Source of the DNA: an uncultured Pelagibacteraceae bacterium
GTDB lineage: Bacteria; Pseudomonadota; Alphaproteobacteria; Pelagibacterales; Pelagibacteraceae
Reading direction: 5' to 3'
Assembly: GCA_902596375.1 (NCBI GenBank)
Contig: CACJTU010000002.1
Coordinates: forward strand, 62,001-126,000
DNA: 64,000 nt
The position numbers and the translations under genes are program-made. Each line of letters begins with the position of its first letter. Positions within the stretch are counted from its first letter, which is position 1. Shown here piece after piece: positions 1-64,000 of this stretch. The notes beneath the pieces were generated by a model that worked only from the letters and a program-made list of their open reading frames with translations, made no database searches and had not been told where the DNA came from.

Positions 1-2103
1 AAAGCACGAATGGTAATCAGAGACGTTGGACGAGTTTTGGGATTATCATATGGATTTGTTGACAGCATATCTAAGATGATACCTTTCGATCCATCTAGAC
101 CACAAAATCTAACTCAGTGCATTGCAGGAGAGCCACGATTACAAAAACTTATAAATGACGATCCAAGAGTAAAAAAACTTACCGATCTCTCTTTAAAATT
201 AGAGGGTCTTAATAGGAATGTTGCCACTCATGCTGCTGGAGTAGTAATAGCAGATAAAAAACTCACTGAAGTTGTTCCATTGTATAAAGATGTTTCTGCA
301 GATTTGCTTTTGCCATCCACGCAATTTGATATGTATTCAGCAGAAAATGCTGGTTTAGTAAAATTTGATTTTTTAGGTTTAAAAACGCTAACTGTTATTA
401 ACAATACACAAAAACTTGTAAGAAAAAAAACTAAAGATTTTGATATAGAAAAAATAAGTTACGAAGATCAAAAAGTTTTTGATCTAATGTCTACAGGTAA
501 AACAGTTGGCTTATTCCAAATTGAAAGTGCTGGTATGAGAGAAGCCTTAATTCAAATGAAACCAAATCATATTGAAGATATTATTGCCTTAGTTGCTCTA
601 TACAGACCGGGACCAATGAGCAATATTCCAATATATAATGACTGTAAACATGGAAAACAAAAACCAGATTATTTACACCCACTTCTAGAAGATATTTTAA
701 AACCAACTTATGGTGTAATTATTTATCAAGAACAGGTAATGCAGATTGCACAAAAATTATCAGGATTTACAGCAGGACAAGCTGATCTTTTAAGAAGAGC
801 AATGGGTAAAAAGAAAAGAGCAGAACTTGAAAAACAAAAACAGGGGTTTATTGCTGGAGCTGTTAAAAATGGAATAGCAAAAGATGTTGCTGCTGGAATT
901 TTTTTAAAAATTGAACCATTTGCAGAATATGGCTTTAATAAAAGTCACGCTGCAGCATATGCAATTATTTCTTACCAAACTGCATTTTTAAAAACATATT
1001 ATCCACATGAGTTTATTGCAGCATCAATGACTATGGATATATCAAATCAAAATAAATTAAGTGAGTTTTATGAGGAATTAAAAAGATTAAAAGTTGAAGT
1101 TGTTCGTCCAGATATAAATGAATGTTTTGCAGATTTTAGAACAATTGATAATAAATTTTATTATGCTTTGGGAGGAATTAAAGCTGTAGGTTATGAGGCA
1201 ATATCAAATATAGTTAAGGAAAGAATTTTAAATGGAAAATTTAAATCAGTTCATGATTTTATAAATAGAGTAAATCCAAAAGATATAAATAAACTTCAAT
1301 TAGAAGGTTTGGTTAAAGCTGGTGTATTTGATAATTTAAACTCAAATAGACAGACTTTGCATGATTCAATTCCCGGTATGATAGCTAAAAGCAAAAGTAT
1401 ATTTGATAATAAATCCGCTAATCAGATTGATTTATTCTCAGAAGATGAAAGTACGAAGGATGATTTTTTAATAAAAACTGAAGATTGGAAATTTGAAGAA
1501 AGATTATCAAAAGAATTTGAATCAGTTGGTTTCTTTATTTCAGACCATCCGTTAAATCAATTTACAGAGATTTTTAATGATTATAAAATAACAGATTATT
1601 CAAGTTTTATTTCAAAAGAAGATTTAAAAGACGCTAATATAGCTGCAACCCTGCTGAAGGTTCAAGAAAGAAAAACAGCAAAAGGAAATTCTTACGCTGT
1701 TTTAAAATTAACAGATTTATCAAGTGTATTTGAACTTTTTATTTTCTCAGATGTTTTAGAATTAAACAGAGAAATTTTGAAAGATGGCAGCTCACTTATT
1801 TTAACAATATTTAAAAATGTTTCTAATGATGAAAATCGACTAACTAGAATTAATGTGCAAAAAATAGCCTCACTTAAAGATTTATTTAACAGCCCTATAA
1901 ACGAGGTTTCATTCCAGCTTAATTCTGAAGAACAGATTGAAAAAATATCTACAATTTTGAATGATGAAGGCAAAACTATAGTAAATATTAATTTGGTCAC
2001 TCAAGATAATATTCTTAAATTTAGATTAAAAAATACACGTAAATTAGAAAGAAAATCTCTAAATCTCTTAAGAAATCAAGAAATAAAGGCAATTATTAAC
2101 TAA
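1..2103 (+). CDS. dnaE: DNA polymerase III alpha subunit, C-terminal part (5' end outside window)
   Basis: This is the replicative polymerase subunit that extends DNA in the Pol III core. The reading frame is open to base 1, so the listed ATG at 10 is internal. Visible hallmarks are VIRDVGRVLG at the left edge, FDFLGLKTL (which carries the third catalytic Asp of the family), YRPGPMSNIP, and FAEYGFNKSHAAAYA of the thumb/fingers region. A helix-hairpin-helix-like segment (KLQLEGLVKAGVFD) and an OB-fold region near residues 540-610 follow. The PHP domain and the first two catalytic Asp residues lie upstream of the window. The C-terminus appears intact, ending in TAA. It is followed by the rpsB leader with no obvious terminator. 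Identification is secure. Confidence 0.97.
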   Translation, partial: KARMVIRDVGRVLGLSYGFVDSISKMIPFDPSRPQNLTQCIAGEPRLQKLINDDPRVKKLTDLSLKLEGLNRNVATHAAGVVIADKKLTEVVPLYKDVSADLLLPSTQFDMYSAENAGLVKFDFLGLKTLTVINNTQKLVRKKTKDFDIEKISYEDQKVFDLMSTGKTVGLFQIESAGMREALIQMKPNHIEDIIALVALYRPGPMSNIPIYNDCKHGKQKPDYLHPLLEDILKPTYGVIIYQEQVMQIAQKLSGFTAGQADLLRRAMGKKKRAELEKQKQGFIAGAVKNGIAKDVAAGIFLKIEPFAEYGFNKSHAAAYAIISYQTAFLKTYYPHEFIAASMTMDISNQNKLSEFYEELKRLKVEVVRPDINECFADFRTIDNKFYYALGGIKAVGYEAISNIVKERILNGKFKSVHDFINRVNPKDINKLQLEGLVKAGVFDNLNSNRQTLHDSIPGMIAKSKSIFDNKSANQIDLFSEDESTKDDFLIKTEDWKFEERLSKEFESVGFFISDHPLNQFTEIFNDYKITDYSSFISKEDLKDANIAATLLKVQERKTAKGNSYAVLKLTDLSSVFELFIFSDVLELNREILKDGSSLILTIFKNVSNDENRLTRINVQKIASLKDLFNSPINEVSFQLNSEEQIEKISTILNDEGKTIVNINLVTQDNILKFRLKNTRKLERKSLNLLRNQEIKAIIN

Positions 2104-2233
2104 ATAATCACTTGTTAAATTTAGTAAATATTTGTAAATAATCCCTAAATTAAATTAACACGCACACAGTTGTTGGTTTTATACCTCCGGTCCTTAATTG
2201 GAAATTACTGTGGTGGCTTAACCGGGAATAAAT
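2104..2233 (+). promoter_or_regulatory. rpsB 5' leader with candidate pseudoknot
   Basis: This 130-base gap between dnaE and rpsB has an AT-rich left half (probable promoter, no clean hexamer pair) and a markedly GC-richer right half. In the right half, CACAGT (2165-2170) is complementary to ACTGTG (2207-2212). CCGGT (2187-2191) is complementary to ACCGG (2221-2225), only 9 bases before the ATG. The two helices interleave, so together they would form an H-type pseudoknot covering the ribosome-binding region. A small GGT-loop-ACC hairpin (2175-2185) fits between them. Known: in E. coli, S2 represses its own rpsB-tsf messenger through the 5' UTR. Inference: this is the autoregulatory leader here. 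Confidence 0.6.
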
Positions 2234-3043
2234 ATGAAAATACCTAACGTTACAATACAACAATTATTAGAAGCAGGCGTTCATCTTGGACATAAAACTT
2301 TAAGATGGAATCCGAAAATGAAGAAATATATTTTTGGAAAGAGGGACTCTATTCACATTATAGATCTGACTCAAACTATTGAATTAACAAAAGTAGCTTT
2401 GGAAAAAGTTTATGAAACAATTGCAAATAATGGAAAAATTTTATTTGTATCTACAAAAAAACAAGCATCAGAAGCTATAGCCGAAGTAGCAAAAGAAACA
2501 GATCAGTATTTTGTTAATTATAGATGGTTAGGAGGAATGTTAACTAATTGGGGTACTATCTCAAATTCAATCAAAAAATTAAAAAAATTAGAAACTGATT
2601 TGGCTTCAGAAAATAGAGGTTTTACCAAAAAAGAACTTTTAAAAATGAGTGTAAAAAAAGATAAGCTTCAAAGATCTTTAGGTGGCATAGCTGAAATGAA
2701 AAAAATTCCAGAGTTAGTATTTGTTATTGATACAAATTATGAAGCTTTAGCTATAGCAGAGTCTGCTAAATTAGGAATACCAATTATTGCTATTTTAGAT
2801 AGCAACTCCAATCCAGATCATATCGATTATCCAATTCCAGGCAACGATGATGCTAGAAGAGCTATTGATCTTTATTGTAATTTAATTAAAGAAACAATTA
2901 ATAGCGCTAAAAGCTCTACACCTAAAGTTGAGTCAAAAAAAGATAAAGTTAAAGATGAGAATAAAACAAAAACTATTCAGGAACTAGATAGAGATAAGTT
3001 AGAAAAAAAATTTTCAAAAGAAGATAAGGAGAAGTTAAATTAA
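2234..3043 (+). CDS. rpsB: 30S ribosomal protein S2
   Basis: S2 is a small-subunit protein that binds late in 30S assembly. The N-terminus ([19 protein letters not shown]), the central [11 protein letters not shown] and the [12 protein letters not shown] segment are diagnostic. The globular part ends near residue 225; the remaining 45 residues are a lysine/glutamate-rich tail, probably disordered. The ATG at 2234 directly follows the structured leader. The stop TAA overlaps the tsf ATG by one base (TAATG), so rpsB and tsf are probably translationally coupled, which is the normal pairing in bacteria. Confidence 0.97.
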
Positions 3044-3894
3044 TGAGTGATATAGAAAAAGTAAAAAAACTTAGAGAGGCAACAGGAGCAGGTTTTAAAG
3101 ATTGTAACTCCGCTATCAAAGAGTCTAATGGAGATTTAGACAAGGCAATTGAAATTTTAAGAGTTAAAGGAATTTCAAAAGCATCCAAAAAAATGTCTAG
3201 AGATGCGAAAGAAGGTGTTGTTGTAGTTAGTGGAGATGAAATCAAAACTTCTGTGATTGAAATAAATTGTGAAACAGATTTTGTTGCTAAAAATGATGAT
3301 TTCATTAACTTCGTTAAAGAGTTAAGTGAATTAAATAATCAAAATAATTCAAACATTGAAGATTTAAAAATATCAAAAATGAAAAATGGCCAAACAGTTG
3401 ATGATAATTTAGTAGCTTTAATTGCAAAAATCGGTGAAAAAATTACAATCGGAAAAGCTAAAACTATTCAAAATACTGAAGGAGTTAATAACCACTATCT
3501 TCATACAGTTGTAAAAGATAATGTTGCAAAATTAGCTGTTATGGTTTCTTTAAATACTAAAGATAATTCAGAAACAGTTAAAACATTTAGCAAACAACTA
3601 TCAATGCATATTGCAGCATCAAACCCACTAGCTTTAGAGTCAAGCTCAATAGACCAGGCTATTATAGATAAAGAACAAGAGTTAGTTACTGAAGAATTAA
3701 AGAACTCTGGAAAACCTGAGGATATTGCAAAAAAAATAAGCTTAGGTAAAATGAATAAATTTAAAGAAGAGAATGCTCTTTTAACACAGGCTTGGGTAAT
3801 GGAACCTAAAAAGAAAGTTAAAGATGTATTAGAGGAACTCGCTATAGCTGATTTGAAAATTAAAGAGTTTTATAGAATAAAGATTGGAGAATAA
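3043..3894 (+). CDS. tsf: elongation factor Ts
   Basis: EF-Ts is the guanine-nucleotide exchange factor that recycles EF-Tu. The N-terminal UBA-like domain ([16 protein letters not shown], residues 7-22) is followed by the conserved EF-Tu-contacting motif [11 protein letters not shown] and a C-terminal dimerisation/exchange module. At 283 residues it has normal full length. It overlaps rpsB by one base and abuts frr with no gap (stop at 3894, ATG at 3895). In most proteobacteria pyrH lies between tsf and frr; it is absent here. Confidence 0.97.
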
Positions 3895-4446
3895 ATGTTT
3901 GATGAGAAATCATACAGCCTTAAAATGGATAAAGCCATTGAGGTATTCTCCAAAGAACTATCATCCTTACGTACTGGTAGAGCAAATGCCTCAATGTTGG
4001 ATTTAATTAGAGTAGATGTTTATGGTCAACAAATGCCAATAAACCAAGTTGGTAGTATAACAACCCCCGAACCAAGAATGATTAATATTCAAGTATGGGA
4101 TGCAAACAATGTATCATTAGTAGATGCTGCTATACAAAAATCCGATTTAGGTTTAAATCCTCAAATTGATGGACAATTAATAAGACTGCCTGTGCCTGAA
4201 CTAAATGAGGAAAGAAGAACAGAGCTTAAAAAATTAATTAAATCTATCGGCGAAAAGTGCAAAGTTTCAATTCGAAATGTTCGTAGAGAAGCAAATGAAG
4301 ATCTAAAAAAATTGCTAAAATCAAAAGAAATTGGTGAAGATGAAGAAAAGACAAATGAAAAAAAAGTTCAAACAATTACCGACGAACATATTAAATCAGT
4401 TGATGATAAAGTTTCTTTAAAAGAAAAAGAAATAATGACCATATGA
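3895..4446 (+). CDS. frr: ribosome recycling factor
   Basis: RRF splits post-termination ribosomes together with EF-G. The 183-residue length is typical. LSSLRTGRANASMLD near residue 24, SITTPEPRMI, and the conserved C-terminal ERRTELKKLIKSIGEKCKV helix are present, with charged helices forming the three-helix stem. It starts one base after the tsf stop. Its own stop overlaps the uppS start as ATGA (4443-4446), suggesting tight coupling in a tsf-frr-uppS-cdsA-dxr transcript. Confidence 0.97.
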   Translation: MFDEKSYSLKMDKAIEVFSKELSSLRTGRANASMLDLIRVDVYGQQMPINQVGSITTPEPRMINIQVWDANNVSLVDAAIQKSDLGLNPQIDGQLIRLPVPELNEERRTELKKLIKSIGEKCKVSIRNVRREANEDLKKLLKSKEIGEDEEKTNEKKVQTITDEHIKSVDDKVSLKEKEIMTI

Positions 4447-5117
4447 ACCCTTTAAATCATGTAGCCATTATCATGGATGGTAATGGAAGATGGGGTTTGA
4501 AAAATAAAAAATCAAGAAATGCTGGTCATAAGGCTGGATTAAAAACTGTAGAAACAATTATAAAAGCATCCATAAAGAATAAAATTAAATTTTTAACTTT
4601 GTTTGCATTTTCAACTGAAAATTGGAAAAGACCAAAAAAAGAGATTAAATATTTGTTCGGTTTATTAGAAAATTTTCTCAGAAGTAAAATAGATGATCTT
4701 AATAAGCAAAATATTAAACTTAAATTTATAGGAAATAAAAATTTTTCAATAAAATTAAATAAACTATTAAATTCAGCTGAAAAAAAAACCTATAACAACA
4801 AAACTCTACAAATTAATTTAGCATTAAACTATGGTTCAAAAGATGAATTGTTGGATGCATTTAAAAACATGCAAAGAAAAAAAATTAAAGTAAACGAAAA
4901 AAATTTTATAAAGTATTTACAAACAAAGGACATGCCGGACCCTGATTTGTTAATTAGAACAGGAAATACAAATAGATTAAGCAATTTTCTCTTATGGCAG
5001 CTGGCTTATTCTGAAATTTTTTTTGAAAAAAAATTATGGCCAGAATTTAAAGAAAAAGATTACAATAAAATATTAAAAAAATTTAAATTAATAAAAAGAA
5101 ATTTTGGAAATATTTGA
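4443..5117 (+). CDS. uppS: isoprenyl (undecaprenyl) diphosphate synthase
   Basis: This cis-prenyltransferase condenses isopentenyl diphosphate units to make the undecaprenyl carrier for peptidoglycan and lipopolysaccharide. The signature [16 protein letters not shown] with its catalytic Asp is at the N-terminus. [13 protein letters not shown] follows, and the C-terminal [20 protein letters not shown] and SEIFF motifs bind diphosphate and metal. It is 224 residues, slightly short but complete. Its neighbours cdsA and dxr match the classic frr-uppS-cdsA-dxr order; dxr makes the precursors this enzyme consumes. Confidence 0.95.
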
Positions 5118-5803
5118 TGTTAAGCAATTTCTTTAAAAGGACAATAACCTCAATAACTCTAATTACCATGTTAATCTTTTGTCTATATTATAATGACATT
5201 AGCTGGAAAGTTTTAGTTATTTTTTTCTCATGTTTATGTTTCTATGAATTTTACAATTTAATTAATAAAATTAATTTAAGTAAAATTTTCAAACCAATAA
5301 TAATTTTTTTAATTTCATTATATTTATATTTTTTTTATTTACTTGTAATTAGAATAACAATTGAATTTGGTGAAGAGATAATCCTAATTCTATTAGTTGC
5401 TTGTATTTTTTCTGATATTGGAGGCTATGTGATCGGTAAACTGATTGGAGGTAGAAAATTAATAAGCATAAGTCCTAATAAGACTATATCAGGTGCTTTA
5501 GGATCAATTATATTTACAATATTTGGAACATCTTTATTAATTATTTTATTAAAAAAAATAGATTTAGGGCTCATCGAAATAAAATTTTCATTACTAAGTT
5601 ATTTATGGATGATATTAATGTCTATATATTGTCAATCAGGAGATCTATTTATCTCTTATTTAAAGAGAAAAGCAAAAGTTAAGGATACTGGAAATATCCT
5701 TCCTGGACATGGCGGAATTTTAGACAGAGTTGATGGAATAATATTCGCAATACCTTTTGGTTTTTTTACATATAACATTTTTATTTTTAACTCTAGTGTA
5801 TGA
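5117..5803 (+). CDS. cdsA: phosphatidate cytidylyltransferase
   Basis: CdsA makes CDP-diacylglycerol from phosphatidic acid and CTP, the branch point for membrane phospholipids. The protein is almost entirely hydrophobic, with about six to seven membrane segments. It carries the family signature near the C-terminus ([33 protein letters not shown], seen as shorter pieces). The ORF track begins at a TTG (5114); I place the start at the ATG at 5117, which overlaps the uppS TGA by one base. At 228 residues it is shorter than the E. coli enzyme, as is common in alphaproteobacteria. Confidence 0.95.
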
Positions 5804-6963
5804 AAAAAAGAATTGCTATTTTAGGTTCAACAGGTTCTATTGGCAAAACATTATTAAATATTATTGAAAAAGATAAAAAAAATTTTCAAATTACATTACT
5901 TACAGCAAATAAAAATTACAAACTTATAATAGATCAAGCTGAAAAGTTTAATGTTAAAAATATTATTATTGCAGATTATCAAAATTATTTGAGAGCAAAA
6001 AAAATATTACATAAAAGTAAAATTAATATTTATAATAATTTTGATATAGTTGATAAAATTTTTACTAAAAAAATTGATTACACAATGTGCTCAATAGTAG
6101 GAATGGAGGGTCTTCTTCCTACAATTAAAATAATTAAATACACAAAAAAAATTGCTATTGCTAACAAAGAAGCAATAATTTGTGGTTGGAATTTAATTAA
6201 AAAAGAAATTGATAAATATAAAACAATTTTTTTCCCAGTAGATTCTGAACATTTTTCAATTTGGGAGATTTTGAATTCAAAATTTGTACCAGAAATTGAA
6301 AAAATTTATATTACAGCATCAGGTGGTCCATTCCTTAATAAGTCAATTTCTGAAATTAAAAAAGCTAAAATTTATGAAGCATTGAAGCATCCTAATTGGA
6401 TAATGGGAAAGAAAATTTCAATTGACTCAGCTACAATGATGAACAAGGTATTTGAAGTAATTGAAACTAAAAATATATTTAATATATCATATAATAAGAT
6501 TGGTATTTTGGTTCATCCAAAATCTTATATTCATGCAATTGTTAAATTTAAAAATGGAATAACAAAAATTCTTCTTCATGATACTTCGATGAAAATTCCT
6601 ATTTTTAATACTTTGTATTATGGTGTGCATAAAAAAATAAATTCTAAATTATTAGATTTAGATAAATTAAATAATTTAAATTTAAAACCTGTAGATTTAA
6701 AAAAATTCGCATCAATTAAAATATTAAATAAACTTCCAAAAATTTCTTCATTGTATGAGACTATATTAGTTGTAGCTAATGATGAATTCGTAAATTTATT
6801 TCTAGAAAAAAAAATAAATTTTAATCAAATATCAGATAAACTTTTAAGTTTTATAAAAATTAAAGAATTTCAAAAATACAAGAGGCAGAAACCTGAAAAT
6901 ATTCACGAAATAGTGGAATTAAGTAAATATGTTCGTTTAAAAATTAGATCTTTAAGTATATAA
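5800..6963 (+). CDS. dxr: 1-deoxy-D-xylulose 5-phosphate reductoisomerase
   Basis: Dxr performs the NADPH-dependent second step of the MEP isoprenoid pathway. The N-terminal Rossmann motif [16 protein letters not shown] binds [17 protein letters not shown], the metal-binding [19 protein letters not shown] and [21 protein letters not shown] line the active site. It is full length (387 residues). The start overlaps the cdsA stop as ATGA. The MEP pathway also appears in this window as ispDF at 28751-29851 on the other strand. Confidence 0.97.
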
Positions 6964-6969
6964 GGCATT

Positions 6970-9216
6970 ATGCTCATCGTATTTTTTAATCGTTTTTTAT
7001 TAACAATTTTAATTTTGTTTTTTTTAATTTCAAATTCATTTTCAGAAATTATTAATAAAATTGAAATTTCTGGCAATGATAGAATACCAACTGAAACTAT
7101 TAAGATTTTCTCTAAAATTTCGATTAATGATAAAGTTGATGATAATAAACTAAACGAAATTTTAAAGAATTTATACGATACCAATTATTTTAGTTTAATT
7201 AATTTATCTTTAAAAAATAATATTTTAAAAATTGATGTAGTTGAAAATCCTATTGTTTATAATGTTGTATTTGATGGTATCAAGTCAGAATCTTTAATAG
7301 AAACTTTAAAAACGCAACTTCAACTTAAGGAGCGAACACCATTTAATGAAATATTACTTGTCCAAGACAAAATAAATATAAAATCTACATTGAGAAATAA
7401 AGGTTATTTTTTTTCCAGTGTTGATATTTATAAAGAAACCTTAAAAGATAATAGAGTTGATGTAATAATTGACATTAAACTTGGAGAAAAATCAAAAATT
7501 AAAAAAATTTCATTTTTGGGAGATAAAAAATTTAAAAATAAAAAACTTGCAAACATAATTGTGAGTGAAGAATTTAAATTTTGGAAATTTATATCAAGTA
7601 GAAAATTTTTAAATGAAGAAATTATTAATTTGGATAAAAGATTATTAAAGAATTTTTATTTAAACAAGGGTTATTATAATGTTAAAATCAATTCTTCATT
7701 TGCTAAATTAATAAACGAAAATGAATTTGAGTTAATTTACAATATTGATTCTGGTTCTAAAATCTATTTTGGGGATTTGAGTATAAATTTACCAAGCGAC
7801 TATGATGAAGAGAACTTTAATGAGATAAAAAATCAATTTAATGAAATTAAAGGATCAGTTTACTCTGTTAATAAGATTGAGAATATTTTAGAAAAAATAG
7901 ATAGAGTTGTACTAAGCGAACAATTCGAGTCAATTAATGCAAATGTTGAAGAAAATTTAATTGAGAATAAATTAAATCTAACATTTAATATTTTTGAGGA
8001 TGAAAAAGTATTTATAGAAAGAATAAATATTTTTGGAAACAATGTAACTTCAGAGAATGTAATAAGAAACCAACTTTTAATTGATGAAGGAGATCCTTTT
8101 AATAAGTTATTAGAAGCAAAATCAATAAACAACATTAAAAGTTTAAATTTTTTTCGAACTGTTGAAAGTGAAATTGTAGATGGTAATGATAAAAATTCAA
8201 AAATAATAAATATCGAAGTTCAAGAAAAACCAACAGGTGAGATTATGGCTGGAGCTGGTGTTGGTACATCAGGAAGTAATATTGTATTTGGTGTTAAAGA
8301 GAATAATTTCTTGGGAAGAGGTATTGGGTTAAATGCAAACTTAAATTTGGGTACCGAAAGAATTAAAGGTAAGTTTTCTGTTAATAATCCTAATTATCAG
8401 AATACAAATAAATCATTAAACTTTGAAGTTTCTGCTACAGAGACAGATAGATTAAAAAATTCTGGATATAAAACAAATCAAACTGGATTTTCTCTAGGCA
8501 CACGATTTGAATACTTCGATGATTTATATTTATCTTTAGGTAATTCATTTTTTTATGAAAAATTAGAAACTGATAGTACTGCATCTGCTAGACAAAAAAC
8601 TCAAGAAGGTGATTATTTTGATGGATTTATTAAATTAAAATTTGATTATGATAAAAGAAATCAAAAATTTCAAACTACAGATGGTTTTAGAAGTACCTAT
8701 GGCGTAAATCTACCCTACGTAAGTGATAGTTATACTTTAACAAACACTTATAGTTATAAATACTTTACAGAACTTTATGAAAATAACGTTTCATCAATAT
8801 CGTTTCTTTTTCAAAGTGCCAACTCATTAAAGGATGATGATATTAAATTGTCGGAGAGGCTATATATGCCTTCTAGCAAACTCAGGGGTTTTGAAATTGG
8901 AAAAGTTGGCCCTAAGGATGGCGATGATTTTATTGGAGGAAATTTTTTATCTGCAATAAATATAAACACAACAGTTCCACAAATTTTACCTAATAACGAG
9001 TCTACAGATTTTCTTATTTTTATGGATATAGGTAATATATGGGGAGTAGATTATGATTCTTCACTTGATGATGAGAAAATTAGAAGTGCAATTGGTATAG
9101 GTATAGATTGGTTTACTCCAATTGGTCCTTTGAATTTTTCTTTGGCTCAACCATTGAGCAAAAGTAGTAACGACAAAACTGAGAGTTTTAGATTTAATTT
9201 GGGAACTACATTTTAA
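6970..9216 (+). CDS. bamA: outer membrane protein assembly factor BamA
   Basis: BamA is the Omp85-family insertase that folds beta-barrel proteins into the outer membrane. The first 25 residues form a signal peptide (hydrophobic LLTILILFFLISNSFS). Residues of about 26 to 400 form repeated POTRA domains. The C-terminal barrel runs from about residue 415 and includes the conserved GKVGPKDGDDFIGGN region and the last-strand ending FRFNLGTTF with a terminal Phe. It sits 6 bases after dxr. rseP, which usually lies between dxr and bamA, is missing. skp follows immediately, and both act in envelope protein biogenesis. Confidence 0.96.
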   Translation: MLIVFFNRFLLTILILFFLISNSFSEIINKIEISGNDRIPTETIKIFSKISINDKVDDNKLNEILKNLYDTNYFSLINLSLKNNILKIDVVENPIVYNVVFDGIKSESLIETLKTQLQLKERTPFNEILLVQDKINIKSTLRNKGYFFSSVDIYKETLKDNRVDVIIDIKLGEKSKIKKISFLGDKKFKNKKLANIIVSEEFKFWKFISSRKFLNEEIINLDKRLLKNFYLNKGYYNVKINSSFAKLINENEFELIYNIDSGSKIYFGDLSINLPSDYDEENFNEIKNQFNEIKGSVYSVNKIENILEKIDRVVLSEQFESINANVEENLIENKLNLTFNIFEDEKVFIERINIFGNNVTSENVIRNQLLIDEGDPFNKLLEAKSINNIKSLNFFRTVESEIVDGNDKNSKIINIEVQEKPTGEIMAGAGVGTSGSNIVFGVKENNFLGRGIGLNANLNLGTERIKGKFSVNNPNYQNTNKSLNFEVSATETDRLKNSGYKTNQTGFSLGTRFEYFDDLYLSLGNSFFYEKLETDSTASARQKTQEGDYFDGFIKLKFDYDKRNQKFQTTDGFRSTYGVNLPYVSDSYTLTNTYSYKYFTELYENNVSSISFLFQSANSLKDDDIKLSERLYMPSSKLRGFEIGKVGPKDGDDFIGGNFLSAININTTVPQILPNNESTDFLIFMDIGNIWGVDYDSSLDDEKIRSAIGIGIDWFTPIGPLNFSLAQPLSKSSNDKTESFRFNLGTTF

Positions 9217-9221
9217 ATTAA

Positions 9222-9725
9222 ATGAAACTCTTCTTAAAAATTAATATTTTAATTTTAATTCTAATAAATACTTCATTTGCAAATGATAAAATTGTTTTTC
9301 TAGATATTAATTATGTTTTATCAAATTCTGAGAAAGGTAAATTAATACTTAAACAATTTGATGAAAAAAATAAAAAAAATATATTAGAACTAGAAAAGAA
9401 AGAAAATATTCTAAAAAATAAAGAAAAAGATCTTGAAATTAAAAAAAATATTTTATCTGAAAACGAGTTAAATAAACAAATTGAAGATTTAAAAGTTCAA
9501 ATTGTTCAATTTAAAAAAGAAAAAGATAGAATGGTTAAAGAATTTAATATTTATAAAAAGAAGGAATTATCTAGTTTGATGCAGGAGATGAATCCTATAA
9601 TCTCAGAATATGTAAAAGAAAAATCAATTGATTTAGTTTTAGATAAAAAAAATATATTAATTGGAAAAACAAGTTATGATATAACTGAAAATATTTTAGA
9701 ATTGGTAAATACAAAATTAAAATAA
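9222..9725 (+). CDS. skp: OmpH/Skp-family periplasmic chaperone
   Basis: Skp holds unfolded outer-membrane proteins in the periplasm before handing them to BamA. A signal peptide (LKINILILILINTSFA, residues 3-20) precedes a beta segment, KIVFLDINYVLSNSEKGK, typical of OmpH family members. A long Lys/Glu-rich coiled coil covers residues of about 42-115, and the C-terminal strand completes the trimer core. Length (167 residues) fits. It lies 5 bases after bamA and is followed directly by fabZ, the standard bamA-skp-(lpxD)-fabZ neighbourhood. Confidence 0.9.
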   Translation: MKLFLKINILILILINTSFANDKIVFLDINYVLSNSEKGKLILKQFDEKNKKNILELEKKENILKNKEKDLEIKKNILSENELNKQIEDLKVQIVQFKKEKDRMVKEFNIYKKKELSSLMQEMNPIISEYVKEKSIDLVLDKKNILIGKTSYDITENILELVNTKLK

Positions 9726-10172
9726 ATGCAAAAACTTGATAAAAAACAAATAGAAGAACTATTACCACATAGGGAGCCAATGCTCTTGATAGATGAATTG
9801 TATAATATTAAAAAATTATTTTCTGCTACGGCAGTTGTAAACGTTAGAAAAGATAGTTTTTTTGTACAGGGTCATTTTCCAGATAATCCAGTAATGCCTG
9901 GAGTTTTAATTGTTGAGTCTTTTGGACAAGCAGCAGCTGCTTTGACAGCTCATGGTTTAGATAAATCCACATATGAGGATAAGCTAGTATTTTTAATGGG
10001 TGTAGAAAAAGCTAGGTTTAGAAATCCAGTTATACCAGATTGTAAACTTGAATTAAATATTGAAGCTATAAGATCACACGGTAAGGTATGGAAGTATAAA
10101 GGTGAAGCTTTTGTTGGAGATAAAAAAATGGCTGATGCTATTTGGTCTGCTACTATTGTTGACAAGAAATAA
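9726..10172 (+). CDS. fabZ: 3-hydroxyacyl-ACP dehydratase FabZ
   Basis: FabZ dehydrates beta-hydroxyacyl-ACP in fatty-acid elongation and competes with LpxA and LpxD for hydroxyacyl-ACP substrates, which explains its place beside them. It is a hot-dog fold protein of 148 residues with LLPHREPMLLID at the N-terminus. The catalytic pair is His50 in GHFPDNPVMPG and Glu64 in VLIVESFGQAAAA. The ATG begins on the base after the skp stop. Unusually for the run, it comes before lpxD rather than after it. Confidence 0.96.
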   Translation: MQKLDKKQIEELLPHREPMLLIDELYNIKKLFSATAVVNVRKDSFFVQGHFPDNPVMPGVLIVESFGQAAAALTAHGLDKSTYEDKLVFLMGVEKARFRNPVIPDCKLELNIEAIRSHGKVWKYKGEAFVGDKKMADAIWSATIVDKK

Positions 10173-10223
10173 ATAGCAATAATTATTGATAACTTTTTTT
10201 TTTCTTCTTTGCTAAAAACACTT
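10173..10223 (+). other. short gap with AT palindrome and T-tract before lpxD
   Basis: The sequence holds the perfect palindrome CAATAATTATTG (10177-10188), followed a few bases later by a run of ten T (10195-10204). The stem would be only about 4 A/T pairs around an AATT loop, too weak to be a convincing intrinsic terminator. It may still act as a pause site or as part of an internal promoter for the lpx genes. Confidence 0.25.
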
Positions 10224-11204
10224 ATGGTTAATCCCTTTTACAAAAATCATGGTCCTGTCAAAATTTCTGAAATTTTGAAAATTTTAAAATTAGATGATTT
10301 TAAATTATCAACCGATCAAGATATTTCCGATGTTAAAGATTTAATTATGGCTAAAAAAAATGAAATTACTTTTTTAAATTCTAAAAAATATGAAAATGTT
10401 GCAAAAAATACAAAAGCTTCATATTGCATTACATTAAAAAACTTAAATCATATTTTGCCTAAAAATTGTATTCCCATAAATGTAGACAATGTTTTAGTTT
10501 CACTATCAAAAATAACTTCAAGATTTTACCCAACTTCAATAGAGGACAGCTTTGATGACACTATATTACCTATAGAAGAAACAAAATTTAAAAATATTGT
10601 AAAATATGGAAGAAATGTTTTGATTGGTAAAAATGTTTCTATAGGTATAAATTGTTCTATTGGCCACAACACAATTGTTGAAAAAAATGTTTCTATTGGA
10701 AATGATTGCTCAATAGGGTCAAACGTTATTTTAAGAAGTACTGTAATTAAAAATAACGTAAAGATTTTAGATAGTTGTGTCTTAGGCAAACATGGATTTG
10801 GTTTCTTTCCAATAAATGAAAAAAATTTAAGATATCCACATATTGGGATAGTAATTATAGAGGATTATTGTGAAATTGGTTGCAACTCAACAATAGATAG
10901 AGGATCTATGTCCAATACAATTATTGGTAAAAATACTTATTTAGACAATCAAATACATATCGCTCATAATGTAAAAATAGGTGAAAATTCAATTATAGCA
11001 GGTCAAGTAGGTATAGCCGGCAGTTCAATCATTGGTAATAATGTTAAAATCGGTGGACAAGCAGGAATATCAGGTCATTTAAGAATTGGAAATAATGTAG
11101 AAATTGGTGGAGGCAGTGGAGTAATCAAAGATATTCCAGACAATTCGAAAGTAATGGGTTATCCAGCCAAAAGTATTAGAGACTTTTTAAGGAATATTAA
11201 ATGA
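10224..11204 (+). CDS. lpxD: UDP-3-O-acylglucosamine N-acyltransferase LpxD
   Basis: LpxD adds the N-linked hydroxyacyl chain in the third step of lipid A synthesis. An N-terminal uridine-binding domain (about residues 1-100) is followed by a left-handed beta helix built of hexapeptide repeats such as IGNDCSIGSNVIL. IDRGSMSNTIIG and the catalytic-His segment QIHIAHNVKIGE are present, as is AGQVGIAGSSIIGN. The ORF track uses a TTG at 10209; the ATG at 10224 gives the usual N-terminus and I prefer it. The stop overlaps the lpxA ATG (ATGA). Confidence 0.95.
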   Translation: MVNPFYKNHGPVKISEILKILKLDDFKLSTDQDISDVKDLIMAKKNEITFLNSKKYENVAKNTKASYCITLKNLNHILPKNCIPINVDNVLVSLSKITSRFYPTSIEDSFDDTILPIEETKFKNIVKYGRNVLIGKNVSIGINCSIGHNTIVEKNVSIGNDCSIGSNVILRSTVIKNNVKILDSCVLGKHGFGFFPINEKNLRYPHIGIVIIEDYCEIGCNSTIDRGSMSNTIIGKNTYLDNQIHIAHNVKIGENSIIAGQVGIAGSSIIGNNVKIGGQAGISGHLRIGNNVEIGGGSGVIKDIPDNSKVMGYPAKSIRDFLRNIK

Positions 11205-11983
11205 TTCATCAAACTGCAATCATAGATCCAAAAGCAATTATTTCAAAGAATGTTAAAATTGGAGCTTACTCAGTTATTGGACCTGAAGTAGTAATTGAAG
11301 ACAATACAGAAATCCAATCTCATGTTAGCATAGTAGGTCATACGAAAATTGGTACTAATAATAAAATTTATCCATTTGCATCGATTGGAAACAATCCTCA
11401 GGACATGAAATACAAAGGAGAAAAAACAAGTTTAATTATAGGAAACAATAATATCATTAGAGAATATGTTACTATTAATCCTGGTACAGTCCAAGGAGGA
11501 GGGGCTACAATCTTAGGTAATGACAATTTATTGATGATAGGAGCACATATAGCCCATGATTGTAGATTAGGAAACAAAATTGTAATTGCAAATAATGCAG
11601 CTATAGCAGGACATGCTATTATTGATGATTACGTTATACTTGGAGGAAATTGTGGGGTACATCAATTTACTAGAATAGGTAAAATGGCAATGGTTGGTGG
11701 TATGACCGGTGTATCAAGAGATGTAATACCGTACGGATTATCTACAGGTAACAGGAATGTTTTAAACGGTATAAACATTGTAGGATTAAGAAGAATAAAT
11801 ACACCTAACAAAGATATAATCTGCTTAACGGATGCATATAAAGATATGTTTAAAACTGAAAATCTTAGTGAAAATTTGAAAAATTTAAATATTGAATTTA
11901 AACAAAATGAATTAGTTAATGAAGTAATAGAATTTATAAATAAAGATAAAAAGAGACCTATTTGCACTCCAGAAATAAAATAA
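11201..11983 (+). CDS. lpxA: acyl-ACP--UDP-N-acetylglucosamine O-acyltransferase LpxA
   Basis: LpxA carries out the first step of lipid A synthesis, moving a hydroxyacyl chain from ACP to UDP-GlcNAc. The left-handed beta helix begins at residue 2 (IHQTAIIDPKAIISKNVKIG). It includes the catalytic-His turn MIGAHIAHDCRLG and GGNCGVHQFTRIGKMAMVGG. A C-terminal helical domain (LRRINTPNKDI) completes the trimer. Full length at 260 residues. It overlaps lpxD by 4 bases and lpxI starts one base after its stop. Confidence 0.96.
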   Translation: MIHQTAIIDPKAIISKNVKIGAYSVIGPEVVIEDNTEIQSHVSIVGHTKIGTNNKIYPFASIGNNPQDMKYKGEKTSLIIGNNNIIREYVTINPGTVQGGGATILGNDNLLMIGAHIAHDCRLGNKIVIANNAAIAGHAIIDDYVILGGNCGVHQFTRIGKMAMVGGMTGVSRDVIPYGLSTGNRNVLNGINIVGLRRINTPNKDIICLTDAYKDMFKTENLSENLKNLNIEFKQNELVNEVIEFINKDKKRPICTPEIK

Positions 11984-11984
11984 A

Positions 11985-12776
11985 ATGATTGGACTTTTTT
12001 TAGGTGGAACAGATTTTCCGTCATTAATTCTAAAAAAATTAAAAAAAAAAAGAAAAAAATATTTTATTATAGATTTGACTAAAAATAATTTATTTAAAAA
12101 GTATAAAAATAGTTATTTTATAAGTATTGGTAAATTTGGAGAAATTTTAAAATTAATTCATGATAAGAAATGTAAAAAAGTTCTTTTTGCTGGAAAAATA
12201 GAAAAACCAAAAATATCAAATCTTAAATTAGACTTTAAAGGTTTTTATTATTTACCTAGAATTATTAAAGCATTTAAACTAGGAGATGCAGCTATTTTAA
12301 AAGAGCTTATTAACATTTTAAATGAAAATAAAATTAAAGTTATAAAATCTAATTTTTTTAATCCGGAATTAACTTTAAATAAAGGCACATATACAAAACT
12401 TAAGCCAACTTTGGATGATTTAAAAGAAATAGGTCAAGGTTTAAAATATTTAAAAAAATTAAGCCCTTATAACCATACACAAGCTGTAATTGTTAGAAAC
12501 AATAAAGTAATTAAAAAAGAAACATCTAGAGGAACAAAAAAAATGATTGAAAAAACAATCAGAAATGAACAAAAAAACGGAATATTAATTAAATTTCCTA
12601 AAAAAAAACAAGATTTAAGGGCTGATTTACCCACCATTGGTTTTGATACATTAATCGATTGTAAAAAGGCCAATTTAAAAGGAATTGTATTAAAATCTAA
12701 AGAAAATATTTTTTTAGATCAAAAAAAATCAATCTATTTTGCAAATAAAAATAAAATTTTTATACACATATTATGA
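11985..12776 (+). CDS. lpxI: UDP-2,3-diacylglucosamine diphosphatase LpxI
   Basis: This is the alphaproteobacterial replacement for LpxH. It hydrolyses UDP-2,3-diacylglucosamine to lipid X and UMP. The N-terminal domain opens with IGLFLGGTDFPSLI and contains KKCKKVLFAGKIEKP. The C-terminal DUF1009 catalytic domain shows QAVIVRNNKVIKKETSRGTK and DLRADLPTIGFDTL. The C-terminal part is unusually Lys-rich, as in its neighbours. Position between lpxA and lpxB, overlapping the latter by 4 bases, supports the call. Confidence 0.92.
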   Translation: MIGLFLGGTDFPSLILKKLKKKRKKYFIIDLTKNNLFKKYKNSYFISIGKFGEILKLIHDKKCKKVLFAGKIEKPKISNLKLDFKGFYYLPRIIKAFKLGDAAILKELINILNENKIKVIKSNFFNPELTLNKGTYTKLKPTLDDLKEIGQGLKYLKKLSPYNHTQAVIVRNNKVIKKETSRGTKKMIEKTIRNEQKNGILIKFPKKKQDLRADLPTIGFDTLIDCKKANLKGIVLKSKENIFLDQKKSIYFANKNKIFIHIL

Positions 12777-13909
12777 AAAGAATTTTTATTGTTACGGGAG
12801 AGCCCTCAGGTGATAAATTAGCTTCAAAAGTAATTTTAAAGCTAAAAGAAATCAACCCGAATATTCAATATTTATGTGTGGGTGGAGCAAATCTGGAAAA
12901 GCAAGGAGTCAAATCAATATTTAATCTTAAAGAAATAACCTATATTGGTTTTACAAGTATATTATTTAACATTTTTAAAATTAAAAAAAAAATAAATTTC
13001 ACAATAGAAGAAATAATTAAATTTAATCCTGATATCTTATTTACTGTAGACAGCCCAGAATTTACTTTGCGTGTTGCAGAAAAAGTAAAAAAAGTTAATC
13101 CTTCAATTAAAACAATTCATTATGTTGCTCCACAGGTATGGATCTGGAGAGAAAATAGAGTAAAAAAATTTAAAAAATTTCTTGATCATGTACTTTTACT
13201 TTTTGATTTTGAGAAGAAATATTTTGACAAAGAGAACATTAAAAATACTTTTGTAGGGCATCCATTGTTAGAAAAAGAAAATAATCAAAAAGTTGATTTA
13301 TCAAATTTGCTTACAGCAAAACAAAAAATAATTTCAATTTTTCCTGGAAGTAGAGAATCTGAAATAAAAGTTTTAATGCCAATACTGATTGATTTTGTTA
13401 AATTAATGAATAAAAACTTTAATAATTTTTCCTTTGTATTTCACGCAACCAGTGAAAATAAAAATCATATAAATAATTATTTACAAAAGTTACATATTGA
13501 CAATATTCAAGTTATATCTGATGAAAATATCAAAAATAAAACTTTAATTAATTCAATTTTTGCTGTCGCTAAGTCTGGAACTATTTCTTTGGAAATTTGT
13601 AATTTTAAAATTCCATCCATAATAATTTATAAAATAAATTTTATAAATTATTTTATCATGAAATTACTGGTTAAAGTTAAGTACGCTAATATTATTAACA
13701 TAATAAATAAAAAAGAAATTATACCTGAATTATTACAAGGTGAATGTAATCCTAACGAAATTTATAAATCTGTAGTGTATTTTTTAAATAATCCTAAAGC
13801 TATGCAAGATCAGGTTAAAATTTGCTCTAAAACATTGAATGGCATTAAGTCTGAAAGCTCTTCCTCTTTAGAAGCTAGTAAAACATTAAATAACTATTTG
13901 TCTTTGTAA
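12773..13909 (+). CDS. lpxB: lipid-A-disaccharide synthase
   Basis: LpxB is the GT19 glycosyltransferase that joins lipid X to UDP-diacylglucosamine. It opens with IFIVTGEPSGDKLASKVI and contains GGANLEKQGV, the family signature HYVAPQVWIWRENRVKKF, and SIFPGSRESEIK. A later part carries AVAKSGTISLEICNFKIPSIIIYK, typical of the sugar-nucleotide-binding half. Length (378 residues) is normal. It ends the long rightward run and overlaps the 3' end of the convergent gltX by 24 bases. Confidence 0.95.
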   Translation: MKRIFIVTGEPSGDKLASKVILKLKEINPNIQYLCVGGANLEKQGVKSIFNLKEITYIGFTSILFNIFKIKKKINFTIEEIIKFNPDILFTVDSPEFTLRVAEKVKKVNPSIKTIHYVAPQVWIWRENRVKKFKKFLDHVLLLFDFEKKYFDKENIKNTFVGHPLLEKENNQKVDLSNLLTAKQKIISIFPGSRESEIKVLMPILIDFVKLMNKNFNNFSFVFHATSENKNHINNYLQKLHIDNIQVISDENIKNKTLINSIFAVAKSGTISLEICNFKIPSIIIYKINFINYFIMKLLVKVKYANIINIINKKEIIPELLQGECNPNEIYKSVVYFLNNPKAMQDQVKICSKTLNGIKSESSSSLEASKTLNNYLSL

Positions 13910-15286
13910 TCTTTTTATAACCTCATCTTTTCCTAAGGAAATTACAATATCATATAAACCAGGACCAAATTTTGATCCTGTTAAAGCAATCCGTATAGGC
14001 TGACCAACTCCTTTAAAGTTTGTATCATTTGTTTTAATTAAATTATTTACAACGGGCTCTAAATTCTCCTTATTTATAGTTGATTTAGATGATAATTCTT
14101 TAATAAATTCTGAAATAATTTTTTTTGCTTTATCATCAATCAATTTTAAATCGTCCTGATTGAAGTTAATCTCATCATTGATGATAAATTTTGCATTATT
14201 ATAGATATCTTCTAAGGTTTTGGCCTTATTTTTTAAAAAAGATAATGACGATTTAATTTTTGTTTCTTTATCATTTTTAATTTCATCTTTATAAATTTTG
14301 CAATATTCGAATAGATTTTGATAAAGTTCGTTTTCGTTGATTGTTTTTATATAGTGCTCGTTCATTGATAAAATTCTGCTAATATCTAGTTTTGATGGTG
14401 ATTTACCAATACCTTCTAAATTAAAGTATTCAATACTCTCATTCAGAGTAAATATTTCTTTGTCTTGATATGACCATCCAAGTCTTAGTAAATAATTTCT
14501 TAACGCATCAGGTATTATCCCTATTTTTGAGTAATCATCCAAAGTCGAGGCATTATCTCTTTTAGACAGTTTTTTACCTTCAATAGTGTGAATTAATGGA
14601 ATATGCGCAAATTCTGGAACATCCCAACCCATTGCTTGATATATTTGTATTTGCTTAAAAGTATTTATTTTATGATCATCTCCTCTAATTATATGTGTCA
14701 TTCCCATTTGATGATCATCAACAGTTGCAGAAAGATTATAAGTCGGTGTTCCATCATTTCTTAAAATTATAAAATCTTCTATTGTATTATTTTCAATTTC
14801 AACATCTCCTTGAACTAGATCTTTAAGTTTAGAATTTCCTTCTATTTTACTTTTAAATCTAATTACAGGTTTAATATCTTTAGGAGCTTCTTTTTCATCA
14901 GCATCTCTCCATTTTCTATTATAAATATATGGCATCTTTTTTTGCCTAGCTCTTTTTTTTTGCTCCTCTATCTCTTCAGCAGAGCAGTAACATTTATATG
15001 CATTCCCTTTTTGTAATAATTCATTTGCAATTTTAATGTGATCTTCTATTTTTTGTGACTGAATATATTCATCACCATCATGCTCAATCCCTATCCACTT
15101 TAATGATTTAATAATTTGTATTTTGTGTTCCTCTTTGGATCTTTCTTTGTCAGTATCTTCAATTCTTAGATGAAAAGTTCCTTTTTGATTTTTAGAGAAC
15201 AACCAATTAAATAAGGCAGTTCTAACACCTCCAATATGAAGAGCTCCAGTAGGAGAAGGTGCAAAACGTGTTGCTACTTTAGACAT
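13886..15286 (-). CDS. gltX: glutamyl-tRNA synthetase
   Basis: This class I aminoacyl-tRNA synthetase charges tRNA-Glu. It has the HIGH-type motif HIGGVRTALFNWL near residue 19 and a KMSKS-type motif, KLSKRDNAS, around residue 240, with VATRFAPSPTGALHIGG at the start. The C-terminal anticodon-binding helical region is present, giving 466 residues. The track starts at TTG 15289; the ATG at 15286 (MSKVATRFAP) is the better start. It is convergent with lpxB (24-base overlap) and 19 bases or so downstream of lexA on the same strand. Confidence 0.96.
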   Translation of the reverse strand: MSKVATRFAPSPTGALHIGGVRTALFNWLFSKNQKGTFHLRIEDTDKERSKEEHKIQIIKSLKWIGIEHDGDEYIQSQKIEDHIKIANELLQKGNAYKCYCSAEEIEEQKKRARQKKMPYIYNRKWRDADEKEAPKDIKPVIRFKSKIEGNSKLKDLVQGDVEIENNTIEDFIILRNDGTPTYNLSATVDDHQMGMTHIIRGDDHKINTFKQIQIYQAMGWDVPEFAHIPLIHTIEGKKLSKRDNASTLDDYSKIGIIPDALRNYLLRLGWSYQDKEIFTLNESIEYFNLEGIGKSPSKLDISRILSMNEHYIKTINENELYQNLFEYCKIYKDEIKNDKETKIKSSLSFLKNKAKTLEDIYNNAKFIINDEINFNQDDLKLIDDKAKKIISEFIKELSSKSTINKENLEPVVNNLIKTNDTNFKGVGQPIRIALTGSKFGPGLYDIVISLGKDEVIKRLQRQIVI

Positions 15287-15308
15287 CAATGTTGTTTAGA
15301 CTATTTTT

Positions 15309-15986
15309 TTAGAAGTTTCTATATAAAGATACTAAAACTCCTTGAACTTTTACTCTATCAGGTCCAAAAATCTTAGTTTCATAGTTTCTATTAGCACTTT
15401 CAAGGGCCACAACTTTACCTTTTTTTCGAATTCTTTTTAACATTGCTTCATGCTCATCTATTAATGCAACGACAATTTTACCATTATCAGCAGTATCTGT
15501 TCTTTTGATAATAACAGTATCACCTTCATGAATACCTGCATCTATCATCGAGTCACCTTGAACTTTTAAACCAAAGTAATCACCATTTTTTTCTAAATTA
15601 TTTGGTAGTGGAATTCTAGAAACCTCATTTTGTATTGCTTCAACTGGTGTTCCAGCAGCAATCCTTCCAAGCACTGGCACTTCTACTTCATCAGAAGTAG
15701 TTTGCTCTTCATCTAAACCGCCTTTGATTACACTTGGTGAAAAGCTATTATAAATATCATTTGCAGAAGCTGTTTCTGGTAATTTAATTACCTCTAGAGC
15801 TCTTGCTTTGTGAGCTAATCTTTTAATAAAACCTCTTTCTTCTAAAGCACTAATCAATCTATGAATACCTGATTTAGATTTTAAATTAAGAGACTGTTTC
15901 ATCTCTTCATATGATGGAGATACGCCAGAACTTCTCAACTTCTTGTTGATAAATAAAAGTAAGTTTTTTTGTTTTTTTGTTAGCAT
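15309..15986 (-). CDS. lexA: LexA SOS repressor
   Basis: LexA represses DNA-damage genes and is inactivated by RecA-stimulated self-cleavage. The N-terminal winged helix (residues 1-65, LTKKQKNLLLFINKKLRSSG) binds DNA. The scissile bond is Ala111-Gly112 in LGRIAAGTPVEA. The catalytic dyad is Ser146 (GDSMIDAG) and Lys184 (AMLKRIRKK). At 225 residues it matches alphaproteobacterial LexA, which has a longer linker than E. coli. A GTTC-N7-GTTC box lies just upstream of the start, indicating autoregulation. gltX is the next gene on this strand and may be cotranscribed. Confidence 0.96.
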   Translation of the reverse strand: MLTKKQKNLLLFINKKLRSSGVSPSYEEMKQSLNLKSKSGIHRLISALEERGFIKRLAHKARALEVIKLPETASANDIYNSFSPSVIKGGLDEEQTTSDEVEVPVLGRIAAGTPVEAIQNEVSRIPLPNNLEKNGDYFGLKVQGDSMIDAGIHEGDTVIIKRTDTADNGKIVVALIDEHEAMLKRIRKKGKVVALESANRNYETKIFGPDRVKVQGVLVSLYRNF

Positions 15987-15988
15987 AA

Positions 15989-16025
15989 GAACAAATATCG
16001 TACAAATAATGTTCTATAAAAGTTC
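15989..16025 (-). promoter_or_regulatory. SOS boxes upstream of lexA
   Basis: GTTCTATAAAAGTTC at 16011-16025 exactly matches the direct-repeat GTTC-N7-GTTC operator known for LexA in alphaproteobacteria. A second, imperfect element, GAAC-N7-GTAC, lies at 15989-16003, starting 3 bases before the lexA ATG; read on the minus strand it is GTAC-N7-GTTC. The perfect box sits about 25-40 bases upstream of the start codon, where it would overlap the lexA promoter. Confidence 0.75.
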
Positions 16026-16075
16026 TTTTAAATTAACAATACTAAAAAAAACTAGCAAAATAGGGCTTTATTTGA

Positions 16076-16867
16076 CTATAAAACTGAAAAAATAGAATTT
16101 TTATCTAAGTTTTTCAAAAGTGATTCACCAATTAAAAAAGTGTTAATTGATGTTTTGTTATTTAGTTCTAATAGCTCATCTTTAGTCTTAATTCCACTTT
16201 CAGATATTAAAGGACCTTTGTGACTTTTTACAACATCATAAATATCATAAGTTGTATTTATATCAGTTTTAAGTGTTTTTAAATTTCTATTGTTTATTCC
16301 AATTAATGCATCTTTAAAATTTAATGCTTTTTTAGCTTCTTTTACTGTATGCACTTCAACTATAACAGACATATTGTATTTCATAGCTTCATCATATAAT
16401 TCATAAGCAAGATCATCTGAAACACCAGCTAAAATAATTAAAATAGCATCAGCGCCATAACTTTTTGCCAAAGGTATTTGAAATTTATCGATAAAAAAAT
16501 CCTTACATAATACAGGTAAATTTATTTTATCTTTTATTTTGCTTATGTGAATTAAATTTCCTAAAAAATAATCCTCTTCTGTTAAAACCGAAAGGCAAGT
16601 TGCTTTATTAGTTAAATAAATCTGAGCAATATCTACAGGATTATAATCCTCAATTATTATACCTGCTGAAGGACTTGCTTTTTTAATTTCAGCAATAATT
16701 GAAGTTTTATTATTTTTTATATTATTTTCTATTTTCTCTTTAAAATTAATATAGCTGTTGTTTTTATTAATTAACTCATCCAAAGTTTTAAGATCTAAGG
16801 ATTTTTTTAATTTATCTACTTTTTCAATTTTTTTTTGAATGATATTTTGAAGTATATTTTCAGACAT
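16076..16867 (-). CDS. trpC: indole-3-glycerol phosphate synthase
   Basis: TrpC closes the indole ring in tryptophan synthesis. The TIM-barrel landmarks are IIAEIKKASPSAGII, LSVLTEEDYFLG, PVLCKDFFIDKFQI, IVEVHTVKEAKKAL, IGINNRNLKTLKTD and ISESGIK. It is monofunctional, with no TrpF fusion. The ATG overlaps the trpD stop by 8 bases, so translation is probably coupled. The upstream order trpE-trpG-trpD-trpC on this strand is the standard alphaproteobacterial set. moaC, which often follows trpC before lexA in relatives, is absent. Confidence 0.96.
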   Translation of the reverse strand: MSENILQNIIQKKIEKVDKLKKSLDLKTLDELINKNNSYINFKEKIENNIKNNKTSIIAEIKKASPSAGIIIEDYNPVDIAQIYLTNKATCLSVLTEEDYFLGNLIHISKIKDKINLPVLCKDFFIDKFQIPLAKSYGADAILIILAGVSDDLAYELYDEAMKYNMSVIVEVHTVKEAKKALNFKDALIGINNRNLKTLKTDINTTYDIYDVVKSHKGPLISESGIKTKDELLELNNKTSINTFLIGESLLKNLDKNSIFSVL

Positions 16868-17852
16868 TTTGAATTTTTTCTAGATGTAAAAAGCTTTTTC
16901 CAGAAAGGATAAATTCTCTAGTGTAATTATATGCTTCAGAAAAGTCTGTAAATTTTTCTCCAACAATTAACCCTGCTGCAGCATTTAAACAAACTGCTTT
17001 TGAAAAATCATTATCTTCACCTTTTAATATTTCAATCATCTTATCAGCATTAAATTTTGCATCATCACCCACTAAATTTTTTAAATTATCAGCACTAACT
17101 CCCAAAGCATTTGGATTTATTTTTATTTCAGATATTTGACCATCTTTTAATTGAATAACATTAGTGATTGCATATGGAGATATTTCATCTAATCCATCCT
17201 CACTATTTACTATCCAAGCAAATTTTAAATTTAAATTTTTAAGTCCTTCTGCAAATACTTTTAATAATTTTTTATCAAAAACACCTACGACTTGTCTCTC
17301 TACAAGAGCTGGATTACTTAATGGACCAATCATATTAAAAATGGTTCTTTTTCCAATTTTCTTTCTTACAGGTCCTACAAATCTCATTGCACTATGATAA
17401 TTTGGTGCAAACATAAAACCAAAATTGTTGGTATTAATTTCTTTTTCTATATCCTCAGGTTCTAAATCAATTTTAATTTTAAGAGCTTCTAAAACATCAC
17501 CGGACCCACATTTTGAGGAAACAGCTTTATTGCCATGTTTGGCAACTTTTGTACCCATGCTAGCTAAAAGTAGGGCAGAAGCTGTTGAAATATTAAGAGT
17601 ATTCATGCCATCACCGCCGGTACCACAAGTATCAATACAATCTCTTACATTTACTCTTTTAGACTTTTCTCTAAGAACAAAAACACCACCTGCTATTTCA
17701 TCTGAAACTTCTCCCTTTTCAGATAATAAGGTTAAAAAACTAAAAATTTCGTGATCACTAGCTTTTCCAGTCATTAATATTTCAAAGGCAGTTTTACTTT
17801 CTTCAAAAGTTAAATTTTGTTTATTTTTAAGTTTTTCTAAAATTTGTTTCAT
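16860..17852 (-). CDS. trpD: anthranilate phosphoribosyltransferase
   Basis: TrpD transfers the phosphoribosyl group from PRPP to anthranilate. The glycine-rich PRPP loop DTCGTGGDGMNTLNIST is present, followed by KHGNKAVSSKCGSGDVLEAL and the anthranilate-site FMFAPNYHSAMRFVGPVRK. Length 330 residues, complete. It starts 4 bases after the trpG stop and overlaps trpC by 8. Two long antisense ORFs in the track over this gene are coding shadows. Confidence 0.97.
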   Translation of the reverse strand: MKQILEKLKNKQNLTFEESKTAFEILMTGKASDHEIFSFLTLLSEKGEVSDEIAGGVFVLREKSKRVNVRDCIDTCGTGGDGMNTLNISTASALLLASMGTKVAKHGNKAVSSKCGSGDVLEALKIKIDLEPEDIEKEINTNNFGFMFAPNYHSAMRFVGPVRKKIGKRTIFNMIGPLSNPALVERQVVGVFDKKLLKVFAEGLKNLNLKFAWIVNSEDGLDEISPYAITNVIQLKDGQISEIKINPNALGVSADNLKNLVGDDAKFNADKMIEILKGEDNDFSKAVCLNAAAGLIVGEKFTDFSEAYNYTREFILSGKSFLHLEKIQNV

Positions 17853-17856
17853 AAAT

Positions 17857-18426
17857 TTAATTTTTAATAAAGTTTTTAAGAATTCTCATTCCAAACTTAG
17901 TTTTAATACTTTCAGGATGGAATTGTACACCATGAATATTAAATTTATTATGTTGAACACCCATTATAATTCCATCTTCTGTCTCTGCTGTAATCTCTAG
18001 CTCTTTTGATAACGTTTTTTTATCAATTACCAAACTATGGTATCTGGTAGCTTCAAATGTATTTGGGAGGTTTTTTAAAATACCAATTTTTTTGGATTTA
18101 ATTTTGCTTGTTTTGCCGTGCATTAACTTTCTTGCTTGGACAATTTTTGATCCAAAAACTTGTCCAATTATCTGATGGCCCAAACATACTCCTAGAAAAG
18201 GTAATTCTTTATATAATGATTTTAATATTTTAATACAATTGCCAGATTGATTTGGGTTACCTGGTCCTGGTGAAATAACAATTTTATCATATTTCTTTTT
18301 AATGATTTCTTTAGAATTAATTTTATCATTTCTAACTACATCAACTTTAACATTTAATGATGAGATGTAGTGATACAAATTAAAAGTAAAACTATCGTAA
18401 TTATCTATTAACAATACTTTCATCAT
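17857..18426 (-). CDS. trpG: anthranilate synthase, glutamine amidotransferase component
   Basis: TrpG releases ammonia from glutamine for TrpE. It is a class I amidotransferase of 189 residues with LLIDNYDSFTFNLYHYI, ISPGPGNP, the nucleophile Cys81 in FLGVCLGHQIIG, and the C-terminal His/Glu pair in HGVQFHPESI. The start overlaps the trpE stop as ATGA; a second Met follows directly. In many small genomes one such subunit also serves PabB in folate synthesis. Whether that happens here cannot be told from the window. Confidence 0.95.
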   Translation of the reverse strand: MMKVLLIDNYDSFTFNLYHYISSLNVKVDVVRNDKINSKEIIKKKYDKIVISPGPGNPNQSGNCIKILKSLYKELPFLGVCLGHQIIGQVFGSKIVQARKLMHGKTSKIKSKKIGILKNLPNTFEATRYHSLVIDKKTLSKELEITAETEDGIIMGVQHNKFNIHGVQFHPESIKTKFGMRILKNFIKN

Positions 18427-19883
18427 CTTAAAGCATTAATTAAAGCTTTCGCTTTATTAACTGTTTCCTCATATTCATTTTTAGGTTTACTGTCTGCAAC
18501 TATACCTGCACCTGCTTGCACAAAAAATTTTTTATTTTTAGCAACTGCAGTTCTTAAGGCTATGCATGTATCAAATTCTCCATTTGCAGAAAAATATCCA
18601 ATTCCACCTGCGTAAACTTTTCTTTTTGATGTTTCTAATTCATCTATAATTTCCATAGCTCTAATTTTTGGAGCTCCAGAAACAGTACCTGCTGGAAAAC
18701 CAGCTAAGAGCGATTTAAATTTTGAAAATTTTTTATTATATTCCCCAACTACATTTGAAACTATATGCATAACATGAGAATATCTTTCAATAATGAAGCT
18801 TTCTGTAACTTTTACCGAATTTATCTTTGAGACTTTACCGGCATCATTTCTACCCAAATCAAGTAACATCAAATGCTCTGAAAGTTCTTTTTTATCTTTT
18901 AGCAGGTCTCTTTCATAAAAAAGATCTTCCTTTTTAGTTTTACCCCTTGGTCTAGTTCCTGCGATTGGTCTTACAGTAATTTTATTATCCCTAAGTCTCA
19001 CAAGTATTTCAGGACTTGCACCAATTATTTGAAAATCCTCAAAATTAAAGAAAAACATAAAAGGAGAAGGGTTTGTTACTCTTAGTTTCTTATAAATATC
19101 TAATGGTTTTTTTGTTAATTTTGCCTCAAATCTTTGGCTTAAAACAACCTGAAAAATATCTCCTAATTTAATGTATTTTTTTGCCTTATTAACCATTGAT
19201 AAAAATTTATTTTTTGAAGTGTTAGATTTCACTTTTATATTTTTTGATTTTTGAATTATTTTTTTATCAATATTTTTAATTGATGACTGAATGAGTAATT
19301 TAAACAAATCAGATTTAATTTCTTCATATTTATGTTTATAGTTTTTAATTTTTTCATCTTTAAAAATGTTAGATATATAAAATATTTCTTTTTTTAAATT
19401 GTCATGAATAACTAAAGTTCTTGGGCGTAGAAGCCTTACATCTGGCAAATTAAGATCGTTTTTACAATTATTTGGAATTTTTTCTATGTATCTGATTGAA
19501 TCATAAGAAAAATATCCAGAGATTAATGAGCAAATGTTAGGTAATTTTTTGGGAGTTTCAAATTTGAAATCTTCAATGATTTTTTCTATTAATTTATTTG
19601 GTTTATCATTTAATTTCCTTTTTTTATTTGTTTGAATTAGATAAGAGTTATTATTATTAAATTCCCAAATTTTATCAGGATTTTTACCAAATATTGTATA
19701 TCTACCTTTGATTTTACCTTTTTCTACAGACTCAAATATAAAACTATTTTTTTCCTCTAGGAAATTATCTATTAGGTTTAATACTTCCTCATCATTTTTT
19801 ACTTTCTTTTTAGTAAAGATAATTTGATTTTTTTTGCTTCTGTGTCGAAACTTAAAATCTTTGAAGCTTCGATTAATAATCAT
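18423..19883 (-). CDS. trpE: anthranilate synthase component I
   Basis: TrpE converts chorismate and ammonia to anthranilate, the committed step to tryptophan. The chorismate-binding domain occupies the C-terminal half: FQVVLSQRFEAKL, NPSPFMFFFNF, GASPEILVRL, RPIAGTRPRGKTKKED, GRNDAGKVS and the FPAGTVSGAPKIRAMEII signature. The N-terminal half is less conserved and Lys-rich. It overlaps both neighbours by 4 bases. A PabB identity is possible in principle, but the adjacent trpG-trpD-trpC make TrpE the better call. Confidence 0.95.
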   Translation of the reverse strand: MIINRSFKDFKFRHRSKKNQIIFTKKKVKNDEEVLNLIDNFLEEKNSFIFESVEKGKIKGRYTIFGKNPDKIWEFNNNNSYLIQTNKKRKLNDKPNKLIEKIIEDFKFETPKKLPNICSLISGYFSYDSIRYIEKIPNNCKNDLNLPDVRLLRPRTLVIHDNLKKEIFYISNIFKDEKIKNYKHKYEEIKSDLFKLLIQSSIKNIDKKIIQKSKNIKVKSNTSKNKFLSMVNKAKKYIKLGDIFQVVLSQRFEAKLTKKPLDIYKKLRVTNPSPFMFFFNFEDFQIIGASPEILVRLRDNKITVRPIAGTRPRGKTKKEDLFYERDLLKDKKELSEHLMLLDLGRNDAGKVSKINSVKVTESFIIERYSHVMHIVSNVVGEYNKKFSKFKSLLAGFPAGTVSGAPKIRAMEIIDELETSKRKVYAGGIGYFSANGEFDTCIALRTAVAKNKKFFVQAGAGIVADSKPKNEYEETVNKAKALINALR

Positions 19884-21298
19884 TTGAAATAATTTTTAAC
19901 TCTATCAATAGTTTTTTGATTTAATTGAACTTGATACTTATCATTAAGTAATTGATCATACGATTGTAAGATGGTTTTTCTATTATTTGTATTTTGGCTA
20001 TTTACAAATTTAAGATATTTTTCATCTGCTTTGTTAAATGAATTTTTATTTGTTCCAGTAATTTTTACTAAAAAAATTTTATCTTCTTTATTTACTAGAG
20101 CAAAAGAGTTTACAGGTAACGCATAAAGCATTTTTACTGAATTAATATCAATGAGTTTGTCATCTTCTATAGAATTAATAGAAGAATATTCCTTATTTAA
20201 ACCTGCAAGTTCTTCAAATTTTGAATTATCAAATTCCTTTTTTTGAATTTCTTCTATTATTTCTCTATTGTAATCAAATTTACCTTTTTGATATATTAAC
20301 TCAACTATTTCTCCTTTAATGATTTCATCATTTAAATCTGGAGCTCGATCATATTGATTAACAATATTATAAAGTAAAAAGTTATCACCACTTTCTATCA
20401 AGTCTATTTTAGATGCTTTCTTAGAATAAATTAGATCTTCATTAATCTGTTTACTAGAGCTAGGTGCAAACTCATTTACTTCAATAGTGTCAACATTTAT
20501 ATCTTCTAATATAGTGTCAAAAGCACTTCCTTGAGAAATTTTGTTTTCAATTGAGTCTATTTCATCAAAAAACTCTTGGTTAAACTCTTCTATACCAATT
20601 AGATTTTTTGGATTTAAAATCACATACTTAAAATCTATATATTCTCTTTTTAATTGATCCTTATTTTCATCAATAAATACTTCAATTTCATTTGCTGTGT
20701 AATCATTTTTTGTTTTATATAGATTTTCCATATCAAAATACTCGATGTCTAAGGATTTATTATTTTCTTCAAACTTTTTTTCTATCAAAAAATTTGGTGT
20801 TATTGTTCCAGCACCAATAAAATCAAATAAGTGTTTCTGTAATTCTCTATTTTTTAATTGCAATTCAAACATTGGAGCTGACAAGTTGTTGGAGAGCAAA
20901 AATTTTTCATATTTAATTCTTTGAAAAGCACCATTTTCATCTTGGAAATTTTTATTTTCTTTAATGTTTTTAAGTATGGTTCTTTCGTTAATTGAAAGAT
21001 CAAAGTCTTTAATTTCTAAATCAATCAATGTAGTTGAAATTAATCCTGATAATAATTCCTCAATAATATTGTTGTCTAAATTATCCCGAATAGCTTCTTG
21101 TGAAATTCCACTTTGATTCACATAATCAATAAAATCTTGGGTTGTTACATTTGTTTTATTTATTTTTGCAATATTGTTTTGATTGTTTGTGCTAAACCCA
21201 CCACCAAAACCACCAAAACCAAAAGCGATGATGATTATGACAATTAACACCAATCCACCAAGTTGTTTCCAGCCTAAGTTTTTTAATTTTTCAATCAT
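19880..21298 (-). CDS. PpiD/SurA_N-like membrane-anchored chaperone, no clear parvulin domain
   Basis: A single N-terminal membrane anchor (LGGLVLIVIIIIAFGFGG, residues 14-31) is followed by a Gly-rich hinge and the SurA/PpiD N-terminal chaperone fold: INKTNVTTQDFIDYVNQ, then several helices with LLSGLISTTLIDLEIKDF. In E. coli PpiD (about 620 residues) a parvulin domain follows. Here the protein is only 472 residues and I cannot find parvulin hallmarks such as a GGDLG-type motif. Function is inferred as periplasmic or inner-membrane folding aid at the Sec exit. It overlaps trpE by 4 bases and is divergent from tpiA, a position ppiD often takes in alphaproteobacteria. Confidence 0.75.
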   Translation of the reverse strand: MIEKLKNLGWKQLGGLVLIVIIIIAFGFGGFGGGFSTNNQNNIAKINKTNVTTQDFIDYVNQSGISQEAIRDNLDNNIIEELLSGLISTTLIDLEIKDFDLSINERTILKNIKENKNFQDENGAFQRIKYEKFLLSNNLSAPMFELQLKNRELQKHLFDFIGAGTITPNFLIEKKFEENNKSLDIEYFDMENLYKTKNDYTANEIEVFIDENKDQLKREYIDFKYVILNPKNLIGIEEFNQEFFDEIDSIENKISQGSAFDTILEDINVDTIEVNEFAPSSSKQINEDLIYSKKASKIDLIESGDNFLLYNIVNQYDRAPDLNDEIIKGEIVELIYQKGKFDYNREIIEEIQKKEFDNSKFEELAGLNKEYSSINSIEDDKLIDINSVKMLYALPVNSFALVNKEDKIFLVKITGTNKNSFNKADEKYLKFVNSQNTNNRKTILQSYDQLLNDKYQVQLNQKTIDRVKNYFK

Positions 21299-21354
21299 AG
21301 CGTTATAAATTTATTGATCTGTAAAAAACAAATCTATAGATTAAAAAGTCAATT
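21299..21354. promoter_or_regulatory. divergent promoter region, ppiD-like gene and tpiA
   Basis: These 56 bases must hold the promoters for both directions. On the plus strand, TATAGA (21335-21340) is a plausible -10 for tpiA. TTGATC (21314-21319) gives a short 15-base spacer, so the -35 assignment is weak. No strong Shine-Dalgarno sequence precedes the tpiA ATG. Confidence 0.35.
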
Positions 21355-22095
21355 ATGACAAATAAATATATGTATTTTGTAGCTAATTGGAAAATGTTTG
21401 GTGATTTAAGATCTCTAAATTCACTTGATAAAGTAATAAAGTTTTCAAAAAATAATAAAAAAAATAAGATAAAAATAGTTTATTGCCCACCAAATACATT
21501 AATTCGTCCATTATCGAGAAGACTTAAAAAAACAAAAATAGAGGTTGGTGCCCAAAACTGTCATCACAGCTATGACTACGGTGCGCACACTGGCCAAGTA
21601 AATTCTACTATGCTCAAAAATGTTGGAGCAAAGTATGTTATTTTGGGACATTCAGAAAATAGACAACTAGGTGAGACAGATAATTTAATTAATTTAAAAA
21701 TAAAAAGTGCAGTTAAATCAGGTCTCAAAATTATATTTTGTATTGGCGAAACCTTGAAAGAAAGAAGACAAAAAAAAACTAATCAAATTTTGAAAAGACA
21801 AATTGAAAAAGGATTAAAATCGATAAAGAAAAAATCCAAAATTATTATAGCCTATGAACCGGTATGGTCTATTGGTACAGGTGTAATTCCAAAAGAAGCT
21901 GATTTAAACAAAACTATTTCATTTATTAAAAGTAGATTTATTAAAAATTATCCAAAAATTTTATATGGTGGATCTGTAAACGCTAATAACGTAAGTATAT
22001 TAAAAAAAATTCCCAACATTGATGGTTTTTTGATAGGAGGCGCATCACAAATTTCAAAGAAATTTATTGATATAATTCAAAAAACCATTAATTAG
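21355..22095 (+). CDS. tpiA: triosephosphate isomerase
   Basis: TpiA interconverts dihydroxyacetone phosphate and glyceraldehyde 3-phosphate. Active-site residues are visible: Lys13 in ANWKMF, the His in VILGHSENRQ, and the Glu in IAYEPVWSIGTG (loop 6 follows). The phosphate-binding LYGGSVNANN and FLIGGAS complete the TIM barrel. It is full length at 246 residues. secG begins 6 bases after the stop; a second glycolytic gene, eno, lies in the same rightward run. Confidence 0.97.
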   Translation: MTNKYMYFVANWKMFGDLRSLNSLDKVIKFSKNNKKNKIKIVYCPPNTLIRPLSRRLKKTKIEVGAQNCHHSYDYGAHTGQVNSTMLKNVGAKYVILGHSENRQLGETDNLINLKIKSAVKSGLKIIFCIGETLKERRQKKTNQILKRQIEKGLKSIKKKSKIIIAYEPVWSIGTGVIPKEADLNKTISFIKSRFIKNYPKILYGGSVNANNVSILKKIPNIDGFLIGGASQISKKFIDIIQKTIN

Positions 22096-22101
22096 ACCCA
22101 C

Positions 22102-22401
22102 ATGGAAACTTTATTATTAGTAATCAACATCATACTTGCAGTTATTTTAGTTCTTTTGGTTTTATTGCAAAAATCAGAGGGAGGTGCTCTTGGTATTGGA
22201 GTTTCCCAAGAAAATTTTATGTTATCTAGATCAGCAGGCAGCTTCATGACAAAAGCCACTGCAATTGTAGCAACACTTTTTATTATTTGTAGTCTGGCTC
22301 TAACAATAATTTCTAGAGCAGAACTTACTCCTACGGGGTCAGTATTGGATACAGTTGAGGAAAAAACTGAAGACACGCCTTCAATTCCGGAAAACAATTA
22401 A
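22102..22401 (+). CDS. secG: protein translocase subunit SecG
   Basis: SecG is the small SecYEG subunit that assists protein export. It has two membrane helices (residues 3-20 and 51-68). Between them is the conserved loop LLQKSEGGALGIG with the family's phenylalanine/serine-rich continuation. A short acidic tail ends the 99-residue protein. The tpiA-secG-pyrG order is common in alphaproteobacteria. The antisense ORF at 22092-22397 is a shadow. Confidence 0.93.
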   Translation: METLLLVINIILAVILVLLVLLQKSEGGALGIGVSQENFMLSRSAGSFMTKATAIVATLFIICSLALTIISRAELTPTGSVLDTVEEKTEDTPSIPENN

Positions 22402-22408
22402 TTAATCC

Positions 22409-22445
22409 TTTTCAATTCATTTTTTATTCGCTATAAGATACTTCC
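22409..22445 (+). promoter_or_regulatory. candidate promoter for pyrG
   Basis: TTTTCA (22409-22414) and TATAAG (22432-22437) are separated by 17 bases, an acceptable sigma-70 arrangement. Transcription would begin near 22444, only about two bases before the pyrG ATG at 22446. No Shine-Dalgarno sequence lies before that ATG, so the message from this promoter would be essentially leaderless. Confidence 0.4.
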
Positions 22446-24062
22446 ATGGCGCGATATATATTTGTCACTGGCGGCGTGGTTTCCTCCCTTGGTAAAGGTC
22501 TATCTTCTGCATCCCTTGCTTATTTATTACAATCAAGAGGTTACAAAGTTCGTTTAAGAAAATTAGACCCATATCTAAATGTCGATCCAGGAACAATGAG
22601 TCCATTTCAACATGGTGAAGTTTTTGTAACAGACGATGGTGCTGAAACAGATTTAGATCTAGGTCACTATGAAAGATTTTCTGGCGTTACTGCAAAGAAA
22701 ACCGATAACATCACAACTGGAAAAATTTATAGCGATGTTCTTAAAAAAGAAAGAAAAGGTCAGTATTTAGGTAAAACTGTTCAAGTAATTCCTCATATCA
22801 CAGATAGAATTAAAGAATTTATAAAACACGATACATCTAAAGAAGATTTTGTAATTTGTGAAATAGGAGGAATAGTAGGTGATATAGAAAGTTTACCGTT
22901 TGTAGAAGCGATAAGACAATTTTCCAATGATATCGGTAAAAAAAATGCATTATTTATTCATTTAACTTTAGTTCCTTATTTAAAAGCATCGGATGAAATA
23001 AAAACAAAACCAACCCAACACTCAGTTAAGGAATTAAGAAGCATTGGTATTCAACCTGATATTATTATTTGTAGATCAGAAAGACCTATTCCTTTAGACC
23101 ATAGAAAAAAAATATCTTTGTTTTGTAATGTTGATATTAAAAATGTAATTGAAACTGTTGATGTTAAAACTATTTATGAAGCACCAATTAGTTTTTTTAA
23201 TCAAAAATTAGATATTCAAGTTTTAAATTATTTTAAATTAAAATCAAAAAAACCTGCAAATTTGAATCCTTGGAAAAAAATAACTAAAATTACCCTTAAT
23301 ACTAAAAGACATGTTAACATTGCAATTATTGGAAAATACGTTGAATTAAAGGATGCTTATAAATCTTTAGATGAAGCACTTACTCATGGAGGAATATCCA
23401 ATAATCTTAAAGTTAATTTGGTTAGAATAGATTCTGAAAAATTAAAAGTTTCAGAAATAAAAAATAAACTTAAAAATGTTTCAGGAATTCTAATTCCAGG
23501 TGGATTTGGCAAAAGGGGAACTGAGGGTAAAATTGAAGCGATAAGGTATGCAAGAAAAAATAAAATTCCATTCCTTGGAATTTGTTATGGAATGCAAATG
23601 GCAATAATTGAATTTGCTAGAAATCAATTAAAAATTAAAAAAGCAACTTCTTCTGAGTTTGACAAAGTTGGTGTTCATATTATTGGCTTGATGCATGAAT
23701 GGGAGAAAAGCGGCAGAAAAGTTAAAGGAACAGATAAAGACTTAGGAGGCACCATGAGACTTGGTTCTTATGATGCAATCTTAAAAGATAAATCTAAAAT
23801 TAGAGATGTTTATAAATCTAGATTAATCAAAGAGAGACATAGACATAGATATGAAGTGGATATTTCATATAAAGAAAAATTTGAGAAGAAAGGGTTAATA
23901 TTTTCAGGTTTATCTCCAGATCATAAGTTACCAGAGATAATAGAACTTAAAAATCATCCATGGTTTATAGGAGTTCAGTTTCATCCTGAATTTAAATCTA
24001 GACCTTTGAACCCACATCCTTTATTCTCTTCTTTTATCAAAGCAGCAAAAAATCATAGATGA
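22446..24062 (+). CDS. pyrG: CTP synthase
   Basis: PyrG aminates UTP to CTP using glutamine. The N-terminal synthetase domain opens with [21 protein letters not shown] and includes [20 protein letters not shown] and [20 protein letters not shown]. The C-terminal class I amidotransferase domain has the nucleophilic Cys in [11 protein letters not shown] and the His/Glu pair in [12 protein letters not shown]. Full length at 538 residues. kdsA follows with an ATGA overlap; KdsB elsewhere would use the CTP to activate KDO. Confidence 0.97.
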
Positions 24063-24883
24063 GTACAATTAAAGTAAATTGTGAAAACTTAGAAATTTCA
24101 AACAACAATAAGATTTGTATTATTGCAGGTCCTTGCCAGTTAGAGACAGAGCAACATGCAATCGACATGGCTGGAAAAATTAAGGAAATTACGTCGAAAT
24201 TTGGCCTTGGATTTATTTACAAAACTTCATTTGATAAAGCGAACAGAACCAGCTTAAAAGGGAAAAGGGGAGCAGGATTAGATGCATCACTTCCCGTATT
24301 TGATAAAATTAAAAAGGAATTGAATGTTCCTATTTTAACAGACATTCATAATGCTGAACAATGTGAAATTGTTTCAAAACACGTTGATGTTTTACAAATC
24401 CCAGCTTTTCTATGTAGGCAAACCGATTTGTTAATTGCTGCGGCTAAAACAAATAAAATTATTAATGTTAAAAAAGGTCAGTTCTTAGCACCATGGGATA
24501 TGGTCAATGTAACTAAAAAAATTTCAGATTCTGGTAATAAAAATATTTTAGTAACTGAGAGAGGAGCGAGCTTTGGTTACAATACTTTAGTATCTGACAT
24601 GAGATCTTTACCTATTATGGCAAAGAACGGTTATCCAGTAATTTTTGATGCCACTCATTCAGTTCAACAACCAGGTGGTCAAGGAGAATCCTCTGGTGGT
24701 CAAAGAGAGTTTGTTGAATATTTAGCAAGAGCAGCAGTTGCAGTTGGAGTTGCTGGTATATTTATTGAAACGCATCAAGATCCAGACAATGCTCCATCTG
24801 ATGGACCAAACATGGTACCATTGAATAAATTAGAGAATCTATTAAAACAATTACACGATATAGATAATCTAATTAAAAAATAG
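24059..24883 (+). CDS. kdsA: 3-deoxy-8-phosphooctulonate synthase
   Basis: KdsA condenses PEP with arabinose 5-phosphate to make KDO 8-phosphate for lipopolysaccharide. [18 protein letters not shown], the substrate-loop [40 protein letters not shown] and [13 protein letters not shown] are visible. An internal [14 protein letters not shown] loop is normal for the family. It overlaps eno by one base (TAGTG), placing PEP-producing enolase and a PEP consumer side by side. Confidence 0.97.
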
Positions 24884-26139
24884 TGAGTAAAATTTTAAAA
24901 GTAAAAGCACGTCAAATTTTTGACAGCAGAGGAAATCCAACAGTAGAGGCAGAGGTTTATATTAAAAATAATAGCGCATCCGCTATCTGTCCTTCAGGTG
25001 CTTCCACAGGAACTTTTGAAGCTTTTGAAAAACGAGATAAAAATAATAAACGGTATTTAGGAAAAAGTGTTTTAAATGCAGTTAACTTAGTTAACACAAA
25101 GATTTCAAAAAAATTAAAAGGCCAAAGTATCCATAATCAAGAAAGAGTTGATGCTTTGTTAATTAACTTAGATGGTACGAGACAAAAAACAAACTTAGGA
25201 GCTAATGCGATGTTAGCTGTTTCCATGGCTGTAAAAAAATTGTCTGCAAAAGCAAAAAAATTACCTTTGTATAAAACATTTTTTCAAAAAAATAACTTTC
25301 AATTACCTTATCCATTAATGAACATTATTAATGGTGGAGCGCATGCAAATAATGGTCTTAGAATTCAAGAGTTTATGATCAGACCTGATCGAGCAAAAAG
25401 TTTTTCTGAGGCAATGCGGATTTGTTTTGTTGTTATTAAAAACTTAAGTAAATTAATTAAAGCTAATGGTTTATCAACTTCAGTAGGTGATGAAGGTGGG
25501 TTTGCACCTATGATCAGTAGTAATAACCAAGCTTTAGATTTAATTGTGAGTGCAATTAAAAAATCAGGATTTATTAATGGAAAAGATGTTTCTATTTGCC
25601 TTGATGTGGCTGCTAATGAATTATGCAAAAAGAACAAATACTCTATTCATTCAAAAAATTATATTTCAGTAGATAAATCCATTAAAGAATATCAAAAAAT
25701 TATTAAAAAATATAAAATTAAGTCTATTGAGGATCCATTTGCTGAAAATGATTGGTTGGCATGGAATAAATTAATGAGATCAATAAAAAAAGTTCAGATT
25801 GTTGGAGATGATTTGTATGTAACAAATCTTGAAAGATTGAAGAAAGGTTTCTTAAATATTTCTTCAAATTCTATCTTAATAAAGCTTAATCAAATTGGTA
25901 CTGTTTCAGAAACGTTAGATGTAATTAAATTTGCACAAACCATTGGATATAAAACAATTATATCTCATCGATCTGGTGATAGTGAAGATACGTTTATTGC
26001 TGATTTAGCTGTGGGCACTAATTCAAATCAAATTAAAACAGGATCTTTAGCTAGATCTGAGAGGGTTGCAAAATATAATCAATTAATCCGTATCGAAGAA
26101 GAACTTGGAAAAAAAGTGAGGATGAATAAGATCAATTAA
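24883..26139 (+). CDS. eno: enolase
   Basis: Enolase converts 2-phosphoglycerate to PEP and is also a degradosome partner in some bacteria. It starts at GTG (24883), the third base of the kdsA stop TAG. ARQIFDSRGNPTVEAEV, GANAMLAVSMA, NGGAHANNGLRIQEFMI, the metal ligand segment SIEDPFAENDW, GDDLYVTN and KLNQIGTVSETLDVI with the catalytic Lys are all present. ISHRSGDSEDTFIADLAVG completes the barrel. 418 residues, full length. Confidence 0.97.
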   Translation: MSKILKVKARQIFDSRGNPTVEAEVYIKNNSASAICPSGASTGTFEAFEKRDKNNKRYLGKSVLNAVNLVNTKISKKLKGQSIHNQERVDALLINLDGTRQKTNLGANAMLAVSMAVKKLSAKAKKLPLYKTFFQKNNFQLPYPLMNIINGGAHANNGLRIQEFMIRPDRAKSFSEAMRICFVVIKNLSKLIKANGLSTSVGDEGGFAPMISSNNQALDLIVSAIKKSGFINGKDVSICLDVAANELCKKNKYSIHSKNYISVDKSIKEYQKIIKKYKIKSIEDPFAENDWLAWNKLMRSIKKVQIVGDDLYVTNLERLKKGFLNISSNSILIKLNQIGTVSETLDVIKFAQTIGYKTIISHRSGDSEDTFIADLAVGTNSNQIKTGSLARSERVAKYNQLIRIEEELGKKVRMNKIN

Positions 26140-26441
26140 TGCTTCGATTAATAAAAAGAAATTACTTTTTATTAATATCAGTTTTTCTTATTTTTTATTT
26201 TGGTTTTAACTTAGTATCTGGAGAAAGAGGTCTTTTTTCGTATATAGAAAAAAAGGAACTTTTGTCTAACTTGAAAAAAGAAGAATTAAACCTAACTAGT
26301 AAAATAGAGGATATGGATCATAAAAATTCACTTCTAAGTACTAATTTAGATCTCGATTATATTGAGACTTTAATTAGAGAACGATTTTTGTTTGGTAAAA
26401 AAAATGAGACTATTTATATAATTAAAAAAGATGAAAAGTAG
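26139..26441 (+). CDS. ftsB: septum formation initiator family protein (FtsB-like)
   Basis: FtsB is a bitopic divisome protein that links FtsQ and FtsL to septal peptidoglycan synthesis. One N-terminal membrane helix ([20 protein letters not shown], residues 10-29) is followed by a coiled coil ([22 protein letters not shown]). The family's C-terminal [21 protein letters not shown] follows. 100 residues is typical. It overlaps eno by one base (TAATG). In many alphaproteobacteria the pyruvate dehydrogenase genes follow; here lipA overlaps its end instead. Confidence 0.88.
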
Positions 26442-27351
26442 ACACCCAGAAAAAGAAAACAAGCCGGTAAATCCAATTAAAAAAAAACCTGAATGGATTA
26501 GATCTAAACTTACAAATAGTAAGGAATTCTTTTTAACCAAAACTATAGTCAATAATAATAATCTTGTAACTGTTTGTCAGGAAGCAAATTGCCCTAATAT
26601 AACTGAATGTTGGAGTAAGCGACATGCAACTTTTATGATTATGGGAGACACTTGCACAAGAGCTTGTGCTTTTTGTGATGTTAAAACTGGTGTACCAGGA
26701 AAATTAGATCAACTTGAACCTGTAAAAATTGCAGAAGCGGTAAAAAAATTAAATTTAAAACATGTTGTGATTACTTCAGTGGATAGAGATGATTTAGATG
26801 ATGGTGGATCAGAACATTTTTTTGAAGTGATTAATCAAACTAGAAAGTCAAACCCAAACACTACTATTGAGGTTCTGACACCTGACTTTTTAAGAAAAGG
26901 AGATGCTTATAAAAAAGTTTTAGATGCTAAACCAGATGTTTTTAATCATAATATTGAAACTGTCCCTAGTCTTTATTTAAAAGTTCGACCTGGATCTAGA
27001 TATTTTGCATCTTTAGAACTTTTAAAAAATGCAAAAAAAGTTAATAAAAATATTTTTACTAAATCAGGAATAATGGTTGGCTTAGGGGAGACAAGAGATG
27101 AAATTTTACAAGTCATGGATGATTTAAGGGCTGCAGATGTTGATTTCATAACTATTGGTCAATATTTACAACCATCTACAAAACATTATCCATTAGATAG
27201 ATATTACACACCAAAAGAATTTAAGGATTTAGGTACAATAGCAAAAGCTAAAGGATTTTTGTTAGTGTCTTCATCTCCTTTAACTAGATCTTCATATCAT
27301 GCAGATGAAGATTTTGCTAAACTTCAACAAAACAGATTAAAAAATAATTAA
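26431..27351 (+). CDS. lipA: lipoyl synthase
   Basis: LipA is a radical-SAM enzyme that inserts two sulfurs into octanoyl groups to form lipoate. The auxiliary cluster motif [13 protein letters not shown] and the radical-SAM motif [10 protein letters not shown] are intact, and VEVLTPDF-type and [13 protein letters not shown] segments follow. The C-terminal [12 protein letters not shown] has the Arg-Ser-Ser-Tyr motif that supplies the auxiliary cluster's serine ligand. 306 residues. It starts inside ftsB (11-base overlap) and overlaps the next gene by one base. Confidence 0.97.
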
Positions 27352-27806
27352 TGCCAAAAGCATCAGTTAAGCGATTAATTGATAACAGAAAAGACATACT
27401 AATCGAGTTTGTTTTAGATATTGAAAAATACCCAGAATTTATTCCTTTCTGTGACAATTCAAAAGTTTATGAGAGAAGTGATAACGGGGAAACCATAAAT
27501 ATAATTGCTGATCTCACGATAGGTAAGGGTCCGTTTAAAGATACATTTAAAAGTGACGTTAAATTAAATAAAAAAAATGATCATATACATGTTGTTAATT
27601 TAGGTGGACCATTAAATCATTTAGAAAATAATTGGAAATTTATTGAGATAGGAAATGATACTGATGGTTATAAAACTGAGGTTATGTTTGATATTGATTT
27701 TGAAATCGAAAATAAGTTTTTAAATATTCTAATGACAAAATCTTTTCAATTTGGTTTGGAAAAGATAGCAGATGCGTTTCAAAAAAGAGCTGAAAGTATT
27801 AAATAA
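27351..27806 (+). CDS. Coq10/RatA-type START-domain protein
   Basis: A 151-residue polyketide-cyclase/START-like protein. Conserved features are the N-terminal VLDIEKYPEFIPFCDNSKVYER, NIIADLTIGKGPFKDTF and the C-terminal helix LMTKSFQFGLEKIADAFQKRA. Mitochondrial and alphaproteobacterial relatives bind coenzyme Q and support respiration. The E. coli relative RatA was described as a ribosome-association toxin. Next to lipA in an alphaproteobacterium the Coq10-like quinone role is more plausible. It is convergent with the CinA-type gene and overlaps it by 8 bases. Confidence 0.85.
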   Translation: MPKASVKRLIDNRKDILIEFVLDIEKYPEFIPFCDNSKVYERSDNGETINIIADLTIGKGPFKDTFKSDVKLNKKNDHIHVVNLGGPLNHLENNWKFIEIGNDTDGYKTEVMFDIDFEIENKFLNILMTKSFQFGLEKIADAFQKRAESIK

Positions 27807-28263
27807 TTTTACTGATTATCTTAATTACAGTACGAACCGTTGATTTTTGAATCGAATTACGTTTTTTTGATTTAAATTTATTTTCTTTGATAAGTAGAGT
27901 TTTACTCTTTTTGACCCCAATATAAACAAGACCAACCGGTTTTTCTTTTGATCCACCTCCAGGTCCAGCAACTCCTGTTATCGAGACATTGATTTTACTT
28001 TTTGAAATTTTAGATAAATTTTGAACCATTGCCTGGCAGCACTCATGGCTTACCGCACCGTATTTTCTAATAATATTTTTATTAACCTTTAATATTTTTA
28101 TTTTAGCTTGATTAGAGTAAGTGGTCAGACCCATTTGAAAGTATTTTGATGAATTAGGTAATTTAGTTAGATTATGAGCCAATAATCCACCCGTACAAGA
28201 TTCAGCTACGGATATAGTTAATTTTTTTTTAATTAATTTTTTATGAAGTAATTGATTAACCAT
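27799..28263 (-). CDS. pncC: CinA-family amidase (nicotinamide-nucleotide amidohydrolase)
   Basis: This is the stand-alone C-terminal domain of CinA, which deamidates nicotinamide mononucleotide in pyridine-nucleotide salvage (PncC activity). LTISVAESCTGGLLAHNLTKL with the catalytic Ser, FQMGLTTYSNQAKIKIL, AVSHECCQAMVQ and ITGVAGPGGGSKEKPVGLVYIG are diagnostic. 154 residues match the short form. It overlaps the upstream pgpA by one base. The pgpA-cinA neighbourhood downstream of ispDF is common in alphaproteobacteria. Confidence 0.9.
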   Translation of the reverse strand: MVNQLLHKKLIKKKLTISVAESCTGGLLAHNLTKLPNSSKYFQMGLTTYSNQAKIKILKVNKNIIRKYGAVSHECCQAMVQNLSKISKSKINVSITGVAGPGGGSKEKPVGLVYIGVKKSKTLLIKENKFKSKKRNSIQKSTVRTVIKIISKII

Positions 28264-28754
28264 TAGAATTTTAAACTTATTAAATATATTAATATCATTG
28301 AATATAAACCTGCCATTACATCATCCATAATTATTCCAAAATAGTTTTTATGATTTTTGTCAAAATAACTTATTGGAAAAGGTTTTAGGATGTCAAAAAA
28401 TCTAAAAAAAACAAAAGATAAAATATAATAAATTTCAATTGAAATACTTATTTGATTAGATTGATTTAAATATAATAGTAAAATTAAAGGCATGGCTTGC
28501 CCCAAAACTTCATCAATTACTATTTGCTGTGGGTCCTTATTTTTAAATTCAGACTCAGAGTCTTTTACTGCATAAAATGAATAAAAGAACAAAAGTATAA
28601 AAAAAATAATTGAAAACTTAAGATCTGTATAACCTAAAATTTCATAAGCAATATAAATAAAAACAGCTGTTACAGCAGACGTTACAGTGCCAGGAATTTT
28701 GGTTAAATACCCATAACCAAAGAAAGTGGATAACAAAACATTTATTTTTTTCAT
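28263..28754 (-). CDS. pgpA: phosphatidylglycerophosphatase A
   Basis: PgpA dephosphorylates phosphatidylglycerophosphate to phosphatidylglycerol in the inner membrane. YLTKIPGTVTSAVTA at the N-terminus and VIDEVLGQAMPL carry the family's conserved residues. PISYFDKNHKNYFGIIMDDVMAGLYS is near the C-terminus, and about four membrane helices are visible. The track starts five codons upstream; I prefer the ATG at 28754 because it overlaps the ispDF TGA as ATGA. It ends on the first base of the CinA-type gene. Confidence 0.93.
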   Translation of the reverse strand: MKKINVLLSTFFGYGYLTKIPGTVTSAVTAVFIYIAYEILGYTDLKFSIIFFILLFFYSFYAVKDSESEFKNKDPQQIVIDEVLGQAMPLILLLYLNQSNQISISIEIYYILSFVFFRFFDILKPFPISYFDKNHKNYFGIIMDDVMAGLYSMILIYLISLKF

Positions 28755-29851
28755 TGTGTAATTGAGCAAATAACTTCACAAGCTATTGCTTTTTCCTTTC
28801 CAATTAATCCAAGTTTTTCTACTGTTTTACCTTTTAGGTTAATTAATTCTTTTTCAATATTTAATAAACTAGATATAGATTTGATTATTTTATCGCGACA
28901 CTTTGAAACTTTTGGTTGCTCACATATTAAATTTATATCTAAATTATTAATATAAAAGTTATTATGATTTAATATTTTGAGAATAAGCTTAAGCATTTTT
29001 GGCGATCTAATATTTTTATATTTTTTTTGATTATCTGGAAAAAAAGTACCAATATCTTTTTTTCTCATCGCCCCAAGAAGAGAGTCGATTATTGAATGAA
29101 TAATCACATCCCCATCTGAATGTCCTTTAAGTCCTGAATGATAAGGAATTTTTACACCACCCAAAAAAAGTTTTTTACCTCTTATTAATCTATGAATATC
29201 AAAACCTATACCAAAATAAGTTTTAGTAGTTTCGATATCTTCTTTAAATGTAATTTTATTATTTAAATTTTCTCCTTTAATAAATTTGACTTTTAAATTG
29301 TTTTGAATAAATAATGTTGCTTCATCAGTGATTTTATTTTTTTGTTTATTTGAAAGAATATATAAATCTTTAAATTTATAAGCTTGTGGGGTTTGAGTTA
29401 AAATTAAATTATTTCTATTTAAGTTAAAAAGTTGTTTTTTTACTTTATATTTAATGGAGTCTTTTGAATTAATATAAGGTATTACTGCTTTATTGTTTTT
29501 AAGTGATTTTATTAGATTTTTTAAAAGTTTGATTGTGAAGTTAGGTCTAGCAGCATCGTGAATTAAAACATTATTAGGTCTAAATCTTTTTATATATTTT
29601 AAGGCTAATAAAGAAGAATCAGATCTTTCTTTACCACCTTTTATAATTGATACATTCTTAGGGAATTTTTCTTTAATATTTTTTTTATTATTTACGACCA
29701 ATATAATTTTTTTAAACAGCTTTGATTTCAACGCTTTTTCTAAAGAATGTTTAAAAAGAGCCTTGTTTTTATAAATATTGAATTGCTTTGGTTTATTTGA
29801 ATTAAATCTTTTGCTTTGTCCTGATGCTAGTATTATAAAATAATTATTCAT
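28751..29851 (-). CDS. ispDF: bifunctional IspD/IspF MEP-pathway enzyme
   Basis: The fusion carries two non-consecutive steps of isoprenoid synthesis. The N-terminal cytidylyltransferase (about residues 1-205) has IILASGQSKRFNSNKPKQF, VLIHDAARPNF and LTQTPQAYKF. The C-terminal IspF cyclase (from about 214) has GIGFDIHRL, LKGHSDGDVIIHSIIDSLLGAM, DIGTFFPD and CEQPKV. The fused form is characteristic of alphaproteobacteria. It starts 24 bases from the divergent ntrY and overlaps pgpA by 4 bases. Confidence 0.95.
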   Translation of the reverse strand: MNNYFIILASGQSKRFNSNKPKQFNIYKNKALFKHSLEKALKSKLFKKIILVVNNKKNIKEKFPKNVSIIKGGKERSDSSLLALKYIKRFRPNNVLIHDAARPNFTIKLLKNLIKSLKNNKAVIPYINSKDSIKYKVKKQLFNLNRNNLILTQTPQAYKFKDLYILSNKQKNKITDEATLFIQNNLKVKFIKGENLNNKITFKEDIETTKTYFGIGFDIHRLIRGKKLFLGGVKIPYHSGLKGHSDGDVIIHSIIDSLLGAMRKKDIGTFFPDNQKKYKNIRSPKMLKLILKILNHNNFYINNLDINLICEQPKVSKCRDKIIKSISSLLNIEKELINLKGKTVEKLGLIGKEKAIACEVICSITQ

Positions 29852-29875
29852 TTATATGGTAGTTTTTATATTCAA

Positions 29876-31663
29876 ATGTACGAATTTATTAAAAAAAATA
29901 TATATCTAATAATATTATTTATTATCACATTATCGATAGGTTTTTTAACCTTTTTAACTTTTATTGATAAAGGATTTATTGAATTATCAGATCAAAATTT
30001 ACAAATTCTATTAGTTCTAAACATTGTTCTTTTAATAGCCCTTTTTGTTTTTATTTTTATTGAGATTAAGAGCGCAATTAAAAATGATATCGATAAAGAT
30101 GGTTTAAAATCCAATAAAAAATATATTACATACTTTGGTTTATTTACTTTAATTCCATCGGTATTAATTTCAATATTTTCACTCTTTTTATTTTCTTTTG
30201 CTTTAGAAAAGTATTTTGACAAAAAAGTTACCACAGTTGTTAATAATTCTTATGAGTTAGCTAGAAATTATGTAGAGGAAATTAGAAATAAAATTCAATC
30301 TGATATTGTTTTAATAGCTTTTGATACCAATAAAAGTAAAAAATTTTTAAATGATAATCAAAATGAATATAAAAGATTTTTAGAAACACAAAAATTAATT
30401 AGAAATGTTGATGAAATACACATCATTGATACTAATAAAAAACTTTTGTTTTCAACTTTGAAAGATAATCAACCATATATACCCCCAGTTGATAGAGCTT
30501 TAAATTTAGTATTGGATGATGATCGTCCTTTAAAAATCATTAATGCACCAGAAAATATTTCTGCAGCAATAATGAGGCTACAAAATTTTGAGGATAGATT
30601 TTTATATGTGGTTAAATATTTAGACAAAGATATTTCTAGATATTTAACAGAGTCTCAAGAAGCTATTAATTTTTACTATACAGTTGAGGAAAAAAGCACT
30701 GGAATTAAAATCTCATTTGCCATTATTTACATTATTGTTGTTAGTGTTTTATTATTTGTTTCTATATCTATCGCGATCAGATTTTCATCAAGATTTTTTA
30801 GATCTATAAATAACTTAATCCTCGCTTCAACATCCATAGGACAAGGAAATTTTAATGCAAAAGTTCCTGAGGTGAAGACTGATAAAGATTTAGAAACTTT
30901 AAATAAAAATTTTAACTTGATGATAGATAGGCTTAAGAGTCAGCAAGAAAAGCTAATTATAAATGAAAGACATGAGGCTTGGGGAAGTTTAGCCAGGAAA
31001 CTTGCTCATGAAATTAAAAATCCACTTACACCAATTCAATTAACTATAGATAGATTAAAAAATAAATATTCTAAACAATTAAACGAAAATGAAATTGAAA
31101 ATTTTAAAGATAATTTAAAAGTTATTAATAATCAAATAAAACAAATAGAAAAATTGGTTAATGAATTTTCTGACTTTGCAAGAATGCCTAAACCTATTTT
31201 TAGAGAGAATAATTTAGTAGATATAATTCATGAAAATATAAATTTACTTAAAGAATTAGATAATTCTATTGAAATTACTTTTAAAAAAGATTTTGATAAA
31301 ATTACCTTAGAGAGTGATAAAGAACAATTAAGTAGAGTTTTTTTAAATTTGATAAAAAATTCTATAGAAAGTATTAACCAAAAAGCTCAAAACAACAACA
31401 ATTTCAGTAAAAAAATTACTATTGAACTTATCCAAGATGATAGCCACATTAGATCAACGATTGAGGATAATGGTGTCGGTTTTAATGAATTAAAAGATAA
31501 TATTAAAAACATACTTAACCCTTATTTTACAACTAAAAAAAATGGAACCGGTTTAGGATTATCAATAGTTAATAAAATAATTAATGACCACAATGGAAAA
31601 ATAGAATTTATACCAATCAAAGATGGTGCAAAAATTAATATAATGTTTTCAAAACAAAAATGA
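29876..31663 (+). CDS. ntrY: NtrY-family sensor histidine kinase
   Basis: A membrane sensor kinase, partner of the adjacent NtrX. Three N-terminal membrane helices (about residues 10-32, 42-63, 84-107), an extracytoplasmic segment and a fourth helix (about 282-303) precede a HAMP domain. The phospho-acceptor is His378 in LAHEIKNPLTPIQLTIDRL. The ATPase domain shows NLIKNSIESIN, DNGVGF and GTGLGLSIVNKII. At 595 residues it is shorter than typical NtrY (over 700) and no PAS domain is evident. It overlaps ntrX by 4 bases. In other alphaproteobacteria NtrYX affects nitrogen, redox and envelope responses. Confidence 0.92.
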   Translation: MYEFIKKNIYLIILFIITLSIGFLTFLTFIDKGFIELSDQNLQILLVLNIVLLIALFVFIFIEIKSAIKNDIDKDGLKSNKKYITYFGLFTLIPSVLISIFSLFLFSFALEKYFDKKVTTVVNNSYELARNYVEEIRNKIQSDIVLIAFDTNKSKKFLNDNQNEYKRFLETQKLIRNVDEIHIIDTNKKLLFSTLKDNQPYIPPVDRALNLVLDDDRPLKIINAPENISAAIMRLQNFEDRFLYVVKYLDKDISRYLTESQEAINFYYTVEEKSTGIKISFAIIYIIVVSVLLFVSISIAIRFSSRFFRSINNLILASTSIGQGNFNAKVPEVKTDKDLETLNKNFNLMIDRLKSQQEKLIINERHEAWGSLARKLAHEIKNPLTPIQLTIDRLKNKYSKQLNENEIENFKDNLKVINNQIKQIEKLVNEFSDFARMPKPIFRENNLVDIIHENINLLKELDNSIEITFKKDFDKITLESDKEQLSRVFLNLIKNSIESINQKAQNNNNFSKKITIELIQDDSHIRSTIEDNGVGFNELKDNIKNILNPYFTTKKNGTGLGLSIVNKIINDHNGKIEFIPIKDGAKINIMFSKQK

Positions 31664-33015
31664 GCGAGGAAATTTTAATAGTAGACGACAACGCTGACAT
31701 CAGAAATATAATTAATGAATTAATTTTAGATGCTGGTTACAAAACTCGTTTAGCAGCAAATTACAATCAAGCACTTGCTGAAATAGATAAAAAATTGCCC
31801 AACGTTGCAATTCTTGATGTTAAATTAGATAAGGGAGACAATGATGGTATTGAGCTACTTTCACATATTAAATCTAAAAATAAAGATATACCTGTTATAA
31901 TTATATCTGGTCATGCAAACATTGAAATGGCTATAAAATCTTTGCAGCACGGTGCTTTTGAATTTATAGAGAAACCATTTGATCAAGAAAGATTAATTAA
32001 TTTTGTCAAAAGAGCAGTTGAAAATTTTAATTTAAAAAAACAAAATAGAGAATACGAAAGTAAATTATTTTCATCTTATGAATTAATAGGAAACAGTAAA
32101 AATATAGTAAATATAATTGATCAAATTAAAAAAATATCAATAACTGAAAGTAGAGTATTTATAAGTGGGCCCTCAGGTTCAGGAAAAGAATTAATTGCTA
32201 GAAAAATTCATAAGGCTTCTACAAGGAGCAAAAATCCTTTTATTGTCCTAAATGGTGCTTTGCTAGATATCAACAAGTATGAATTAGAATTATTTGGTGA
32301 AGAAAAAGAAAATGGGTCTATCTCATATGGTGCTTTAGAGAAAGCTAATAAAGGAACACTTTTAATTGATCAAGTTTCAGAAATACCACTGGATATACAG
32401 TCAAAAATATTAAGAGTTTTAATTGATCAAAAATTTAAAAGAGTAAACGGAAGTAATGATGTAAGTGTGGATGTAAGATTAATTTGCTCATCAAGTAAAG
32501 ATTTAAAAAAAGAAATAGAAATTGGAAATTTCAGAGAAGATTTATTTCATAGAATAAATGTTTTTGAAATAAATATTGAACCATTAAATCAAAGAATTTC
32601 AGATATACCTTTGTTAATTAAATATTTTTCAAAAAAAATATCTGAAAATTATAAAATTAAAGAATTAGATATAGATGAAAACAACAGTTACATACTTAAT
32701 CATAATTGGCATGGTAATGTGAGAGAGTTAAGAAATTTGATAGAGAGAATAGCAATATTACAACCTGACACTAAAGATAAAATTTCAAATATTATTAAAG
32801 AATCTTTAAAAAATACAAATTTTGACGATCAATTGGCTGAAAATAGCCTTTCTGTGCCATTAAAAGAAGCTAGAGAAAAATTTGAAAAAGAGTATTTAAC
32901 TATTCAACTAAAAAAGTTTAATGGAAATATTTCAAAAACAGCAAATTTTGTTGGAATGGAAAGAAGTGCATTACATAGAAAATTAAAAGGTTTAGGCATC
33001 AAAGAATTTAATTAG
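31660..33015 (+). CDS. ntrX: NtrX-type response regulator with degenerate sigma-54 activator domain
   Basis: The receiver domain has phospho-acceptor Asp53 (NVAILDVKLDKGD). The AAA+ domain keeps Walker A (GPSGSGKE, residues 170-177). Where GAFTGA should be (about 217-222) the sequence reads ENGSIS, and Walker B is LLIDQV with Gln238 in place of Glu. Sensor-type RLICSSSKDL and FREDLFHRINVFEI remain. A Fis-type helix-turn-helix ends the protein (NISKTANFVGMERSALHRKL). Without GAFTGA it should not activate sigma-54 polymerase, so it more likely binds DNA as a sigma-70 regulator. It is overlapped by ntrY; trkA begins on the base after its stop. Confidence 0.92.
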   Translation: MSEEILIVDDNADIRNIINELILDAGYKTRLAANYNQALAEIDKKLPNVAILDVKLDKGDNDGIELLSHIKSKNKDIPVIIISGHANIEMAIKSLQHGAFEFIEKPFDQERLINFVKRAVENFNLKKQNREYESKLFSSYELIGNSKNIVNIIDQIKKISITESRVFISGPSGSGKELIARKIHKASTRSKNPFIVLNGALLDINKYELELFGEEKENGSISYGALEKANKGTLLIDQVSEIPLDIQSKILRVLIDQKFKRVNGSNDVSVDVRLICSSSKDLKKEIEIGNFREDLFHRINVFEINIEPLNQRISDIPLLIKYFSKKISENYKIKELDIDENNSYILNHNWHGNVRELRNLIERIAILQPDTKDKISNIIKESLKNTNFDDQLAENSLSVPLKEAREKFEKEYLTIQLKKFNGNISKTANFVGMERSALHRKLKGLGIKEFN

Positions 33016-34407
33016 ATGAATATAATCATTTGTGGAGCTGGAAGAGTAGGGTTTACTATAGCTAAACAGCTAAGTGAACAAGGTCATTCTATAACTGTTA
33101 TCGACCCTTCTAGTGAAGATATTCAAAAAATTGATGATGCTTTGGACGTTAAAGCTATAGTAGGAAAAGGCACTTATCCTTCAATATTAGAAAAAGCTAA
33201 CGCAGCTGAGACTGACATGATTATAGCAGTCACTAGAAACGATGAAATTAATATGCTTATTTGCCAAATAGCTTTTTCGATTTTTAATATTCCAAAAAAA
33301 ATAGCAAGAATAAGATCTCAAGATTACTTAAATCCAAAATTTACCAGAGTTTATAATAAAGAAAATTTACCAATAGATGTTATTATTTCACCCGAGATTG
33401 AAATTGCTAAATCAATTCAAAGAAAACTCGAGGCTCCTGGAGCACTAGATAGTGTTCCATTTGCTGAAAATAAAATAAGATTATTAGAGATTTTAATTAA
33501 TGAAAACTGCAAACTAATTAACATCAAACTAAACGATTTAACAAAGAAACACCCTAATTTAGATGCAAACATTATTGGAATAATAAGAGATGAAAAATTT
33601 TTAATTCCCAAGAAAAATGACGATGTCAGAAAAAATGATAAAATTTATGTAATAATTAATTCTTCTCAAATGTCAGAAACTTTAGAAGTTTTTGGTCATA
33701 ATGAAAAAATATCTAAAAATATACTGATTGTTGGTGGAGGAAATATAGGTTTTAATCTAGCAAAAAATATAGAAGAAACTTTGGATGCAGCACGAGTTAA
33801 AATTATTGAAAAAAATAAAGAAAGAGCCGAATTTCTTGCTAGTGAATTAAATAACACTATTGTTATCAATGGTGATGCTTTAGATGAAGAGGTTCTAGTA
33901 GAGGCTAATTTACAAGAAGCTGAAACAGTTCTTGCTTTAACAAATGATGATGAAGATAATTTGATGGTAAGCGTTCTTGTTGAAAAATTTGCAAAGGATG
34001 AAAAAGATGTGGATGACAAAAGAACAATGGCTCTAATTAATAAGCCTAATTATTCTTTATTGCAAAACTCTTTAAAAATTGACGATCTTATTGACCCAAG
34101 AATGAATACAGTCTCAAGTATCTTAAAACATATCCACAAAGGAACTATAGAAACTGCTTACACAATTATGAATGGTGAATATGAAGTAATTGAAGCTGAA
34201 ATTATAGAAACATCAGAGCTTATTAATAAAGAATTAAAAAATTCAAACTTACCAGATGAGATAAGAATTGGAGCGGTCTTAAGAGAAAATAAAATTATAA
34301 TACCTCGATCAAATTTTGTTTTTCAAAAAGAAGATAAAGTTGTTTTTTTAGCAAAGAAAGACTCAATTTCAGTAGTAGAAAATATATTTAGAATTAGTTC
34401 TATTTAA
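33016..34407 (+). CDS. trkA: Trk potassium uptake regulator TrkA
   Basis: TrkA is the cytoplasmic NAD-binding gating ring of the Trk potassium channel. Two RCK_N/RCK_C modules are visible. The first starts with NIIICGAGRVGFTIAKQLSEQGH. The second starts near residue 235 with NILIVGGGNIGFNLAKNIEE, and the C-terminal parts of each follow (for example IGAVLRENKIIIPRSN). 463 residues, the usual two-domain length. The ntrX-trkA-trkH order is conserved in alphaproteobacteria and ties the two-component system to ion balance. Confidence 0.95.
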   Translation: MNIIICGAGRVGFTIAKQLSEQGHSITVIDPSSEDIQKIDDALDVKAIVGKGTYPSILEKANAAETDMIIAVTRNDEINMLICQIAFSIFNIPKKIARIRSQDYLNPKFTRVYNKENLPIDVIISPEIEIAKSIQRKLEAPGALDSVPFAENKIRLLEILINENCKLINIKLNDLTKKHPNLDANIIGIIRDEKFLIPKKNDDVRKNDKIYVIINSSQMSETLEVFGHNEKISKNILIVGGGNIGFNLAKNIEETLDAARVKIIEKNKERAEFLASELNNTIVINGDALDEEVLVEANLQEAETVLALTNDDEDNLMVSVLVEKFAKDEKDVDDKRTMALINKPNYSLLQNSLKIDDLIDPRMNTVSSILKHIHKGTIETAYTIMNGEYEVIEAEIIETSELINKELKNSNLPDEIRIGAVLRENKIIIPRSNFVFQKEDKVVFLAKKDSISVVENIFRISSI

Positions 34408-34411
34408 TTAA

Positions 34412-35818
34412 ATGTCATTTTTTAGAGTAAAGTATTTAAGTTTCTTTTTTATATTAATATCTATTTTTTCTTTTTTTAACATTATTTATTCATATTATTT
34501 TAGTTTATATCTAAATCTAAATACATATTATTTTAGCTTAGTAATTTCTGCAGCTCTTGGAATAATTTTTTATAAAATTAAAACTGATACCAAAAAACCT
34601 ACAATATTTGAAAAAATATTAACCGTTTTATTGGGATACGTTTTAATGCCATTGATCTTATCGATACCTTTTTATTTAAGTATTTATAACTTATCTTTTT
34701 TAAATTCTTTATTTGAAGCTGTCTCAGGATTTACTTCGACAGGTTTTACTATCTTTCAAAATATAAAACATATTGATCAAGGCCTAATTTTATGGAGATC
34801 ATCTATACAGTGGATTGGAGGTTTGTATTTTTTATATTCTATTATTTATTTAATTGATATTTATGATGAAAGTTTAAAAAAATCTTTAACTAATTTTTTA
34901 TCTTTTAATTCTACCGAGATTTTAAAACAATCAATTAAAATTCTTTTATTATACTCAGGATTAACTGTATCAATTTTTATTATTTTAAATATTTTTGGAA
35001 TTAGATCATTTAATTCACTAAATTTAGCAATGACAATAATTTCATCAGGTGGATTTCTGCCTTCAAATGATCTTACGTCAATTTTAATAAATGATTTTCA
35101 AATAATTATATTTTCTCTTTTAATGCTAATTTCCTTTTTTAGTATTTTTTTTACTTATAATTTAATTTTTTTAAGAAATAAAAATTTAAATTTTTTTTAT
35201 GAAGACATACATTTATTTTTATATTTTATTGTAGTTATAAGTATATTTTTTGTTTTCTTTAGCTATGATACTAATTTCACATATGGTTTTTTATCTTTAG
35301 TGAGCAGTATTTCAAATATAGGTATCTCACTTGAAGTTGATCAGGCTAACTTACATTTTATATATATCTTACTTGTAATTATCGGTGGATCTTTTTTTTC
35401 TACGAGCTCAGGTTTAAGGTTTTTAAAAATATATTCTTTAACTAAATATTCTGTTAATCAAATTCTTTCATTTAGTAAACCAAAAAATGTATTTATGAAT
35501 AAACTAATTTTTTCAAAAATTAATTTTGATACTAAAGACATAAATAAATATTTTTTAACAATATTAATTTTTGTTATTTCACTTTTTTCTTTAACCATCA
35601 TATTGTCTTTGTCTGATATTCAATTTGAATATTCATTCAAATTAGCTATATTGACATTGATGAACACGGTTAATTCATCTGCTTATGGTCTGTCGGACTT
35701 TGATTTTCAAAATTTACACTTTTTAACCAAATATTTTCTAATATTTTTTATGATTATCGGTAGGGTTGAACTGTTATCTTTATTACTGATTGCTAAAAAA
35801 TTTCTTTTTAAAAACTAA
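34412..35818 (+). CDS. trkH: Trk potassium uptake membrane protein TrkH
   Basis: TrkH is the pore-forming subunit for potassium import. It is highly hydrophobic, with about ten membrane helices and four selectivity-filter-type loops. These include AVSGFTSTGFTIF near residue 110, AMTIISSGGFLPS near 210, SLVSSISNIGIS and TLMNTVNSSAYGLSD near the end. IIGRVELLSLLLI is the conserved C-terminal helix. It starts 4 bases after trkA. A tRNA-Arg gene follows 28 bases after its stop. Confidence 0.93.
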   Translation: MSFFRVKYLSFFFILISIFSFFNIIYSYYFSLYLNLNTYYFSLVISAALGIIFYKIKTDTKKPTIFEKILTVLLGYVLMPLILSIPFYLSIYNLSFLNSLFEAVSGFTSTGFTIFQNIKHIDQGLILWRSSIQWIGGLYFLYSIIYLIDIYDESLKKSLTNFLSFNSTEILKQSIKILLLYSGLTVSIFIILNIFGIRSFNSLNLAMTIISSGGFLPSNDLTSILINDFQIIIFSLLMLISFFSIFFTYNLIFLRNKNLNFFYEDIHLFLYFIVVISIFFVFFSYDTNFTYGFLSLVSSISNIGISLEVDQANLHFIYILLVIIGGSFFSTSSGLRFLKIYSLTKYSVNQILSFSKPKNVFMNKLIFSKINFDTKDINKYFLTILIFVISLFSLTIILSLSDIQFEYSFKLAILTLMNTVNSSAYGLSDFDFQNLHFLTKYFLIFFMIIGRVELLSLLLIAKKFLFKN

Positions 35819-35846
35819 TTTAGTATTATATATATCAGTAAATTTT

Positions 35847-35923
35847 GCGCCCTTAGCTCAGCTGGATAGAGCATCGGTTTTCTAAACCGAGGGTCGGAGG
35901 TTCGAATCCTCCAGGGCGCGCCA
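35847..35923 (+). tRNA. tRNA-Arg (anticodon TCT)
   Basis: Cloverleaf of 77 bases. The acceptor strands GCGCCCT and AGGGCGC pair fully, with discriminator G and an encoded CCA. The D arm contains AGCTCAGCTGGATAGAGC. The anticodon loop TTTCTAA sits on a TCGGT/ACCGA stem, giving anticodon TCT (reads AGA, the main Arg codon in this AT-rich genome). The T arm is GGAGGTTCGAATCCTCC. A TATATA tract about 15 bases upstream could serve as its own -10 element. Confidence 0.97.
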
Positions 35924-36100
35924 TTTCGTCATTTTTTATTGCTATTATTAAAATATTTGTACTTGACTAGAATTCATCTAAAGAAGGTTTTGCTAATTAT
36001 TTTTTCTTGAAGAGCATTTTCTTACATGCTTAAATTAAGAATATTCAAAAGTAATTTTGAATTATTTGTTAACAAATAAAAATAACTAAAAGGAAGAATA
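35924..36100 (+). promoter_or_regulatory. aapJ upstream region with 18-bp palindrome
   Basis: No gene lies in these 177 bases. A candidate promoter is TTGAAG (36007-36012), a 17-base spacer and TTAAAT (36030-36035). The perfect palindrome TTATTTGTTAACAAATAA occupies 36062-36079, between the predicted transcription start and the ribosome-binding site AAAGGAAG (36089-36096). Its position suggests an operator or messenger hairpin controlling the amino-acid transporter. The symmetry is exact, but AT richness raises the chance background. Confidence 0.45.
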
Positions 36101-37141
36101 ATGTTTAAATACTTAAAACAATTAACTTCTTTAGTCGCTATGGTTGCAGTGTTGTTTACTTTTACAACAGAAACTATGGCTGCTAAAAAATCTAAAACAC
36201 TTAAAAACACTCAAAAGAAGGGTTTTGTAAGATGTGGAGTATCTCAAGGTCTTCCAGGATTTTCTAATGCTGACGCTGCAGGAAATTGGACTGGTGTTGA
36301 CGTTGATGTATGTAGAGCTGTTGCTGCTGCTGTATTAGGTGATGCAAACAAAGTTAAGTTTACACCACTAAGTGCTAAAGAAAGATTTACAGCTTTAACT
36401 TCTAATGAGATTGATATCTTATCAAGAAACACAACTTGGACTCTTTCTAGGGATGCTGACATCGGACTTACTTTCGTAGGTGTAAACTTCTACGATGGTC
36501 AAGGTTTTATGGTTAGAAAAAATTCAGGTATATCATCTGTAAATGATTTTAAAGATGGTGTTTCTGCTTGTACTAACCTTGGAACAACTACTGAGCTTAA
36601 TATGAGAGATTTCTTTAATTCAAAAGGAATTAAATATGAGCCAGTAACTTTCGAAAAAGCTGACGAAGTTGTTGCAGCATATGATGCTGGTAGATGTGAT
36701 ACATACACAACTGATAAATCTGGTTTAGCTGCTCAAAGAATTAAATTGAGTGCTCCAGATGATCATATAGTTTTACCTGAAACTATTTCAAAAGAGCCTC
36801 TAGGCCCTGTTGTACGTCAAGGTGACTCTGTTTGGGAAGATATCGTAAGATGGTCTCTAAACACTATGATCGAAGCTGAAGAGTATGGTGTTACTTCTTC
36901 TAATGCAGACTCAATGAAAACTTCTGACAATCCAGCTGTAAAAAGATTAGTTGGTGCTGAAGGTGAATTAGGAGCTGCTTTAGGTTTAGATAATGACTGG
37001 AGTTTAAGAATTATCAAGCAAGTTGGTAACTATGGTGAAAGCTACAAAAGAAATATTGCTGACACTGGAATTCTACCTGACAGAGGTCCAAATGAATTAT
37101 GGACTAAAGGTGGAATACTTTATGTACCACCAGCAAGATAA
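36101..37141 (+). CDS. aapJ: general L-amino acid ABC transporter, substrate-binding protein
   Basis: This is the periplasmic receptor of the Aap/Yhd-type broad amino-acid importer. A signal peptide (LVAMVAVLFTFTTETMAA, about residues 11-28) precedes a type 3 solute-binding domain. GFVRCGVSQGLPGFSNADAAG, VDVCRAVAAAVLGD, NTTWTLSRDADIGLTFVG and the GILPDRGPNELW ending are visible. The composition is noticeably less AT-biased than its neighbours and the SD is strong, both consistent with high expression. A terminator hairpin separates it from aapQ. Confidence 0.95.
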   Translation: MFKYLKQLTSLVAMVAVLFTFTTETMAAKKSKTLKNTQKKGFVRCGVSQGLPGFSNADAAGNWTGVDVDVCRAVAAAVLGDANKVKFTPLSAKERFTALTSNEIDILSRNTTWTLSRDADIGLTFVGVNFYDGQGFMVRKNSGISSVNDFKDGVSACTNLGTTTELNMRDFFNSKGIKYEPVTFEKADEVVAAYDAGRCDTYTTDKSGLAAQRIKLSAPDDHIVLPETISKEPLGPVVRQGDSVWEDIVRWSLNTMIEAEEYGVTSSNADSMKTSDNPAVKRLVGAEGELGAALGLDNDWSLRIIKQVGNYGESYKRNIADTGILPDRGPNELWTKGGILYVPPAR

Positions 37142-37160
37142 TTTATCTTAATAAATACTT

Positions 37161-37193
37161 AAAAAGGGCTAGATTTTTCTAGCCCTTTTTTTT
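37161..37193 (+). terminator. intrinsic terminator after aapJ
   Basis: AAAAGGGCTAGA (37162-37173) and TCTAGCCCTTTT (37178-37189) form a perfect 12-bp stem with a TTTT loop, extendable by one A-T pair and followed by more T residues. It stands 20 bases after the aapJ stop and 18 bases before the aapQ GTG. It probably ends most aapJ transcripts, with partial read-through into the permease and ATPase genes. Confidence 0.9.
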
Positions 37194-37210
37194 ATAAGTT
37201 TTGAATTATC

Positions 37211-38356
37211 GTGAATATTAAAAAAATATTACCCCAGTTACTTACACTTCTAGTTGTAATTCTTATATTTGGATTTTTTTCATATAACGCCCAAGTTAAC
37301 ATGGAAAATAGAGGAATTACTTTTGGGTATGGTTTTTTATCACAAGAATCATCCTTTGATGTTCAATTTTCTTTAATTGAATATGATGGTTCTCATTCAT
37401 ATTTTAGAGCTTATTTAGTAGGGTTGTTAAACACTATTTTAGTTTCAGTTATAGGAATAATATTTGCAACTATTATTGGTGTTGTGGTTGGTATTGCAAG
37501 ATTATCAAACAACTATCTTATCAATAAAACTGCTGCGGTTTATGTAGAATTTTTTAGAAACATCCCTTTATTGTTACAAATATTTTTTTGGTATTTTGCT
37601 GCTTTAAGAGCACTTCCATTGCCTCAAGATACAGAACCTATGTTTGGAGTTTTTTTCCTTACTATAAAAGGTTTTTTTGTTCCTTCTTTTGTATGGAATA
37701 ATCTAGATATTTTTATTTATTCTCTAATTGCTGCAATAATTTCAATTATTTTTGTAAGAATTTACGCAAGAAAAAAACAAGAGAACTATGGTATACAAAC
37801 TCCAGTTCTATCAATTTCAATAGGTCTTTTGTTAATTTTACCAATTTTAAGTTTTTTAATAGGAGGTGTTGATGCTTCAGTTGAAATACCTGTAATTAAA
37901 CAATTGTCTCAATCTGGTTACACTTTTGAAGGAGGAATAAAGTTACCACCTGAATTAATATCTCTTGCTTTAGCTTTATCGTTATATACAGCAACTTTTA
38001 TTGCTGAATGTGTAAGAGCAGGTGTTCAAGGTGTTAGTAAAGGTCAAAAAGAAGCTGCTGCTTCTATAGGATTAACTCCTAACCAAGTATTAAAATTAGT
38101 GGTAATGCCGCAAGCTTTGAGGATTATAATTCCACCAACTACTAATCAATATTTAAATTTAACAAAAAATTCATCTCTTGCGGCTGCAATTGCATATCCT
38201 GATCTGGTTCTTGTATTCGCAGGAACTGCTTTGATGCAGACAGGTAGAGCAATAGAAATTGTTTCTATAACAATGTTAACATATTTATCTTTGAGTATAT
38301 CAATTTCAATATTTATGAATTGGTACAATAAAAAAATAGCTATTAAAGAAAAATAA
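37211..38356 (+). CDS. aapQ: general L-amino acid ABC transporter, permease
   Basis: One of two membrane subunits of the Aap importer. It starts at GTG (37211). The N-terminal helix, a long insertion between helices and the conserved cytoplasmic EAA loop (GQKEAAASIGLTPNQVLKLVVMPQAL) contacting the ATPase are present. VEFFRNIPLLLQIFFWYFA is typical of the polar amino-acid family. It has about eight membrane helices in 381 residues. The stop overlaps the aapM ATG by one base. Confidence 0.94.
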   Translation: MNIKKILPQLLTLLVVILIFGFFSYNAQVNMENRGITFGYGFLSQESSFDVQFSLIEYDGSHSYFRAYLVGLLNTILVSVIGIIFATIIGVVVGIARLSNNYLINKTAAVYVEFFRNIPLLLQIFFWYFAALRALPLPQDTEPMFGVFFLTIKGFFVPSFVWNNLDIFIYSLIAAIISIIFVRIYARKKQENYGIQTPVLSISIGLLLILPILSFLIGGVDASVEIPVIKQLSQSGYTFEGGIKLPPELISLALALSLYTATFIAECVRAGVQGVSKGQKEAAASIGLTPNQVLKLVVMPQALRIIIPPTTNQYLNLTKNSSLAAAIAYPDLVLVFAGTALMQTGRAIEIVSITMLTYLSLSISISIFMNWYNKKIAIKEK

Positions 38357-39798
38357 TGAATAAATTGAATTTTTTACAACCAGATAAAAATAATCTTAAT
38401 ACTTATTTATATACAGGAACAATTCTAGTTGCATTAAGTATATTTATAGTTTTTTTAAATTCTTTTTTTAATAAAGATTTAATTTCTTTTTTACCTGGAA
38501 CTCTCAGTTTCTTTTTGCCATTGATTTTAGGATTTATAGGACTTCATTTAATTAGAATTGATCATTCAGGTTTAAAGTTTTTAGATTCAATTAATAAAAA
38601 TATTAATACTAACAATTTTAATGCTTTTTTATCATTATTAATTGTATTCGTGGTTATCAAATCGCTCCCACCATTATTAAGTTGGTTTATTTTAGATGCA
38701 AATATTGCTGGAGACACGAAAGATGTATGTACAGGTAGTGGAGCTTGTTGGACTTATATTAAAATTTGGTTTAACAGATTTATGTATGGTATGTATCCAA
38801 ATGCTGAGCAGTGGCGTATTAACTTATCTTTTATAGCTTTAGCTTTTCTTGGTACTATTGGTTTCTTTGCTACTGAAAAATTTAAAAAATATTTGACCCT
38901 TTATTATGTAGTAGTTTATCCAGTAATTGCTTTTTTCTTTATTTTCTTTTTTATATCTGGTGGTCCAATATTTTTTGATTTCTCGTATGGAATTATTGCA
39001 GCTGTAATCTCAGTTATAATAGGATTTTTTATTCCTTCAAAATTTAAAATGTATTATTTTATTATAGTTCCGATCACACTCTACATTTTATTAAAATATG
39101 TATTTTTTTATGAAGAACTTATTGAACTTGGTAAATTAGAAGCATTAGAGTGGGTAGAGACAGGTGCTTGGGGAGGCTTGTCTTTAACTTTTATAGTATC
39201 ATTTTTTTGTTTGATTTTCTGTTTTCCAATAGGCTTGTTTTTATCTTTAGGTAGAAGGTCAGATTTTCCAATAATTAAATATTTTTCAATAGGTATGATT
39301 GAATTTTGGAGAGGTGTTCCATTGATTACAGTATTATTTATGTCCTCAGTAATGTTTCCAATGTTTTTACCTGAAGATATGTTTATAGATAAATTAGTAA
39401 GAGTAATCATTGCAATTTCATTATTTGAAGCAGCTTATGTTGCTGAAGTTATCAGAGGTGGTTTGCAAGCACTACCTAGAGGCCAATATGATGCTGCTAA
39501 ATCTTTAGGAATGGGTTATTGGAAAATGCATATTTTAGTAATTTTACCTCAGGCACTTAAACTTGTGATACCTGGAATTGCTAACACCTTTTTAGCGCTT
39601 GTTAAAGATACTCCTTTAATATTTGTTGTTGGACTTTTAGAAATTGTTGGAATGTTAAATCTTGCTAAAACGAACCCAGAGTGGCTAGGTTTTGCGATGG
39701 AAGGTTATGTGTTTGCCTCAGTACTATTTTTTATTATTTGCTATGCAATGAGTAAATATAGTTATAATTTAGAACAAAAATATAAAACGGAAAGATAA
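38356..39798 (+). CDS. aapM: general L-amino acid ABC transporter, permease
   Basis: This is the second permease of the Aap system, larger at 480 residues because of extra N-terminal membrane segments. The transporter core occupies the C-terminal half: [34 protein letters not shown], and the EAA loop [44 protein letters not shown] ends the domain. One-base overlaps with aapQ and aapP show tight coupling. Confidence 0.94.
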
Positions 39799-40532
39799 TG
39801 TCAGATAAAATAATACAAATTACTGAAATGAATAAATGGTTTGGTGATTTCCAAGTTTTAAAAAATATAAACCTGGAAGTAGAAAAAAATAAAAAAATTG
39901 TAGTTTGTGGACCATCTGGTTCAGGAAAATCAACATTAATAAGATGTATAAATAGATTAGAAGAGCATCAAGAGGGATCAATTATTGTAGATGGGAATGA
40001 ATTAACAGCAGATACTAAAGACATAGAGAAAATTAGAGCTGAAGTTGGAATGGTATTTCAACAATTTAATCTCTTTCCTCATCTTTCTATTTTAGATAAT
40101 TGTACATTGGCACCAATTTGGGTAAAAAAAATGCCAAAAAAAGATGCAGAGGATTTAGCTATTCAACATTTAGAAAAAGTACAAATTGCAGATCAAGCAA
40201 ATAAATACCCAGGACAACTTTCAGGTGGTCAACAACAAAGATGTGCAATTGCTAGAGCATTATGCATGGAGCCAAAAATAATGTTATTTGATGAACCAAC
40301 ATCAGCTCTTGACCCAGAAATGATTAAAGAAGTTTTAGATGCAATGGTTAATTTAGCAAAAGCAGGAATGACAATGATTGTAGTAACACATGAGATGGGA
40401 TTTGCTAAAGAGGTAGCTGATGAGGTTATATTTATGGATGAGGGAATGATTGTTGAAAGGGCTGAGACTAAAGAGTTTTTTGCTAATCCAAAGAGCGACA
40501 GAACTAAGCTGTTTTTAAGTCAGATACTATAG
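39798..40532 (+). CDS. aapP: general L-amino acid ABC transporter, ATP-binding protein
   Basis: This ATPase drives the Aap permeases. Walker A is [13 protein letters not shown] (about residue 38). The Q-loop lies in [12 protein letters not shown], the signature is [15 protein letters not shown], Walker B is [14 protein letters not shown], and the switch His is in VVTHEMGFA. 244 residues, full length. It ends the aapJQMP cluster, with no clear terminator in the 190 bases before the next gene. Confidence 0.96.
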
Positions 40533-40722
40533 AAAATATATAATTTTTAAGCAATAAATTTAAATTAAATCAATCGAAATATGTTCATTTTATATTCAAC
40601 TAATGCTTGACAGTATTTTAATTATATTAAGTTTCTTACAAAAAAAAATAAATTTTTCTATTGCAGTAACATTAATAAATAGGTTGAATAGACCTTATAA
40701 AATTTAATTAAGAGGGGTCTTA
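40533..40722 (+). promoter_or_regulatory. upstream region of the XRE regulator
   Basis: This 190-base gap has no ORF. A consensus -35, TTGACA, lies at 40607-40612, but no good -10 follows at 16-18 bases. Near the gene, AGACC (40690-40694) can pair with GGTCT (40716-40720), which would partly occlude the SD AGAGGGG (40711-40717). AGGT (40681-40684) can instead pair with ACCT (40692-40695). The two hairpins are mutually exclusive. This could be a translational control element or coincidence. Confidence 0.35.
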
Positions 40723-41094
40723 ATGGAAGATAATTTCAATAAACACTTAGGCAATAAGCTTAAGCTAAGAAGATTAGCTTTAGGTTTAACACAGACTAAA
40801 GTAGCAAAAGCAATTAATGTAACATTTCAACAAATCCAAAAATACGAAAAAGGGACTAACGGTGTAAGCTCGATAAGATTACTTCAGCTTGCAAATTATT
40901 TAAAAGTGCCAATTAATTATTTCTTTGAAGATTTTTCGGAATATTTAGTGAATTTAGAAAAATCACAAGAAGGTCACATGAATGTTAATTATAATTTTTT
41001 AGTAAAATTATATTCAGAACTCAATGCTGATCAAAAATTAAAATTTAATAAATCTTTACAAATTTCAGGTTCAGGAATTTCAAAAGCAGTTTAA
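40723..41094 (+). CDS. XRE-family helix-turn-helix regulator
   Basis: A 123-residue DNA-binding protein. The XRE/Cro-type helix-turn-helix spans residues of about 9-65 (GNKLKLRRLALGLTQTKVAKAINV and FQQIQKYEKGTNGVSSIRLLQLANYL). The short C-terminal part has no recognisable sensing domain. A clear SD (AGAGGGG) precedes the ATG. Similar stand-alone XRE regulators are common in alphaproteobacteria, but I cannot name its target. It lies alone between aapP and the minus-strand tRNA pair, so it could regulate aap or act globally. Confidence 0.88.
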   Translation: MEDNFNKHLGNKLKLRRLALGLTQTKVAKAINVTFQQIQKYEKGTNGVSSIRLLQLANYLKVPINYFFEDFSEYLVNLEKSQEGHMNVNYNFLVKLYSELNADQKLKFNKSLQISGSGISKAV

Positions 41095-41110
41095 TTAAAT
41101 TTTTAATTAA
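41091..41110 (+). terminator. weak AT-only hairpin after XRE gene
   Basis: TTAATTAAA (41091-41099) and TTTAATTAA (41102-41110) are inverted repeats beginning at the stop codon of the XRE gene. The stem contains only A-T pairs and no long T-run follows, so it is at best a weak terminator between this gene and the convergent tRNA genes. Confidence 0.25.
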
Positions 41111-41160
41111 GACCCTAGATTTTTATTTAAGAGATATTCTTTTTTATAATTTTGATTTTT

Positions 41161-41236
41161 TGGCTCCTCGGGCAGGACTCGAACCTGCGACCAATTGATT
41201 AACAGTCAACTGCTCTACCAACTGAGCTACCGAGGA
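41161..41236 (-). tRNA. tRNA-Asn (anticodon GTT)
   Basis: 76 bases on the minus strand with encoded CCA. Read on that strand, acceptor TCCTCGG pairs with CCGAGGA, the D arm is GCTCAGTTGGTAGAGC, and the anticodon loop CTGTTAA gives GTT. The T arm is GCAGGTTCGAGTCCTGC. It lies downstream of tRNA-Cys on the same strand, 50 bases away, probably in one transcript. Confidence 0.97.
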
Positions 41237-41286
41237 ATGTAAAAAAGCCAACTTACTTTTTTTTGTAACTAAAACAAGATTTTTTT

Positions 41287-41360
41287 TGGAGGCAACGCCC
41301 GGAATCGAACCGGGATACAAGGATTTGCAATCCTCTGCGTAACCATTCCGCCACGTTGCC
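41287..41360 (-). tRNA. tRNA-Cys (anticodon GCA)
   Basis: 74 bases on the minus strand with encoded CCA. Acceptor GGCAACG pairs with CGTTGCC, discriminator U. The anticodon loop TTGCAAA on an AGGAT/ATCCT stem gives GCA. The T arm is CCCGGTTCGATTCCGGG. It is the upstream member of the Cys-Asn tRNA pair. Confidence 0.97.
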
Positions 41361-41445
41361 ATCTTATTTTTAGCTAATAGCTACAGATGCCTTTTTATAT
41401 TAAATTTTTTCTATTAGTCTATTAAATAACGATCCAAATTGATTA

Positions 41446-41484
41446 TTGTTAATTTAGATTATTAAATTATAAACTTTAACATCA
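41446..41484 (+). promoter_or_regulatory. candidate promoter for valS
   Basis: TTGTTA (41446-41451) and TATAAA (41468-41473), 16 bases apart, give the best promoter match in the tRNA-Cys/valS gap (41361-41484). The expected start is near 41480, leaving about 5 bases before the valS ATG at 41485, too little for a Shine-Dalgarno interaction. The rest of the gap must also hold the leftward tRNA promoter, which I could not define. Confidence 0.45.
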
Positions 41485-44112
41485 ATGAGTAGTGATAAAT
41501 ATATACATTCTGATGTAGAAAATAGAATTTATTCTTATTGGGAAAAAAATGGTCTTTTTAAACCTAAAGAAAATTCAAAAAAATTCTCAATTGTTATACC
41601 GCCACCAAATGTAACAGGCAGTTTACATATGGGGCATGCGCTTAACAATTCTATTCAAGATTTATTAGTTCGTTATCACAGGATGAATAATTTTGAAACT
41701 TTATGGCAACCAGGTACAGACCATGCTGGAATTGCTACACAAGCATTAGTAGAGAAAAAATTAACCTCAAAAAAAATTGATAAAAATGAAATTGGTAGAG
41801 AAAAATTCATTGAAAAAGTTTGGGAGTGGAAAGAGCAATATGGAGACATAATAATTAACCAATTAAAAAAACTTGGTTGTTCTTGTGATTGGTCAAGAAA
41901 TGCCTTCACAATGGATGAGAATTTATCTAAGTCAGTAATTAAGGTTTTTGTAGATCTTTACAACAAAGGTCTAATCTATAAAGATAAGAAATTAGTTAAC
42001 TGGGATACAGTTTTAAAAACAGCTATTTCAGACCTAGAGGTAGATCAAAGAGAAGTAAATTCTAAAATTTATTTCATCAGATATCCAATAGATGGGACTG
42101 AAGAATTTATTACAATTGCAACAACAAGACCTGAAACTATGCTTGGTGATACAGCTATAGCTGTAAATCCAAAAGATGAACGATTTAAATCCTTTGTTGG
42201 AAAAACTGTTACCATTCCAATCGTTGGAAGAAAAATAAAAATTATTGAGGATGAGTATGCAGATCCTGAACAAGGAACAGGGGCATTAAAAATAACTCCT
42301 GCACACGATTTTAATGACTATGATGTTGGCCAAAGAAATAATCTTGAAGTAATAAATATTTTTACTGAAGCAGGTAAGATTAATGATAACGCTCCAAAAG
42401 AATATGTTGGTCTTGATAGGTTTGATGCTAGAAAAAAAATTTTAAAAGAACTTAAAGAAAAAGAATTTTTTATAAAAGAAGAAAATATTAAAAACAAAGT
42501 TCCTTATGGAGATAGATCTAATTCAATAATTGAACCTTTCCTAACAGAGCAATGGTTTGCTGATGCGGGTAAATTATCTGTTAAAGCTAAAGAAGTTGTT
42601 AATTCAAAAAAGACAAATTTCTTTCCTGAAAATTGGTCTAAAACTTATTTTCAATGGATGAATAATATTGAGCCATGGTGTATTTCAAGACAGCTTTGGT
42701 GGGGACATCAAATACCTGCCTGGTATGGACCAGATAAAAAAATTTTTGTTGCTGAAAATGAAGATGATGCAAAACAACAAGCTAAAAAACATTATGGTAA
42801 AGATGTTGAATTAAATCGTGATCCAGATGTTTTAGATACATGGTTCTCATCTGGCTTATGGCCTTTTGCTACACTTGGTTGGCCGGATGATAATAAATAT
42901 GTAGATAAATTTTACCCAACGTCAGTATTAGTTACAGGTTTTGATATTATATTTTTCTGGGTAGCTAGAATGATTATGTTTGGTACTGAATTTTTAAACA
43001 AAGAACCATTTAAAGATATTTATGTTCATGCATTGGTTAGAGATGAAAAGGGACAGAAAATGTCTAAGTCTAAAGGTAATGTAATTGACCCTTTAGATTT
43101 AATTGAAAAATATAGTGCAGATGCTCTTAGATTTACTTTGCTATCAATGGCTTCACCTGGCACAGATGTTAAACTTTCTGAAGATAGAGTTAAAGGTTAT
43201 AGAAATTTTTTAAATAAATTATGGAATGCAAATAATTTTTTAATCACTAATGAATGTGATTTTAAAGATATAGATCAAGTTCCTAGTTTAAATGTAAATA
43301 TTAACAAATGGATTTATTCAGAACTTATTGAAACTAAAAATAAAATCGAAAAAAATCTTGAAGATTATAGATTTGATGAAGCAGCTAAAAATGCTTATCA
43401 ATTTGCATGGCATTCTTATTGCGATTGGTATTTAGAGCTGTCTAAAACAATACTATTTTCAGATGATGAAAAAGCTAAAGCCGAGGTTAAAAAAGTATCA
43501 TCTTTTGTATTCAAACAAATTTTGATTTTGCTACATCCTTTTATTCCTTTTGTTACTGAAGAAATTTGGCTTAAAAATAAATTTGATAATGACGGTAGTG
43601 ATTATTTGATGCTTAAAAATTGGTTATCAGATGAAATAAATAAGGATACCAGTACTGAACAGGTTGAAAATATCATCAATATTATTTCAGAGATTAGATC
43701 ATTTAAAAATGAGCTAAATGTAAGCCCAGGCTCATTTATTGATGTATCAATAAGCAATATTAATAAAAATCAAAAAGAATTTATTAATACAAATGAAATT
43801 ATTCTAAAAAAACTAGGAAGAATAAATAGTATATTGGATAAAGATTTAGATAAACCAGCTGCGACAATGGTTGTTTCTGGTGATTTGTTTAAGATTTATT
43901 TTGATAAAGATGTTGATTTAAAATTAATCAAAGAAAATTTAACAAATAAACAAAGTAGATTAGAGCAAGAGATGAATAAAATATCTCAGAGATTGGAGAA
44001 TAAGAGTTTTGTAGATCGAGCTCCAAAAGAGATTGTTGAACAAGAAAAAAATAATTATAATAATTTAAAGAATGATATTGAGAAAATATCAGTAACAATA
44101 AAGGGTATATAA
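41485..44112 (+). CDS. valS: valyl-tRNA synthetase
   Basis: This class I synthetase charges tRNA-Val. The HIGH-type motif is in [13 protein letters not shown] (about residue 53) and [15 protein letters not shown] lies near residue 525. Between them the CP1 editing domain shows [17 protein letters not shown] and [17 protein letters not shown]. The C-terminal helical anticodon domain and a terminal coiled coil ([17 protein letters not shown]) are present. 875 residues, full length. Its stop overlaps the ilvD ATG (TAATG). ValRS and IlvD share valine as theme. Confidence 0.97.
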
Positions 44113-45830
44113 TGGCTAAATTCAATAAAAAGAAACTTCCAAGCAGACATACATCATTAGGAGCAGACAGAGCTCCACACAGATCATTTTATTATGCTAT
44201 GGGGGAAACTGAGAAAGATGTGGCAAAACCCTTTGTTGGCGTCGTTTCCACATGGAATGAGGCAGCTCCTTGTAACATTGCCTTAATGAGACAAGCTCAA
44301 TCAGTTAAAAAAGGAGTTAGAGCTAATGGTGGAACTCCAAGAGAATTTTGTACAATTACTGTTACTGATGGTATTGCAATGGGCCATGAAGGAATGAAGT
44401 CTTCATTGATATCTAGAGAAGTAATAGCAGATTCTGCTGAACTTACGGTTAGAGGTCATTGTTATGATGCATTAGTAGGGATTGCGGGATGTGATAAATC
44501 ATTACCAGGTCTAATGATGTCTATGGTTAGATTGAATGTACCAAGTGTATTTATATATGGTGGATCAATCCTACCAGGCAAATATAAAGGGAAAGACGTA
44601 ACAGTTGTAGATGTATTTGAGGCAGTTGGAAAACATTCAACAGGTCAAATGTCTGCTGCAGAACTTAGAAAATTAGAATTAGTTGCTTGTCCAAGCGCAG
44701 GCGCTTGTGGAGGTCAATTTACCGCGAATACAATGGCATGTGTATCTGAAGCAATTGGATTAGCACTTCCTTATTCTGCTGGAACACCAGCTCCATATGA
44801 AGAAAGAGATAAATACGCGAAAGCTAGTGGTAAAACTGTTATGAACCTTTTGAAAAAAGGAATTAAACCAAGAGATATTGTTACAAGAAAAGCTTTAGAA
44901 AATGCTGCAACAGTTGTTGCTGCAACTGGTGGTTCTACAAATGCAGGATTACATTTACCTGCTATTGCAAATGAAGCAGGAATTAAATTTGACTTAATGG
45001 ATGTTGCTAAAATTTTTAAAAGAACACCTTATCTTGCAGATTTAAAACCAGGTGGAAAATATGTTGCAAAAGATATGTGGTTAGCAGGTGGTGTCCCAAT
45101 GTTATTAAAAACTTTATATGAAGGTGGATATATTCATGGTGATTGTATGACAGTTACTGGGAAAACTATGAAAGAAAATTTAAAAGGTATTAAATTTAAT
45201 CCAAAACAAAAAGTAATGAGATCTTATAAAAATCCATTATCGCCAACTGGAGGTGTTGTTGGATTAAAAGGAAACTTAGCTCCAGAAGGTGCAATTGTTA
45301 AAGTTGCTGGACTAAAAAAATTACAATTTACAGGTAAAGCAAGATGCTTTGAAAATGAGGAAAGTGCAATGAAAGCTTTTCAAAGCAAAAAGTATAACGA
45401 TGGTGATGTAATTATAATTAGATACGAAGGACCTGTTGGAGGCCCAGGTATGAGAGAAATGTTATCTACAACAAGTGCAATTTATGGACAGGGAAAAGGG
45501 GAGAAAGTAGCCCTTATTACAGACGGTAGGTTCTCTGGAGCCACAAGAGGCTTTTGTGTCGGTCACGTAGGCCCTGAGGCCGCTCTAGGGGGTCCTATAG
45601 GCCTTTTACGTACAGGAGATATCATTGATATCGATGCCAAAAAAGGAACTATAAATGTAAGACTTTCTAAAAAAGAAATGGCCGCAAGAAAAAGAAAATG
45701 GAAAGCTAGAAAATCAGATTTTGGTTCAGGTACTTTATGGAAATATGCACAAACAGTTGGACCTGCGTATTTAGGTGCACCAACACATCCAGGTAAGAAA
45801 AAAGAAGTTAAGGATTATTCAGAGATTTAA
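44112..45830 (+). CDS. ilvD: dihydroxy-acid dehydratase
   Basis: IlvD makes the keto-acid precursors of valine and isoleucine. Iron-sulfur ligands are seen in [11 protein letters not shown] and [17 protein letters not shown], with an N-terminal Cys in [50 protein letters not shown] and the [19 protein letters not shown] region are typical. 572 residues, complete. It overlaps valS and manC by one base each. Composition is more GC-rich than surrounding genes, consistent with strong conservation. Confidence 0.97.
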
Positions 45831-47035
45831 TGAAAATTCGTCCAGTTATTTTATGTGGAGGTGCTGGAACTCGACTTTGGCCAAATTCTAAAAACCATCA
45901 AGCAAAACAGTTTATTGATTTTGGTAGTTGGACTTTGCTTGGAAAAACACTTGAGAGAACAAAAGCATCAATATTTGATGCTCCAGTTATAAGTACAAAT
46001 AAAAAATATCTTAAACAAATAAAACAACATCTTAGAAAGTATAAAATAAATAATTACAAAATTGTTCTAGAACCAGCAAAAAGAAACACTGCACCAGCTA
46101 TATTAAGTACGGCTTTGATTAAAGACATTTCAAACAATCAACCTTTAATGTTTTTTTCAGCAGATCATTTAATTGAAAAGATGAGTATTTTTAATAAGGC
46201 TATTAATAAAAACAAAAAGAATTTAAGTGATCAAAATATATTTATATTTGGGATAAAACCAAGCTCACCATCTAGCGAATATGGTTATTTTTTAACTAAA
46301 AAAATCAAAGGTAATATTAATAAAGTAATTAGATTTATTGAAAAACCAAAAGAAGCTAAGGCCAAACAAATTATAAAGAATAAAGGCTATTGGAATTCTG
46401 GAATGTTTTATCTTAGAAAAGATTCTATTATTAATAACTTTAAAAAATATCAGCCCAAAACTTACAGAAATTGTTTAGATGCAGTTAGCAAAGCAAAATA
46501 TAAGGCTAATACATATTATCTAAATAAAGCTTCATTCATAAAAGCGACTGCCAAATCATTTGATTATGCAATCCTAGAAAAAACTAAACAAATTAATGCT
46601 ATCAAATTAGACATTCCTTGGTCAGATCTTGGTAGTTGGAAAGAAATTTTGAAGATGTATGACAAAAATAAAAACAAATATATTAAGAAAAAAAATGTCT
46701 ATTACCGTCCATGGGGTAGATACACAAATCTATTCGAGGGCAAAGAGTTTTTAATTAAAGAGTTATATGTAAAACCAAAAGGTATTTTGAGTTTACAAAA
46801 ACATCATCACCGAGCTGAACATTGGTTGGTCACACAAGGAAATGCAAAAATAACTCTTAATAAAGATATTATAATTAAAAAGCCAGGTGAACATATATTC
46901 ATTCCATTAGAAGCAATTCATAGAGTTCAAAACTCAGGAAAAAAACCTGTAAAAATTATCGAAGCTCAAGTTGGCTCAATTCTAAAAGAAAGTGATATTG
47001 TTAGATATCAAGATGTTTATGGTAGAGTGAAGTAA
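45830..47035 (+). CDS. manC: mannose-1-phosphate guanylyltransferase (type II PMI-like)
   Basis: The protein makes GDP-mannose from mannose 1-phosphate and GTP for surface polysaccharide. The nucleotidyltransferase domain opens with VILCGGAGTRLWPNSKNHQAKQF and includes LEPAKRNTAPAIL, FFSADHLIE, FIEKPKEAKA and YWNSGMFYLRK. A cupin domain (about residues 285-400; YRPWGRYTNLFEGKEF, LQKHHHRAEHWLV) resembles the isomerase half of type II enzymes. At 401 residues it is shorter than the usual 470, mostly through trimming between landmarks. It lies between ilvD and phoR with one-base overlaps. Confidence 0.9.
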   Translation: MKIRPVILCGGAGTRLWPNSKNHQAKQFIDFGSWTLLGKTLERTKASIFDAPVISTNKKYLKQIKQHLRKYKINNYKIVLEPAKRNTAPAILSTALIKDISNNQPLMFFSADHLIEKMSIFNKAINKNKKNLSDQNIFIFGIKPSSPSSEYGYFLTKKIKGNINKVIRFIEKPKEAKAKQIIKNKGYWNSGMFYLRKDSIINNFKKYQPKTYRNCLDAVSKAKYKANTYYLNKASFIKATAKSFDYAILEKTKQINAIKLDIPWSDLGSWKEILKMYDKNKNKYIKKKNVYYRPWGRYTNLFEGKEFLIKELYVKPKGILSLQKHHHRAEHWLVTQGNAKITLNKDIIIKKPGEHIFIPLEAIHRVQNSGKKPVKIIEAQVGSILKESDIVRYQDVYGRVK

Positions 47036-48192
47036 TGGAGTTATTAACAATAATTTTATTAGTAATAATCGTTCTTCTTACATATTTGTTATTAAAAAAA
47101 GAAAAAGTATTAGGTATTAAAACTGAAACCAAAGATGATAATGATCAAATTAAAATTGTAGAAAATAAAGACTATAGAAAAAATATTTATGATTTATTAA
47201 ATTATATTCCCGAGGGAATTATAATTTTAGACAAAGGTAAGAAAATTCTCTTCTGCAACAACTCTGCTAATAAATTATTTCAGATAAAAATAGATGAGAA
47301 TATAAGTGGCTTTTTAAGAAACCCTGATCTTTTAATTTCAATTGATAAATCATTTGAGGGTAACAATATTTCAGATCTTGAAATTGAAATTAGAAATCAA
47401 GCTGTTCAAAGATTAAATATAACAATTTACCTTGATCAGAATAATCTATTTTTTGATGAAGTATGTTGCGTCTTATTCATAAGGGATTTAACTGAATTCC
47501 ATAAATTCCAACAATTAAAATCTGATTTTGTGGCTAACGTATCACATGAGCTAAGAACACCTCTACAATCCATTAAAATGGGACTTGAAACATTTGAAAA
47601 TAATTCAGATTTAAAAAAGAATTCTGAAGTAACAAATTTATTACCAGTAATGAGCTCTCAATCTGAGAGAATGGAAAATTTAATCAGAGATTTATTGTCA
47701 TTATCTAAAATTGAATTACAGGAACATATACGACCAACGCATGAAATAGATCTTATAGAACTAATTGATTATGTTATTAAAACTTACGAAAAAATAATTA
47801 GTAAAAATAATATTAGTATTAAATTTAACAAAACTGATAATTTTAAAATAATTGGTGATAGGGATAAATTAATAGAAATTTTTACTAATCTTATCGATAA
47901 TTCAATCAAGTATAGTGATAAAAATAAAGAAATTACAATCACTGCTAAAAAAGATGGTGAGTTTAATACTGTTTCAGTAGCAGATCAGGGAATAGGTATT
48001 CCAAAAGAGTCTATACATAGAATCACTGAAAGATTTTTTACAGTTGATCCAAGCAAAAGCCGAAGTGTAGGTGGCACGGGTCTTGGTTTAGCCATTGTAA
48101 AACATTTAGTCTCACAACATAGAGCTGAGATGGACATTAATAGTATTGAAAATAAAGGAACTACAATAGACATCAAATTTAATCCTTTGTAA
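47035..48192 (+). CDS. phoR: phosphate regulon sensor kinase PhoR
   Basis: PhoR phosphorylates PhoB when phosphate is scarce. One N-terminal membrane helix (LLTIILLVIIVLLTYLLL, residues 3-20) is followed by a PAS domain (residues of about 50-150). The phospho-acceptor is His171 in FVANVSHELRTPLQSIKMGL. The ATPase region has NLIDNSIKYSD, ADQGIGIP, ITERFFTVDPSKSRSVGG and GTGLGLAIVKHLV. 385 residues. It is the last gene of the valS-ilvD-manC-phoR overlapping run and sits directly before pstS, unlike E. coli, where phoR follows phoB. Confidence 0.93.
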   Translation: MELLTIILLVIIVLLTYLLLKKEKVLGIKTETKDDNDQIKIVENKDYRKNIYDLLNYIPEGIIILDKGKKILFCNNSANKLFQIKIDENISGFLRNPDLLISIDKSFEGNNISDLEIEIRNQAVQRLNITIYLDQNNLFFDEVCCVLFIRDLTEFHKFQQLKSDFVANVSHELRTPLQSIKMGLETFENNSDLKKNSEVTNLLPVMSSQSERMENLIRDLLSLSKIELQEHIRPTHEIDLIELIDYVIKTYEKIISKNNISIKFNKTDNFKIIGDRDKLIEIFTNLIDNSIKYSDKNKEITITAKKDGEFNTVSVADQGIGIPKESIHRITERFFTVDPSKSRSVGGTGLGLAIVKHLVSQHRAEMDINSIENKGTTIDIKFNPL

Positions 48193-48213
48193 TTCAACTA
48201 AAAAGTTAGTCGT

Positions 48214-48246
48214 TGTAACAAAAGTTTAACCTTCCTTTAATAAAGT
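48214..48246 (+). promoter_or_regulatory. Pho box and promoter of pstS
   Basis: TGTAACA (48214-48220), AAAG, then TTTAACC (48225-48231) form a direct repeat with an 11-base period, the spacing of PhoB half-sites. TAAAGT (48241-48246) is a -10 candidate starting 10 bases after the second half-site. The second half-site is imperfect compared with the pstC copy. This matches the known logic in which PhoB replaces the -35 contact. Confidence 0.65.
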
Positions 48247-48299
48247 ATTAAAGAATCAGAATTATTTAGTTTTGCATTATGAATTTAACAAGGAGAAAT

Positions 48300-49319
48300 A
48301 TGAATAAATTAACAAGTATATTTATAGGCTTTCTTTTAGTAATTGGTTTTACGACATCAAGTTACTCAAGAGATCAAATCAAAATAGTGGGGTCATCAAC
48401 TGTTTACCCTTATGCAACAGTAGTTGCAGAAAAGTTTGGTAAAAGTGGAAAATTCAAAACACCAGTTATTGAAAGTACAGGAACAGGTGGTGGAATGAAA
48501 TTATTCTGTGCTGGAGTTGGTGCTAATCATCCAGATATTACTAATGCTTCAAGAGCAATTAAACCTAAGGAAAAAACTTTATGTGAAAAAAATGGAGTTT
48601 CCGAAATTATTGAAATTGTAGTAGGCAATGATGGAATTTCATTTGCACATGCTGTTAGTGCTCCAGATGCAGATTTTACAAAAGAGCAATTGTGGAGAGC
48701 TTTAGCTGCTAAAGTTGATGTTGATGGTAAACTTGTTGAAAATCCATATAAAAAATGGAGTGATATAGATGCAAGTCTTCCTAATAAAAAAATTGAAATT
48801 TTAGTTGCTCCTCCAACTTCTGGTACTAGAGACGCATGGAATTCTCTTGTAATGGTTAAAGGATGTACAAAAACTGCTAAATCTTTATTTGGTGATAAAG
48901 CTAAAAAAGAATGTGCTAAAATTAGAGAAGATGGTTACGCTGTAGAAGCAGGTGAAAATGATACTTTAATTGTACAAAAACTTACATCTAACCCTGATGC
49001 TTTTGGTTTTTTTGGTTATAGTTATCTAGTTGCTAATAAAGATAAGGTTAAAGCATCCTCTGTTGAAGGAGTTCAACCATCTTTAGAAGGTATTCAAGAT
49101 TACTCTTATCCGATAGCAAGACCTTTGTTTTTTTATGTTAAAAAAGCTCACATAGGTGTAATTCCTGGCATTCAGGAATTTTTAAAAGAGTTCACTTCTA
49201 AAAAAGCTATGAGTAACAGGGGTTACTTAGCGAAAATAGGATTAGTCCCTTTAGCATCTGAAGAATACCAAATAACAAGAACAGCTGCTTTAGATTTAAA
49301 CACAATAAGTATCAAATAA
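48300..49319 (+). CDS. pstS: phosphate ABC transporter, substrate-binding protein PstS
   Basis: PstS is the periplasmic phosphate receptor. The track starts at 48279, but AAGGAG (48289-48294) is correctly spaced for the ATG at 48300, which gives a clean signal peptide (LTSIFIGFLLVIGFTTSSYS). IKIVGSSTVYPYATVVAEKF, VIESTGTGGGMKLFC and LVAPPTSGTRDAWNSLV carry phosphate-binding residues. The C-terminal FFYVKKAHIGVIPGIQEFL is typical. 339 residues. It has its own Pho box and a strong terminator follows, so it can be made in excess over the membrane subunits. Confidence 0.95.
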   Translation: MNKLTSIFIGFLLVIGFTTSSYSRDQIKIVGSSTVYPYATVVAEKFGKSGKFKTPVIESTGTGGGMKLFCAGVGANHPDITNASRAIKPKEKTLCEKNGVSEIIEIVVGNDGISFAHAVSAPDADFTKEQLWRALAAKVDVDGKLVENPYKKWSDIDASLPNKKIEILVAPPTSGTRDAWNSLVMVKGCTKTAKSLFGDKAKKECAKIREDGYAVEAGENDTLIVQKLTSNPDAFGFFGYSYLVANKDKVKASSVEGVQPSLEGIQDYSYPIARPLFFYVKKAHIGVIPGIQEFLKEFTSKKAMSNRGYLAKIGLVPLASEEYQITRTAALDLNTISIK

Positions 49320-49337
49320 ATTTAAACTTATCCCCAA

Positions 49338-49365
49338 TAAAAGGCCAGTAAATACTGGCCTTTTA
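49338..49365 (+). terminator. intrinsic terminator after pstS
   Basis: AAAAGGCCAGT (49339-49349) pairs perfectly with ACTGGCCTTTT (49354-49364) around a 4-base loop, with the T-run forming the 3' strand end. One further T-A pair extends the stem. It lies 19 bases after the pstS stop and upstream of the pstC Pho box. Confidence 0.9.
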
Positions 49366-49390
49366 TTTAATTTCAATTTCAGAGTTAGTT

Positions 49391-49431
49391 TGTAACAAAA
49401 ATGTAACATTTAAAAGTTATAGAAACCTCGA
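49391..49431 (+). promoter_or_regulatory. Pho box and promoter of pstCAB-phoUB
   Basis: Two perfect TGTAACA half-sites (49391-49397 and 49402-49408) are separated by AAAA, an 11-base period. TATAGA (49418-49423) lies 10 bases after the second half-site, the same spacing as at pstS. The predicted start, near 49430, is about two bases before the pstC ATG at 49432, and there is no SD sequence. Confidence 0.75.
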
Positions 49432-50835
49432 ATGAACTTCGTTCTAATATTTTTAATAACAATATTTTCTCTATCATTATTTTTTTATGGAAGATCAAAA
49501 ACTAAAAGTATTGCAATCGAAAAAAATATTAAATTAAATGCATTACCTAAATTTTATGGATATTACCTTATTTTATGGTGTTCAATTCCTTCTCTAGTTT
49601 TTTTATTAATATGGTCATTATTTGAGCCTGTAATAATTAAATCAATAATAATTGAAACTGCAGCAAATCAAGGGGCTATTTTTAATGACAAAAATGAAGC
49701 TAATTTAATTTATGAAAAAATCAAAGCTATTCATTTAGGAACTTATTTTGGTGATATTGACAGTATTTTAAGAGAAAGCGCACTTGCTTATGCAAAATTT
49801 ATTAATCTTTTTACAAATTCAAAAGTTGTACTAATTTTTGCTATAGTAATAGTATCGGTAATTTATTCCTTAAAAAAAATTAACAAAAATAATAAAGCAA
49901 GAGATGATGTAGAAATTATATTAAAAGGCTTATTGTTTGTATCATCTCTTATTGCAATTTTAACAACACTAGGAATAATTTTTTCATTATTATTTGAAAG
50001 TATTAAATTTTTTTCTGTAATTAATATTTTTGATTATTTATTTGGAACAAATTGGAGCCCACAAAGAGCTTTTGTAAGAGATGCCTCTTCAATTACTGCA
50101 GCAGAATTTGAAGAATTAAAGGATGCTTTCGGTTTTATTCCTTTAATTGCTGGAACAACTTTTATTGCATTCATAGCAATGTTAGTTGCAGTTCCAATTG
50201 GACTTTTTTCAGGAATTTATATGGCAGAATACGCCTCATTAAAAATTAGAAGGATTTCAAAACCAATAATCGAAATTTTAGCAGGTATTCCAACTGTTGT
50301 TTATGGTTTTTTTGCAGCTTTAACAGTTGGACCTTTTTTTAGACAAATTGGAGAAAATTTTGGTTTAACAGTTTCATCAGAAAGTGCTTTGGCAGCAGGA
50401 TTGATAATGGGTATAATGATTATACCGTATGTCTCATCTTTATCAGATGATGTAATTAATTCTGTCCCTCAATCACTTAGAGATGGTTCATATGCAATTG
50501 GTGCTACAAAATCTGAAACAATTAAAAAAGTAGTTATACCTGCGGCTTTACCGGGAATAATAGGTTCTATTCTTTTAGCAGTCTCAAGAGCAATAGGTGA
50601 AACTATGATCGTTGTGATGGCTGCGGGTCTAGCTGCAAACCTTACTATAAATCCTCTTGAATCAACCACAACAATCACAACTCAAATAGTTATGATTTTA
50701 GTTGGTGACCAAGAGTTTGATAGCCCTAAAACACAATCTGCATTTGCTCTAGGGTTAACATTATTTATTGCAACCTTAATTTTGAATTACATTGCTCAAA
50801 GAGCTGTTAAAAAATATCGAGAAAAGTATGACTAA
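49432..50835 (+). CDS. pstC: phosphate ABC transporter, permease PstC
   Basis: PstC is the first membrane subunit of the phosphate importer. The N-terminal half (about 200 residues) adds membrane helices and a loop typical of long alphaproteobacterial PstC. The core follows, with FGFIPLIAGTTFIAFIAMLVAVPIGLFSGIYMAEYA, the IEILAGIPTVVYGFFAALTV region, and the EAA loop RDGSYAIGATKSETIKKVVIPAALPG. 467 residues. It overlaps pstA by 8 bases. A Pho box and near-leaderless promoter precede it. Confidence 0.94.
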   Translation: MNFVLIFLITIFSLSLFFYGRSKTKSIAIEKNIKLNALPKFYGYYLILWCSIPSLVFLLIWSLFEPVIIKSIIIETAANQGAIFNDKNEANLIYEKIKAIHLGTYFGDIDSILRESALAYAKFINLFTNSKVVLIFAIVIVSVIYSLKKINKNNKARDDVEIILKGLLFVSSLIAILTTLGIIFSLLFESIKFFSVINIFDYLFGTNWSPQRAFVRDASSITAAEFEELKDAFGFIPLIAGTTFIAFIAMLVAVPIGLFSGIYMAEYASLKIRRISKPIIEILAGIPTVVYGFFAALTVGPFFRQIGENFGLTVSSESALAAGLIMGIMIIPYVSSLSDDVINSVPQSLRDGSYAIGATKSETIKKVVIPAALPGIIGSILLAVSRAIGETMIVVMAAGLAANLTINPLESTTTITTQIVMILVGDQEFDSPKTQSAFALGLTLFIATLILNYIAQRAVKKYREKYD

Positions 50836-52090
50836 AGAACAAAGACTTAAGAAAAGACATAATGCAGAAAAAAGATTTAGGTTTTATGGTCTAGCATCAA
50901 TTTTTTTCGCTTTGTTATTTGTTTTGATTTTAGTGCATAACATTTTTTCTAAAGGTAGTTCTGCATTTATGAAAACAGCAATAAATGTTGAGGTTTTCTA
51001 TGATAAAGATCTTCTTGAATTGGAACCTGGGGCATCCGAAGAAGAAATATTAGAGGCTGACTTTTTTGATATTACGATAGAAAGTTTGCTAAAGGTATAT
51101 CCAGCAAAAAACATGGATGAAGAAGATGCGCTTATAGAACTTTTTACAACTGATGCTGAAATTGAAATAAAAAAAGCTTTTTTAAATAATAAAAATTTAA
51201 TCGGTAAAAAAATTAATTTAGAAATCACGGCCTCAGATGATATTGATCAATTACATAAGGGGAATTATCCAAGAGATTTACCTGAAGACAGGAGAAGAAT
51301 TTCCAATTTCCAGTTAGAAATTTACGATGTCTTAGTAGAAAATAAAACAATCACTAAAAATTTTAATAATTACTTTTTTAAAAATGGAGACTCAAGAGAT
51401 CCAGAAATAGCTGGTATAGGTGGTGCTCTTGTAGGTTCTTTTTATAGTATTTTAATTTGTTTATTATTGGCATTCCCAGTAGCAGTATTAGCTTCGATCT
51501 ACCTGGAGGAATTTGCACCTAAAAATAAAATCACTGATTTCATAGAAATAAATATTAATAACTTGGCCGCTGTACCTTCAATTGTTTATGGTTTATTGGC
51601 TCTTCAAATACTTCTAGCTACAATTCAATTACCAAGATCTACTCCTCTGGTAGCTGGTATCACTTTGGCGCTTATGACTTTACCTAGAATAATAATTCCT
51701 TGTAGGGCTTCTTTGAAGGCGGTACCGCCATCAATAAGAGAAGGTGCATTAGCAGTAGGTGCATCAAAATTTCAATCTGTATTTCATCATGTAGTTCCTT
51801 TAGCTTTACCTGGTACTTTATCAGGAACTATTATTGGATTAGCACAAGCATTAGGAGAAACAGCTCCATTAATTTTGATAGGAATGGTAGCTTTTGTTGT
51901 TGATATTCCATCAACACCAATTGATCCTTCTTCATCTTTACCCGTACAAGTCTATTTATGGTCAGAGTCTGCTGAGAGAGGGTTTGTTGAAAAAACATCA
52001 GCCACTATTATGATGTTATTAAGTTTTTTGATTGTAATGAATTTTTTAGCAGTATACTTAAGACAAAAATTTGAGAAAAGATGGAACTAA
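50828..52090 (+). CDS. pstA: phosphate ABC transporter, permease PstA
   Basis: Second membrane subunit of the importer. The track begins at an upstream TTG; the ATG at 50828 ([17 protein letters not shown]) is more credible and overlaps pstC by only 8 bases. A first membrane helix is followed by a large, acidic extracytoplasmic domain (about residues 45-185). The core then has [33 protein letters not shown] and the EAA loop [26 protein letters not shown]. 420 residues. It overlaps pstB by 1 or 10 bases depending on the pstB start. Confidence 0.94.
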
Positions 52091-52851
52091 TGAATAATGT
52101 AAAAATAAAATCTAAAAATCTAAATGTCTATTATGGAGAAAAACAAGCTTTGTTTGATGTGAATTTAGATTTAAACGAAAAAGAAGTTACTGCTTTAATT
52201 GGGCCATCAGGATGTGGAAAATCTACCTTTATTAGATGTATAAACAGAATGAATGATGTAATCGATATTTGTAAGGTATCTGGAAACATTGAAATAGATG
52301 GTGTTGAAATCAACGATAAAAATTTAGATGTAGTATCTTTAAGAGAAAGAGTAGGAATGGTTTTTCAAAAACCAAATCCATTTCCAAAAAGCATTTATGA
52401 TAATATTTCTTATGGTCCAAAAATTCATGGAAAAGGTGAAACTAAAAGTGAATTAGATGAAATCGTAGAAAATAGTTTAAAGAAAGCTGCATTGTGGGAA
52501 GAAGTTAAAGATAGACTCGATGAACCTGGAACTGGTCTTTCTGGTGGTCAACAACAACGTCTTTGTATTGCTAGAGCAATTTCTGTTAATCCTGAAGTTA
52601 TATTAATGGATGAACCTTGTTCTGCTCTAGATCCTATTGCAACGGCAAAAATTGAAGAATTAATTGATGAACTAAAAAAAACTTACACTATTGTAATTGT
52701 GACGCATTCAATGGCACAGGCAGTTAGAGTTTCGCAGAAAACAGGGTTTTTTCACCTTGGTAAATTAATCGAAGTAGGCAAAACAGAGAAAATTTTTAAA
52801 AATCCTGACAATAAAATGACACAAGACTATATTACAGGTAGATTTGGATAA
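52090..52851 (+). CDS. pstB: phosphate ABC transporter, ATP-binding protein PstB
   Basis: PstB powers phosphate import and relays transporter status to PhoR via PhoU. Walker A is [20 protein letters not shown], the Q-loop is [19 protein letters not shown], the signature is [14 protein letters not shown], Walker B is [13 protein letters not shown] and the switch His is in [12 protein letters not shown] use the ATG at 52090, which gives the TAATG overlap common in this genome. An ATG at 52081, three codons upstream, is the alternative. Confidence 0.95.
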
Positions 52852-52854
52852 ATT

Positions 52855-53547
52855 ATGAGTAATGAACATACAGTAAAGTCTTATGAAGAAGAATTAAGAT
52901 ACTTAATAGACTCTGTTATAAAAATGGGAAGTTTAACCGAGTCACAATTGGTCGACTCTATGGACGCCGTTATCAAAGTTGATAAAGATTCAATTGATAA
53001 AATTATTAAAAGTGATGATGAAATAAATAAATTCAGATCTAAAATTGATACTCAAATAATGACATTGTTGGTAAAGAGAGCGCCAATGGCAATTGATTTA
53101 AGAGAAACAATTAGCTCATTAAAAATATCTCAAGATTTAGAAAGAATTGGAGATTTGTCTAAAAGTAATGCAAAGAAAGTTAAACCTCTTCCATTAGATT
53201 TACCTGAGGAACTTTTAGGTAATTTAAAAAGACTAGGTGATTTAGTTATAAAGCAGTTAAACGATGTGCTAGATAGTTACGTTAATAAAAACTATGATAA
53301 GGCAAAAGAAGTGTGGGAAAAAGATGAGCAAGTAGATGACCTTACTTATATTGCTATGGAAAGTGTAATTGATTTTCTCTCTAAAGATAAAAAGAATTTA
53401 GACTTTTCAACACATTTAATTTTCGCAACAAAAAATCTTGAAAGAGCTGGAGATCATATAACAAATATTGCTGAGTCAATTTGTTATTTAATTAAAGGCG
53501 AGTATCTAAAAGGAAGCAGACCAAAAGGTAAAGTTATTCAACAATAA
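52855..53547 (+). CDS. phoU: phosphate signaling protein PhoU
   Basis: PhoU links the Pst transporter to PhoR and damps the Pho response when phosphate is plentiful. It is an all-helical protein with two similar three-helix PhoU repeats. The first has MTLLVKRAPMAIDLRETISS, then LKISQDLERIGDLSKSNAK. The second has LIFATKNLERAGDHITNIAESICYLI with the metal-binding E-x-x-D pattern. 230 residues. It lies 3 bases after pstB and 1 base before phoB. Confidence 0.95.
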   Translation: MSNEHTVKSYEEELRYLIDSVIKMGSLTESQLVDSMDAVIKVDKDSIDKIIKSDDEINKFRSKIDTQIMTLLVKRAPMAIDLRETISSLKISQDLERIGDLSKSNAKKVKPLPLDLPEELLGNLKRLGDLVIKQLNDVLDSYVNKNYDKAKEVWEKDEQVDDLTYIAMESVIDFLSKDKKNLDFSTHLIFATKNLERAGDHITNIAESICYLIKGEYLKGSRPKGKVIQQ

Positions 53548-53548
53548 A

Positions 53549-54229
53549 ATGAATGGCAAAATATTTATTATTGAGGACGAACCTTCAATAATTCAATTAG
53601 TTCAACATAATTTAGAAAAAAATGGTTTTTTAGTTTCATCGTCATTGAATGGCAATGATGGCTTAAAGGAATTAAAAAAATTTCAGCCAGATTTACTTTT
53701 ATTAGATTGGATGTTACCTGATCTCTCCGGTATTGAAATTTGCAAAAATATTAGAAAAGACAATAGTTTTAAAAATTTACCTGTGATCATGTTAACTGCC
53801 AAAGGTGAAGAAGAAGATAAAATTAAAGGGTTAGATAGTGGGGTAGATGATTATTTAACTAAACCTTTCAGTTTCAATGAGCTAATGGCGAGAATTAAAG
53901 CTGTTTTAAGAAGATCTAACCCTAACACTGTATCTGATAATTTAGAGTTTGAAGATTTAGTTTTAGATAGGATTGAAAAAAGAGTTTACAGAGATAAAAA
54001 AGAAATACAACTTGGACCTACGGAATTTAGGTTACTAGAATTTTTTTTGGTAAATCCAAAGAGAGTTTATTCTAGAGATCAGATTTTAGAAAATGTTTGG
54101 CCCAACAATATAAATGTTGAAAGCAGAACTATTGATGTTCATATCAGAAGATTAAGAAAATCAATTAATATCCAAAATAAAAAAGAACTTATAAGGACTG
54201 TAAGATCCTCTGGTTATTCTCTAATTTAA
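53549..54229 (+). CDS. phoB: phosphate regulon response regulator PhoB
   Basis: PhoB activates Pho-box promoters. The receiver domain opens with KIFIIEDEPSIIQLV, with phospho-acceptor Asp53 (LLLLDWMLPDLSG) and the TAKGEEEDKIKGLDSGVDDYLTKPF region. The C-terminal winged helix shows LGPTEFRLLEFFLVNPKRVYSRDQIL and ESRTIDVHIRRLRKSI, ending RTVRSSGYSLI. 226 residues, full length. It closes the pstC-pstA-pstB-phoU-phoB run and is convergent with the PhyH gene 8 bases away. Confidence 0.95.
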   Translation: MNGKIFIIEDEPSIIQLVQHNLEKNGFLVSSSLNGNDGLKELKKFQPDLLLLDWMLPDLSGIEICKNIRKDNSFKNLPVIMLTAKGEEEDKIKGLDSGVDDYLTKPFSFNELMARIKAVLRRSNPNTVSDNLEFEDLVLDRIEKRVYRDKKEIQLGPTEFRLLEFFLVNPKRVYSRDQILENVWPNNINVESRTIDVHIRRLRKSINIQNKKELIRTVRSSGYSLI

Positions 54230-54237
54230 AATTTAAT

Positions 54238-55122
54238 CTAATTCTTTTGAAGTTCGTAGATAGAAACATAATGTTTCTTCTTAGGCAGTGGGATTATGGT
54301 TGGAACTTTAGTCAATCTTGGTTTTATTGATTTATTTCCTACAATTATATTTTTGTCATAATTTTCCAAATCAACCTCAGGATGAGGATTTCCATCATTG
54401 ATTAATGGCCACGCATCACAAGCTCTATATCCAAATAAAATTAACGGTCTTGAGTTATTCATTTGATTGTGTCCAGACCCATGAACTGATCTACAATGAA
54501 AAAATACTACTGTTCCAGCCATTCCAGTTATAGAAACACTATCTTTAGTTCCTATTTTATTTTTCTTAGTATCTATTTTTCCAACAAAATAATTTTCTTT
54601 GCTGTGGTGGCTGTACAATTTCTTTTTGTGTGAATTCTTTATTATTTTAAGTGGCCCATTTTTTTCATAACAATCATCTAAATATATACCAACTGTAATT
54701 AAATCATCGTTTGTATGAGGGTAAAAAGCCCAATCTTGATGCCATCCAATTTCACTACCTTTTTTCTTATTTGGAAGCTTGAAATTTAATTTACCTAGAT
54801 GGAATCTAACTGTTCCACCTAATAATTTTTTAGCTATAGATATAATCTTTTTATCTCTAGACAATTCATAGAAAACTTTATGTCTGTTCTGAGGATTATT
54901 TAGTCTTAAAATTTCTTTATTTTTTGAAGAGCCTGAATTGTAGACAAAATGGTAATTATCATAGGACTGAGTTCCATTTGCACCATTACCTTTTTTTCTT
55001 TTTTTTTCTTTTGAAATTACTTCATTAACAATTTTATTTATTTTATTTATCTTTGTTTGAGAAATTAAATTTTTTTTAACAAGAAAGCCATTTTTTTTAA
55101 ATAAATTTAAATCATTCATCAT
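54238..55122 (-). CDS. phytanoyl-CoA dioxygenase (PhyH) family protein
   Basis: A predicted Fe(II)/2-oxoglutarate oxygenase of 294 residues. The metal triad is visible as His and Asp in IGWHQDWAFYPHTNDDL and the distal His in CRSVHGSGHNQM. NSRPLILFGYR holds the 2-oxoglutarate-binding Arg. The substrate cannot be deduced; known relatives act on phytanoyl-CoA, ectoine, phosphonates and other small molecules. The gene is convergent with phoB and downstream of the zinc cluster, but a TATAAT upstream suggests its own promoter. The start is 55122 or the adjacent ATG at 55119. Confidence 0.85.
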   Translation of the reverse strand: MMNDLNLFKKNGFLVKKNLISQTKINKINKIVNEVISKEKKRKKGNGANGTQSYDNYHFVYNSGSSKNKEILRLNNPQNRHKVFYELSRDKKIISIAKKLLGGTVRFHLGKLNFKLPNKKKGSEIGWHQDWAFYPHTNDDLITVGIYLDDCYEKNGPLKIIKNSHKKKLYSHHSKENYFVGKIDTKKNKIGTKDSVSITGMAGTVVFFHCRSVHGSGHNQMNNSRPLILFGYRACDAWPLINDGNPHPEVDLENYDKNIIVGNKSIKPRLTKVPTIIPLPKKKHYVSIYELQKN

Positions 55123-55158
55123 ATCTTATTATATGAAACAAGAAAAAATTCTCTACAA
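55123..55158 (-). promoter_or_regulatory. candidate promoter of the PhyH gene
   Basis: On the minus strand a perfect TATAAT corresponds to 55128-55133. TTGTAG at 55153-55158 is a possible -35, with a long 19-base spacer. The predicted start falls at about 55121, on the start codon itself, so translation would be leaderless or begin at the ATG at 55119. No TGTAACA Pho half-site is visible here. Confidence 0.4.
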
Positions 55159-55171
55159 TAATTAACAGTTT

Positions 55172-55414
55172 TTATTCTAAATCATTAATGTCATTTTCAC
55201 TTATTTCATCTATAGGTTTATGAATTTTCCAGTTTTTAGTAGATCCATCTATTGATCTAGCAGTTATTACTGTCTCGGTTGGGGGACAATCAGGTTCATG
55301 ACAATTTAATTCTGCAATGCTTAAAATTGTACTTTCTGGTATTTCATATTTTTTTATAAAATAATTTTTTAAATTCTGAATTGTTTCTAAATTTGGTTTT
55401 TTTTTATTAAACAT
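55172..55414 (-). CDS. small conserved-looking protein with CxxxxCPPxET motif
   Basis: An 80-residue protein of unknown function. The middle contains LSIAELNCHEPDCPPTETVI, a compact Cys-His-Glu-x-x-Cys motif that could bind a metal. It is followed by a strand-rich DGSTKNWKIHKPIDEIS end. The track starts at 55456, but the ATG at 55414 (MFNKKKPNLET) avoids a long overlap with the WD40 gene and gives a more natural N-terminus. It is the last gene of the znuA-COG0523-WD40 run, 4 bases after the WD40 stop, so a role in zinc handling is inferred from position only. Confidence 0.65.
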   Translation of the reverse strand: MFNKKKPNLETIQNLKNYFIKKYEIPESTILSIAELNCHEPDCPPTETVITARSIDGSTKNWKIHKPIDEISENDINDLE

Positions 55415-55418
55415 TTTT

Positions 55419-56453
55419 TTATTGATCCCAAATTGAAGTCCACAAAGTATTTCCACTCATGTCACCAATAAATATACTTGATTTATCGTCAGTCATTGCG
55501 ATTGCACTAACTTCAGAACCTGTGAAACTTCTAATTATTATAGTGTTATTCTCATTTTCAATTTGAGATAAAAAAACAGAACCATCACTCAAACCAGCAA
55601 AAATTGCTTTTTCATCAGGGAATGGTTCTATAAATGTAACTTGTTTATTTCCTATATAAGGAAGACAGATAGGTTCACGACCCATTGGTCCTTCACCATC
55701 AAAAGGCCAACATATTGCATCTATTGCTCCTGATGTTGCCAAGTAACTTGTATCATCAATGAAAGCAAAACTTTTAACTTTTGAGCCATATCCTGACATA
55801 GCAAAATCAAGTTTATCTTTTAAACGCCAGCAACGAAGTACATTTTCTTGCATGGAAGTTACCAAGTATTTACCATCTGGGCTAAAACTCACTTTATTGT
55901 GAGAACCTTTCCAATTTAATTTTGTTGATTTCCACTTATTGCTGTAATCTTTTTTCCAAACTGTAACACCTCCGTATCTAGATACAGCCAACCGTCTTCC
56001 TTTAGCATCAAATGCCAAACCTCCAATTGTACTATCATGATTTAAAGATTTTGGTTCTTTTTTATTTTTATCCCAATAATAAACTACCTTACCCGAAGAA
56101 CAAACTAGGTTTCCATTATGTGCTGCAACATGATCTACCCATCGTGAACCAAAGTTTGTAACTTCATTTATTTCTCCGTTAAGTGAAATTTTTAAAAAAT
56201 AACCATCATCACCACCAGTTAAAATATTATCACCATCCTTTGCCATACAAAGAATCACACCTTTATGAGCCTTTAAAGTTTTGTGTTTTTCTCCAGAACT
56301 GAAAATTCTTATAGTACCATCGCCAAAACCAGCAGCTATATAATTACCAATTGAAACTGCACAGGTTACTGGAACTCCAATTTCTAACTGAATTCCTCTT
56401 TGCTCAAATTTAGTTTTATCTAACTGTGGAAATTGATTTAAATCAGTTGTCAT
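55419..56453 (-). CDS. WD40-repeat beta-propeller protein
   Basis: A 344-residue protein of repeated WD40-like blades. Examples are GFGDGTIRIFSSGEKHKTLKAHKG, TGGDDGYFLKISLNG, SFSPDGKYLVTSMQENVLRCW, FAGLSDGSVFLSQIEN and MTDDKSSIFIGDMSGNTLW (pieces shown). About six to seven blades fit the length. There is no signal peptide or membrane segment, so it is probably cytoplasmic. The ATG overlaps the COG0523 GTPase stop (ATGA), which points to joint production. It may be a scaffold for the GTPase, but nothing in the sequence gives an enzymatic function. Confidence 0.85.
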   Translation of the reverse strand: MTTDLNQFPQLDKTKFEQRGIQLEIGVPVTCAVSIGNYIAAGFGDGTIRIFSSGEKHKTLKAHKGVILCMAKDGDNILTGGDDGYFLKISLNGEINEVTNFGSRWVDHVAAHNGNLVCSSGKVVYYWDKNKKEPKSLNHDSTIGGLAFDAKGRRLAVSRYGGVTVWKKDYSNKWKSTKLNWKGSHNKVSFSPDGKYLVTSMQENVLRCWRLKDKLDFAMSGYGSKVKSFAFIDDTSYLATSGAIDAICWPFDGEGPMGREPICLPYIGNKQVTFIEPFPDEKAIFAGLSDGSVFLSQIENENNTIIIRSFTGSEVSAIAMTDDKSSIFIGDMSGNTLWTSIWDQ

Positions 56454-57421
56454 TCTGATTTACAGGCTTCAAATCCTTCTTTTAAATTCATGGTTTCTAG
56501 GTTACGTCCAATAAACACTAGTCTAGAGCTACGTTCTTTATCGTCTGGCCATTTTCCCATTGGAGAAGCGTCCATCAACATATGAACACCTTGAAACACA
56601 TATCGATCATTTTCACCTTTGAAATCAAGTATTCCTTTAGTTCTCATAATATCTTGACCTTTTGTCTGCAAAAGTTTTCCAAACCAGTTTTGAAATTTTT
56701 CCATGTCTAAAGGTTTGTCAGATACGAATGATAAACTTGTAACATCATCATCATGCTCATGATCATGATCTGACTCAAGAAAATCTGGTTCTACCTCTAA
56801 AATACGTTTTAAACTAAATGCATCAAGATTAAGAATTTCCTTTAGTGGTGCTCCACATTTTGTTGTTTTAATAATTTTAGCAAAAGGATTAATTTTACGA
56901 ATTCTCTTTGTTACTACGTCTATATTCTCATCTTTCACAAGATCTATTTTGTTTAGTAATATTACATCACCAAAAGCAATTTGTTCCTCAGCTTCGTGAT
57001 GATCTTCAATTTGTGAGCTTAGATGAACTGCATCAGCAACTGTAACAATTGCATCTAGCTTTGTTTTATTTGCCACATCTTGATCTACAAAGAAGGTTTG
57101 AGCTACAGGAGCTGGATCTGCTAAACCTGTTGTTTCAACTATAATTGCATCAAGTTTATCAGCTCGCTTCATTAACCCACTAAGTATTCTAATTAGGTCA
57201 CCTCTGACTGTGCAGCATATACAGCCATTGTTCATTTCAAAAACTTCCTCGTCAGCATCCACCACAAGGTCATTATCAATACCTTGTTCACCAAATTCAT
57301 TTACAATAACGGCGTACTTTTGGCCGTGCTGTTCTGTTAGAATTCTATTAAGAAGTGTTGTTTTTCCAGCACCAAGAAAACCTGTTAAAACAGTAACAGG
57401 TACTTGGTGCTTGTTTTCCAT
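56450..57421 (-). CDS. COG0523 (CobW/ZagA-type) metallochaperone GTPase
   Basis: A G3E-family GTPase predicted to deliver zinc to client proteins. The N-terminal Walker A is TGFLGAGKTTLLNRIL. The metal-binding CxCC motif lies in NNGCICCTVRGDLI, followed by VETTGLADPAPV and the specificity motif LNKIDLV. A His/Asp-rich loop (ESDHDHEHDDDV, about residue 215) precedes the CobW C-terminal domain (FVGRNLE-type ending). 323 residues. It starts 9 bases after znuA and overlaps the WD40 gene, so Zur control of the whole left arm is likely. Confidence 0.92.
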   Translation of the reverse strand: MENKHQVPVTVLTGFLGAGKTTLLNRILTEQHGQKYAVIVNEFGEQGIDNDLVVDADEEVFEMNNGCICCTVRGDLIRILSGLMKRADKLDAIIVETTGLADPAPVAQTFFVDQDVANKTKLDAIVTVADAVHLSSQIEDHHEAEEQIAFGDVILLNKIDLVKDENIDVVTKRIRKINPFAKIIKTTKCGAPLKEILNLDAFSLKRILEVEPDFLESDHDHEHDDDVTSLSFVSDKPLDMEKFQNWFGKLLQTKGQDIMRTKGILDFKGENDRYVFQGVHMLMDASPMGKWPDDKERSSRLVFIGRNLETMNLKEGFEACKSE

Positions 57422-57430
57422 TAATAACGA

Positions 57431-58558
57431 TTAGCAACCTTTAAAGGATGCAGACATGTTTCTTATTAAATCAAAGTATAATGATTTTCCTGGATTTAAA
57501 GTAGCTCCCAAAGGATCCACTACTCCAGTTTTAATATTCATGTCTTTTGCAACCGCTTTAATGATATCAGGGTTAAATTGAGGTTCAGAAAATACACAAG
57601 CAACTTTATCGTGTTCAATTATCTCTCTGATTTCTGCTAGTTGTTCTGCTCCAGGCATTACATCTGTATTAACAGTAAAAGCACCTAATATATTCACATT
57701 AAATCTTTCTTCAAAATATTGGTAAGCGTCATGGAATACAATAGAAGAAACACTGCTACTTAAATCAGTCATCACATCGATTGTAAGTTTATCGATTTCT
57801 TTTAAGGCTTTAGATAAATTACTTTTGTACTTAGCTTCATTCTTAGGATCATTTTCAATTAAATGCTCAACCATCTCATTTAATATTACTTTTGCATTAA
57901 TTGGATCTAACCAAATGTGTGGATCAAATTCTCCATGTGCATGTCCTTCATGATCGTCATGCCCATGATCATCGTGATCATCTTCTTTTTTACCGTGATC
58001 ATCATGATCGTCATGTCCATGATCGTCTTCCTTTTTACCATGATCATCGTGGTCGTGATCATCTTCTTTTTTACCGTGATCATCGTGATCATGATCGTCT
58101 TCCTTTTTACCATGATCATCGTGGTCGTGATCATCTTCTTTTTTACCATGATCATCGTGGTCGTCATGTCCGTGATCGTCATGATCATCAAAAATGTTTC
58201 TTTCTCTAAACTTTAATACCTGTAATCCTTTGATTTCCATTAATTCAATTTTTTCAGCTTTTTTAGCGATTGAATTTAATGGTTTTTCCAAAAAATTTTC
58301 TAAATCTTCTCCAACCCAGAATATCAGGTCAGCATTTTGAAGCATTTTTGCATGTGAAGGTTTCATTGCAAATCCATGAGGAGACGCATAACCATCTACA
58401 ATTAAATCTGGTTTAGCAACACCATCCATTAAGTAACTGGCTAATGAATGAATTGGTTTAATAGAAGCAACTACTTTGATTTCAGCGTTTACTGATGTAA
58501 AGAATGTTAAAAATGATAGTATAGATAGTATAAAAGGTATTTTTTTTAGAGTTTTCAT
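57431..58558 (-). CDS. znuA: zinc ABC transporter, substrate-binding protein ZnuA
   Basis: ZnuA is the periplasmic zinc receptor. It has a signal peptide (IPFILSILSFLTFFTSVNA). The SPHGFAMKPSHAKML segment carries a zinc-ligand His. A very long His/Asp-rich loop (about residues 122-212) follows, and after it GEFDPHIWLDPINAKVI with another ligand His, IVFHDAYQYFEERF, CVFSEPQFNPDII and GVVDPLGATL. The loop contains five GKKEDDH-type repeats and makes the protein 375 residues, longer than most ZnuA. It is divergent from znuC across a double Zur-type operator. Confidence 0.95.
   Translation of the reverse strand: MKTLKKIPFILSILSFLTFFTSVNAEIKVVASIKPIHSLASYLMDGVAKPDLIVDGYASPHGFAMKPSHAKMLQNADLIFWVGEDLENFLEKPLNSIAKKAEKIELMEIKGLQVLKFRERNIFDDHDDHGHDDHDDHGKKEDDHDHDDHGKKEDDHDHDDHGKKEDDHDHDDHGKKEDDHGHDDHDDHGKKEDDHDDHGHDDHEGHAHGEFDPHIWLDPINAKVILNEMVEHLIENDPKNEAKYKSNLSKALKEIDKLTIDVMTDLSSSVSSIVFHDAYQYFEERFNVNILGAFTVNTDVMPGAEQLAEIREIIEHDKVACVFSEPQFNPDIIKAVAKDMNIKTGVVDPLGATLNPGKSLYFDLIRNMSASFKGC
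57955..58190 (-). repeat. in-frame tandem repeats encoding the ZnuA His/Asp loop
   Basis: Within znuA the coding unit GKKEDDHDHDDH (12 codons, 36 bases) recurs, with variants at the ends. At DNA level a 72-base super-repeat is exact for 57 bases: 58019-58075 equals 58091-58147. All unit lengths are multiples of three, so gain or loss of units by slippage would keep the frame. Antisense ORFs in the track here are products of the repeat. Confidence 0.9.
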
Positions 58559-58577
58559 AATAAAATATTTAATTGGT

Positions 58578-58610
58578 TGTTATAATATAACATTATGTAA
58601 TAATATAACA
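58578..58610. promoter_or_regulatory. double Zur-type operator between znuA and znuC
   Basis: TGTTATAATATAACA (58578-58592) is a perfect odd-centred palindrome. TGTAATAATATAACA (58596-58610) is the same with one mismatch. Both match the core of the E. coli-type Zur box (TGTTATANTATAACA). They lie 18 bases apart, centre to centre, in the 71-base gap between the divergent genes and overlap TATAAT-like -10 sequences. With zur itself in the rightward arm, this would be an autoregulatory switch for the whole locus. Confidence 0.8.
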
Positions 58611-58629
58611 TTTAGAAGTCAAGCAATAT

Positions 58630-59376
58630 ATGAGTACTGAAAACAACATATTAGTAAAATTACATAATGCTGGTTTTAAGCAGAATAATAAGTGGTTAGT
58701 TGAAGGAGTTTCTTTAACAGTGGAGAAGGGTAAAATTGTTACACTTATTGGTCCAAATGGTTCAGGCAAAAGCACTACTGCAAAAATTGCTTTAGGTATT
58801 TATAAAAATATTGAGGGCAATGTTGAAAAATACACTAACAAAGTTGGATATGTTCCTCAAAAAATTTCAATAGATTGGACCCTACCTTTAAGAGTTTGTG
58901 ATTTTATGTTACTTACAGAAAGCATTAGTGAAAAAGATATAGATGAGGCTTTATCATTAACTGGTGTAATTCATTTAAAAAATAAGAATTTAGGAAATCT
59001 TTCAGGAGGAGAGTTTCAAAGAGTTTTAATAGCACGAGCAATTTCAAAAAAACCTGAATTACTTGTACTAGATGAACCTGTACAAGGAGTAGATTATACA
59101 GGTGAAATAGCATTATATGAATTAATCAAAAATATTTCAGATACTTTGAGTTGTGGTATTTTATTAATTTCACATGATTTGCATACAGTTATGACAGCAA
59201 CTGATCATGTGGTTTGTTTAAATGGCCACGTATGTTGTTCTGGATCACCAATGGATGTTGCAAAAAATAATGAGTACAAAGCTCTATTTGGAGAAAAAGC
59301 TTCCCAAATTTTAACAGTGTACGAACATAAACATGACCATGTTCATTCTGAAGAGGGCGAAATAAAAAAAAATTGA
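58630..59376 (+). CDS. znuC: zinc ABC transporter, ATP-binding protein ZnuC
   Basis: ZnuC powers zinc import. Walker A is LIGPNGSGKSTTAKIALGI (about residue 40), the Q-loop is VGYVPQKISIDWTLPL, and the signature is LGNLSGGEFQRVLIARAI. Walker B is LLVLDEPVQGVDY and the switch His is in LISHDLHTVM. The C-terminus is His-rich (EHKHDHVHSEEGE), common in ZnuC. 248 residues. znuB starts one base after the stop. Confidence 0.95.
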   Translation: MSTENNILVKLHNAGFKQNNKWLVEGVSLTVEKGKIVTLIGPNGSGKSTTAKIALGIYKNIEGNVEKYTNKVGYVPQKISIDWTLPLRVCDFMLLTESISEKDIDEALSLTGVIHLKNKNLGNLSGGEFQRVLIARAISKKPELLVLDEPVQGVDYTGEIALYELIKNISDTLSCGILLISHDLHTVMTATDHVVCLNGHVCCSGSPMDVAKNNEYKALFGEKASQILTVYEHKHDHVHSEEGEIKKN

Positions 59377-59377
59377 T

Positions 59378-60181
59378 ATGTTTGATGATTTTTTTGTAAG
59401 AGCATTATTTGCAGGAATAGGAATTGCATTTGTAACAGGACCATTAGGTTGTTTTGTAGTATGGAGAAGATTATCTTATTTTGGTGACACATTAGCTCAT
59501 TCAGCACTTCTTGGTGTAACAATGGCATATACTTTAGATTTAAATATAGCTATTTCAGTGTTTTTAATTTCTTCAGTAATCGCATTAATCCTAATTCAAC
59601 TACAGAAAAAAACTAATTTACCTGGGGATGCTTTGCTTGGTCTTTTAGCTCATTCTTCATTAGCTGTCGGATTAGTAGTAATAGGTTTTTTAACCTTTAT
59701 TCGTTTTGATATTATGGGACTTTTATTTGGTGATATATTAGCTGTAACAACTGATGATTTATTGATTATTTGGACTGGAGGAGCTTTAATTTTATTAGTT
59801 CTTAAATTGATTTGGAAACCGTTGTTTGCATCTACAGTTAATTATGAATTAGCAGAAGCAGAAGGATTAAACCCTGATAGAGCAAAAGCTATTTTTACAA
59901 TTCTTATGGCTGCTGTAATAGCAATATCAATTAAAATGGTAGGTTTATTACTAATTACAGGTATGCTAATTATACCAGCGGCTATGGCTAGAAATATCTC
60001 AGATAGTCCTCAAAAAATGGTAATATTTTCAATTATTGGTGGATTACTGTCTGTTGTATTAGGTTTATATTCCTCGTTAGAATTTAATACATCTTCAGGA
60101 CCATCTATAATAGCTGCCTCGTTAGTATTATTCATACTGTCTTTATTTAAAATAAAACAATCGATTAAATTGAAAAACTGA
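59378..60181 (+). CDS. znuB: zinc ABC transporter, permease ZnuB
   Basis: Membrane subunit of the zinc importer, 267 residues with about seven to eight helices. Conserved blocks are ALFAGIGIAFVTGPLGCFVVWRR, FGDTLAHSALLGVTMAY, DALLGLLAHSSLAVGLV, and the cytoplasmic contact region AEAEGLNPDRAKAIF. VGLLLITGMLIIPAAMARNIS follows. It is preceded by znuC and followed 24 bases later by zur. Confidence 0.95.
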   Translation: MFDDFFVRALFAGIGIAFVTGPLGCFVVWRRLSYFGDTLAHSALLGVTMAYTLDLNIAISVFLISSVIALILIQLQKKTNLPGDALLGLLAHSSLAVGLVVIGFLTFIRFDIMGLLFGDILAVTTDDLLIIWTGGALILLVLKLIWKPLFASTVNYELAEAEGLNPDRAKAIFTILMAAVIAISIKMVGLLLITGMLIIPAAMARNISDSPQKMVIFSIIGGLLSVVLGLYSSLEFNTSSGPSIIAASLVLFILSLFKIKQSIKLKN

Positions 60182-60205
60182 TAACATATTGATAAGAATT
60201 TAAAG

Positions 60206-60604
60206 ATGCAAAAAGAACATAACCTTTCCAAAAATCAAAAAATAATTTTTGACTTAATTGATAAATCTGGTGGACCAATGAAAGCTTATTCAATCCTTTT
60301 TAATGTTCAAAAAAAAGGAATTAAAGCGCCACTACAAGTTTACAGAGCATTAGATAAATTAGTTGAAATAGGAAAAATTCATAAGATTGAAAGCAGAAAT
60401 GCTTTTATAGCTTGTCAAAATTCAAGCTGTCAGATTTCAAAAGCAACAGCTTTTTCAATTTGTGAAAGTTGTGAAAATGTATCTGAGATAAGTAATTCAA
60501 AACTATCAAAATATTTATCTAATTTTTCAGATGACTCTGGAATGAAATATAGCAAATATAATTTAGAATTTTTTGGTTTATGTAAAAAATGTAAATCAAA
60601 ATAA
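60206..60604 (+). CDS. zur: zinc uptake regulator Zur (Fur family)
   Basis: Zur is the zinc-loaded repressor of zinc uptake. The N-terminal winged helix (LSKNQKIIFDLIDKSGGPMKAY to VYRALDKLVEIGKIHKI) contacts DNA. The C-terminal part is Cys-rich, with CQNSSCQ, CESCENV and a final CKKCK, which would form structural and regulatory zinc sites. 132 residues, short but complete. Location in the znuCB arm together with the double palindrome upstream supports Zur over Fur. The next gene's ATG overlaps its stop. Confidence 0.92.
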   Translation: MQKEHNLSKNQKIIFDLIDKSGGPMKAYSILFNVQKKGIKAPLQVYRALDKLVEIGKIHKIESRNAFIACQNSSCQISKATAFSICESCENVSEISNSKLSKYLSNFSDDSGMKYSKYNLEFFGLCKKCKSK

Positions 60605-61602
60605 TGAGCACAGTTTCATTAACTTTAGACGAAATATTTGAACTAGCTAAAAAAACTCTTTTGGCAAATGGTTGTGATGATGAAACAGCATCAATTTTGT
60701 CAGACTTGATCAGAAATGCTGAAAGAGATGGTTCTGTATCACACGGTTTATTCAGATTACCAGCATACGTTACTGGTCTTAAAGGTGGAAAGATAAATGG
60801 AAAAGGGAAACCTGAAGTAAAAAAAATATCTCCATCTGTAATAAAAGTTGAGGGTAATAATTGTTTAGCGCCTGTTGTATTAAATAAAGGTTTGCCTGAA
60901 TTAGCAAAAGCTGCAAAAGAAAATGGTGTAGCTGTGTTAGCAATAAATAATTCACATCATATGGCTGCTATGTGGCCTGAAACAGAGAAATTAGCAGAGG
61001 AAGGTTTAGTTGCATTTGCTTGTACATCTTACAAGCCTGCTGTAGCACCTGCTGGCGCAATAAAACCTTTATTTGGAACAAACCCAATTTCATTTGCTTG
61101 GCCACGTCCTGGTAAAACACCGGTTGTTTATGATATGGCAACAGCTTCAATGGCAATGGGTGAAGTTCAAGTTGCTAAAAGAGAAGGGCACAAAGTTCCA
61201 CTTGGAACTGGTTTAACTAAAGATGGTAAAGAAACAACTGATCCAGGGGAAATTGCAGATGGTGGAGTTTTATTACCATTTGGTGGTTACAAAGGATCTG
61301 CAATTGCAATGATGGTAGAATTAATGGCAGGAGCTTTGGTTGGAGATAATTTTAGTTTTGAAACTGCAGCCAAAGATAATAATGATGGTGGTCCTCCAAG
61401 TGGCGGTGAATTCATACTAGCTATTAACCCAGATAAAACTTCAGGTACTAATTGGCAAAAACATGCTGAGGAATTTTTTGAAAAAATGAAATCAATGGGC
61501 GAAGTAAGATTACCTGGAGAAAGACGTCATAAGAATAGAATGGATACTGGTCCAAGAAATATTAACGAAGAATTAGTAAATAAAATTAAATCTTTAAGCT
61601 AA
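60604..61602 (+). CDS. Ldh2-family reductase, DpkA-like (pyrroline-2-carboxylate / piperideine-2-carboxylate reductase)
   Basis: A member of the malate/lactate dehydrogenase-like Ldh2 fold, which uses NAD(P)H. The segments NNSHHMAAMWPETEKLAEEGLV and LFGTNPISFAWPR, then LLPFGGYKGSAIAMMVELMAG, resemble Pseudomonas DpkA, which reduces cyclic imines to proline or pipecolate. Substrate is therefore inferred as delta1-pyrroline-2-carboxylate or delta1-piperideine-2-carboxylate. 332 residues. It overlaps zur by one base (TAATG), so it may be read from the Zur-controlled promoter. It is convergent with xth (9-base overlap). Confidence 0.82.
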   Translation: MSTVSLTLDEIFELAKKTLLANGCDDETASILSDLIRNAERDGSVSHGLFRLPAYVTGLKGGKINGKGKPEVKKISPSVIKVEGNNCLAPVVLNKGLPELAKAAKENGVAVLAINNSHHMAAMWPETEKLAEEGLVAFACTSYKPAVAPAGAIKPLFGTNPISFAWPRPGKTPVVYDMATASMAMGEVQVAKREGHKVPLGTGLTKDGKETTDPGEIADGGVLLPFGGYKGSAIAMMVELMAGALVGDNFSFETAAKDNNDGGPPSGGEFILAINPDKTSGTNWQKHAEEFFEKMKSMGEVRLPGERRHKNRMDTGPRNINEELVNKIKSLS

Positions 61603-62370
61603 ATTAATCTCAATTGGTGTGTGATCAGAAGGCTTTTCTCTTCCACGTGGATCTTTATTAATATTAATATCTTTAATTTGATCAATCATAGAATTTGAAA
61701 CTAAAAAATGATCAATCCTCATGCCATTATTTTTTTGCCATGCACCCCTCATATAATCCCAAAATGTATATCCTTCTTTATCTTCATAAAAATGTCTGTA
61801 GACATCATTAAAACCAAGATTAATCATTTCTCTAAATTTTTTTCTTATTTCAAGTCTGTATAAAGCATCGTCTTCAAAACTTTTAACATTGTAAACATCT
61901 TCAGCTGATGGAATTATATTGAAATCACCAGCTAATATAATATTTGGATTTTTTTTAGATAAACTTTTTAATTGTTTTATTAATTGATTAAGCCAATCTT
62001 TTTTATAATCATATTTTTCTGTATCTACAGGATTACCATTAGGGGTGTAAATATTTATTAATTGTATATTTTTTTTCTTATACTCAAATTCAGCTGAAAT
62101 TATTCTTGATTGTTTTAACTTATCCTTAATTAAATCTGTTTTGACATTTTTTAATTTATTTTTTGAGATGATCGCTACACCATTATAACTTTTTTGACCA
62201 AATACATGACTTTCATAGTCCATTGATGAAAAATCATCATATGGAAAATTAACATCTTCAGTTTTGATTTCCTGCATCATTAAAATATCAGGTTTATATT
62301 TTAATAAATAGCTTTTGATATTTTCAATTCTTGCTCTTACCGAGTTTACATTCCAAGATGAAATGAGCAT
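61594..62370 (-). CDS. xth: exodeoxyribonuclease III
   Basis: Xth is the main AP endonuclease for base-excision repair. ISSWNVNSVRARIENIKSYL, LMMQEIKTED with the metal-binding Glu, YSHNGVA-type SYNGVAIISK, LAGDFNIIP, the GYTFWDYMRGAWQKNNGMRIDHFL block and KPSDHTPIEI with the catalytic Asp-His pair are present. The track starts at 62400. The ATG at 62370 (MLISSWNVNS) is the usual family N-terminus and overlaps the erpA stop by one base. 258 residues. Confidence 0.95.
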   Translation of the reverse strand: MLISSWNVNSVRARIENIKSYLLKYKPDILMMQEIKTEDVNFPYDDFSSMDYESHVFGQKSYNGVAIISKNKLKNVKTDLIKDKLKQSRIISAEFEYKKKNIQLINIYTPNGNPVDTEKYDYKKDWLNQLIKQLKSLSKKNPNIILAGDFNIIPSAEDVYNVKSFEDDALYRLEIRKKFREMINLGFNDVYRHFYEDKEGYTFWDYMRGAWQKNNGMRIDHFLVSNSMIDQIKDININKDPRGREKPSDHTPIEINLA

Positions 62371-62687
62371 TAAAGAGAGAATGAAACTCCACAACCACAC
62401 GATGATTTGGTTTGTGGATTAGATATTTTGAATTGTTCACCTATAAGTTCTGAAACATAATCTACCTCAGATCCTTTAAGCAAATCAGCTGAAGTTTTAT
62501 CAATTAAAATATTTTGATAATTTAAATCATCATCTTGTTTTGATTTATCAAATGTAAATTCATATTGAAAACCAGAACATCCTCCACCTTTGATAGCGAT
62601 TCTAAAGAATGATCCTTTGTCTTTTTTTGACAATAAATTATCTATTTGTTTTAACGCTTTATCCGTAAATTTAATTTCTTTAATCAT
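62370..62687 (-). CDS. erpA: iron-sulfur cluster insertion protein (ErpA/HesB family)
   Basis: An A-type carrier that passes Fe-S clusters to target enzymes. The three conserved cysteines are in KGGGCSGFQYEF and the C-terminal SSCGCGVSFSL. The IDKTSADLLKGSEVDYVSEL region is typical. 105 residues. The erpA-xth and divergent dgt-argS arrangement is common in alphaproteobacteria. Clients in this window could include LipA and IlvD; that is a general inference. Confidence 0.93.
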   Translation of the reverse strand: MIKEIKFTDKALKQIDNLLSKKDKGSFFRIAIKGGGCSGFQYEFTFDKSKQDDDLNYQNILIDKTSADLLKGSEVDYVSELIGEQFKISNPQTKSSCGCGVSFSL

Positions 62688-62737
62688 GTCTGAACACTGA
62701 TATTACTAATATAATACTTAATTATTTAAATTAAAGG
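62688..62737. promoter_or_regulatory. divergent promoter region, erpA and dgt
   Basis: Within 50 bases a perfect TATAAT lies at 62710-62715 on the plus strand, with no good -35 at the right distance. A Shine-Dalgarno sequence AAAGG (62731-62735) precedes the dgt ATG at 62738. No element was found for the leftward erpA promoter. Confidence 0.35.
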
Positions 62738-63856
62738 ATGAAAAAAGACACTTTGTTAGGAGTATTTAAAAGTAAAGGCAGACTTAATAAAGAGGCTAAT
62801 TCAAAATATAGATCTCCTTTTCAACGTGACAGAGATCGTATAATTCATAGTGCATCATTTAGAAGACTAAAGCATAAAACCCAAGTATTTGTTAACACAG
62901 AAGGGGATCATTTTAGAACCAGGATTACTCATTCAATTGAAGTTGCTCAAATAGCAAGATCAATTGCAAAATATCTAAAATTAAATGAAGATTTAGCAGA
63001 AACCTTAAGTCTTGCTCATGATTTAGGTCATACTCCATTTGGCCATGCAGGAGAGGATGCTTTAGATGAATGTATGCAAAATTATGGAGGTTTCGATCAC
63101 AATCTTCAGACACTAAGAATAGTAATGTTTTTAGAGAATAAATATTTTAAATTTGCTGGATTAAATTTAACTCTTGAAACTTTAGAAGGACTTTTAAAAC
63201 ATAATGGACCAGTAGATGATCTAAGCATGATCAATAAACTAATTGGATCAAAAGTTTTCAAAAATAAAATTAACTTTAATACGTATCCATCATTAGAAGC
63301 TCAAATATCAGCAATATCAGATGATATTGCCTATAATAATCATGATATACAGGATGGAATTAAAGCAAACCTATTTAAACTTGAGGAACTAGTTGAATTA
63401 GAATTTTTTAAAGACATTTATCAAAAATATAAAAATAAAATAAATAAAAAAAATTATAAAATTGCTATTTATCAAATTATCAGAGATTCAATAGATATTA
63501 TGATAAGAGATTTACTAAGTAATACAGAGAAAAATATTAAAAAATTTAAAATTAAGTCATTAAAAGATGTATCAAAATCAAATCAATTAATTGTTTCTTT
63601 TTCAGATAAAATAGAAAATTCAGAGCAAGAAATCAGATCATTTTTAAGACATAGAATGTATGACAATAAATCGGTGCTTAATAAGAATCAAAGAGGCAAA
63701 ATGATAATTGAGAAATTATTTAAAATAATTAAATCAAATCCTAGAAAATTTCTTACTAAAGAGCAATTGACTAAAGACAAATATAGAGCTATTTCAGATT
63801 TTATATCTGGTATGACAGATAGATACGCAATTAACCTATATAACAATAATAAATGA
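62738..63856 (+). CDS. dgt: deoxyguanosinetriphosphate triphosphohydrolase-like protein
   Basis: An HD-domain dNTPase that helps control nucleotide pools. YRSPFQRDRDRIIHSASFRRLKHKTQVF precedes the HD motif residues: His in TRITHSIEVAQIARSIAK, and His-Asp in LAHDLGHTPFGHAGEDALDE. ISDDIAYNNHDIQDGIKA carries the last metal ligand. 372 residues matches the shorter alphaproteobacterial type (not E. coli Dgt, about 505). The stop overlaps the argS ATG as ATGA. Confidence 0.94.
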   Translation: MKKDTLLGVFKSKGRLNKEANSKYRSPFQRDRDRIIHSASFRRLKHKTQVFVNTEGDHFRTRITHSIEVAQIARSIAKYLKLNEDLAETLSLAHDLGHTPFGHAGEDALDECMQNYGGFDHNLQTLRIVMFLENKYFKFAGLNLTLETLEGLLKHNGPVDDLSMINKLIGSKVFKNKINFNTYPSLEAQISAISDDIAYNNHDIQDGIKANLFKLEELVELEFFKDIYQKYKNKINKKNYKIAIYQIIRDSIDIMIRDLLSNTEKNIKKFKIKSLKDVSKSNQLIVSFSDKIENSEQEIRSFLRHRMYDNKSVLNKNQRGKMIIEKLFKIIKSNPRKFLTKEQLTKDKYRAISDFISGMTDRYAINLYNNNK

Positions 63857-64000
63857 ATATTTTTGAATTATATTTAGATAAAATTAAATCAATTATTGTT
63901 GAACTTAGTAAAAAAAATCAACTCATCGTTCCAGAAAGTTTAAATGGTATTAATGCGGAAATACCACCCCCAAAATTTGATTGTGATATTTCAACTAATG
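63853..64000 (+). CDS. argS: arginyl-tRNA synthetase, N-terminal fragment (runs off window)
   Basis: An ATG at 63853 overlaps the dgt stop and opens a frame that runs to the window edge without a stop, encoding 49 residues (MNIFELYLDKIKSII and later INAEIPPPKFDCDIST). This matches the start of class I ArgRS, whose N-terminal domain has a PP-x-x-x-GD/CD-type segment before the HIGH motif. The dgt-argS order is conserved in alphaproteobacteria. It is not in the ORF track because it is open-ended. Confidence 0.85.
   Translation, partial: MNIFELYLDKIKSIIVELSKKNQLIVPESLNGINAEIPPPKFDCDISTN

Follow-up and report, generated by a model that had tools for sequence, protein, structure and literature searches.

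COG0523 GTPases are leading candidates for intracellular zinc delivery, from bacteria to humans. ZNG1, a eukaryotic COG0523 protein, is reported to pass zinc to the methionine aminopeptidase MetAP1 in a GTP-dependent manner. The sections of Haas et al. 2009 (PMC2770081) that deal with COG0523 subfamily 5 report that its prokaryotic members have WD40-repeat, creatinase and znuABC genes as clustered neighbours, that Zur sites precede several of these members, and that the subfamily takes in most eukaryotic COG0523 proteins, human included. The link between a GTPase of this kind, a WD40 protein and zinc was therefore already published, which contradicts the earlier note on this DNA, where the WD40 partner was not recognised as characterised. 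In P. denitrificans, the operon pden1338-1344 has Zur motifs and consists of a COG0523 gene followed by a pair of hypothetical genes and those of a Ni/dipeptide-type ABC transporter. Zinc limitation raises its expression about 8-16 fold, and about 8-13 fold is the figure for the COG0523 gene with the two hypothetical proteins (PMC5387054). Two further systems bear on the comparison, namely the zinc-linked COG0523 protein ZigA and AztD, a periplasmic beta-propeller zinc chaperone.

We analysed a stretch of 64,000 nucleotides from an uncultured Pelagibacteraceae bacterium (hereafter the window), in which three genes follow znuA on the minus strand. The znuA gene (57431..58558), encoding the periplasmic zinc-binding protein and predicted to be the first gene of the transcript, matched Pfam ZnuA with 188.8 bits and NCBIfam ZnuA (PRK09545) with 258.9 bits, slightly below the cut-off of 268. 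Behind it lie a COG0523 (G3E/CobW) GTPase gene (56450..57421), a gene for a WD40 beta-propeller predicted to be cytoplasmic (55419..56453) and a gene for an 80-residue protein with the C-x4-C motif CHEPDCPPTET (55172..55414). The junctions are a 9-base gap between znuA and the GTPase gene, a 4-base overlap between the GTPase and WD40 genes, and a 4-base gap before the small gene, in agreement with the spacing of -4 to 9 bases given in the earlier note. Divergent from this operon, on the plus strand (58630-60604), are znuC, the zinc importer ATPase (58630..59376; NCBIfam ZnuC was the best match, below its cut-off), znuB, the permease (59378..60181; Pfam ABC-3, 230.2 bits), and a probable zur, encoding the Fur-family zinc repressor (60206..60604). 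Most SAR11 loci, and genome G204 as well, have an ORF homologous to the latter next to znuCB, and it aligns with genes annotated as Fur-family on plasmids of rhizobia. A search of the region for terminator-like sites found one against 1.5 expected, which is chance level. Within znuA, a His/Asp/Lys-rich repeat tract (window 57900-58210) with units like DDHDHDDHGKKE matches its relatives to a varying degree among SAR11 loci. Downstream of the small gene, SAR11 loci L013-L092 differ, carrying a PhyH-type dioxygenase gene, a dehydrogenase gene homologous to window 60604-61602, or other DNA; since the gene after the trio is not constant among SAR11 loci, the operon end is a rearrangement site.

Regulation was examined with the motif GTWAYRWWATAACAT, derived from the P. 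denitrificans Zur sites in Table 7 of PMC5387054 and thus a consensus of that species. Two exact matches were found in the window, against a chance expectation of 0.00, and both lie in the divergent znuA/znuC promoter on the plus strand: box 1 (GTTATAATATAACAT) at 58579..58593 and box 2 (GTAATAATATAACAT) at 58597..58611, the latter at a place that is boxed in most SAR11 loci. No further exact match to GTWAYRWWATAACAT was present in the 1,157,850-base draft genome. An exact or one-mismatch box was found at the znuA/znuC promoter of most SAR11 loci for which promoter sequence exists. Moreover, where the trio stands apart from znuA, a box lies directly before the GTPase gene, exact at L105, L117 and L119 and with one mismatch at L056. 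Operons of the GTPase and small genes lacking WD40 are also boxed (exact at L150; one mismatch at L148, L149 and L164), and pairs of WD40 and small genes without a GTPase showed no Zur box in the available flanking DNA. As a control, 520,877 mononucleotide-shuffled bases gave no match with zero or one mismatch and 26 with two mismatches, so two-mismatch sites alone were not taken as evidence. By its promoter operators, the locus is a probable member of the Zur regulon. The tight spacing and the two exact boxes in the shared promoter support the proposal of the earlier note that the genes probably form one Zur-controlled transcript, and we consider a single transcript and Zur control of the genes behind znuA very likely from the sequence arrangement.

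The GTPase matched Pfam cobW with 202.7 bits (cut-off 20.7) and CobW_C with 91.6 bits (cut-off 22). It carries the CxCC metal motif as GCICC, together with a DHDHEHDDD loop, and its closest solved structure was E. coli YjiA (E 1.7e-55). Two more specific identities were rejected, that of the CobW cobalt chaperone (TIGR02475, 195.9 bits against a cut-off of 332.1) and that of ZigA (NCBIfam NF038288, 194.9 bits against 600). With a WD40 gene, znuABC and a Zur site around the GTPase, the locus fits the neighbourhood of subfamily 5, and it shares these neighbours with the clusters described for that subfamily (PMC2770081). However, the small Cys-x4-Cys protein present in the window is not mentioned in the sections of that paper on subfamily 5. 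ZNG1, which is tied to subfamily 5 through the same sections, resembles the window GTPase in belonging to the GTPase family with the CxCC motif, but neither a WD40 nor a small partner, both present in the window locus, is mentioned for it in the portion of its literature available. The pden1338-1344 operon (PMC5387054) is similar to the window locus in its Zur motifs and in its COG0523 gene, behind which lie the hypothetical genes pden1339 and pden1340.

The protein encoded at 55419-56453 matched Pfam WD40 with 63.8 bits (cut-off 27). AlphaFold2 gave a confident model with a propeller fold (mean pLDDT 86.7, pTM 0.85), and Foldseek searches with this model matched propellers in the PDB with E values down to 1e-15, among them ODA16/Tako8; the closest matches include eight-bladed propellers. 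No signal peptide was visible on inspection by eye. The likeness to AztD lies in the occurrence of a beta-propeller in a zinc locus. In contrast to the window protein, AztD is periplasmic, and we detected no sequence relation between the two: homology to AztD was rejected at an hhalign probability of 0.3% and a BLASTP E of 3.1. At the rhizobial loci L121, L123 and L126, aztD stands directly behind a GTPase gene whose product is 60-61% identical to that of the window, in the place where SAR11 has WD40. A GTPase gene lies immediately in front of the WD40 gene in 22 of the 30 best WD40-family loci from Pseudomonadota, and GTPase-WD40 pairs without the small gene also occur among WD40-family loci.

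For the small gene, we chose the ATG at 55414 as the start because the 80-residue form is conserved in relatives, rather than the alternative 94-residue form that begins at a GTG (55456) and overlaps the WD40 gene. The ORF was intact in all 80 SAR11 loci retrieved, identical copies exist in uncultured Pelagibacteraceae, which places the window in a SAR11 genome, and nine pairwise comparisons with the window copy gave dN/dS values of about 0.04 to 0.28, indicating that the gene is under purifying selection and that the ORF is not a chance one. The protein had no match in Pfam, NCBIfam, PHROGs or the PDB, and none of 17 diverse members was matched by any curated family. AlphaFold2 predicted a helix-strand-strand-strand-helix arrangement (mean pLDDT 81, pTM 0.64), a provisional model since its alignment took in SAR11 sequences only. 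In it, Cys38 and Cys43 fall within the loop joining strands one and two. Foldseek returned no PDB match at E 0.001 for this model; the best query TM-score among the matches listed was 0.49, with E about 0.2. We found no published account of the protein in the open-access literature. The earlier note had not recognised the 80-residue CHEPDCPPTET partner as characterised, and both the family searches and the literature agree with this; the protein looks like a seemingly undescribed component of a known kind of module.

We then compared the distribution of the three genes across the window's own genome and 60 relatives. All three occurred in the identical 11 of these 61 genomes, whereas znuC was found in 45; many of the genomes are incomplete drafts, so absence from any one of them proves little. 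The order GTPase-WD40-small was kept in 80 of the 80 SAR11 loci retrieved with the small gene. Because the three genes are adjacent, the trio counts as one linked unit and not as three independent observations. These results show that the trio is separable from the zinc importer.

Profile searches for the small protein covered 386 Alphaproteobacteria and 398 Pseudomonadota, with neighbourhoods counted by hand. At E below 1e-10, we identified 28 distinct copies beyond SAR11, none of them outside Alphaproteobacteria among the 398 Pseudomonadota searched. Directly behind a COG0523 GTPase gene, this WD40 gene or both stood 23 of the 28: nine copies were in GTPase-WD40-small order, nine in GTPase-small order without WD40, and five in WD40-small order without a nearby GTPase, the last five having neither neighbour. 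Outside SAR11 the trio is thus not an obligate set, and GTPase-small, GTPase-WD40 and WD40-small pairs all occur. The neighbourhoods of the WD40 and small families together indicate that GTPase-WD40 is the wider core and that some lineages have the small gene added to it. The small gene attaches to other COG0523 GTPases too. Its partners fall into at least three groups: GTPases 58-90% identical to that of the window, the ZigA class, and a rhizobial type about 32% identical. At L149, the partner is a bona fide ZigA (617.1 against the NCBI cut-off of 600) with the small gene directly behind it; the window GTPase falls far below the same cut-off. On rhizobial plasmids, GTPase-small pairs lie beside azt and Fur-family genes; a Phyllobacterium plasmid carries the order GTPase-small-SBP-permease-permease-ATPase, which resembles pden1338-1344, and a cyanobacterial plasmid copy of the small gene lies near SmtB and cation ATPase genes, without a GTPase. 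The nine copies that follow a GTPase gene without WD40 make the COG0523 GTPase the most general partner of the small protein. No gene fusions joining the three proteins were found among the loci examined, and the extended open frames that surround the small gene where the genome is GC-rich were rejected as fusions. Altogether, the co-occurrence with COG0523 and znu genes on which the earlier note had staked its proposal was recovered: within SAR11 the three genes are present together or not at all, and across Alphaproteobacteria the trio is found again next to zinc importers and Zur boxes.

On balance, we consider it probable that the locus encodes a zinc-allocation module under Zur control, with the small protein serving the GTPase as a zinc-binding adaptor or donor. 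Through the Zur-repressed operon, zinc import would be supplemented by this module in the cytoplasm. A drop in zinc would switch on znuA together with the trio, and the GTPase would load a metal, presumably zinc, on its CxCC site and hand it, in a GTP-dependent manner, to one or more priority zinc enzymes. Delivery to priority enzymes under zinc shortage is suggested by the analogy with ZNG1 and its methionine aminopeptidase. The WD40 propeller would most likely be a scaffold or client-docking partner, to judge from its predicted fold and its position, and the small protein would most likely act on the GTPase through its Cys-x4-Cys loop between two strands; we infer that the propeller and the small protein contact their partners physically and have separate roles. 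Speaking against this reading are the incomplete sets outside SAR11, the five distant copies of the small gene with neither partner nearby, the loss of both cysteines in the boxed copy at L159, and the lack of a Zur box at WD40-small pairs in the available DNA. Were the reading correct, part of the SAR11 population would have zinc allocation as a layer added to import.

The role of the small protein is where the main rival has to be weighed. The small protein may carry no zinc and instead act as a regulator of the GTPase, such as an exchange or activating factor, its cysteines forming a structural zinc site or a disulfide. Its pairing with at least three kinds of COG0523 GTPase (the subfamily-5 type, ZigA and the third, rhizobial type), which makes the GTPase its common partner rather than one client, would fit such a regulator, and so would the copy at L159 (about 1439-1500), which lacks the cysteines altogether and stands directly behind an exact Zur-type box with neither GTPase nor WD40 nearby. 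L159 is, however, the exception: 27 of the 28 distant copies keep both cysteines in a sequence that is otherwise variable at most positions, and the C-terminal tail of several SAR11 copies is rich in His (HNHSH, HNHKH). Both features fit metal handling while still being compatible with a structural site. The conserved cysteine pair suggests metal or thiol chemistry, and we regard the regulator as unlikely. The role of adaptor or donor is preferred since the GTPase is the common denominator of the small protein's neighbourhoods and the cysteine pair is conserved. Going further, it is possible, though somewhat short of probable, that the 80-residue protein represents a hitherto undescribed family whose members are partners dedicated to COG0523 zinc GTPases, including ZigA, and would load zinc onto the GTPase or couple GTP hydrolysis to zinc release. 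A small partner recurring with several COG0523 kinds would give a direct handle on GTPase loading and client choice.

The WD40 and small proteins could also be maturation helpers for one specific zinc client instead of a general scaffold and donor. The WD40-small pairs that occur without a GTPase agree with this explanation, as do the creatinase genes next to subfamily 5 in the sections cited above (Haas et al. 2009, PMC2770081) and a creatininase-family gene adjoining a GTPase-WD40 pair in S. meliloti. However, no client gene is constant across the loci and the flanks vary even within SAR11, and we consider client-specific helpers quite improbable. A purely positional association, with unrelated genes retained in the zinc operon of a streamlined genome, is more improbable still: SAR11 genomes are small and gene-dense, and some loci have WD40 and GTPase but no small gene, yet the trio or pairs drawn from it turn up repeatedly in distinct alphaproteobacterial families and on plasmids, next to different importers (znu, azt) and with Zur boxes of their own.

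Two minor observations concern the limits of the small-protein family. Members in Mesorhizobium and Phyllobacterium (L163 4992-5279; NZ_CP017943.1 147283-147501) are annotated as 'nitrate reductase', most likely a misannotation. Weak class-level matches at L137-L142 (E 1e-4 to 1e-6), which represent a Cys-less relative or a look-alike, were rejected as members and left out of the counts. These proteins are missing both motif cysteines and end in D-x-x-CC or D-x-D-CC; their genes adjoin a medium-chain alcohol-dehydrogenase-type gene, and close to them lies a COG0523 GTPase gene whose product is 56-69% identical over the part available.
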